29,297 bases of DNA from a virus. The notes beneath the pieces were generated by a model, which searched no databases, was not told where the DNA came from, and was given only the letters and a program-made list of their open reading frames with translations. Numbering within the stretch: the stretch's first letter is position 1; every line of letters starts with the position of its first letter. The DNA is taken from IMG/VR virus record IMGVR_UViG_3300009550_000046, positions 1 through 29,297 of that record. The stretch is one strand, 5' to 3'. Positions 1 through 29,297 of this stretch are shown one piece after another. A program made the translations under genes and the position numbers.

Positions 1-6
1 TCCCAT
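1..6 (-). CDS. Start of a truncated gene (first two codons only)
   Basis: On the minus strand an ATG at 6-4 is preceded by AGAAAGGAAAG, the same purine-rich ribosome binding site used by most genes in this block. It lies just downstream of the polymerase stop codon at 19-21. Only Met-Gly can be read before the window ends, so no product can be proposed. Position suggests it belongs to the same leftward replication transcript as the polymerase. Confidence 0.5.
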
Positions 7-18
7 GTTCTTTCCTTT

Positions 19-1833
19 CTAATGAACATCTGCGTAACAATTACCGATGATACCATCACCATCCATACATGTTACATTGAATTGTTTAGGTGCTTCCCTA
101 AAGGCTTCTACACATATTTCCTTTACTCTTTCTGCATCACTCTTCTTAGCTACCCATGCCATTTCATCGTGATAGAATATAACTGGATAGGCATCTAGCT
201 TTTCTTGGCTTATTATTTTCATGGCATAGCTTATAGCTGCTTTACAAGTTATTGCTTCTGCTGATTGTAGTAAATAGTTTAGTGATTGATGAGCACTATT
301 AACATAAACCCTACGACCATCAAGAGCTGGAATGAAGGCTGATCCATACCCATTAGAGGTCTTATTGAATATGGTGTCAAGTTTTGCCTTAACTTTAGCC
401 AATCCTGGAATCGCTGATTGATACTTTGCTTTACTTGCATTACCAGCTTTATCATCAGGTTTACCTGTAAGGATCGTACCAAGCTTCTTACCACCTCCAC
501 CAAAGAGATAGGCATATAGCCACCTCTTAGCATCACCACGACTGCTTCCAAGAATAGAAGCATTATAACTATGTATATCTCCATTCGTAACCTCCTTAGT
601 GAAATCGTCATCACCAATATAATGACATAAAGCTCTCATCTGATTACCAGCTGAGTCAGCTCCTACTATCTTATAGCCTTCCTCACATATAAACAAGGAA
701 CGCATCTCTTTACCCCATGCTGCTTCAACACTAGGTAGATTAGCAATCACTTCATGTCTAGCTCTGAATGTAGGTGTACCTATAGTCCACATCTTACCAT
801 GAAGTCTTTTATCTTTAAGTGCTTCTATCCAACCTTCTAGTATTGATTTTCTAGATCTAGTAGTATAGTATCTATCAATGTCTTTACCTACATCACCTAA
901 TAATTCAAGGCTAGTTGTAGTAAGCTTTGGACTTGTCTTATGGAATTCATAACCTACTTTCTTGTAGTTCCAGTCATCAGGCTTCCAGCCAATAGTATAT
1001 AGATATTCTTTTACTTCTTCCATATTCTTTAGCGTAACCTGTGTCTTATAACTACGTTGAAACTCTTGATCAGGATTCCATGTATCTTCACTAGGCTCTT
1101 CACCAAGATATTCTGTAAGTAATCGTTTAGTTACAGCAGTGAAAGCTCCTTTCTTAGTATACTTAGCTTTCTTAGGTGCTTTATCTACCATAATAGTCAT
1201 TTCAGGTAACTTAGGGTGTATTCTATTTTCAATAGCATTAAGCTCATCTGCCATAGTCTCATGCAGCTTATGGGCTGCATCACAATCAAATAGCCAACCT
1301 CTAGTTCTTACCTTAGCTTCAAAGATAGCTGTATCATGCTCATGTCTAAGACCTAAAGCTAACATAGGCTTAGTATTTACTTGTTGCTGATACTCTATCT
1401 GTAGTGCTTTCCATACTGCAACGTTAAGCTTAACATCTCTTATACAGTAATCTAACATTTCTTCACTGTATTTATCCCAATCATCAAACTCAAACTTAGG
1501 ATAGTTGAGGTGTTGACCCCAACCTCCTAGTCCGTGTTTATGTTTTCGTTTCCAGTTAAGAACTTGACTCATTACCCATGTATCATATAGCTTTACATCA
1601 AATAAATCAACACCAAGTATTTTCTTAATCATTGGTATATCATATCCAATTATATTATGACCGATAAGAGCTTCAGCACTTTGTAATAACCTAATACCTT
1701 CAGCAATAGACATACGACTATCATCGTTATCTGAATACTTATATATAGTACTAGTTATTGGGTCAATAGCTACTAAGCACCATATCTTAGTAGCATCAAG
1801 ACCATCAGTTTCTATATCGAAAACTAATTTCAT
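19..1833 (-). CDS. Family A DNA polymerase with 3'-5' exonuclease domain (T7 gp5-like)
   Basis: Replicative phage DNA polymerase, 604 residues; T7 gp5 has 704. The exonuclease domain is N-terminal: DIETDGL (Asp6, Glu8) is Exo I, HNIIGYD (about residue 59-65) is Exo II and YCIRD (about 129-133) is Exo III. The polymerase domain has motif A with GADSAG (Asp393), motif B as RGDAKRWLYAYLFGGG (Lys436, Tyr440) and motif C as HDE (555-557). All catalytic acids seen are intact, so it should be active and proofreading. An upstream GTG/ATG reading would add five residues, but I chose the ATG at 1833 because GGAAAGGA sits 5 bases before it. It begins one base after the preceding gene stops. It probably works with the two SSB-like proteins encoded upstream. 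The processivity factor is not evident here. Confidence 0.96.
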   Translation of the reverse strand: MKLVFDIETDGLDATKIWCLVAIDPITSTIYKYSDNDDSRMSIAEGIRLLQSAEALIGHNIIGYDIPMIKKILGVDLFDVKLYDTWVMSQVLNWKRKHKHGLGGWGQHLNYPKFEFDDWDKYSEEMLDYCIRDVKLNVAVWKALQIEYQQQVNTKPMLALGLRHEHDTAIFEAKVRTRGWLFDCDAAHKLHETMADELNAIENRIHPKLPEMTIMVDKAPKKAKYTKKGAFTAVTKRLLTEYLGEEPSEDTWNPDQEFQRSYKTQVTLKNMEEVKEYLYTIGWKPDDWNYKKVGYEFHKTSPKLTTTSLELLGDVGKDIDRYYTTRSRKSILEGWIEALKDKRLHGKMWTIGTPTFRARHEVIANLPSVEAAWGKEMRSLFICEEGYKIVGADSAGNQMRALCHYIGDDDFTKEVTNGDIHSYNASILGSSRGDAKRWLYAYLFGGGGKKLGTILTGKPDDKAGNASKAKYQSAIPGLAKVKAKLDTIFNKTSNGYGSAFIPALDGRRVYVNSAHQSLNYLLQSAEAITCKAAISYAMKIISQEKLDAYPVIFYHDEMAWVAKKSDAERVKEICVEAFREAPKQFNVTCMDGDGIIGNCYADVH

Positions 1834-1834
1834 T

Positions 1835-2041
1835 TTAATCCTTTCCATTACAGCACACTGGGCATATATTAGGTATGTCCTCCTTATAATCTAATAGCCC
1901 AGTGGTGTAATTCTTTTTACATTTAATACAAGTAAAAGTTTTAATAGGCGTTCCTAAAAAACTTATACCGATCCCCTTAAGGGTGTTTTTAATCTCCTCA
2001 GATTTTCTTTTATTTATCAAAGACTTAATGTACTTTAACAT
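1835..2041 (-). CDS. Small zinc-ribbon-like protein (68 aa)
   Basis: Small protein with a basic N-terminus and a C-terminal pair of CxxC knuckles: CIKC, then about 18 residues later CPVC. This is the pattern of a zinc ribbon, so metal binding and possibly nucleic-acid binding are likely; the function is not known. A GTG at 2053 would lengthen it by four residues. The ATG at 2041 is preferred because it overlaps the stop of the DUF932-like gene (ATGTTAA) and has GGAAAGAG just upstream. Translation is probably coupled to that gene, and the stop lies one base before the polymerase ATG. Confidence 0.75.
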   Translation of the reverse strand: MLKYIKSLINKRKSEEIKNTLKGIGISFLGTPIKTFTCIKCKKNYTTGLLDYKEDIPNICPVCCNGKD

Positions 2042-2880
2042 AACTCTTTCCACTGAGCAGAGCCAAGCATCTTTTGTAGTGATGACTCTCTTCTTACCTC
2101 AGCTCGATGTTCATTTTCTTTAACATCAGTATGAGTAGCCCAGTTAGTCGCTGCATTATACACAGCCCATTTATTATTACCAAGTATATTTCTTTCAGCA
2201 TGATAGTTAGTCATAAGCTTTTCTAGTTGAGTTATATTGTAAGGTCTCTTTACATTAGTCTTATTAAGAACTTTAGCAAGGCTACCTTTAAATAACTCTT
2301 CTACATTATCTATATTAACAGCAGTCTTTCTCCATGCATCCCACTTTTCTCTATCAGTAAAGAATACTTCAAGTGCTCTTTTAATTTGATCTGCACTATG
2401 CTCTATATTAAAGCCTCTAGTATGCTTATTCCTTTCAAAGGTTACTGGCTCATCTGAAGTACAGCCATTCAAACAAAATAGTCTCTCACCTTTAGCTGAA
2501 ATCATTATAGACCATGAGCCATCATATGAGTTCATATAGTCTACTCTAAATCTTATTATATCGTTTACTTCAGGATCACTCTGAACTAAGTCATTGAAAA
2601 CAAAAGAGCCTTTCATTTTAGCTCCATTCTCATACATCAAAACTGTATGGTCATAATCTTTAGATATATTAGCTAGTGAAACGCTATCTATTATTCTATC
2701 AACTACATCTTCATGCTTAATAAGGTTATACTTTCCACTATGTACACCTAATACCTGATTAGTATCAGTTCTTACAACTGCTCTTGCCATGTCTTTAGGT
2801 ATATCAATTCCTGATATAGCTCTTAAATCTATTTGCTTTACAGGGAATCTATAATCTTCAATCGTATTCATATAAGTCAT
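2035..2880 (-). CDS. DUF932-like phage/plasmid protein (281 aa)
   Basis: Length and sequence pattern fit the DUF932 / phage-plasmid TIGR03299-like family: an N-terminal segment with AVVRTDTNQVLGVHSGKY, a central region with SIMISAKGERLFCLNGC, and HTRGFNIEHS further on. Members occur widely in phages and plasmids near replication or recombination genes; their biochemical role is unsettled. The start at 2880 follows AAAGGAAATAAA and lies one base past the upstream stop; an upstream in-frame start at 2949 would run deep into the previous gene. It sits two genes from the DNA polymerase, so a role in DNA metabolism is an inference. Family assignment is from memory of conserved segments, not a search. 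Confidence 0.7.
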   Translation of the reverse strand: MTYMNTIEDYRFPVKQIDLRAISGIDIPKDMARAVVRTDTNQVLGVHSGKYNLIKHEDVVDRIIDSVSLANISKDYDHTVLMYENGAKMKGSFVFNDLVQSDPEVNDIIRFRVDYMNSYDGSWSIMISAKGERLFCLNGCTSDEPVTFERNKHTRGFNIEHSADQIKRALEVFFTDREKWDAWRKTAVNIDNVEELFKGSLAKVLNKTNVKRPYNITQLEKLMTNYHAERNILGNNKWAVYNAATNWATHTDVKENEHRAEVRRESSLQKMLGSAQWKELC

Positions 2881-2881
2881 T

Positions 2882-3142
2882 TTATTTCCTTTCTTTATTT
2901 TCATCTTCGAATTCATCACCACCAAATTCATAATCACAGTTATCGCCATACTCTACACCATTATAGACAACAGCTACTGTGTTACCCATACTAGTTTCAG
3001 TACTCATTAACTCATCTTCTTCTAGTATTCCTACATTAGACCATGCTTCAAACACTTCGTCTTGAGTTAGTTTAACTTTAGATCGTACAGTCCATTGTCT
3101 TGTATCGCTAGACCATTCATCTACAGTGTATTTATATGACAT
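2882..3142 (-). CDS. Hypothetical acidic protein (86 aa)
   Basis: Unrecognised. The N-terminal half reads as a small mixed fold (SYKYTVDEWSSDTRQWTVRS), and the last 15 or so residues are strongly acidic (YEFGGDEFEDENKE). There are no membrane segments or metal motifs beyond a single Cys. A strong ribosome binding site, GGAGGAAGGCG, precedes the ATG and lies inside the end of the 59-residue gene upstream, with which it overlaps by 11 bases. This implies translational coupling in the leftward operon. Confidence 0.8.
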   Translation of the reverse strand: MSYKYTVDEWSSDTRQWTVRSKVKLTQDEVFEAWSNVGILEEDELMSTETSMGNTVAVVYNGVEYGDNCDYEFGGDEFEDENKERK

Positions 3143-3311
3143 CGCCTTCCTCCATATTATCTATTGCTTCTTGTTCGTTGACTTCTTCTTGTATACAGTC
3201 TAAATAATGATCTACATTCTTAAAGTAAGGTAGCTGACCATAGTTATCTAGATCTTCTTTGCTACCATCATTCCAATGTATTATTATATCGTAGCCAGTT
3301 ATTTCTTTCAT
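3132..3311 (-). CDS. Hypothetical protein (59 aa)
   Basis: Short gene filling what would otherwise be a hole in a gapless operon. It begins MKEITGYDIIIHWNDGSKED and ends with an acidic helix-like tail. Its ATG overlaps the TGA of the preceding gene (ATGA at 3311-3308) and its end overlaps the next gene by 11 bases, the classic arrangement for coupled translation. The Asp/Glu/Tyr/Trp-rich composition matches its neighbours. The function is not recognised. Existence is well supported by context, although it is under 60 codons. Confidence 0.8.
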   Translation of the reverse strand: MKEITGYDIIIHWNDGSKEDLDNYGQLPYFKNVDHYLDCIQEEVNEQEAIDNMEEGDVI

Positions 3312-3511
3312 AATTGTATCTCGCTTTCTTGCTTATTACATTTATATTTTAAAGCATAATAGCTTGGCATATATTCTGGTAACTCTGAAGCTATTTCATA
3401 TGCTCTTTTAACACATTCTTTCTTAGTCTTATATGGACCTTCAAGATCTTCTAATGTATGGCATATTTCTGTGCTACCCATTAAGCACACTAACACAAAT
3501 GCTTCAAACAT
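3308..3511 (-). CDS. Hypothetical protein with hydrophobic N-terminus (67 aa)
   Basis: Unrecognised small protein starting MFEAFVLVCLMGS, a short hydrophobic stretch followed by a soluble region with three more Cys residues. The N-terminus could be a weak membrane anchor or simply a core strand; it lacks the positive charge of a normal signal peptide. The ATG at 3511 is chosen over one at 3523 because GGAG lies 6 bases before it, inside the last codons of the upstream gene. The stop overlaps the next start as ATGA. Confidence 0.75.
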   Translation of the reverse strand: MFEAFVLVCLMGSTEICHTLEDLEGPYKTKKECVKRAYEIASELPEYMPSYYALKYKCNKQESEIQL

Positions 3512-3512
3512 T

Positions 3513-3938
3513 CTATTCTCCATAGTAGTATGTTACAGCATCACAAGCACATGATAATGATTTATGAACTTCTGTAGCATAAAAGTTTAAGAATGGATGC
3601 TGCGTATCTCCAGGATCTATCCATACTATTATTATTTTATTTTTGGTATGAGCATGAGCTATTTCTGCCATGCTACCCCATCGTTTTCCAGGCTGACTCT
3701 CTCGCATATCACATAGTAATACTGTACTATTAGATATATCTTGCAAATCCATCTTTACTACTCGATTAACATTATTAGTGTTAGTAAAGTTAAGATGTTG
3801 TTTCCATCTTCTAGTTGGATCTAATGTAAGAATGCCTTGATCACCTAGTATCTCTGTAGCTTGACGTCTCCAGCTAGTCATATCATCTAACTCATAGCCT
3901 TCCATACCACCACATAGATATACATAGTTCTTTTTCAT
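3513..3938 (-). CDS. Nucleoside 2-deoxyribosyltransferase-like protein (141 aa)
   Basis: Resembles the nucleoside 2-deoxyribosyltransferase superfamily, which moves deoxyribose between bases or hydrolyses nucleotides. Visible hallmarks are the N-terminal strand and glycine loop YLCGGMEG (residues 7-14), the Asp-rich segment KMDLQDISNSTVLLCDM (62-78), and WGSMAEIAHA (87-96), where Glu92 matches the usual catalytic glutamate. The length is normal for the family. In phages such enzymes serve nucleotide salvage or modified-base pathways; no other modification genes are seen nearby, so salvage is the simpler reading. It starts after a GAAAAAG-type site and ends one base before the next ATG at 3511. 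Confidence 0.75.
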   Translation of the reverse strand: MKKNYVYLCGGMEGYELDDMTSWRRQATEILGDQGILTLDPTRRWKQHLNFTNTNNVNRVVKMDLQDISNSTVLLCDMRESQPGKRWGSMAEIAHAHTKNKIIIVWIDPGDTQHPFLNFYATEVHKSLSCACDAVTYYYGE

Positions 3939-3939
3939 A

Positions 3940-4143
3940 TTAATGCTCCCATCTCTTTACACCAGACAATTCAACTTCAAAGTTTTTATATCGTTTATTA
4001 TTTCTTATTTGATCTTCAGCTGCACATGCCAGATTATAAACATCTATATAAATTCTTTTACCATATTCTTCTGGGTATTCTTCAAAGAATACGTAATCCC
4101 ATGCGTTTAATTCGCCATTCTTTATATATCTTTTCTTAGACAT
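3940..4143 (-). CDS. Hypothetical protein (67 aa)
   Basis: Unrecognised. Soluble, rich in Tyr, Lys and Glu, with a predicted helical middle (YIDVYNLACAAEDQIRNN). A clear site, GGAAAGGAATAACA, precedes the ATG at 4143, and the stop lies one base before the next start. It belongs to the gapless leftward operon of small genes between the phage-type promoter and the polymerase. Confidence 0.8.
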   Translation of the reverse strand: MSKKRYIKNGELNAWDYVFFEEYPEEYGKRIYIDVYNLACAAEDQIRNNKRYKNFEVELSGVKRWEH

Positions 4144-4145
4144 TG

Positions 4146-4343
4146 TTATTCCTTTCCAGTTCTTTTAAACTCTTGCATTATTAACCAGTCTTTTATTCCT
4201 CTTTCTAACTGTAATAAATAAAAATAATACACATGTTGATTAGGCTCTATATTATCTAGATGACATTGCTTAGCCACCTTTTCTTGAGCTAAATTAATTT
4301 CATTTATCGTTGGTTGGAGGAGTAGTTTTAGATCGAACATCAT
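4146..4343 (-). CDS. Hypothetical protein (65 aa)
   Basis: Unrecognised, mostly helical (NEINLAQEKVAKQCHLDN, then YYFYLLQLERGIKDWLIMQE). It overlaps the preceding 108-residue gene by 44 bases, longer than usual here. Two consecutive ATG codons open it, with AGGA about 8 bases upstream; no later in-frame start with a better site was seen. The end is two bases from the next gene. The overlap lowers confidence in the exact start, not in the gene. Confidence 0.7.
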   Translation of the reverse strand: MMFDLKLLLQPTINEINLAQEKVAKQCHLDNIEPNQHVYYFYLLQLERGIKDWLIMQEFKRTGKE

Positions 4344-4626
4344 TCATATATTCCTTTAAATCTTTTAATAATCGGTTATCAATCATGGCAAAGCCATTCT
4401 CATCTACAGCAAATCGTTCTATCTCCATGTTAGAAAAACACATATCGCAAAATGCCATGAAGCACATGTGATATGTATATTGGTCTAACTTAAGTTTAAA
4501 GCCACCCAATTTCATCCATAAAGAAACTATTGCATGCTCTAATAATGTTTGAGGGTCAGTATCCATTTGAATACTGCCCTCTATTTCTTTTTTCTTTCCA
4601 CTAGGGAACTCTATAATATCAGCCAT
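4300..4626 (-). CDS. Hypothetical protein (108 aa)
   Basis: Unrecognised soluble protein beginning MADIIEFPSGKKKE, an opening seen in many small phage proteins. A central segment is rich in Met, Cys and Phe (YHMCFMAFCDMCFSNME) and could be a hydrophobic core or metal site. The ATG overlaps the TAA of the upstream SSB-like gene by one base (TAATG), implying coupled translation. The location beside an SSB gene suggests, but does not show, a replication role. Confidence 0.8.
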   Translation of the reverse strand: MADIIEFPSGKKKEIEGSIQMDTDPQTLLEHAIVSLWMKLGGFKLKLDQYTYHMCFMAFCDMCFSNMEIERFAVDENGFAMIDNRLLKDLKEYMNDVRSKTTPPTNDK

Positions 4627-5096
4627 TAGAAGTCTGTACCAGTTTTAGGTGCATCTTCTAAGACTTCAAAGTCGATACTAGAGTCTGGCTCATACTTAAT
4701 AAGCTCTATAATTTGTACTCCTTTAAGCATTGATCCAGTACCTTTCTTTCCAGCTACATTATAAGGGTATTGATAAAGCTTTATATTAGCTTTACTACCA
4801 TTACCTATATTAGCACCTGAAATAGGTGTTCTAGATGAATCTACTATTTGAGGTGGATCATTTTCCTCGTTGTTTCTATTAAGAAGCTTTCTTTTAAGGC
4901 TTACCTTCCAGTAATCTTCTTTCTTAGCAACATTGAGTTCATATTCTTTTTCCCACTCTTTAGCTACTGATTCATCGGAAGTGCGTATTTGCACCTCCCA
5001 TCTCTGCTCATTATTAAAGGGTGCTACTGGTTTGTCTAACCTAGCATACCATAACTCAGCATCTCTAATAATCACAGTTCTATCTTCATTTATCAT
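4626..5096 (-). CDS. Single-stranded-DNA-binding protein, gp2.5/DUF2815-like (156 aa), copy A
   Basis: Likely SSB of the OB-fold type found in podoviruses. It opens with TVIIRDAELWYARLDKP, has the diagnostic core NIGNGSKANIKLYQYPY about two thirds along and LKGVQIIELIKYEP after it, and ends with an acidic tail finishing in Asp-Phe. A C-terminal acidic tail ending in an aromatic residue is what T7 gp2.5 uses to contact the polymerase and helicase. It is clearly related to the gene at 8150-8629 (shared IGNGS.A.I...Y and LKGV segments and the same DF end). It would coat single-stranded DNA at the fork. It overlaps DUF3310 upstream by 11 bases and the next gene by one. Confidence 0.8.
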   Translation of the reverse strand: MINEDRTVIIRDAELWYARLDKPVAPFNNEQRWEVQIRTSDESVAKEWEKEYELNVAKKEDYWKVSLKRKLLNRNNEENDPPQIVDSSRTPISGANIGNGSKANIKLYQYPYNVAGKKGTGSMLKGVQIIELIKYEPDSSIDFEVLEDAPKTGTDF

Positions 5097-5349
5097 AGTT
5101 TAATACCTCCTCTGGGTCTGCGTTCATGTTGATTAAATAGTTAAGATACCAACGTACTTTCTTAAGCTCTTGTACCTTAGCATCTTTCTTGCCATACCTC
5201 ATAAGATACTTATATATTTGACCCATCAAGTGTGCCTCAGCACCTTTAAGATCACCTAACATGAATATCATCATGTCCATATACTCATATCCAGGAAGTA
5301 TATCTTTATAGTGAGCTGGACTGATCACTTTATCGTTCTTATCTTGCAT
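5086..5349 (-). CDS. DUF3310-like protein (87 aa)
   Basis: Matches the small DUF3310 pattern of phage proteins: SPAHYKDILPGYEYMDMM near the start, then a helix with GQIYKYLMRYGKKD and a C-terminal LKKVRWYLNYLI. The family is common in phages and is also reported as a domain in T7-type gp1.7 nucleotide kinases, so a link to nucleotide metabolism is plausible; no P-loop is present in this copy, so catalysis cannot be claimed. The ATG follows GAAAGGAATTTCT. It overlaps the SSB gene downstream by 11 bases. Confidence 0.8.
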   Translation of the reverse strand: MQDKNDKVISPAHYKDILPGYEYMDMMIFMLGDLKGAEAHLMGQIYKYLMRYGKKDAKVQELKKVRWYLNYLINMNADPEEVLNYDK

Positions 5350-5364
5350 AGAAATTCCTTTCAG

Positions 5365-5730
5365 TTATCTATAATAGTCCTCATCAGTAAAATCTACTAT
5401 TACACCTTGTTGATAGAGATCTAAATAAGTATCGTGTTGTATTGGGTGTAAACGATTTGATCGTACCCATACTTCACCACCATTAGCTTCATAGTAGCCT
5501 GATTCATTTTGTTCCATTGGTATTTCTTCTTCAGAATCACCATCATAATTAGGATACCATGTTGAAGCTATTGCTTCTAGCCTTTCACTAGCCATTCTGT
5601 CAGCTGTTTGGCTTTCAGACTGATCAAGTAAGTCAGGTTGATTAACAACTAATGCAAATATAATATTAGTGTTATAATCATAATCACCATTCCTTTCGTA
5701 TATGCTACCTATGTAGTAATGTTTAGCCAT
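5365..5730 (-). CDS. Hypothetical acidic protein (121 aa)
   Basis: Unrecognised. It starts MAKHYYIGSIYERNGDYDYN, has a strand-rich N-terminus, an acidic middle (DGDSEEEIPMEQNE) and ends DFTDEDYYR. There are no cysteines or membrane segments. It overlaps the upstream gene by 8 bases. Some phages carry short proteins with this kind of opening, but I cannot name a family. Confidence 0.8.
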   Translation of the reverse strand: MAKHYYIGSIYERNGDYDYNTNIIFALVVNQPDLLDQSESQTADRMASERLEAIASTWYPNYDGDSEEEIPMEQNESGYYEANGGEVWVRSNRLHPIQHDTYLDLYQQGVIVDFTDEDYYR

Positions 5731-6001
5731 AGTTTAAGTCCTCTTCATATTCTTGATCACATTTCCAGTCATCATAGCTATATTCTTCATTATTTAAATA
5801 GTATCTCTCTGGTCTTTTGAAATCAGAGTTATGTCCTTGATACATATTAGGTTCATAGCTATACCATGAACCATTTTCATTATGTTGTATATGAAGCTTA
5901 TCCCATTTGACATGCCAATCATATACTTTATTAAGGTTGATACCGAGTTCTTCTAAGTTCCAACCAGTACTAACCTCATATATTGCTTCTAAGGTGTTCA
6001 T
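5723..6001 (-). CDS. Hypothetical Trp/Tyr-rich protein (92 aa)
   Basis: Unrecognised, with an unusually aromatic composition (WHVKWDKLHIQHNENGSWYSYEP, split here by many Trp and Tyr) and an acidic end (CDQEYEEDLNYG). An in-frame ATG at 6034 would extend it, but the start at 6001 has GGAAAGGAAATGG immediately before it, and the extension would overlap the 59-residue gene much further. Part of the same coupled operon. Confidence 0.75.
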   Translation of the reverse strand: MNTLEAIYEVSTGWNLEELGINLNKVYDWHVKWDKLHIQHNENGSWYSYEPNMYQGHNSDFKRPERYYLNNEEYSYDDWKCDQEYEEDLNYG

Positions 6002-6155
6002 CCATTTCCTTTCCGATCTCTTCTTGTAGATCATATAGTTCGCCTATTAAGAATAAATATTTTTCTACATTAGATTTCTTTTCAATGTAGCTTATTAATA
6101 TAGCAATAGCATTGTTAAGAAACTGTAGTGTATAAAAGTTATATCCTTTCTTCAT
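5976..6155 (-). CDS. Hypothetical helical protein (59 aa)
   Basis: Small gene starting MKKGYNFYTLQFLNNAIAIL, almost entirely helical by composition and moderately hydrophobic in its first 24 residues, then charged (LYDLQEEIGKEMDEHLR). Its ATG overlaps the TGA of the upstream gene as ATGA (6155-6152) and its end overlaps the next gene by 26 bases, which also carries that gene's ribosome binding site. Function unknown. Without it the operon would have a 150-base hole. Confidence 0.75.
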   Translation of the reverse strand: MKKGYNFYTLQFLNNAIAILISYIEKKSNVEKYLFLIGELYDLQEEIGKEMDEHLRSNI

Positions 6156-6364
6156 GAGGCAATCCTTACTATTCTATCTCTATGCTTTGACCAGTTCTTA
6201 CACCACTTGCCATATTGAATGTATCTAGTAGTCATATTAGGACTATCTTTTACCCATAAGCCTACTATATTATTTAATGTATCATAAGTCCACTCAGCAC
6301 TCTTAGTGCTATATTTGTAGGTGTATCTTACTTCTTTTTGAATAGGTTTGATTTCTCTAGACAT
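6152..6364 (-). CDS. Hypothetical basic protein (70 aa)
   Basis: Unrecognised. Basic and aromatic, starting MSREIKPIQKEVRYTYKY and ending WSKHRDRIVRIAS, with a predicted beta-rich centre. The ATG at 6364 has the strongest type of ribosome binding site seen in the block, AAAGGAGTAAAATT; an upstream ATG at 6427 lacks one and would overlap the preceding gene by about 60 bases. The positive charge would allow nucleic-acid contact, but that is only a guess. Confidence 0.75.
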   Translation of the reverse strand: MSREIKPIQKEVRYTYKYSTKSAEWTYDTLNNIVGLWVKDSPNMTTRYIQYGKWCKNWSKHRDRIVRIAS

Positions 6365-6368
6365 AATT

Positions 6369-6593
6369 TTACTCCTTTGTATATCTAAAATAGTTATAAG
6401 TTTCATCGTGTACATGATGGATGACATAGATGTATTTACTGTCTTGCCAAGTATCGACTAAGCAAGAGTCATTTTCCATATAATCTATGACATCATCAGG
6501 TATCTCTTGAGGGTAATCGCCATGAGCATAATCACCATCGTAGTATTCTACGTAACCATGCCCATGACCCTCACCTAATAGTTTCCAAGTCAT
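6369..6593 (-). CDS. Hypothetical His/Asp/Tyr-rich protein (74 aa)
   Basis: Unrecognised small acidic protein starting MTWKLLGEGHGHGYVEYYDG, with an unusual content of His, Asp and Tyr (GHGHGY, HHVHDE). Metal binding through the His clusters is conceivable. Its ATG overlaps the stop of the upstream gene as ATGA, so translation is probably coupled despite a weak ribosome binding site. Confidence 0.75.
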   Translation of the reverse strand: MTWKLLGEGHGHGYVEYYDGDYAHGDYPQEIPDDVIDYMENDSCLVDTWQDSKYIYVIHHVHDETYNYFRYTKE

Positions 6594-6850
6594 AATACCA
6601 TCATGCCTTTTTGTTGAGTATTAACAACATGAACAGTACTATCTGTTTCTATCCACACTTTAGCACCACATGACAGTGGCTTATCAGGACTATAGACAAC
6701 TTGACTTGGTCCATGTATAGTTACTGTATGACCATAATGATTATGTTTATAAGTCTTTACAGTGAATACTGGATTATCAAGTTTCATCTTAGCATTGGCT
6801 CTTATCATGTGCTGATTGACATGTATCTTCTTCTTTAGTTTCTTTGGCAT
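6590..6850 (-). CDS. Conserved phage-type hypothetical protein (86 aa)
   Basis: Begins with a lysine-rich stretch (MPKKLKKKIHVNQHMIRAN) and continues as a compact beta-rich region with HNHYGHTVTIHGPSQVVY and a loop SPDKPLSCGAKVWIE. I recall similar short proteins in other phage genomes, but know no function for them. The ATG at 6850 is chosen over one at 6901 because AAAGGATATTC precedes it. The start lies 62 bases inside the upstream gene. Confidence 0.75.
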   Translation of the reverse strand: MPKKLKKKIHVNQHMIRANAKMKLDNPVFTVKTYKHNHYGHTVTIHGPSQVVYSPDKPLSCGAKVWIETDSTVHVVNTQQKGMMVL

Positions 6851-7010
6851 TTTGAATATCCTTTCTCTTGAATTCGAATACCTCTGTAAACACTTCGCCA
6901 TCGTACAAAGTGTTTACCCATGTGTAGCTATGAGGACAAGCTTTTAACCAGTCCTCAAATTCATCTGTGTGATTGTGATTAGGATATAGCATTATTAAAG
7001 CAAATCCCAT
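6789..7010 (-). CDS. Hypothetical protein (73 aa)
   Basis: Unrecognised. The first 45 residues look like a folded domain (MGFALIMLYPNHNHTDEFED, then SYTWVNTLYDGEVFTEVFEF); the remaining tail is charged and lies wholly inside the next gene, read in another frame. The ribosome binding site is weak (GCCAAGAA). It fills the space between the 158-residue gene and the 86-residue gene, which supports it being real. The 62-base overlap is the longest in the window. Confidence 0.6.
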   Translation of the reverse strand: MGFALIMLYPNHNHTDEFEDWLKACPHSYTWVNTLYDGEVFTEVFEFKRKDIQNAKETKEEDTCQSAHDKSQC

Positions 7011-7022
7011 TTCTTGGCTAAG

Positions 7023-7499
7023 TTAAATAGCCTTTGGTTTTCCTGATAGCTTATTCTCAAGTATTTCTCCTATGCTTTCTTTCTCGACCTCGATAATATC
7101 GACATCACTGACATCGATATCTGTAGGATCAAATCCGTAGAGTCTATGATATTCATCTATTGAAGGAAAGTTCTTATGTTCAGTAGCCATAGTTTCAGCC
7201 TCAAGCCTATCTGCTTCATCATCACCTACAGAGTCAATGGTAACTGTATTGACTCTTTGACAGTATAGAGTCATGTATTCGATGACTTCGAAGGTTCGCT
7301 TTCGGCTACTTTCAACTGATTCTTCAATAGGTTCATTGAGCCTACCACAAAGCTCCATGTCTAAGATATTTATATCGCCATCTTTATATAGTCCATCGAG
7401 GACATCTTGAGGGATATCTCTTAGTAGCTCTATGTATCTCTTTTTGATCCTACCGACTTCTCGTTGATAGAAGCTATACATTCCTGGATATCTTTTCAT
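7023..7499 (-). CDS. Hypothetical acidic helical protein (158 aa)
   Basis: Unrecognised. It is the first gene after the phage-type promoter at 7572-7588 and its hairpin leader. Predicted helical N-terminus (MYSFYQREVGRIKKRYIELL), acidic middle and a C-terminal run of Asp/Glu with beta-branched residues (DVSDVDIIEVEKE). A good site, GAAAGGAACGAA, precedes the ATG. First position in the presumed middle transcript suggests high expression. Confidence 0.8.
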   Translation of the reverse strand: MKRYPGMYSFYQREVGRIKKRYIELLRDIPQDVLDGLYKDGDINILDMELCGRLNEPIEESVESSRKRTFEVIEYMTLYCQRVNTVTIDSVGDDEADRLEAETMATEHKNFPSIDEYHRLYGFDPTDIDVSDVDIIEVEKESIGEILENKLSGKPKAI

Positions 7500-7520
7500 T
7501 TCGTTCCTTTCTATTAATTA

Positions 7521-7559
7521 AGGGTATCCTTAAGGGAGTTCTATACATAAGGATACCCT
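7521..7559 (-). promoter_or_regulatory. 12-bp perfect hairpin in the leader of the 7023-7499 gene
   Basis: AGGGTATCCTTA at 7521-7532 and TAAGGATACCCT at 7548-7559 pair perfectly over 12 bases with a 15-base loop. On the minus strand it lies between the promoter-like sequence at 7588-7572 and the ATG at 7499. No T-tract follows (TTAATTAATAG), so it is unlikely to be a terminator. A 5' hairpin protecting or processing the mRNA, like RNase III sites in T7-type phages, is the best guess. Confidence 0.6.
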
Positions 7560-7571
7560 ATTAACCTCTCC

Positions 7572-7588
7572 CCCTATAAGGGTGTGTT
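7572..7588 (-). promoter_or_regulatory. Phage-type promoter-like sequence, leftward
   Basis: Read on the minus strand: AACACACCCTTATAGGG, followed by GGAGAGG. It differs from the plus-strand copy at 11167-11183 (AACACCACCTTATAGGG) only by a swapped CA/AC pair, 15 of 17 bases identical. The form, a C/A-rich recognition half followed by TATAGGG, closely parallels T7-family promoters (CACTATAGGG). It precedes the dense replication-gene run. It overlaps the stop codon of the 28-residue membrane peptide. Confidence 0.6.
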
Positions 7589-7673
7589 ATAGGGCTACTA
7601 TGAGGTACAGCATTAGTGTTGGTACAGCAATCACAAATAGGACAGCTAACCAGCGATTCTTATCGATCTTCAT
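7587..7673 (-). CDS. Tiny single-pass membrane protein (28 aa)
   Basis: Starts MKIDKNRWLAVLFVIAV and is hydrophobic from residue 8 to the end, with positive charge only at the N-terminus, as expected for an N-in single membrane span. Its ATG overlaps the TGA of the other tiny membrane gene upstream (ATGA at 7673-7670). No strong ribosome binding site of its own; coupled translation is assumed. Could be a host-membrane modulator or a lysis accessory. The small size makes it uncertain. Confidence 0.5.
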   Translation of the reverse strand: MKIDKNRWLAVLFVIAVPTLMLYLIVAL

Positions 7674-7744
7674 GTTCTACGATAAAGAACGATAAATCTG
7701 ATTATCATAAATACAATCAGAATACATACAGCAGTCAAGCTCAT
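7670..7744 (-). CDS. Tiny single-pass membrane protein (24 aa)
   Basis: Reads MSLTAVCILIVFMIIRFIVL followed by YRRT, one membrane span with a positively charged C-terminal end. AAGGAAG lies about 8 bases before the ATG, inside the upstream gene, and the ATG overlaps that gene's TGA. It is immediately followed by a second small membrane peptide with opposite charge arrangement, so the pair may act together. Function unknown. Confidence 0.5.
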   Translation of the reverse strand: MSLTAVCILIVFMIIRFIVLYRRT

Positions 7745-7917
7745 TTCCAGATCTTCCTTTCCTCTGCAGTTTGTTTACCTAACTCACGATCTTGGAGTTC
7801 GTAAGATGTGAGAGTCATTAAATCAGAGAGAGTTTTATTACTTAACTTTGGTAACTCTCTTTGTAACACCTTGAATCTTTCATCAGGTGTTAGATTATTA
7901 AGATCATTTAGATACAT
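7741..7917 (-). CDS. Hypothetical helical protein (58 aa)
   Basis: Starts MYLNDLNNLTPDERFKVLQR and continues helical and leucine-rich (ELPKLSNKTLSDLMTLTSYE), ending basic (EERKIWK). It overlaps the coiled-coil gene upstream by 14 bases and the tiny membrane gene downstream as ATGA. GAGAAG precedes its ATG by 3 bases. Unrecognised; context supports it as a real coupled gene. Confidence 0.7.
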   Translation of the reverse strand: MYLNDLNNLTPDERFKVLQRELPKLSNKTLSDLMTLTSYELQDRELGKQTAEERKIWK

Positions 7918-8089
7918 GTTCTTCTCTTTCTAATTTGATTAAGATTTCTTGCTTCTTAATTATTTCAGATTGAAGCCTAGCATTATCAGCCATGACTTTG
8001 ATTAGTTCATCTTGAGCTTTAATAAGCTCGTGAAGTTCTTTATTCTTGGCTAGAAGTGCTAAAGCTTTATTGTGAATAACATTTGACAT
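7904..8089 (-). CDS. Coiled-coil protein (61 aa)
   Basis: Nearly all heptad-like: LLAKNKELHELIKAQDEL, then NARLQSEIIKKQEILIKLE. It should form a short coiled coil and probably oligomerises. A strong site, AAAGGAGATTTGT, precedes the ATG. It is the first gene after the UUCG-loop terminator that ends the SSB gene, so it may have its own unseen promoter or rely on readthrough. Confidence 0.8.
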   Translation of the reverse strand: MSNVIHNKALALLAKNKELHELIKAQDELIKVMADNARLQSEIIKKQEILIKLEREEHVSK

Positions 8090-8106
8090 ACAAATCTCCT
8101 TTGGTT

Positions 8107-8140
8107 AAAAATGAGGGCATATCCGAAGATACACCCTCAT
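8107..8140 (-). terminator. Intrinsic terminator with UUCG tetraloop
   Basis: On the minus strand ATGAGGGTGTATC, loop TTCG, GATATGCCCTCAT, then TTTTTAACC (the last stem T starts the run). Thirteen base pairs including two G-U pairs, capped by the very stable UUCG tetraloop. It lies just past the stop of the SSB-like gene at 8150. One of five terminators of the same build in this part of the block. Confidence 0.9.
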
Positions 8141-8149
8141 CTTAGTTAT

Positions 8150-8629
8150 TTAGAAGTCAGCTTGAGTTGTAGTTACAGCAGTTGACTCTTTGCTTTCTAC
8201 AATATCAAAGTCAGACTCATCTGCAGCTTTGTACTCAACAAAGGTAGTTACTTTAACACCTTTAAGCTGAGTAGCCCACTTACCTGTTCTTTTGTTCTGG
8301 TATCTATTAACAGATATATCAGCCATAGAACCATTACCAATCTTTGCTACATATTCTGGAGACATTCTTGTACCATCAGAATTAAGCACAATCGGCTTTA
8401 ATGATTTGCTTGGATTAGCTATAGACGTTGCATTGGTCTTAATGTTAATCCCAAACATACCATTATCTAATGGCTTAGGTAAGAATCCCTCAGCACAAAA
8501 CTTGCCTAACTCCTCAAGTCTCTCTTTTGGAAAGTCAATTCTCACACTGTACTTAAGTGGAGACTGCTCATTAAACTTTGATGGAGTTTCAAGTCTAGCG
8601 AAAGATAACTGAACATTTGATATAATCAT
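8150..8629 (-). CDS. Single-stranded-DNA-binding protein, gp2.5/DUF2815-like (159 aa), copy B
   Basis: Second SSB-like protein. It opens MIISNVQLSFARLETPSKFN, parallel to VIIRDAELWYARLDKP in copy A, has the core KIGNGSMADISVNRY and LKGVKVTTFVEYK, and ends in an acidic tail with Asp-Phe last. This copy is expressed as its own unit: a terminator precedes it at 8682-8716 and another follows it directly. That implies separate dosage or timing from copy A. AAAAGGATTTATT precedes the ATG. It looks closer to typical DUF2815 proteins than copy A. Confidence 0.85.
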   Translation of the reverse strand: MIISNVQLSFARLETPSKFNEQSPLKYSVRIDFPKERLEELGKFCAEGFLPKPLDNGMFGINIKTNATSIANPSKSLKPIVLNSDGTRMSPEYVAKIGNGSMADISVNRYQNKRTGKWATQLKGVKVTTFVEYKAADESDFDIVESKESTAVTTTQADF

Positions 8630-8681
8630 AATAAATCCTTTTCTGTTGTTTGATTATGTGTTAGAAAACCATCGATGGCTT

Positions 8682-8716
8682 AAAAATGAGGACAAGCTCA
8701 TTAGAACCTGTCCTCA
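8682..8716 (-). terminator. Intrinsic terminator after the nucleotidyltransferase gene
   Basis: On the minus strand TGAGGACA (8716-8709), a 14-base loop and TGTCCTCA (8694-8687), followed by TTTTTAAG. Perfect 8-bp stem directly after the stop at 8723. Weaker loop than the others but the same T-tract. Confidence 0.8.
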
Positions 8717-8722
8717 AATTCA

Positions 8723-9442
8723 TTAGGCTACTATTGCCCTCTCTTTGTGAGTTAGAGGTACAAAGGCATAGTCATGGTATCTGCCTAATATTTTGTTGAT
8801 ATAAGGATAGTTGTATTGCTTTCTATGTAACTCAGCTATGAGTTTGAAATCATATCCGTGTAGGTATTCATTGAAAGCATACACTTTTCCAGTCTTGTGC
8901 ATGAAGATTCTGGACATATTGATTGGAAAATCAGCAATTACGTCAAGAGGATTCCTATCGACTTCGATAAGCTGAATAGGTCTTGCTTTGCCTTTTACAT
9001 TATAAGTGTTAACTTGTTTAATGTAGCGAGTGCAAATTGGACCTAATTCGTATTCACCGATTCCAGGAATATTGATAAATGTGTCATTATATGTATCAGA
9101 CCAATACTGTGTATCTTCATCAGTTACATAGTATGCATCACTGCTAGATATGCCTTTGATATCAAGATGACAGTCAACATGTTTATCTAGATTAGGTTTA
9201 AACACATTAAGTGGTTTACCATTAACCCAGTAGAAGATGTCGATGTCTCTATGACCAAATCCATGATGCCAATCTCTTGGAGCACCTCCAGCTACATAAG
9301 CTATACTACCTTTAGGAAGGTTCTTTAGCAATCTATTTAGCTGAAACTTAGCATGATTCATATTAGACTGTAAATATTTATCTTCTTGATTACTGATTTT
9401 AATCTCAGTAAGCCCATAATCTCTCTTCATTTGTTTATTCAT
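8723..9442 (-). CDS. Pol-beta-type nucleotidyltransferase (239 aa)
   Basis: Nucleotidyltransferase of the DNA polymerase beta superfamily, the group holding tRNA CCA-adding enzymes and antitoxin/toxin-type NTases. The signature is YVAGGAPRDWHHGFGHRDID: Gly-Gly at 52-53 (after Ala51), Arg56-Asp57, and catalytic Asp66 and Asp68. A third carboxylate is not certain; Glu in PIQLIEVD is a candidate. Typical phage proteins of this kind are about this long, lack the RNA-binding domains of CCA enzymes, and have no established substrate. The ATG follows AAAGGAGTTCTT and the gene has its own terminator. The reading frame is open upstream for 39 codons before the ATG. Confidence 0.8.
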   Translation of the reverse strand: MNKQMKRDYGLTEIKISNQEDKYLQSNMNHAKFQLNRLLKNLPKGSIAYVAGGAPRDWHHGFGHRDIDIFYWVNGKPLNVFKPNLDKHVDCHLDIKGISSSDAYYVTDEDTQYWSDTYNDTFINIPGIGEYELGPICTRYIKQVNTYNVKGKARPIQLIEVDRNPLDVIADFPINMSRIFMHKTGKVYAFNEYLHGYDFKLIAELHRKQYNYPYINKILGRYHDYAFVPLTHKERAIVA

Positions 9443-9559
9443 AAGAACTCCTTTAGTTATGAAGATTGTTAGACATTCAATACCCTTGAGGATAGCCTTT
9501 GCACAAGTATTCTCGTAGAACTCACGAAAATCTCTGCTAAGGCTACCTCTAAGGAACTC

Positions 9560-9646
9560 TTAAGATCCTCTAAGAGGATTCTGAGAATGGACTACACCCA
9601 TAGAGTCGATGTAGTACCACTTCCCATTTAACCAAATGCGAGTCAT
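9560..9646 (-). CDS. Short peptide or truncated gene (28 aa)
   Basis: Begins MTRIWLNGKWYYIDSMGVVH and stops at TAA 9562-9560. It has a very good ribosome binding site, GGAAAGGAGAGAAAGCC, so it is surely translated. The same frame stays open after the TAA for 39 codons up to the nucleotidyltransferase ATG and reads like protein (SRDFREFYENTCAKAILKGI). The stop sits in an imperfect 21-base duplication (Leu-Arg-Gly-Ser, stop, Glu-Phe, Leu-Arg-Gly-Ser). Either a short real peptide, or a gene of about 65 residues broken by a nonsense-bearing duplication. Confidence 0.55.
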   Translation of the reverse strand: MTRIWLNGKWYYIDSMGVVHSQNPLRGS

Positions 9647-9679
9647 GGCTTTCTCTCCTTTCCAAGTCGTTGTTGACTT

Positions 9680-9710
9680 AAAAAGTACCCCTAGGAATCC
9701 CTAGAGGTAC
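9680..9710 (-). terminator. Intrinsic terminator
   Basis: On the minus strand GTACCTCTAGG, loop GATT, CCTAGGGGTAC, then TTTTTAAG. Eleven base pairs with one G-U. The stop codon of the 58-residue gene (9693-9691) lies inside the 3' arm, so termination is right at the gene end. Confidence 0.9.
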
Positions 9711-9867
9711 TGTTATAGTCTTTAGTAAGAGACTGAAAGTAAGATTCAGTTATCGTTCCTTTGTCTCTCTTTTGCAATAAATACCCATAGTATTGTCGTT
9801 GATAGCGAAGTTCGCATTCGACTACCATGACCCCATGAGTCATTGCATCTTCGTTGTTATCCATCAT
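9691..9867 (-). CDS. Hypothetical protein (58 aa)
   Basis: Starts MMDNNEDAMTHGVMVVECEL and has an aromatic, basic middle (RYQRQYYGYLLQKRDK). AAGGATAAAACTC precedes paired ATG codons; the first is used here. It is a single-gene unit, lying between the repeat/hairpin region at 9879-9982 and a terminator that overlaps its stop. Unrecognised, but the frame, ribosome site and terminator agree. Confidence 0.7.
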   Translation of the reverse strand: MMDNNEDAMTHGVMVVECELRYQRQYYGYLLQKRDKGTITESYFQSLTKDYNSTSRDS

Positions 9868-9878
9868 GAGTTTTATCC

Positions 9879-9941
9879 TTCCGTAATAGATGGGAGTAAA
9901 AGTTTTCCGTAATAGTTTAGCCTTATAGAATTCCGTGAGAG
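9879..9941. repeat. Three 11-bp direct repeats at exact 26-bp spacing
   Basis: TTCCGTAATAG occurs at 9879-9889 and 9905-9915, and a variant TTCCGTGAGAG at 9931-9941. Starts are exactly 26 bases apart. A degenerate TTCGTAAGG follows at 9955. They lie just upstream of the 58-residue gene, in a stretch without coding sequence. Iterons or operator sites for a DNA-binding protein are the natural reading; the binding protein is unknown. Confidence 0.65.
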
Positions 9942-9950
9942 TTCAATAAG

Positions 9951-9982
9951 AGCCTTCGTAAGGAAAACAGAGTACGAAGGCT
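9951..9982. repeat. 10-bp perfect inverted repeat
   Basis: AGCCTTCGTA (9951-9960) and TACGAAGGCT (9973-9982) around a 12-base loop. It directly follows, on the minus strand, the T-tract of the terminator at 9984-10016. There is no T-run after it in either direction that would make a second terminator. It may be a leader hairpin or a protein-binding site next to the repeats. The remainder of 9868-10082 holds no gene that I can support. Confidence 0.6.
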
Positions 9983-9983
9983 T

Positions 9984-10016
9984 AAAAAGCACTCCCAATC
10001 CGTAGACTGGAAGTGC
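9984..10016 (-). terminator. Intrinsic terminator with UACG tetraloop
   Basis: On the minus strand GCACTTCCAGTC, loop TACG, GATTGGGAGTGC, then TTTTTAAG. Twelve base pairs with two G-U pairs and a UNCG-class loop. It lies about 65 bases past the stop of the 142-residue gene. Confidence 0.9.
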
Positions 10017-10082
10017 CTTCGAGGTTCGCCACTCGCAATCGCTAAGTAGCTAGACTCAAATGTGCCATTTAACGCTTATGGA

Positions 10083-10511
10083 TTATTCGTCTTCGGCAGG
10101 TAGCCAAGGACAAACATCATCCACAGAAGCATCAACAACGCCAGGCAGTGTATGTGCAATAGCACAGAACCACCTATCGAGGTCATTATCACCAGCAACA
10201 CCAAGAAAGCAAGGCTTTCCTGATTTTGCAAAGGCTCTAATAGCCACAGCCATAGCTGTTTTAAGCTCGTCAGTTGGTAAACCATCGAACTTACACACAG
10301 GCTGAGTACCCTCAGTCGTTGTTAACACCCAAGCATTACTCTGCGTATTCCAACCTTTCAGTGTTGCTTCTGCATCGAGATAAACAGGCTTAGTACTCCA
10401 CTTAAAAGTAGAGTGCTTTTGTGGAAGACTGTACTTTCTTCCATACCTATCTGTCTTAACCAGATTATACACTTTAGGTATCACAGAGATAGCCATTTGT
10501 GTTGTGTCCAT
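10083..10511 (-). CDS. Hypothetical protein (142 aa)
   Basis: Unrecognised. Starts MDTTQMAISVIPKVYNLVKT and contains an alanine-rich helix (LKTAMAVAIRAFAKSGKPCF), ending acidic (DDVCPWLPAEDE). An ATG at 10529 is in frame, but GGAAAGGAGTTCTTTC places the start at 10511. It forms a single-gene unit with terminators before (10587) and after (9984). The base composition is somewhat less AT-rich than the neighbours. Its leader contains competing small stems (AGCTGA/TCAGCT, GAGAC/GTCTC). Confidence 0.75.
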   Translation of the reverse strand: MDTTQMAISVIPKVYNLVKTDRYGRKYSLPQKHSTFKWSTKPVYLDAEATLKGWNTQSNAWVLTTTEGTQPVCKFDGLPTDELKTAMAVAIRAFAKSGKPCFLGVAGDNDLDRWFCAIAHTLPGVVDASVDDVCPWLPAEDE

Positions 10512-10586
10512 GAAAGAACTCCTTTCCATGAGACAGCTGATCTTACACAGGTCTCAGCTTGTAACCCAAAGCAGTGTTACCACAGC

Positions 10587-10616
10587 TTAAAAAGAACCCC
10601 TATCGCTAGGGGTTCT
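10587..10616 (-). terminator. Intrinsic terminator with GCGA tetraloop
   Basis: On the minus strand GAACCCCTA, loop GCGA (GNRA type), TAGGGGTTC, then TTTTTAAG. Perfect 9-bp stem, starting six bases past the stop of the 52-residue gene. Confidence 0.92.
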
Positions 10617-10621
10617 CTTTG

Positions 10622-10780
10622 TTAATCCTTGAGTGATTTGATCATTGCTTTGACCACATCAACCTTTGGATCAGTTGTTGGGAGAGACTTAAGATAAGCC
10701 TTAAGGCTCTCAGCAGAATATTCGATCAATGAATATTCAGTGGTATCAGATTTATTCGTATCTGATTGTTGCTTTGGCAT
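10622..10780 (-). CDS. Hypothetical protein (52 aa)
   Basis: Reads MPKQQSDTNKSDTTEYSLIE then a helical, lysine-rich half (AESLKAYLKSL, VVKAMIKSLKD). AAAGGAGTTGAAC gives it an excellent ribosome binding site. It overlaps the zinc-ribbon gene by 29 bases and is followed at once by a terminator. Unrecognised; presumably among the first genes expressed from the divergent region. Confidence 0.75.
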   Translation of the reverse strand: MPKQQSDTNKSDTTEYSLIEYSAESLKAYLKSLPTTDPKVDVVKAMIKSLKD

Positions 10781-10937
10781 GTTCAACTCCTTTCATCATT
10801 AAACATTGAAAACATTTGAGCCGATCAACAGTATAAGTTTCACCATCTTCAACAGCAGTGATTTCCTTATAACCATCTTTGATCATCTCAGATCGACTAT
10901 GCTTTCGACCACAGTTGTCGCACTTTAATTTAGACAT
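10752..10937 (-). CDS. Small zinc-ribbon-like protein (61 aa)
   Basis: Starts MSKLKCDNCGRKHSRSEMIK and has a second knuckle, CFQC, about 35 residues on: CxxC-x(n)-CxxC as in zinc ribbons. Such small phage proteins may bind nucleic acid or host RNA polymerase, but nothing here shows which. It is the first gene of the leftward block, next to the divergent region, so it is probably expressed earliest. AAAGGAGAATGTT precedes the ATG. Confidence 0.8.
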   Translation of the reverse strand: MSKLKCDNCGRKHSRSEMIKDGYKEITAVEDGETYTVDRLKCFQCLMMKGVEHAKATIRYE

Positions 10938-10960
10938 AACATTCTCCTTTCATTAGTTAG

Positions 10961-11106
10961 CCTCGAAGCTAGAGGTCCAAGGGGAGGAACGACCTCTAGC
11001 CACGAGGTAAACTAAAGTCGAAGAGCCAGCGAAGGCGACAAGGGAGGAAACAAGTCGCCAACGCAAGCCCAAAGCCTCAGCCCAGGAGAGGGAGCTGAGG
11101 GGGTGC
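10961..11106. ncRNA. GC-rich element with three purine-loop hairpins
   Basis: Three hairpins in a row. (1) CCTCG, AA, GCTAGAGGTC (10968-10977), loop CAAGGGGAGGAAC, GACCTCTAGC (10991-11000), CA, CGAGG. (2) GCG, AA, GGCGAC (11034-11039), loop with AGGGAGGAAA, GTCGCC (11054-11059), AA, CGC. (3) CCTCAGC (11075-11081), loop CCAGGAGAGGGA, GCTGAGG (11094-11100). All loops are purine-rich with GGA, and the first two share a short internal loop of A residues. GC content is much higher than around it and there is no convincing ORF. Could be a structured RNA (strand unknown), a leader, or a DNA site for packaging or replication. Confidence 0.5.
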
Positions 11107-11166
11107 GAGAACCAGAAACAGGTACAACACACACACACATCTTTTTTAAACATAAACAAAGAGCTA

Positions 11167-11183
11167 AACACCACCTTATAGGG
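11167..11183 (+). promoter_or_regulatory. Phage-type promoter-like sequence, rightward
   Basis: AACACCACCTTATAGGG, followed by AATTCTATAAAG, 24 bases before the terminase ATG. It matches the leftward sequence at 7588-7572 at 15 of 17 positions and has the TATAGGG start of T7-family promoters. An AC repeat (11127-11139) and a T6 run lie just upstream. It would drive the virion genes if a cognate single-subunit polymerase exists outside this window. Confidence 0.6.
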
Positions 11184-11206
11184 AATTCTATAAAGAGGAC
11201 ATTAAG

Positions 11207-12835
11207 ATGACCGATAATAAACGAGTATTAGAATTATCTAAAGAATTATACAAACGAAAAAAACTAAAAGCATATGAAGAAAACTTCGAACTATTTGCAA
11301 ATGAACAACTAAGAATTATTACAAAAGATGTATCAAAGGGGTTTGTTCCTTTTCTTTTCAATGATGCTCAAAAATATATAAATGAAAAGTTAGAAGAACA
11401 AAGAAAGAAGACTGGTAAAGTCAGAGCTATTATTCTAAAAGCTAGACAACAAGGAATATCTACTTACTGTGCTGCTAGAGTGTTTTGGAAGACTTATTTT
11501 ACTCCGTATACTCGATCTGTCGTTATGGCACATGATAGTGCTACTTCAGATGCTCTATTTAATATGAGTCGAAATCTTATTGATAATATGGAAGATCCCC
11601 CAGCATTACAAAAATCAAACGCAAAGGAGATACTTTTTGAGCATAATAAGAGTGGTTATAGACTGTATACAGCAGGTTCGAAGGAAGCAGGTAGAGGAAC
11701 AACTCCGACTATCGCCCATTTATCTGAGGTCGGCTTTTGGCAATTCGATGAACAAATATTGGCTGGACTCTTCCAGGGAATTAGTCAGGAGAACGAGACG
11801 GAAGTTATTTTAGAAAGTACTGCTAATGGAGCTAGTGGAGAATTCTATAGACTCTTTCAGGGTGCTATGAGAGGCGAAAATGAATATATGCCTATATTTC
11901 TTCCTTGGCATATCACTCCAGAATATGCGAAGAAGACTCCTGAAGGGTTTGAATGTACAATAGAAGAATTTGAACTCATAGATAAATATGAGTTAACTGA
12001 TGAACAAATCTACTGGCGAAGATTAAAGCTAGGAGAATCAGGCGATAAAAAGTTTATACAAGAATACCCAAGTAGCTCTGAAGAAGCTTTCCTTGTAACT
12101 GGTAATACAGTATTTGATCAAAACATTATTTCTGATTATGTGATATCTGCACCTAATTATGAAAGAGAATACGATGAAAAGACTAGTTACTTTGAAGATG
12201 CAAGGGAAGGTCATTTACAAATATGGACACCACCTAAGTTTAAAGATAGATTTATAATAGGTGCTGATGTGTCGCTTGGTGTCGGTCAAGACTATTCAGT
12301 AGCTGTTGTGCTTAATATAGAGAGAGAAGTTTGTGCAGTATTCAGAGATAACTTTATTGACCCTAGTTACTATGGTGATATTTTATTTTACCTTGGGAGG
12401 TATTTTAATAATGCTTTACTCGCAGTAGAAAGCAACAGTCTTGGTGTAGCAACTTTAAATAGACTCAAGCAAATGAACTATGTTAACCTTTACTATCAAA
12501 CAAAGGCTGCTACACTATTGAATGAAGAAGGAACTAAACCTGGATTTAGAACTACTGTCTCTACGAAGCCTATGATAATAGGAAATCTTAAACGAGCAAT
12601 AGAAGAACAAGATATAGAAATTAATTCAGATACAATATTAGGAGAACTACGAACATATGTCGCTAATGAGAATGGTTCTACAAGTGCTCTTGCTGGTAAC
12701 TTTGACGATAGCGTTATTGCCTTAGCGATTGCATTAGAAGCATATAGAACACATCAACATAAGCTAACAGATGATAGAGTATCGTGGAAAGAAAAGACTG
12801 GTAATTTTGAACAGGAGGAAACTCAATGGCTGTAA
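11207..12835 (+). CDS. terL: Terminase large subunit (542 aa)
   Basis: DNA-packaging motor with ATPase and nuclease domains. The Walker A-type segment is LKARQQGIST (77-86). The Walker B position reads PTIAHLSEVGFW with Glu174 as the catalytic carboxylate; the usual Asp before it is replaced by Ser173. The coupling motif is ESTANG (203-208). The nuclease domain shows FIIGADVSLG (Asp354), AVESN (Glu408) and NFDDSVIA (Asp500/501). The length is normal. First gene of the rightward block, with GAGGACATTAAG before its ATG. The next gene starts inside its last codons. No certain small subunit was found. Confidence 0.95.
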   Translation: MTDNKRVLELSKELYKRKKLKAYEENFELFANEQLRIITKDVSKGFVPFLFNDAQKYINEKLEEQRKKTGKVRAIILKARQQGISTYCAARVFWKTYFTPYTRSVVMAHDSATSDALFNMSRNLIDNMEDPPALQKSNAKEILFEHNKSGYRLYTAGSKEAGRGTTPTIAHLSEVGFWQFDEQILAGLFQGISQENETEVILESTANGASGEFYRLFQGAMRGENEYMPIFLPWHITPEYAKKTPEGFECTIEEFELIDKYELTDEQIYWRRLKLGESGDKKFIQEYPSSSEEAFLVTGNTVFDQNIISDYVISAPNYEREYDEKTSYFEDAREGHLQIWTPPKFKDRFIIGADVSLGVGQDYSVAVVLNIEREVCAVFRDNFIDPSYYGDILFYLGRYFNNALLAVESNSLGVATLNRLKQMNYVNLYYQTKAATLLNEEGTKPGFRTTVSTKPMIIGNLKRAIEEQDIEINSDTILGELRTYVANENGSTSALAGNFDDSVIALAIALEAYRTHQHKLTDDRVSWKEKTGNFEQEETQWL

Positions 12836-13197
12836 GTGAAAAATCCTTAGCTAACCTTAAGACAATAGATTCCCCAGATATGGCTAATGAGTATCGTGAA
12901 AGAGGATTAGAAACAAGAAAAAGAAATAAACAAAAGAGAGAAATGGCTAAAGAAGCAATAAAGGCTATGAAAGAAATGGGTGATGAAGCTCCTAGTGCTA
13001 TAGAAGCTCTTAAATACGTATTGACACAAGCTATGGAAAGTAACGATACAGAACAGATTATAAAAGTTTCAAGTATACTCGCAGAATATCAAGCACCTAA
13101 ATTGTCTAGACAAGATATTACACAAACAAATATGGATGTCAATGATATGACCGAAGAAGAATTAGAGGAAGAACTTAAAAAGTTCTCTCTTCAATAG
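12826..13197 (+). CDS. Hypothetical charged helical protein (123 aa)
   Basis: Highly charged and helical. The N-terminus reads SEKSLANLKTIDSPDMANEY and resembles an opening seen in many small phage proteins placed beside terL; the basic stretch ETRKRNKQKREMAKEAIKAM follows and the end is acidic. A small-terminase role is possible from position alone, but no HTH is evident, so I leave it open. AGGAGGAA is its ribosome site and it overlaps terL by 10 bases. Confidence 0.8.
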   Translation: MAVSEKSLANLKTIDSPDMANEYRERGLETRKRNKQKREMAKEAIKAMKEMGDEAPSAIEALKYVLTQAMESNDTEQIIKVSSILAEYQAPKLSRQDITQTNMDVNDMTEEELEEELKKFSLQ

Positions 13198-13266
13198 ATC
13201 TACCATTGTCCTCACCTTGTCTGGGCTGCAAGGGGTAGGTAAAGCCCACTTTAACGGAGGATGAAT

Positions 13267-13482
13267 ATGAGAAAACAATTAATAAACGCAGTAAAAACAC
13301 ATGCTGAAGGTCATATGGCTAAGCATATAGCTAATATAGAAGTTTATTTAAATAACCCTGTAGGTATCGGTGAACACAATCAGATAGTTGAGGCTATCGA
13401 AGAGCAATTAGATGAAATCGCAAAATACAACGATCAAATAGAAATTTTAGAAAATTTTTTCCATGAGGATACAAGAGAATGA
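13267..13482 (+). CDS. Conserved small phage-type protein (71 aa)
   Basis: Starts MRKQLINAVKTHAEGHMAKH and continues with YLNNPVGIGEHNQIVEAIEE, a helical protein of a kind I recall in many phages of aquatic bacteria, always small and uncharacterised. GGAGG lies 6 bases before the ATG at 13267; an ATG at 13261 directly abuts it and is too close. The 63-base gap before it (13198-13260) is non-coding and holds a weak TGGGCT/AGCCCA stem. Confidence 0.8.
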   Translation: MRKQLINAVKTHAEGHMAKHIANIEVYLNNPVGIGEHNQIVEAIEEQLDEIAKYNDQIEILENFFHEDTRE

Positions 13483-13604
13483 TTATATCACCTTGCATAA
13501 AAGTTTGTAAATTAAAAAACGGAATTTGTGTTGGGTGTAAAAGAACTATTCAGGAGATTAAAGATGCCTATGCAGAAGTCCTTAGAAAAGGGGTCAAAGT
13601 ATAA
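13479..13604 (+). CDS. DUF1289-like mini zinc protein (41 aa)
   Basis: Reads MIISPCIKVCKLKNGICVGC then KRTIQEIKDAY. The pattern SPC-x3-C-x6-C-x2-C-x-RT-x2-EI is that of bacterial DUF1289 proteins, where four cysteines probably bind zinc or iron. The function is unknown in bacteria and phages. Its ATG overlaps the previous stop as ATGA, and the next gene begins within it (41-base overlap). Confidence 0.8.
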   Translation: MIISPCIKVCKLKNGICVGCKRTIQEIKDAYAEVLRKGVKV

Positions 13605-13893
13605 CGAGTATGATGAAGATGGGGATGGCATAGTAACAGACGAAGAACTCTCTCATGTTAAACAAATAAAGGAAACAGAGACAGCATTGAGGAAACAATT
13701 AGCACAACTTAGAATGGCTAGGTATACTCTGATAGCTATGGGTGTATTTACAGCAGCAATGTTTTTTATACCAATAGAAAGAGTACAAGCATTAGCCGAC
13801 CTAAGTAATTTATTTTACATATCTGGAGCTGGTATTGTCGGTGCTTATATGGGTACAACAGCTTGGATGAATAACGCATCAAAAAAGAGGTAA
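13564..13893 (+). CDS. EF-hand protein with two membrane segments (109 aa)
   Basis: The N-terminus has a canonical calcium-binding EF-hand loop, DEDGDGIVTDEE (residues 17-28). A coiled-coil-like helix follows (about 30-50), then two membrane segments, about 53-71 and 82-101, and a short basic tail. Two spans, small size and a position among late genes make a holin possible, but no lysin is recognised next to it. The ATG at 13564 is used because AGGAG precedes it by 8 bases; an in-frame start at 13528 lies in DUF1289 without a site. Confidence 0.7.
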   Translation: MPMQKSLEKGSKYNEYDEDGDGIVTDEELSHVKQIKETETALRKQLAQLRMARYTLIAMGVFTAAMFFIPIERVQALADLSNLFYISGAGIVGAYMGTTAWMNNASKKR

Positions 13894-13898
13894 CAATT

Positions 13899-14366
13899 AT
13901 GGCAGATAAAATAGGAGCTTCACCAGCTGAAAGAAAAAGAATAACAAGTGATAAGATGAAAAAGTCTCAAACACTAAGAAATTTTTATAAAAGAAAATCT
14001 ACTAAACTTGGAACGCTTCCAACAGGATCAAGTATAAAAGGAGAAAAAGATAAAGATTTAGCTAGATTAAATAAAATGAAAAAGGATGCAAAAGCATTTG
14101 AAAAAACATTAGCTTCAAAAAAGAAAGCAAGTCAAAAACAAGCAGAAGCTAGTGATGGTTTTTTAGCAAGCTTACGTAAAGGTCTTACAAATGATAAATA
14201 TAAAGCTGGTTCTAATTTTATGAAAAATGCAAAAAAATCTAAATCTAAAAGAGGACCTAAAATAGGTGCAGATATGAATTCACCTAGATTAAAAAGAATG
14301 GCTGGAGGAGGTATGATTACTTCTAAATATTACTCAGGTGGTGGAAAAGTTTTTACAGGAAGGTAG
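13899..14366 (+). CDS. Lysine-rich hypothetical protein (155 aa)
   Basis: Extremely basic and low-complexity (KKKASQKQAEA, AKKSKSKRGPK), ending in a glycine-rich segment MAGGGMITSKYYSGGGKVFT. Such proteins are frequent among late genes of marine phages; DNA-condensing or internal virion proteins are possible roles. Not assignable to a family by eye. Confidence 0.75.
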   Translation: MADKIGASPAERKRITSDKMKKSQTLRNFYKRKSTKLGTLPTGSSIKGEKDKDLARLNKMKKDAKAFEKTLASKKKASQKQAEASDGFLASLRKGLTNDKYKAGSNFMKNAKKSKSKRGPKIGADMNSPRLKRMAGGGMITSKYYSGGGKVFTGR

Positions 14367-14368
14367 AG

Positions 14369-14656
14369 ATGTCAAACACAAAAAAGAAAGTTCCATTAAA
14401 GAAAAATAAAGGAACAATGAAAGGTCAAACAGTCGGTGGTGGTTATAAAAGATCAGTCAAAGAAGGTGCTGGTATGACTGCTAAAGGTGTGGCTAAATAT
14501 AGAAGAGACAATCCAGGAAGTAAACTCAAAACAGCAGTTACAGGTAAAGTAGCACCTGGAAGTAAAGCTGCAAAAAGAAGAAAATCATTCTGTGCTAGAT
14601 CTAAAGGGTGGACAGGTGAAAGAGGAAAAGCAGCAAGGAGAAGATGGAAGTGCTAA
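14369..14656 (+). CDS. Small basic protein, DUF6321-like (95 aa)
   Basis: Very basic, with the sequence EGAGMTAKGVAKYRRDNPGS followed by LKTAVTG and AAKRRKSFCARSKG, a pattern I associate with DUF6321-type phage proteins. The function is unknown; a DNA- or RNA-binding role is suggested only by charge. It ends RRRWKC. It begins three bases after the previous stop, and the next gene starts inside its end. Confidence 0.7.
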   Translation: MSNTKKKVPLKKNKGTMKGQTVGGGYKRSVKEGAGMTAKGVAKYRRDNPGSKLKTAVTGKVAPGSKAAKRRKSFCARSKGWTGERGKAARRRWKC

Positions 14657-14766
14657 TTGAATGGTGGGAAGCTTGGCTAGTAATAGCGATAACCATAAAC
14701 ACAACTATAAATGTATTAGTATTTTTCGGAGGTCGAAAAATCAAAGAACCCAGGAGTGGTACATGA
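14644..14766 (+). CDS. Single-pass membrane protein (40 aa)
   Basis: Reads MEVLIEWWEAWLVIAITINT then TINVLVFFGGRKIKEPRSGT: acidic N-terminus, one membrane span (about 10-29), basic C-terminus. AGGAG precedes the ATG. It overlaps the gene before by 13 bases and the next as ATGA. Could be part of lysis or membrane docking; no family recognised. Confidence 0.65.
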   Translation: MEVLIEWWEAWLVIAITINTTINVLVFFGGRKIKEPRSGT

Positions 14767-14915
14767 ACAGATACATTCAACAAAAAAATATTTCTGAAAA
14801 GAAAAAACCAGAAAGAAAAATCCCATTATCAAAGCCTAATACTTATAATCAAAAAATAATGGAAAATTCAAAACCATTATATACAGGTAGAGGTGAGATA
14901 AAAGCAAATGGCTAA
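14763..14915 (+). CDS. Hypothetical basic protein (50 aa)
   Basis: Starts MNRYIQQKNISEKKKPERKI and is rich in Lys, Asn and Pro, probably largely disordered. AGGAGTGGTAC gives a good start at 14763; a longer frame beginning at 14661 would ignore this site and cover the membrane-protein gene. It overlaps the portal gene by 8 bases. Confidence 0.7.
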   Translation: MNRYIQQKNISEKKKPERKIPLSKPNTYNQKIMENSKPLYTGRGEIKANG

Positions 14916-17073
14916 GGGTTACAAACAAAAAGTTGATGATACTCAGCTAATAAGTATAATTGAAACTGGAATTGCAAATTCTAGTGGTGATTGGCTTAAT
15001 AGTTCGGATCTTAGTAGAGAACGATTAAAGGCAACTTACGAATATGCTGGTGTGCCTCTTGATCATTTGTCTCCTCAAGGTGTAAGTACGATTGTTGATA
15101 CTAGTACTACTGAAGTTATTGAGGCTTATGTAGCTGTTTTAACTGATTTATTTTTAAATAATAATAAATTAGCTAGATTTGTCCCTTATGATGATACACC
15201 TGGAGCTTTTAAAGCTGCAAAAGATGCAAGTAATTTAGTTAATTACTGTATATTTAAAAAGAATAAAGGTTGGGAAATATTACAACAATGGATGAAGGCT
15301 TCACTATTATGGAAAAATAGTGTTATAAGATGGGAGTACATAGAAGATTTTGAATATGTATTTGAAGAGTATGAAATCATTGATGAAGCTAAGTTAGATG
15401 ATATACTCGCAGATGAAAACTACGAAATTGTAGGTGAACTAGAGTTAGCTCCTACAGTTGGAGTTGTGTCTTATCAAGATGTTAGATTAAAAAAGAAAAT
15501 TGATAAGAGCAGAATTAAACTTGAGTTAATTCCACCAGAATCATTTAGAATTAGTAGTGAAGCTACTGATATAGATGATGCAAGTTTCGTAGGCATTCAA
15601 ACTGAAATGTCAAAATCAGATATGCGTAAATACTATCCTGATTGGGCAAATAATCTTACAGAAAATGAGTGGCAACAATTAGGTGATGAAGGTAGTTGGT
15701 CGCATAAAGGTCAATACAATCAAGATGTAGCTGCTCGTAAAGAAATAACAGGTCAAAGATATTGGCAAAAGTATGAAGGAAAAAATGTATACCCAGCTGA
15801 AGCTAACGAAGAAGTTACTCTTACAGAATCATGGATAAGAGTAGATAGAGATGGCGATGGTATTGCAGAATTAAAACATTTTATAACTGTAGATAATCAT
15901 ATACTATGGGAAGAAGATGTAGATTTTATTCCAATGTCTTCAATAGTTCCAATAGATATTCCTCATGAATTTTATGGCTTATCTATGGCAGACTTTACTA
16001 GAAGTAGTACATTAGCAAGTACAGCTATACTTAGAGGTTTTGTAGAAAATACTTATCTTACTAATTATAGTCCTAAACTTGCAGATCCTAATGTAGTTGA
16101 TTTTAGTGCTTTACAAAATATGAAGCCTAAACAAATTATTCCTACTAACGGAAATCCTGCAGCTGCCGTAGCAGCTCTTGCACCTGAGACAGTTTCTACA
16201 GGTACAGTTCCATTGTTAGAGCATTTACAATTAATTAAAGAACAAGCTACAGGAATGTCTAAAGCTGCTCAAGGTCTTAATGATACTTTATATGTATCTG
16301 GAAATAGTGAACAAAAACTTAGTGCAGTACAATCTGCAGCACAAAAACGTATACAACATATTGCTAGACGTTTTTCTGAAACTGGATTTAAAAAACTTGT
16401 CATGGGTTTATATGAAACTATGGTAAGAAATATGAAAGGTAAACAAGCATTTTCATTAGATGGAATTTATAAAACTATTGATATGAGTACTTTACCTTCT
16501 AAAATGGACGTTGAAGTATTTTTAGATATTGGAGAAAATTCAAATTATAATACTATAGAAAAATTAAGTAAGATTGGAGCAGAAATATTACCATCACTTA
16601 ATACTCAAGGACAAGGAATGGCTATTAAACCAGTAGCACCTGCTGTTTTAGCAACGAAATTAATAGAAGCAATGGGAATTGATAGTCAAGATTATCTTGT
16701 AGATTATACTACAAATGAATTTCAAGAAAAAGCACAAGCATTATTAGAAGAACAATCACAAGATGCTAATAGACAAAAAGAACTTAAAGTAAGACAAGAA
16801 GCAGCTGATGTTGCTCAAAAAGAATCTAATGTTCAGTTTACAGATGCACAAGCTAAAAATACAATGGATGATAATGCTAGACAATTAGCTGTGTCTATTG
16901 ATAGACATTTCCAAGAATGGACAGATCTAACTATAAAAGCAGTTAAAGAAGGAACAGATGTTCCACCACATCCAGATTATAATACAATAATATCGATGGC
17001 TAGAGATCTTATATATCCTCAGCCACAACAACAACCTATGGAGGTAAATAATGGCAACAGTAACATTAACTAG
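14908..17073 (+). CDS. Portal protein (721 aa)
   Basis: Forms the dodecameric ring at the capsid vertex for DNA entry and tail attachment. Size and order (terL, portal, scaffold, MCP) fit, and the sequence matches podovirus portals: early GVSTIVDTSTTEVIEAYVAVLTD (split by many beta-branched residues), a middle WIRVDRDGDGIAELKHF segment, DIPHEFYGLSMADFTRSS, and a long helical GMSKAAQGLNDTLYVSGNSE. The last 100 residues are Gln/Ala-rich helices, like the barrel or crown helices of P22-type portals. It starts inside the 50-residue gene. Confidence 0.85.
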   Translation: MAKGYKQKVDDTQLISIIETGIANSSGDWLNSSDLSRERLKATYEYAGVPLDHLSPQGVSTIVDTSTTEVIEAYVAVLTDLFLNNNKLARFVPYDDTPGAFKAAKDASNLVNYCIFKKNKGWEILQQWMKASLLWKNSVIRWEYIEDFEYVFEEYEIIDEAKLDDILADENYEIVGELELAPTVGVVSYQDVRLKKKIDKSRIKLELIPPESFRISSEATDIDDASFVGIQTEMSKSDMRKYYPDWANNLTENEWQQLGDEGSWSHKGQYNQDVAARKEITGQRYWQKYEGKNVYPAEANEEVTLTESWIRVDRDGDGIAELKHFITVDNHILWEEDVDFIPMSSIVPIDIPHEFYGLSMADFTRSSTLASTAILRGFVENTYLTNYSPKLADPNVVDFSALQNMKPKQIIPTNGNPAAAVAALAPETVSTGTVPLLEHLQLIKEQATGMSKAAQGLNDTLYVSGNSEQKLSAVQSAAQKRIQHIARRFSETGFKKLVMGLYETMVRNMKGKQAFSLDGIYKTIDMSTLPSKMDVEVFLDIGENSNYNTIEKLSKIGAEILPSLNTQGQGMAIKPVAPAVLATKLIEAMGIDSQDYLVDYTTNEFQEKAQALLEEQSQDANRQKELKVRQEAADVAQKESNVQFTDAQAKNTMDDNARQLAVSIDRHFQEWTDLTIKAVKEGTDVPPHPDYNTIISMARDLIYPQPQQQPMEVNNGNSNIN

Positions 17074-17347
17074 TGCTGGAGTTGGAGGTACACAATCAGG
17101 TACAGTAACTACAGCTGGTGGTTCTGGTGGAGGAATTATACTAGTAGCTAACAATAGTGATGCTGCAATTACATTTGATGTAGCAACTGCTGGTACTACA
17201 GTACAATCAGGTCTATCATTACAAGCTAAATCTTATAGACTAGTAACAGGTCTTAATAATGGTGCTCAGACACTTGTAAATCTTAGCACTGCACATGGAA
17301 CTGCAGCACAAAATGCTGAAGTAATCTATAATACACTCGTAACTTAA
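17051..17347 (+). CDS. Small Gly/Thr-rich protein (98 aa)
   Basis: Beta-rich, low in charge (TLTSAGVGGTQSGTVTT, then GIILVANNSDAAITFDVATA). This composition is common in head decoration or fibre proteins; its place between portal and Hsp20 suggests a virion or assembly role, but there is no recognisable family. GGAGGTAAATA precedes the ATG, and it overlaps the portal end by 23 bases. The 78 bases after it (17348-17425) hold only a 23-codon frame without a ribosome site. Confidence 0.75.
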   Translation: MATVTLTSAGVGGTQSGTVTTAGGSGGGIILVANNSDAAITFDVATAGTTVQSGLSLQAKSYRLVTGLNNGAQTLVNLSTAHGTAAQNAEVIYNTLVT

Positions 17348-17425
17348 TAACAACAACAGGTGCTAATACTAAGATGCCTTATGGGTCTAGTATGATGCCC
17401 ACCTCGCTTAATAAAGGAGAAACAC

Positions 17426-17836
17426 ATGAATATGTTTTTAAATAATAGCCCAATACCTTACACAATCGGATTTGATAAAGTCTTTGATCAATTAGATGAG
17501 TTTATTAATCATAGTAAAAAATTACCTTCTTATCCACCTTATAATATAAGACAAGAAGGAAATAACTTTACTATTGAAATGGCACTCGCTGGTTTTTCTA
17601 AAGATGACATTGAAGTAACTACTGTAGAAGATATAGTAACAATTTCTTCTAATAAAGAAAGTTCTAAAAAAGATGAGGTATACAGAGGTATTTCTAATAG
17701 GAAATTTACTCGTAACTTTTCTATGGCAGATGATATTGAAGTTAAATCTGCTGTATTAAAAGATGGATTATTAACTATTAAATTAGAAAGAATAATTCCT
17801 GAAGATAAAAAACCAAGGAAAATAAAAATTGGATAA
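17426..17836 (+). CDS. Small heat-shock protein, Hsp20/IbpA-like (136 aa)
   Basis: ATP-independent chaperone of the alpha-crystallin family. It resembles enterobacterial IbpA/B: YTIGFDKVFDQLDE, then YPPYNI, the crystallin core EMALAGFSKDDIEVTT, the YRGISNRKFTRNFSMADDIE region, DGLLTIKLERIIPE, and the C-terminal KPRKIKIG (IxI-type tail anchor). Complete at normal length. It lies between portal and scaffold, so it probably guards folding or assembly of capsid proteins rather than acting as a general stress protein. Hsp20 genes are known from T4-like cyanophages. AAAGGAG precedes the ATG. Confidence 0.95.
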   Translation: MNMFLNNSPIPYTIGFDKVFDQLDEFINHSKKLPSYPPYNIRQEGNNFTIEMALAGFSKDDIEVTTVEDIVTISSNKESSKKDEVYRGISNRKFTRNFSMADDIEVKSAVLKDGLLTIKLERIIPEDKKPRKIKIG

Positions 17837-18167
17837 ATACAAAGGCACAGCCGAGAAGAGGCTGGGAAATAAAAAATCTTATGGTAATCATAAAATTCAT
17901 CCAGAAGAGTTAGCAAGACGAGCACATACAAAAGGTCATTTTGCTGCAAAAGAAAGAGATGAATTTTTTGATGAAGTATATGGTGAGGTTCTCGTAGACT
18001 ATTTTTTAGAATGGTTAAAAACAGAACCCCATGAAACTAAATCTCGTGAGTTTCTTTATAGTTCTGCTATGGCACTAGGTAGTGTTAAGGAGAAAATGAT
18101 GAACTTTGAGATGTATGGTAAAAACGTACCACATTTACAGGAGGACAATGATAATGTATCAAATTGA
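17829..18167 (+). CDS. Hypothetical protein with TTG start (112 aa)
   Basis: Unrecognised, helical: HPEELARRAHTKGHFAAKER, then VYGEVLVDYFLEWLKTEPHE. The frame has no ATG until residue 80, so TTG at 17829 is the probable start, with AAGGAAAATAAAAA upstream. It overlaps the Hsp20 stop by 8 bases. Being tucked between Hsp20 and scaffold suggests an assembly role. A slightly different non-ATG start cannot be excluded. Confidence 0.7.
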   Translation: MDKYKGTAEKRLGNKKSYGNHKIHPEELARRAHTKGHFAAKERDEFFDEVYGEVLVDYFLEWLKTEPHETKSREFLYSSAMALGSVKEKMMNFEMYGKNVPHLQEDNDNVSN

Positions 18168-18348
18168 TTATGAAAAAATAATAACTAATTATGAAACAGT
18201 TATTAATACCTTAGAATATGATTCAATGCGTAGTGGAGGAAAGGCTAAACTTAATTGTCAACCTCTAGTAGCTTTGTATGAAATGAAAGAAAGGTATAAA
18301 AAAATGATTTCGAAACCAAAACCAACACCTACTAAGGAGGTTAAGTAA
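18154..18348 (+). CDS. Hypothetical protein (64 aa)
   Basis: Unrecognised helical, lysine-rich protein starting MYQIDYEKIITNYETVINTL. AGGAGG lies 9 bases before the ATG at 18154; the ATG six bases earlier is too close and one at 18106 has no site. It overlaps the preceding gene by 14 bases and the scaffold gene by one (TAATG). Confidence 0.75.
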   Translation: MYQIDYEKIITNYETVINTLEYDSMRSGGKAKLNCQPLVALYEMKERYKKMISKPKPTPTKEVK

Positions 18349-19451
18349 TGGATAAGAATACCGAAGCACAAGTAGGCTCTACCCAAATGGATGATTCTAC
18401 TGCAACGGATAGTCGAACTGAAGAACAAATGCTGGCTGACATTGTTCGCAATTCTGCATTTACAGAAGGCGAAGAATCTCTACCCTCTGAGCAAATACCT
18501 GAAGGCGACACAGATGAAACTACTGAAGAAGACCCAGAAGTAGAAGAATCTGAAACCGAAGAAGTTGAAGAAGAAGTTGAAACTGAAGATGAAGAAACAG
18601 AAGCAGAAGATGAAGAGAATTCTACCGAAGCAGCTGATGTTTATAGTCAAGAGGAATTAGACTTAGATGCTCAAGTCGTTGTCAAAATAGATGGCAAAGA
18701 ATCTGCAGTATCTTTTAGTGATCTTATAAAAGGTTACTCTACTGAACAATCTCTTTCTAACAAGGGTCGTGAACTTGGCGATGCAAGAAAACAATTAGAT
18801 GAAGAATACGGAAAGAAGTTCTCAGAACTTAAAACAGTTGCTGATGCTTCATCTGCTATACTTTATTCTAGCGAAAAACAACTCGCTACTAAATACCATG
18901 AAATAGATTCTCAAATTGACGAAGCACGAAAAAGTGGTGATAATTATAATTTAGAAGATCTTAAAGACCAAAGAGAGCAAGTCCAAAAAGAATATTGGAA
19001 AGCTAGAAATAGTCGAGAAAACTTTGTTAAAGATATAGAAAAGAATTCTAAAGAACAACAAGAAAAAGAGTTCAATGAAAATTTAAAAATCTTTTCTGAA
19101 GAAATCCCAAAGTTAATACCAGACTTTAATGAAAAAACAGCAAAAGCAATAAGAGAATTTGCTTTATCTGAAGGAATTAAGTCTGAAACTTTAGATGCTG
19201 TAGTTGATCCCAACATTGTAAAATTTGTAGACGATTACAGAAGATTAAAACAAGGTATTTCAAAAGGTACTGCTAAAAGAAAAAACACTACTATTAGAAA
19301 AGCTCCTATTAAAAGAGCAAAAACTAAAACTCAAAAAGAAGTTTCAGAAAAAGCTAGATTAAGAGAAAGAGCATTAAGTGAAGACTCAACAAACGAGGAA
19401 CAAATGGCATTTTTAAGAGGACTTGCAGAGCAATCATTAGGTAACAATTAA
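18348..19451 (+). CDS. Scaffold-like protein (367 aa)
   Basis: Probable capsid scaffold. Residues about 40-95 are almost all Glu, Asp and Thr (EESETEEVEEEVETEDEE), the centre (about 150-260) is long charged helices likely to form coiled coils (EARKSGDNYNLEDLKDQREQ), and a basic patch (KRKNTTIRKAPIKRAKTKTQ) near residue 310-330 could contact the capsid protein. The position immediately before MCP and the composition are classic for scaffolds; sequence identity is not diagnostic. No protease domain seen. Confidence 0.75.
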   Translation: MDKNTEAQVGSTQMDDSTATDSRTEEQMLADIVRNSAFTEGEESLPSEQIPEGDTDETTEEDPEVEESETEEVEEEVETEDEETEAEDEENSTEAADVYSQEELDLDAQVVVKIDGKESAVSFSDLIKGYSTEQSLSNKGRELGDARKQLDEEYGKKFSELKTVADASSAILYSSEKQLATKYHEIDSQIDEARKSGDNYNLEDLKDQREQVQKEYWKARNSRENFVKDIEKNSKEQQEKEFNENLKIFSEEIPKLIPDFNEKTAKAIREFALSEGIKSETLDAVVDPNIVKFVDDYRRLKQGISKGTAKRKNTTIRKAPIKRAKTKTQKEVSEKARLRERALSEDSTNEEQMAFLRGLAEQSLGNN

Positions 19452-19472
19452 TATAACTCGGAGGTTATAAAA

Positions 19473-20654
19473 ATGGCTAATACACTCGGTGTAAGAGGTA
19501 CTGGTGGACCAGCAGGTCCAGCTAGAGGTACTGGCAAAGATGTTTCTCAAAGAGAAGATCTTGCAAATTTTATTACAATGATAACAAGGGATGAAACCCC
19601 TTTTATCGCTTCAATTCAAAAAGCAAAAGCAACTGCTATTTATCACGAATGGCAGACAGATGAGCTAGAAGCTCCTGGAAACTCAAGAATCGGTGAAGGT
19701 ACAGATTATATTGCACCTACAGCTGATGGTAGTGGTGGTACAGGTGCGACTCCAGCAACTGGTGCTAAGTTTGCTCATACTGGTCCAAATAGAACTAGAC
19801 TAGGTAACTACACACAGATCAATGGTAAAACTATTGCTGTGTCAGGAACTAGAAGAGCAGTCGATCAAGCTGGTGTTGCTGACGAATATGCCTATCAGCT
19901 TAAGAAAAGAGGTACTGAACTAAAAAGAGACCTTGAATTCGATATGGTTCATTCATATAATATATCTAACGCAGTAGGAACTCAAAATGCAAATGCGAGA
20001 TCTGCTGGTGGATATCAATCTTTTATTAATAGTACAGCAACATGTAACTATGTAGGTCAATTTGAAGCACCTTCACAGGCTACTACAGGTGCTGGTACTG
20101 ATAATAATGGTACAGCGATTCCAAGGGCATCTGTAAATGCTTCATCTTCAGCTGCTCCAACTAGAGGTTCTTTATCATTAACTGAAATTGATTCTGTTAT
20201 GCAGAAGATTTATGAGCAAGGTGGTAAAGCTTCTAAGATAATGGTATCACCAAAAATAAGAAGAGACTTCTCTGATTTAATGGTAAGTGATACTGGAGTT
20301 AAAAGAGAGCTAGGTACATCAGGTCAATTAAGACAATCAGTAGACGTATATATGTCAGACTTTGGTGATCTTATGGTCGTACCAAACTATATCATGGGAT
20401 TAAGTAATTCATTTGCTGATCTATTAGGTGATGGTCATGCATCAACTAAATTTACTAGTAGTGGTATTCCAGATATGGCTAACTTTTCTGCATTAATCTA
20501 TGATCCACAGTGGTTTGCTACTGCGTATCTAAGACCACTCGCAGAGGTAGACGTAGGTCAAAAGGGTGATTCAACTATCGGAATGATGGTCGAAGAATGT
20601 ACTCTTGAAGTACGTAATCCTAAAGGATGTGGAGCAATCTACGGACTTAATTAA
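19473..20654 (+). CDS. Major capsid protein, SU10/DUF5309-like (393 aa)
   Basis: HK97-fold shell protein of the type in Escherichia phages SU10 and phiEco32. Marks are DLANFITMITRDETPFIASI, then the EWQTDELEAPGNSRIGEG segment, GNYTQINGKTIAVSGTRRAV, and near the end YDPQWFATAYLRPLAEVDVG with GMMVEECTLEVRNPKGCGAI. It starts after GGAGGTTATAAA and is followed by an intrinsic terminator, as expected for the most abundant virion protein. Confidence 0.88.
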   Translation: MANTLGVRGTGGPAGPARGTGKDVSQREDLANFITMITRDETPFIASIQKAKATAIYHEWQTDELEAPGNSRIGEGTDYIAPTADGSGGTGATPATGAKFAHTGPNRTRLGNYTQINGKTIAVSGTRRAVDQAGVADEYAYQLKKRGTELKRDLEFDMVHSYNISNAVGTQNANARSAGGYQSFINSTATCNYVGQFEAPSQATTGAGTDNNGTAIPRASVNASSSAAPTRGSLSLTEIDSVMQKIYEQGGKASKIMVSPKIRRDFSDLMVSDTGVKRELGTSGQLRQSVDVYMSDFGDLMVVPNYIMGLSNSFADLLGDGHASTKFTSSGIPDMANFSALIYDPQWFATAYLRPLAEVDVGQKGDSTIGMMVEECTLEVRNPKGCGAIYGLN

Positions 20655-20664
20655 CTTAAATTAT

Positions 20665-20697
20665 AGGGGGAGATTTTATAGTCTTCCCCTTTTTTTT
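20665..20697 (+). terminator. Intrinsic terminator after the capsid gene
   Basis: AGGGGGAGA, 8-base loop TTTTATAG, TCTTCCCCT, running straight into eight T residues. Nine base pairs with one G-U. It parallels the T-phi terminator after gene 10 in T7. Some readthrough must occur, or another promoter must exist, since same-strand virion genes follow. Confidence 0.93.
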
Positions 20698-20710
20698 ATT
20701 GGAGAATTAA

Positions 20711-21217
20711 ATGGCTTATAAAATAAAAAGTGGTGATACTCTTTCTCAAATTGCAAAAAAACAAGGAACTACTATTAAAAAACTTATGGCAGCTAATCCT
20801 AGTATTAAAAATGCTAATCAAATTAAAGCAGGTCAAAGTATTAAAATTCCAGATTCAGGAGTAATGGGTTCAGTAAAGAGATTTTTTGGAATTACTAAAA
20901 GAGATTCTAATCCTTATAAAGGAATGTCTCAATCTGAAATGGATGCTAATAAATCAGTTCCTAAAGTAAAGAAAAATAAAAAGGTCTATAAAGACAAAAT
21001 AATGAGAGATGCTGAAAAGATGAAGAAAAATAAATCTTCAACAACTTCTTCTACTAAGAAAAAAGGTTTATTTACTGAACCAGTAGATAGAAAGACTAAA
21101 ACTAAAAAGAAAGCTTCTTCAGCTGATACAGATAAAAAGTATTTTCCAGGCACTAATATAACACCAACTAAAACGCAAAGAAACAGAATGCGTAAAAGAA
21201 TGGGTGGAGGTACATAA
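20711..21217 (+). CDS. LysM-domain protein (168 aa)
   Basis: N-terminal LysM domain, residues 1-48: YKIKSGDTLSQIAKKQGTTI, then LMAANPSIKNANQIKAGQSI. LysM binds peptidoglycan or chitin sugars. The remainder is a lysine/threonine/serine-rich linker-like stretch ending RKRMGGGT, with no catalytic domain, so it is not an obvious lysin. It may be a virion protein touching the cell wall, or a baseplate/connector protein, as LysM occurs there in other phages. First gene past the capsid terminator; GGAGAATTAA precedes the ATG. Confidence 0.85.
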   Translation: MAYKIKSGDTLSQIAKKQGTTIKKLMAANPSIKNANQIKAGQSIKIPDSGVMGSVKRFFGITKRDSNPYKGMSQSEMDANKSVPKVKKNKKVYKDKIMRDAEKMKKNKSSTTSSTKKKGLFTEPVDRKTKTKKKASSADTDKKYFPGTNITPTKTQRNRMRKRMGGGT

Positions 21218-21447
21218 TGACAGACTTAATGGTAATCAGAACTGCTAATGGTAATATTTACGGAGCTAATGAATCTGTATTTAGAATCGCAGCATCTACT
21301 GGTGGTGGCTATAAGTTAACTCATTTTACAGTTCCAGGCACTGCAGTGGCTAGTAATGCTAACCCTGCAGCTGCTACAGCTGGAGATGAGCTAGGCTATA
21401 TAGGTAAATCAGGTAGATTTGTAGCTATTACAGAACCAGCAACTTAA
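21217..21447 (+). CDS. Small Ala/Gly-rich protein (76 aa)
   Basis: Unrecognised beta-rich protein (DLMVIRTANGNIYGANESVF, then GYKLTHFTVPGTAVASN). Composition is like a head decoration or connector protein. It overlaps the LysM gene by one base (TAATG). Confidence 0.75.
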   Translation: MTDLMVIRTANGNIYGANESVFRIAASTGGGYKLTHFTVPGTAVASNANPAAATAGDELGYIGKSGRFVAITEPAT

Positions 21448-21462
21448 TAGGAGAATGAGGGC

Positions 21463-21804
21463 ATGGCTCGTGAAAATGAATTTAAATTCCAAAGTGCAAC
21501 TGTAGACCCTAAAGAAAGTATGAAAGCTGGATTTGATCTACAGTCTGCTGAATGGGGAGTCGAACAAGATATACAACAATATAAAGATCAAGTTAAATTA
21601 GAACGAGACAAAGAACAATATTTTGGTAGAACAAATAAAGGTTATCGTAAGATGGCAACTATACCTGATATTGTAGCAGTAGAAATACTCCAAAATCATC
21701 ATCTTGATTTACATGATCCACTTTTTATGAGTGATAAAAATAATCTTAAAAAACTAAAAACAATATTAATGATGGAATATCCAGACTTAGTAGTAAATAC
21801 CTAG
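21463..21804 (+). CDS. Hypothetical protein (113 aa)
   Basis: Soluble, charged N-terminus (ENEFKFQSATVDPKESMKAG), then RTNKGYRKMATIPDIVAVEI and a helical end (DKNNLKKLKTILMMEYPDLV). The latter region looks conserved among phages of this type by memory, but without a known role. It precedes the adaptor gene, so a connector role is reasonable. Confidence 0.75.
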   Translation: MARENEFKFQSATVDPKESMKAGFDLQSAEWGVEQDIQQYKDQVKLERDKEQYFGRTNKGYRKMATIPDIVAVEILQNHHLDLHDPLFMSDKNNLKKLKTILMMEYPDLVVNT

Positions 21805-21813
21805 GAGTAAGGC

Positions 21814-22692
21814 ATGGCATTAACTTATACAGAACTAACTGCCTTAGTGCGAAGTTGGTCTAATAGAGATGAAGAAGTAGTTTCAGATGCTATTATACAA
21901 GACTCATTACAATATGCTGCAGATAAAGCTTATAGAACACTTAGAATTCCACCTTTAGAAAATGTAGCTATATTTAATAATACTGATAGTGCTTTAACAA
22001 ATGCAACAACAGTAGCTAATAATCTTAATCCTAGTAGAACTGAAATACAAATACCACATGATCTAGTAGAAATAATATCAATAAAAGAAACAGATTCATC
22101 TGGTAATACAATAAGAGTATTTAATGAAAAGTTAGATGCTAGAACTTTTTTTGATCCAGTAAGTGAAAAATATACTAATAATAATTACTTTACTAGAGAA
22201 AGAAATATTATTTCAGTAAGTCCAGGTTTTAATGATTCTAACCTTGGAACTGCCTCTAATATTGAAGTATATTACTATAGAAGATTACCAGCACTTAATA
22301 GTAAATATGCAGTAACAGTATTAAATTATGCTGCTGGTTTACTTACAACATCAGGTGGAACTACAGCATTATTTTTTGTCAATGGTAATACAACCCAAGC
22401 CTATGCAACCCAAGCAGAAGCTACAACTGCAGCTGGTGGTAATCAAGGTAATACAAACACAGCTAATTATATTGGATTAGATGTACCTCATTATCTTAGA
22501 GATGAAAACGAAAGAATATTATTATATGGAGCATTAGCACAAATATTTGCTTTTACTCAAGAAGACGAACAAGCTATGAAATATGATAAACTATTTTATA
22601 ATGAAATAAAAGAATTAAATGATGAAGACAAACAACGACAGGCATCTGGAGGAAATGTCCAAGTTAACTTTAATGGAAGAGGGTTAATATAA
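21814..22692 (+). CDS. Head-tail adaptor-like protein (292 aa)
   Basis: Looks like the adaptor that sits below the portal in SU10-type podoviruses: a helical N-terminus (YTELTALVRSWSNRDEEVVS, then AADKAYRTLRIPPLE), IPHDLVEIISIKETDSSG, and a C-terminal helix (RILLYGALAQIFAFTQEDEQ followed by AMKYDKLFYNEIKELNDED). About 45 residues in the middle (LTTSGGTTALFFVNGNTTQA onward) are low-complexity and look like an insertion. Named from pattern and order, not a search. Confidence 0.7.
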   Translation: MALTYTELTALVRSWSNRDEEVVSDAIIQDSLQYAADKAYRTLRIPPLENVAIFNNTDSALTNATTVANNLNPSRTEIQIPHDLVEIISIKETDSSGNTIRVFNEKLDARTFFDPVSEKYTNNNYFTRERNIISVSPGFNDSNLGTASNIEVYYYRRLPALNSKYAVTVLNYAAGLLTTSGGTTALFFVNGNTTQAYATQAEATTAAGGNQGNTNTANYIGLDVPHYLRDENERILLYGALAQIFAFTQEDEQAMKYDKLFYNEIKELNDEDKQRQASGGNVQVNFNGRGLI

Positions 22693-23870
22693 TGACTACA
22701 CCAGCAAGACCTGGAAGCTTTACAGGAGCTACAGATACTGCCTCAGCAGGTAGTTACTTTGGAACAACATTACTTAGTGGTATATCAGATTTAGTTGCTG
22801 CTGACGTTGCATCTGCACAAACATCAGCTACTAATGCTGCTGCAAGTGCTAGTTCAGTTTCTACTGATGCAACAAATGCATCTAATAGTGCAACAGTTGC
22901 ACAAAAATTTGCTACTAACCCAGCTAATACTCAATTTGCTCACAGTGGACAAAATTACTTTTCAGCATTACATTATGCAACAGAAGTATCTAACCAAACA
23001 TCTTTAGCAACAACTGCAAGAACTGATGCACAAAACTTTGCTACTAGAGCAGCTAATTCTGCTTTTACTTTTGATGGACAAAATTATTTTTCAGCATTAC
23101 ATTATCAAACTTTAGCAAATACAAATGCAACAGCAGCAAGTAATTCTTCAGCAGATGCACAAAAGTTAGCAATTAATGCAGAAGATTCACAATTTACTTT
23201 AAGTGGTGGAACTACAGGTTTTTCAGCTTTACATCACAAAGAAAAAGCTGCTGATAGTGCAACTGCAGCTGCAGCAAGTGCAAGTACTGCAAGTGGTCAT
23301 GTTACGTCAGCACAAGGTCATGCAACTACTGCACAAAATTATGCTACTAAAGTAGATGGAGCTGTACCTAGCACATCTGATTATTCAGCTAAAGCACATG
23401 CAATAGGTGGTACAGGTGTTACAAGTCAAACAGGTGCAGCAAGTGAATGGGCAATTAAAGCAACATCTGTAGATAGTTCTGGAGAACACAGTGCTAAATC
23501 TTATGCTATTAGTGGTACTGCAATTAGTGCTGGTTCTGCTAAACAATGGGCAATAGGTGGTGGATCTGGTTTTGCTAGAGATACTGCAGTTGCTGGTGGT
23601 GAATTTTCAGCTAAGTACTATGCTAATCTTGCAGCAAACTCAGTAGCTCAATTCGATCAAGTATACTATGGTTCATATAGTTCAGATAGTGCAGCACAAA
23701 CAGCACATACTAATGCTGGTCATACAGTTGCTGCTGGTGATTTATACTTTTCAACTTCAACTAATAACGTAAGATTTTACAATGGTACAGCTTGGAATAA
23801 TATTGCAGCAGTTGATACTTCAGCTTTTGCAAGTAAAGGTTTTGCCACAGCAATGGCAATAGCATTATAG
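22692..23870 (+). CDS. Tail-fibre-like protein with Ala-rich repeats (392 aa)
   Basis: Alanine/serine/threonine-rich, probably a trimeric coiled-coil shaft. Three imperfect repeats, spaced about 44 residues, near 70-98, 114-141 and 157-185, each like AQxFA..A..S.F...GQNYFSALHY. The C-terminal part (ISDLYFSTSTNNV-like, residues 349-369 with RFYNGTAWNNIA) resembles short tip modules of other phage fibres. The repetitive DNA can recombine. It overlaps the adaptor stop by one base (TAATG). Confidence 0.8.
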   Translation: MTTPARPGSFTGATDTASAGSYFGTTLLSGISDLVAADVASAQTSATNAAASASSVSTDATNASNSATVAQKFATNPANTQFAHSGQNYFSALHYATEVSNQTSLATTARTDAQNFATRAANSAFTFDGQNYFSALHYQTLANTNATAASNSSADAQKLAINAEDSQFTLSGGTTGFSALHHKEKAADSATAAAASASTASGHVTSAQGHATTAQNYATKVDGAVPSTSDYSAKAHAIGGTGVTSQTGAASEWAIKATSVDSSGEHSAKSYAISGTAISAGSAKQWAIGGGSGFARDTAVAGGEFSAKYYANLAANSVAQFDQVYYGSYSSDSAAQTAHTNAGHTVAAGDLYFSTSTNNVRFYNGTAWNNIAAVDTSAFASKGFATAMAIAL

Positions 23871-23880
23871 GGAGAAAATA

Positions 23881-24546
23881 ATGGCACAAGATTTTGAAAG
23901 ACACTTTGTAACAGGTGTCGGAACAACAGCACAAGATATTCCTGATGGCACTGATTTTAACTCTGATGATGCTATAGTAGGAATTCATTTAACAAATACA
24001 ACACTTAATACAATTAATGCTTCTGCATTTATGACAAGTAGTGCATTTACAGGTAATACAGGTGATCCATTTACTATCGCAGTAACTGTTGTTGGTGGCG
24101 AATTTGTATTAGATGGAACAACAAAACCACAACTAACTTTACTAAAAGGTTTTACTTATGTATTTGATCAATCACATAGTAGTAATGCTGGACATCAAAT
24201 AGCTTTTAAAGAAGGAGCTGGAGGTAGTGCTTATACTACAGGTGTTACTAACACTGGAACTTTAGGTCAGGCTGGAGCTAAAACAACTTTTGTAGTTGCA
24301 TCTAATGCACCTGATGCTTTATATTATTATTGTGTAGCTCATGGTGAAAGTATGGGTAATACTATTACAACTACAAATGCCCATTACATAATTAAAAATG
24401 CTCCTATACCTAGTGGAAGTTCACTTCAAGTATTAGATGGTGGAGCAAAGATGGTCGTACAGAGTGGAGATAGGTTATTCATACAGTCAGATACTGCAAC
24501 TTCATTAGATGCATGGGTGTCTGTCGTTGATGCAATAAGTACATAG
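23881..24546 (+). CDS. Virion protein with inserted cupredoxin-like domain (221 aa)
   Basis: The outer parts (residues 1-60 and 163-221) resemble small structural proteins of marine phages (ERHFVTGVGTTAQDIPDGTD; SGSSLQVLDGGAKMVVQSGD). Between them, about 63-162, lies a domain like plastocyanin/cupredoxin: LTLLKGFTYVFDQSHSSNAG, then His105, and YYYCVAHGESMGN with Cys151, His154 and Met158. This is the His/Cys-His-Met ligand set of a type 1 copper site, apparently complete. Copper binding has not been shown here. Similar YYYC..H..MG segments are known in cyanophage structural proteins. Confidence 0.75.
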   Translation: MAQDFERHFVTGVGTTAQDIPDGTDFNSDDAIVGIHLTNTTLNTINASAFMTSSAFTGNTGDPFTIAVTVVGGEFVLDGTTKPQLTLLKGFTYVFDQSHSSNAGHQIAFKEGAGGSAYTTGVTNTGTLGQAGAKTTFVVASNAPDALYYYCVAHGESMGNTITTTNAHYIIKNAPIPSGSSLQVLDGGAKMVVQSGDRLFIQSDTATSLDAWVSVVDAIST

Positions 24547-24555
24547 GAGAGTTAA

Positions 24556-25056
24556 ATGCCATATATAGGAAATAAAGCGAATGTTGCATTTAATAGTATA
24601 ACTAAACAAGACCTTACAGGAGCTAGTGGTAGTACATTAACTTTGTCAAATGCAGTTGCAAATGAAAATGAAATAGCATTATATATTAATAACGTTAGAC
24701 AAGAACCTGCAACATCTTATACAGCAAGTGGAACTACTGTAACCTTACAAGGTTATACTGTAGCTGGTACTGATGATATATATGTAGTATATTTAGGTAA
24801 AGGTCAACAAACTACAGTAACACCAGATGGTTCAGTAACTAGTGCTAAACTTGGTAGTGGTGTTGTACATGGTTTAGGAATATTTAAAGGTGATACTTCG
24901 CAAGACTTAGGTGCTATTATAAGAGTACATGAAAACGAATTAAATACAAGTGTTACTATTGATGCTAATACAAATGGAATAGCTAGTGGTCCATTGACAA
25001 TAGCAAGTGGTGTTACACTAACAATAACTAGTGGAGGAGCATTGTCAATAGTATGA
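24556..25056 (+). CDS. Fibre-like structural protein, MPYIG type (166 aa)
   Basis: Starts MPYIGNKANVAFNSITKQDL and has a beta-rich body with IALYINNVRQEPATSY and IYVVYLGKGQQTTV, ending SGVTLTITSGGALSIV, the short beta-helix-like end typical of trimeric marine phage fibres. It is related to 28000-28464 over its whole length. It probably forms part of the receptor-binding apparatus. The last bases overlap the next gene as ATGA. Confidence 0.75.
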   Translation: MPYIGNKANVAFNSITKQDLTGASGSTLTLSNAVANENEIALYINNVRQEPATSYTASGTTVTLQGYTVAGTDDIYVVYLGKGQQTTVTPDGSVTSAKLGSGVVHGLGIFKGDTSQDLGAIIRVHENELNTSVTIDANTNGIASGPLTIASGVTLTITSGGALSIV

Positions 25057-25646
25057 GTATATTAAGAACAAATCAAATACAGGATACTGGAACTAATGTT
25101 GCAGCAAATATTAGTGGTGGTGTTGTTACCTTTACTAATACACCTTCAACACCAAATGGAGTTGTTTCAGGAACAAGACCAGCTTTTATTGCAACTATGC
25201 ATGGAGCAGATCAAACTAATATGACTGGAGGTAGTACTACTCCAACAACAATGATTTTTACAAATACAAGTGCTCCATATGGTATTAATACTGGTAATCA
25301 TTATAGCACAACTACTGGAAAATTTACAGCACCAGTAGCTGGAGTTTACTTTTTTTGTTTTAGTGTATTATTAAATAGTGTATCTAATAGTGATGATGGT
25401 ATTCATATAGCGATGACATATGAGTTTGCATCTGGTGGAAGTCCTCAAATGCATTTTTTCTCTAGAACTAATGGGGAAGCAGCAAACTCAGATTATGGAT
25501 ATGGTGGTTATTTACCTTGGAATGGTTCAATAATTTTTAATATGGCTGTAAATGATACTGTTAAAATGGGTGCAGGTAGTAGTGGTACTATTGGTGTTTA
25601 TGGAGATAGATCACAAAATCGTTTTCAAGGATTTTTAGTAGGATAG
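25053..25646 (+). CDS. Fibre-like protein with C1q-like head (197 aa)
   Basis: N-terminal tag MSILRTNQIQDTGTNVAANI, followed by a domain with C1q/TNF-like features: RPAFIATMHGADQTNMTGG, NHYSTTTGKFTAPVAGVYFF, MAVNDTVKMGAGSSGT and RFQGFLVG at the very end. C1q domains are trimeric and often bind receptors. The N-terminal tag is shared with the next gene, suggesting a common attachment site. Confidence 0.8.
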   Translation: MSILRTNQIQDTGTNVAANISGGVVTFTNTPSTPNGVVSGTRPAFIATMHGADQTNMTGGSTTPTTMIFTNTSAPYGINTGNHYSTTTGKFTAPVAGVYFFCFSVLLNSVSNSDDGIHIAMTYEFASGGSPQMHFFSRTNGEAANSDYGYGGYLPWNGSIIFNMAVNDTVKMGAGSSGTIGVYGDRSQNRFQGFLVG

Positions 25647-25655
25647 GGGGGTAGC

Positions 25656-26105
25656 ATGAGCATACTTAGAACAAATCAAATACAAGATACGTCTGGTAAT
25701 ACTGCTATGATGATAGATGATAGTGGTGTAGTTAATCACCCAGCTAAACCTTTTTGGGTTTTAGGACTTAGTACTAATGCTCAAGTAGAAGGAACACTAG
25801 CCTTTGATGTAGTACATAAACTAAGAAATGCAACACACAATAGTGGTGCAATTACAATATTAACTGCTGGTGTTTATCTTTGTACTTTTGCTAGTAATAA
25901 TGATAACACCTATAAACATTTTAATATAAATGGATCAAATCCATATGCTAGTACTTTTACTCAATGGCATAATGGTGCTGATTCAAATACTTTAGTAACT
26001 CCGTTAGAGCTAAGTGTAAATGATGTAGTTACTTGCTATATGGGTACTGCTGGTGGTGGAACTTATGGACATAATACATTATTTAGTGGAGTATTAATAG
26101 GATGA
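25656..26105 (+). CDS. Fibre-like protein, C1q-like, short (149 aa)
   Basis: The N-terminal tag MSILRTNQIQDTSGNTAMMI is nearly identical to that of the preceding gene, with a shorter C1q-like domain (AITILTAGVYLCTFASNN, LSVNDVVTCYMGTAGG, ending LFSGVLIG). It looks like a second receptor-binding variant made by swapping the distal domain. The next gene overlaps as ATGA. Confidence 0.75.
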   Translation: MSILRTNQIQDTSGNTAMMIDDSGVVNHPAKPFWVLGLSTNAQVEGTLAFDVVHKLRNATHNSGAITILTAGVYLCTFASNNDNTYKHFNINGSNPYASTFTQWHNGADSNTLVTPLELSVNDVVTCYMGTAGGGTYGHNTLFSGVLIG

Positions 26106-26689
26106 GTACATTAAAAGTCGGTGCTATACAAAGCACAACAGGTAATGCTGCTATGACTGTAGCGAATACAGGTATTATTACTGCACCTACCCCAATTAGA
26201 GCACCTGGATCAGTGTTACAAATGCCTTTTACACAATATACTGGCACTACAAGTGTAAGTCTTAGTGCTAACACAAATACAATAGTAAGTGTTTTAACAG
26301 TTAATATTACACCATCAAGTACATCATCTATAATTAAATTAGATAGTCATGTATTTCATGAATGGTCTAATCAATTATATGCAACTGAAAATGTTTGGTT
26401 TTTTTATAGAGATTCAACTTTATTAAGAGCTCCTACTGATGGCAATAGAGCATCAGGTATATCTATATCAAGATTATCATATCATTCTGATGATGCTACT
26501 AGCACACCTGAAACAGTTTACTATACTTATTTTGATACACCCTCAACCACTAGCCAAATAACTTATAAAGTAGGAGTGCGTGTTTATTCTAATAGCACTC
26601 TCTATGTTAATAGAACAGTCAATGATGGTAATAACACTCAAACAGAAAGAGGGATAAGTTTTATCTCAGCAACAGAGATAGGAGGATAG
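26102..26689 (+). CDS. Fibre-like protein (195 aa)
   Basis: Starts MSTLKVGAIQSTTGNAAMTV, a variant of the same N-terminal tag, and continues with a distinct beta-rich body (SIIKLDSHVFHEWSNQLYAT, then VWFFYRDSTLLRAPTDGN) ending GISFISATEIGG. The body resembles short phage tail proteins with a jelly-roll tip, but I cannot name the fold with confidence. Confidence 0.75.
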   Translation: MSTLKVGAIQSTTGNAAMTVANTGIITAPTPIRAPGSVLQMPFTQYTGTTSVSLSANTNTIVSVLTVNITPSSTSSIIKLDSHVFHEWSNQLYATENVWFFYRDSTLLRAPTDGNRASGISISRLSYHSDDATSTPETVYYTYFDTPSTTSQITYKVGVRVYSNSTLYVNRTVNDGNNTQTERGISFISATEIGG

Positions 26690-26690
26690 C

Positions 26691-27827
26691 ATGCCAAAAA
26701 GTCAAATAATATCAGCGAGTATTACCGATGGTACTATTGCTAATACTGATATAGCTGATAGTACACTAACAACAGCTAAGCTAGCAACTCCTAATCTAGG
26801 TAGGCGTAACCTTGTAATAAATGGTGCTATGCAAGTGGCACAGAGAGGAACAAGTCAAGCCAGTATAGGTAACAGTACTGGCTCAGGTTATTTTACAGTA
26901 GACAGATATAATACTGTTTTTAAAACAAGTGGTCTATTTACAATGTCGCAGTCTACTGTTACAGATTTAGCAGGATTTGCTAATGCCCTTAAACTTGATT
27001 GCACTACTGCTGATACCTCTATTGCATCAGATGAATACTTTTTATTGCAATATAAGTTAGAAGGTCAAAATTTACAACAATTCAAAAAAGGTACATCAAG
27101 TGCAGAAAAGATGACTGTTTCTTTTTATGTAAAAGGTAATGCAAATGCAACTTATGTTTGTGAATTGTATGACCAAGATAATGCTAGAGAAATTGCACAA
27201 ACTTTTTCTGTAACCTCAAGTTGGCAAAGAATAGTTTTAACTTATGATGGCGATACTACTGGTGCTTTTGATGATGATAATGTTTTAAGTATGTATATAA
27301 GTTTTTGGTTACATTCAGGAAGCAATCATAATAGTGGCACTTTAAGTACAACTTGGACAAGTATTACAAATGCAAATAGAGCAGTAGGTATTTCATCTTT
27401 CTTTGATAGCACAGATAGAACACTTGAGATTACTGGATTACAACTAGAAGTAGGCTCACAAGCCACACCATTTGAGCATAGGTTATTTGGGGAAGAACTA
27501 GCTTTGTGTCAAAGGTATCTTTATTCTATTGATGAAGCAGTTGCTAGTACACCAGTTCATTTAATCGGTTATAATCAAGCTGGAGGTGCTTGTAGATATG
27601 GATTACATAATCAAATGAGAGCTGCACCTACAGTAACAACATCGAATATACAAATATTTCATGGTACTGGTAGCACTGTAAATATAACATCTATAGACAG
27701 CCAAAGATCACAAGGAGGTCTTACTGGTTTTAGAGCTAATCCAGCATCAGCTATAACTGCTGGTGATGCAGTTGCATTTTATACAAATGGTACTAATGCG
27801 TACATAAGATTTGATTCAGAATTGTAG
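26691..27827 (+). CDS. Tail-fibre-like protein with CBM-like domain (378 aa)
   Basis: N-terminus SASITDGTIANTDIADSTLT (a repeated fibre-shaft signature), then the conserved RNLVINGAMQVAQRGTSQAS and YFTVDRYNTV, and LEITGLQLEVGSQATPFEHR: together the pattern of carbohydrate-binding CBM4/9-like modules in many phage fibres. A variable C-terminal region (about 285-378) follows. Likely a sugar-recognising receptor-binding protein. Confidence 0.8.
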   Translation: MPKSQIISASITDGTIANTDIADSTLTTAKLATPNLGRRNLVINGAMQVAQRGTSQASIGNSTGSGYFTVDRYNTVFKTSGLFTMSQSTVTDLAGFANALKLDCTTADTSIASDEYFLLQYKLEGQNLQQFKKGTSSAEKMTVSFYVKGNANATYVCELYDQDNAREIAQTFSVTSSWQRIVLTYDGDTTGAFDDDNVLSMYISFWLHSGSNHNSGTLSTTWTSITNANRAVGISSFFDSTDRTLEITGLQLEVGSQATPFEHRLFGEELALCQRYLYSIDEAVASTPVHLIGYNQAGGACRYGLHNQMRAAPTVTTSNIQIFHGTGSTVNITSIDSQRSQGGLTGFRANPASAITAGDAVAFYTNGTNAYIRFDSEL

Positions 27828-27835
27828 AGGTTAAA

Positions 27836-28000
27836 ATGAATATTACATCAGTTAAATATACAGCAAAAGATAATGAAAAAAGTTTAATAGTAGTTTCAAA
27901 TGGTCAAACATTATATGTACCAATAGACACAGCTAACAGACATTACCAAGAAATCCAAGAATGGGTTAAGGAAGGAAATAAAATAGAGGAGGCAGATTAA
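27836..28000 (+). CDS. Small conserved phage-type protein (54 aa)
   Basis: Reads MNITSVKYTAKDNEKSLIVV, then NGQTLYVPIDTANRHYQEIQ and a helical acidic end. Short proteins with this PVD.ANRHYQEI pattern accompany tail-fibre genes in other marine phages and may be assembly chaperones; this is from memory. AGAGGTTAAA precedes the ATG, and its TAA overlaps the next ATG (TAATG at 27998-28002). Confidence 0.75.
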   Translation: MNITSVKYTAKDNEKSLIVVSNGQTLYVPIDTANRHYQEIQEWVKEGNKIEEAD

Positions 28001-28464
28001 TGCCATATATAGGAAAAGAACCCTTACATGGGGAGTATATAAAGCTAGATGCAATAACAGCTAGTGCTACTGCTACCTATAATTTATTAAGAGGTGGTGC
28101 AGCATTTAGTCCTGGAACTGCCGAGCAATGTATTGTAAGTCTTAATGGAGTAACACAAGCTCCAGGGGATGCTTATACTATAAGTGGTAGTCAAATAATA
28201 TTTAGTGATGCATTAACAAGTAATGATGTTATTAATTATATATTAGTCATGGGTAATAATTTAGATACAGGTACACCTTCTAGTGGATCTATTCAAGCAG
28301 CACAATTATCTAATACATTATTTAGAGACCCATTAAGAATTAACGATGATAGTATTGACACCGATATAACAATAGCTAGTACAGAAAGAGCTATGGTAGC
28401 TGGAGATATATCTGTTGCTAATGGTGTAACACTAACAGTAAATGGAGTTTTAACAGTAGTATGA
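28000..28464 (+). CDS. Fibre-like structural protein, MPYIG type, second copy (154 aa)
   Basis: Related to 24556-25056: same MPYIG opening, same IVSLNGVTQAPGDAYTISGS strand-turn pattern, and the same kind of end (NGVTLTVNGVLTVV). The body contains SGSIQAAQLSNTLFRDPLRI. Probably a tail appendage protein. It overlaps the next gene as ATGA. Confidence 0.75.
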   Translation: MPYIGKEPLHGEYIKLDAITASATATYNLLRGGAAFSPGTAEQCIVSLNGVTQAPGDAYTISGSQIIFSDALTSNDVINYILVMGNNLDTGTPSSGSIQAAQLSNTLFRDPLRINDDSIDTDITIASTERAMVAGDISVANGVTLTVNGVLTVV

Positions 28465-29048
28465 GTAAAATATTTGTAGATACAATAGAACCTAAAACAA
28501 GTGGTGGTAATATAACTCTAAGTGATGGCAGTGGTAGTATGGTTAAGCTATTAGATGCTACCATATCAAGTGCAGTTTCAGAATATGATATTTCATCTAC
28601 TTATATAAATAGTACATATGATGAATATATATTATCTTTTAATCTTGCACCATCTTCAGATAATGCAAGTGCGTATGTAAGAACATTTGTAGGTGGAGTA
28701 ATTCAAACTGGCAGTATATATGCTCACGAACAACAACAAATTGATGGAAGTGCTGATAATCATTCCGATGCAGCAACTCAATTTAGACTAAATGTAAGTG
28801 GTGTTGGAAATGCAACTGGCGAATGTATATCAGGTAGACTGCATTTACATAATATTAATAATACAAATTTTCCTTTTAATTATACTGGAGCTGTAAACCA
28901 CCCTAATACAAGTGCTACTCCTCTCTCTGTTATTGTAGGAGGTAGTTTAATAGTTGCAAATAGGGCTAATGTAGTTAATGGAATTAGGCTTTTCTTTAAT
29001 AGTGGAAATATAGCACTTGGAACAGTAAAACTTTATGGACTTAAGTAG
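28461..29048 (+). CDS. Fibre-like protein (195 aa)
   Basis: Opens MSKIFVDTIEPKTSGGNITL, another version of the short N-terminal tag used by marine phage fibres, followed by a beta-rich body (LLDATISSAVSEYDISSTYI, then YDEYILSFNLAPSSDNASAY) and ends GTVKLYGLK. Likely one of several alternative receptor-binding or tail-tip proteins. Confidence 0.75.
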   Translation: MSKIFVDTIEPKTSGGNITLSDGSGSMVKLLDATISSAVSEYDISSTYINSTYDEYILSFNLAPSSDNASAYVRTFVGGVIQTGSIYAHEQQQIDGSADNHSDAATQFRLNVSGVGNATGECISGRLHLHNINNTNFPFNYTGAVNHPNTSATPLSVIVGGSLIVANRANVVNGIRLFFNSGNIALGTVKLYGLK

Positions 29049-29057
29049 GAGTATAAC

Positions 29058-29297
29058 ATGAGTGGAGTAATAGAAGCAACAAATTTGCAAACAGCAAATA
29101 TAAAGCATACTAACGGAACAACTGCTGCTACTATTAGTAGTGGAGGAGCAGTAACTTTAGCTTCAGCATTACCGATAGCAAGTGGAGGCACTGGTCAAAC
29201 TGCTTCAGCACAAAATGCCCAGACATTTAGATTAAGTCAAGATATAAATGGAACTAGTAATTTGCAAATGTTTACACCATTTGAAGAAGCAGATACA
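29058..29297 (+). CDS. Fibre-like protein, 3' end missing (80 codons seen)
   Basis: Starts MSGVIEATNLQTANIKHTNG and contains LPIASGGTGQTASAQNAQ, the SGGTGQT motif common in phage tail fibres. TAGGAGTATAAC is its ribosome binding site. The frame stays open to the window edge, so the gene is truncated by the window, not broken. Confidence 0.75.
   Translation, partial: MSGVIEATNLQTANIKHTNGTTAATISSGGAVTLASALPIASGGTGQTASAQNAQTFRLSQDINGTSNLQMFTPFEEADT

Follow-up and report, generated by a model that had tools for sequence, protein, structure and literature searches.

The terL locus, its hairpins and its conserved element

The window analysed here, a virus record of 29.3 kb taken in full, contains a GC-rich stretch at 10961-11106, between a set of leftward genes and the rightward terL gene for the terminase large subunit (11207-12835, plus strand). 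The terL product shares 62% amino-acid identity with TerL of Roseobacter phage CRP-7, the closest named phage by this protein, which hints at a marine Roseobacter-type host, and gave a weak, below-cut-off match to the Pfam profile Terminase_6N. A search with TerL for relatives returned 80 loci. On the left, the first gene (10752-10937, minus strand) encodes 61 aa with a normal adenine content of 36% and lies just outside the adenine-poor unit described below.

At 59.6%, the GC content of 10961-11106 stands well above that of the whole window (34.8%) and of any other 146-nt stretch in it (at most 49.3%), so that a previous sequence-only reading was right to call it the sole GC-rich stretch. Compared with dinucleotide shuffles, the fold has z values of -6.1 on the plus and -8.1 on the minus strand, none of 200 shuffles being as good, and the minus strand folds better (-84.1 versus -70.3 kcal/mol). 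There are three hairpins, with loops and A-containing internal loops as previously described. On the minus strand, hairpin 1 (10961-11008) has an 11-bp core stem, the loop GUUCCUCCCCUUG and an outer stem across mismatches, with no U-run after it. Hairpin 2 (11023-11070, minus strand) has an inner 6-bp stem at 11034-11059, UUUCCUCCCUU in its loop and outer stems across internal loops, while hairpin 3 (11075-11100, minus strand) has a 9-bp stem and a pyrimidine-rich loop. The expectation that no named RNA family would fit was borne out by Rfam, which gave no match in the window at the gathering score; the best local hit, mir-627, scored 18.3 bits where 86 are required. A search for the exact loop and stem pattern returned six loci, and the two that were read (L085 and L087) looked unrelated.

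Among the relatives, 12 of 39 loci have a hairpin in which a stem of 8 bp or more encloses a CCUCC or UCUCCC loop, as against 1.6 expected from shuffles, and 11 different stems surround this one loop type. Each of the eight inner stem positions of the CCUCC-loop hairpins shows several pair types, that is, covariation. Since the loop design recurs with different, covarying stems, it appears to be selected, as had been proposed together with compensatory changes as the way to check it. What is more, 26 of 124 stem pairs are G-U pairs in the minus-strand RNA only and would be C-A mismatches in a plus-strand RNA. The hairpins are therefore most likely structured RNA of the minus strand, part of a leftward RNA in which the stems covary and the loop is kept. 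These G-U pairs, with the leftward terminators and genes, speak against the earlier suggestion of a plus-strand RNA whose GGA loops bind CsrA/Rsm or serve as Shine-Dalgarno decoys, and point to minus-strand loops of the type UUCCUCCC. The same reading had also noted CCTCC on the minus strand, and here its strand was correct: the loops of the minus-strand RNA read CCUCC, and an anti-Shine-Dalgarno role for them is possible. It missed the better minus-strand fold, the scarcity of T on the plus strand, the conserved element to the right and the exclusion of adenine throughout the unit.

The hairpin feature runs on rightward into a conserved element (11099-11162) that adjoins the terL promoter. 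In most relatives whose sequence reaches upstream of terL, this element consists of a G-run, a GGTAC motif and a box ACATCTTTTTTA-ACATAAACAAAGA. The G-run on the plus strand (11099-11103; a C-run in the leftward RNA) has two G residues that are invariant in 44 aligned loci. On the minus strand at 11120-11129 lies TGTTGTACCT, the window's form of the conserved motif TTGGGTACCC, which resembles the Syn5 promoter sequence ATTGGGCACCCGTAA (PMC6834552). The conserved box TCTTTGTTTATGTTTAAAAAAGATGT (11137-11162, minus strand) is present in one exact copy within the window, and AAAAAGATGT is invariant in the 44 loci; the aligned loci were picked by the string ACATCTTTTT, so that its invariance is partly by construction, while the conservation of the flanking sequence is not. 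From this conservation the box is presumed to be a leftward promoter. A scan for sigma-70 promoters (-35 and -10 hexamers spaced by 16-18 nt) found no consensus site overlapping 11137-11162, and the box is unlike the phage's own CCCTTATAGGG promoter. In a sister group (L063-L077, TerL near 62% identity) that carries a similar element, the element of L076 has a GGGTACCC motif twice (1915-1945), at a spacing of about 20 nt.

The likely terL promoter, of the phage RNA polymerase type with the core CTTATAGG, is at 11167-11185 on the plus strand. CCCTTATAGGG recurs in the contigs of relatives, as it does before terL in the window, and a T7-like RNA polymerase gene was found in one related contig; the CCCTTATAGGG/CTTATAGG motif is likely to be the promoter of the phage's T7-like polymerase. 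Within (A)CRCCCTTATAGGG, CTTATAGG is seen in the window at 7573-7580 (minus) and 11175-11182 (plus), and it recurs in contigs of relatives, with sites in L090 at 3880 and 8001.

Extent and ends of the adenine-poor unit

In many relatives the plus strand has hardly any T to the left of the box, and hence the minus (coding) strand has hardly any A. In the window this unit is short and spans 10964-11119 (minus strand, in RNA sense), as placed by a changepoint fit and the T count; the three hairpins make up the 3' part of this unit, which lies between the conserved box and about 10964. The changepoint falls at d = 173 from the ACATC box, with 6.9% A before it and 30.7% after. The 156-nt unit has 11 T on the plus strand, the lowest number in the window, the next lowest comparable stretch having 20.

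Read in RNA sense, the unit of the relatives contains 4.5% A across 18 kb in 41 loci, as compared with roughly 30% beyond it. The median length of the zone in these loci is 473 nt, and long versions reach about 1.1 kb. The zone starts at the conserved box: in 42 loci A amounts to 5% at position 17, 0% at positions 18-22 and about 0-2% up to position 32. In the contigs of nine relatives (about 290 kb), 100-nt segments with six or fewer T or A were found only at the element or within about 1.1 kb of it. Depletion is slight or absent in a few relatives (L015, L016 and L054). In the sister group a T-poor zone measures about 110 to 890 nt in several members and is slight or missing in others. Six isolates with related polymerases, and CRP-7, whose TerL is related as well, showed no zone of this kind in the portions that were read, except for brief isolated stretches. 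In most of the leader RNAs, the A residues that remain are base-paired no more often than in shuffles.

Second A-poor patches were observed in L048 (d of about 650-1200) and in L021, L038 and L056 (d of about 650-1130), with normal DNA or the start of a gene between them and the element, which might reflect an insertion that displaced an A-poor gene, or a unit that ran on further. About 500 nt of A-free sequence in L035 is absent from L016 (the same as L027), from which it seems that the unit is acquired or lost in one piece.

A two-segment fit was used to place the far end of the zone. In 13 of 38 loci a leftward intrinsic terminator precedes this end, with 0-20 nt between its U-run and the end, as against 0.53 loci expected for random positions (none of 5000 permutations), and the zone end correlates with the position of the first terminator (Spearman 0.87, n = 24). 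Some CCUCC-loop hairpins of the relatives are themselves terminators by form, with a U-run. Zone ends carried no plus-strand A-run such as a rightward terminator would give. The other 25 zones, the window's among them, end without a detected terminator, and five zones hold one well before their end. By the evidence of sequence, then, the unit has a defined start at the box and, in a third of the loci, an end at a terminator, and these two boundaries suggest that it is a leftward transcript. Further leftward terminator-like hairpins lie between the left genes of the window, at 10593-10616 and 9684-9711, and would imply extra promoters or read-through.

Genes inside and beyond the unit

Short versions of the unit, such as that of the window, are essentially non-coding. 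The long versions contain genes with 0-3% A, whose homologues beyond the unit are richer in A. At fourfold-degenerate sites the unit genes of L003, L014, L040 and L053 have no A in about 80-110 sites, as compared with 21-35% in several homologues beyond the unit; the means of the two groups are 3.6% within the unit and 18.7% beyond it. L014 is intermediate, its fourfold sites being free of A yet its codon positions 1 and 2 having 15-16%. In this gene family A rises with distance, with Spearman coefficients of 0.42 for all A (p = 0.05) and 0.56 for fourfold sites (p = 0.007), a moderate trend.

When the A-free genes are compared among themselves, dN/dS is 0.14-0.39, while against intermediate versions it is 0.6-0.8. 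The former values make the A-free genes look real and under purifying selection, which persists even though their proteins are nearly confined to about 10 amino acids. Pairwise comparison of homologues shows G, C and T in the place of A. L016 and L035, at 90% identity, differ by 19 losses and 19 gains of A, so that the pressure is not visible in that pair, and L014 and L031 (87% identity) have 38 A in common and 17 not.

The window's member of this family (10083-10511, minus strand) has a normal A content of 27%, whereas its counterparts that lie within the unit in relatives are A-free. The family (alignment A1) consists of small proteins ending in [WFYH]FC[AG], with F and C invariant. The A-free gene family had no Pfam match and no convincing PHROG match, and an AlphaFold model of a family protein (mean pLDDT 80) matched no fold significantly; the strongest of the weak hits, OB-fold proteins among them, had E values of 0.07 or worse.

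Explanations and comparison with known systems

The explanation that we favour is selection against adenosine in the RNA or during its synthesis. A leftward transcript would start at the conserved promoter-like element beside terL and include the hairpins, and selection would keep the stretch from the element to the transcript end nearly free of adenosine. In the window this transcript would be about 155-175 nt long, essentially non-coding, and end in the hairpins with their UUCCUCCC loops; in relatives it would be longer, with its genes rewritten in A-free codons. The selective force could be that this transcript is blocked or destroyed at A during infection: the polymerase might arrest because ATP is lacking or because of an adenine chain terminator, or a ribonuclease specific for A might degrade the RNA. 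Only transcripts without A would then be made or survive. That the unit is transcribed, at what stage, and why it avoids A are points that we infer. We give slightly better than even odds to the account as a whole, with hairpins in a leftward transcript, A selected out up to its end and a cause at the level of the RNA or its synthesis. More tentatively, and with somewhat less than even confidence, we propose that adenosine is actively excluded across the unit, the proteins of its genes being limited mostly to about 10 amino acids, which would reveal a host defence or infection condition that halts or destroys RNA at A, and the phage's answer to it.

An unlikely alternative is mutagenesis linked to transcription, in which an enzyme acting on the transcript or the displaced strand changes A to other bases and the unit is no more than its target. 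The loss of A is indeed specific for base and strand, its bounds are transcript-like, A in homologous genes varies with their position, and the replacement of A by all three other bases (G, C and T) is a feature shared with diversity-generating retroelements. However, no reverse transcriptase (RVT_1) was found in 16 contigs, 15 from relatives and one unrelated, most of them fragments. Deamination alone would yield only G, and C is not depleted. Furthermore, many A are kept between L014 and L031, and losses equal gains between L016 and L035. Ongoing fast mutation was considered and rejected, the latter pair showing no asymmetry.

A regulatory leader, in which the UUCCUCCC loops control the left genes as hairpins of the anti-Shine-Dalgarno or attenuator kind and low A is a by-product, would fit the preservation of loops while stems change and the terminators with U-runs among such hairpins; it leaves the A-free coding regions and the lack of A at synonymous sites unexplained, and we consider it quite improbable. 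There is a slim chance that the element serves as a replication origin, with the A-poor RNA as its primer or as an origin RNA. The element does sit where gene direction and GC skew switch, and a relative encodes a T7-like RNA polymerase, but this would not explain why synonymous sites at a distance of hundreds of bases have lost A, and the hybrids of an A-free, U-rich RNA with DNA should be weak. A packaging (pac) or terminus site adjoining terL, raised in the sequence-only reading with contig ends as a check, is very improbable: the sequence beside terL is conserved and several contigs do begin just upstream of terL, yet their starts are scattered rather than shared, as assembly breaks would give, and the A-free genes are not accounted for. 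Finally, that the template strand is kept free of T so that UV-induced pyrimidine dimers do not stop transcription in sunlit water can scarcely be credited and was rejected, for although T is lost only on the presumed template strand, and in marine phages, the remaining T is rarest (1.7%) between purines, where it cannot dimerise, and commonest (10%, partly in Shine-Dalgarno sequences) between pyrimidines, and CC is not avoided (observed/expected 1.06).

The phages with this transcript-like unit are a group of uncultured marine phages. To our knowledge, no transcription unit is defined by one absent base and bounded on either side by sequence signals, and we know of nothing that explains the purging of one base from RNA. 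Phrase searches of open-licence PMC papers yielded no description of such an A-free unit. If selection on the RNA is the cause, this would point to a so far undescribed attack on phage transcripts directed at A, or to a phase of infection that is poor in ATP; if mutation is the cause, it would point to a new adenine-directed mutator. In either case a direct experiment becomes feasible once a member of the group is cultured.

Several known systems share features with the unit. In diversity-generating retroelements, too, the adenines of one strand are changed to any base in a defined stretch, although replacement of A by G, C and T is expected under selection as well. The unit differs from them in that the A-poor zone is anchored at its 5' end and A once removed stays absent; the contigs searched for a reverse transcriptase were viral, and this candidate was rejected when none was found. 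Like CsrA/RsmA-binding sRNAs of the CsrB and RsmY type, the unit has several hairpins with similar loops; on the other hand, GGA is present only on the strand that is apparently not the RNA, and Rfam gave no match. RNAs of the S. aureus RNAIII type pair with Shine-Dalgarno sequences through C-rich loops. The UCCC- and CCUCC-rich loops of the unit's hairpins recall these, whereas the exclusion of A reaches far beyond the loops. With regard to phage RNA polymerase promoters (T7, Syn5, KP34), none matches the 26-nt box at 11137, while the T7-like polymerase of a relative, the recurrence of CCCTTATAGGG and the similarity of TTGGGTACCC to the Syn5 sequence are points in common. Lastly, the A-poor unit differs from intrinsic terminators and leader or attenuator RNAs in going without A right up to the terminator, and in the window's hairpin 1, which lacks a U-run. 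It resembles them in its GC-rich hairpins, which lie at the end of a leader and upstream of genes and are followed by U-runs in several relatives.
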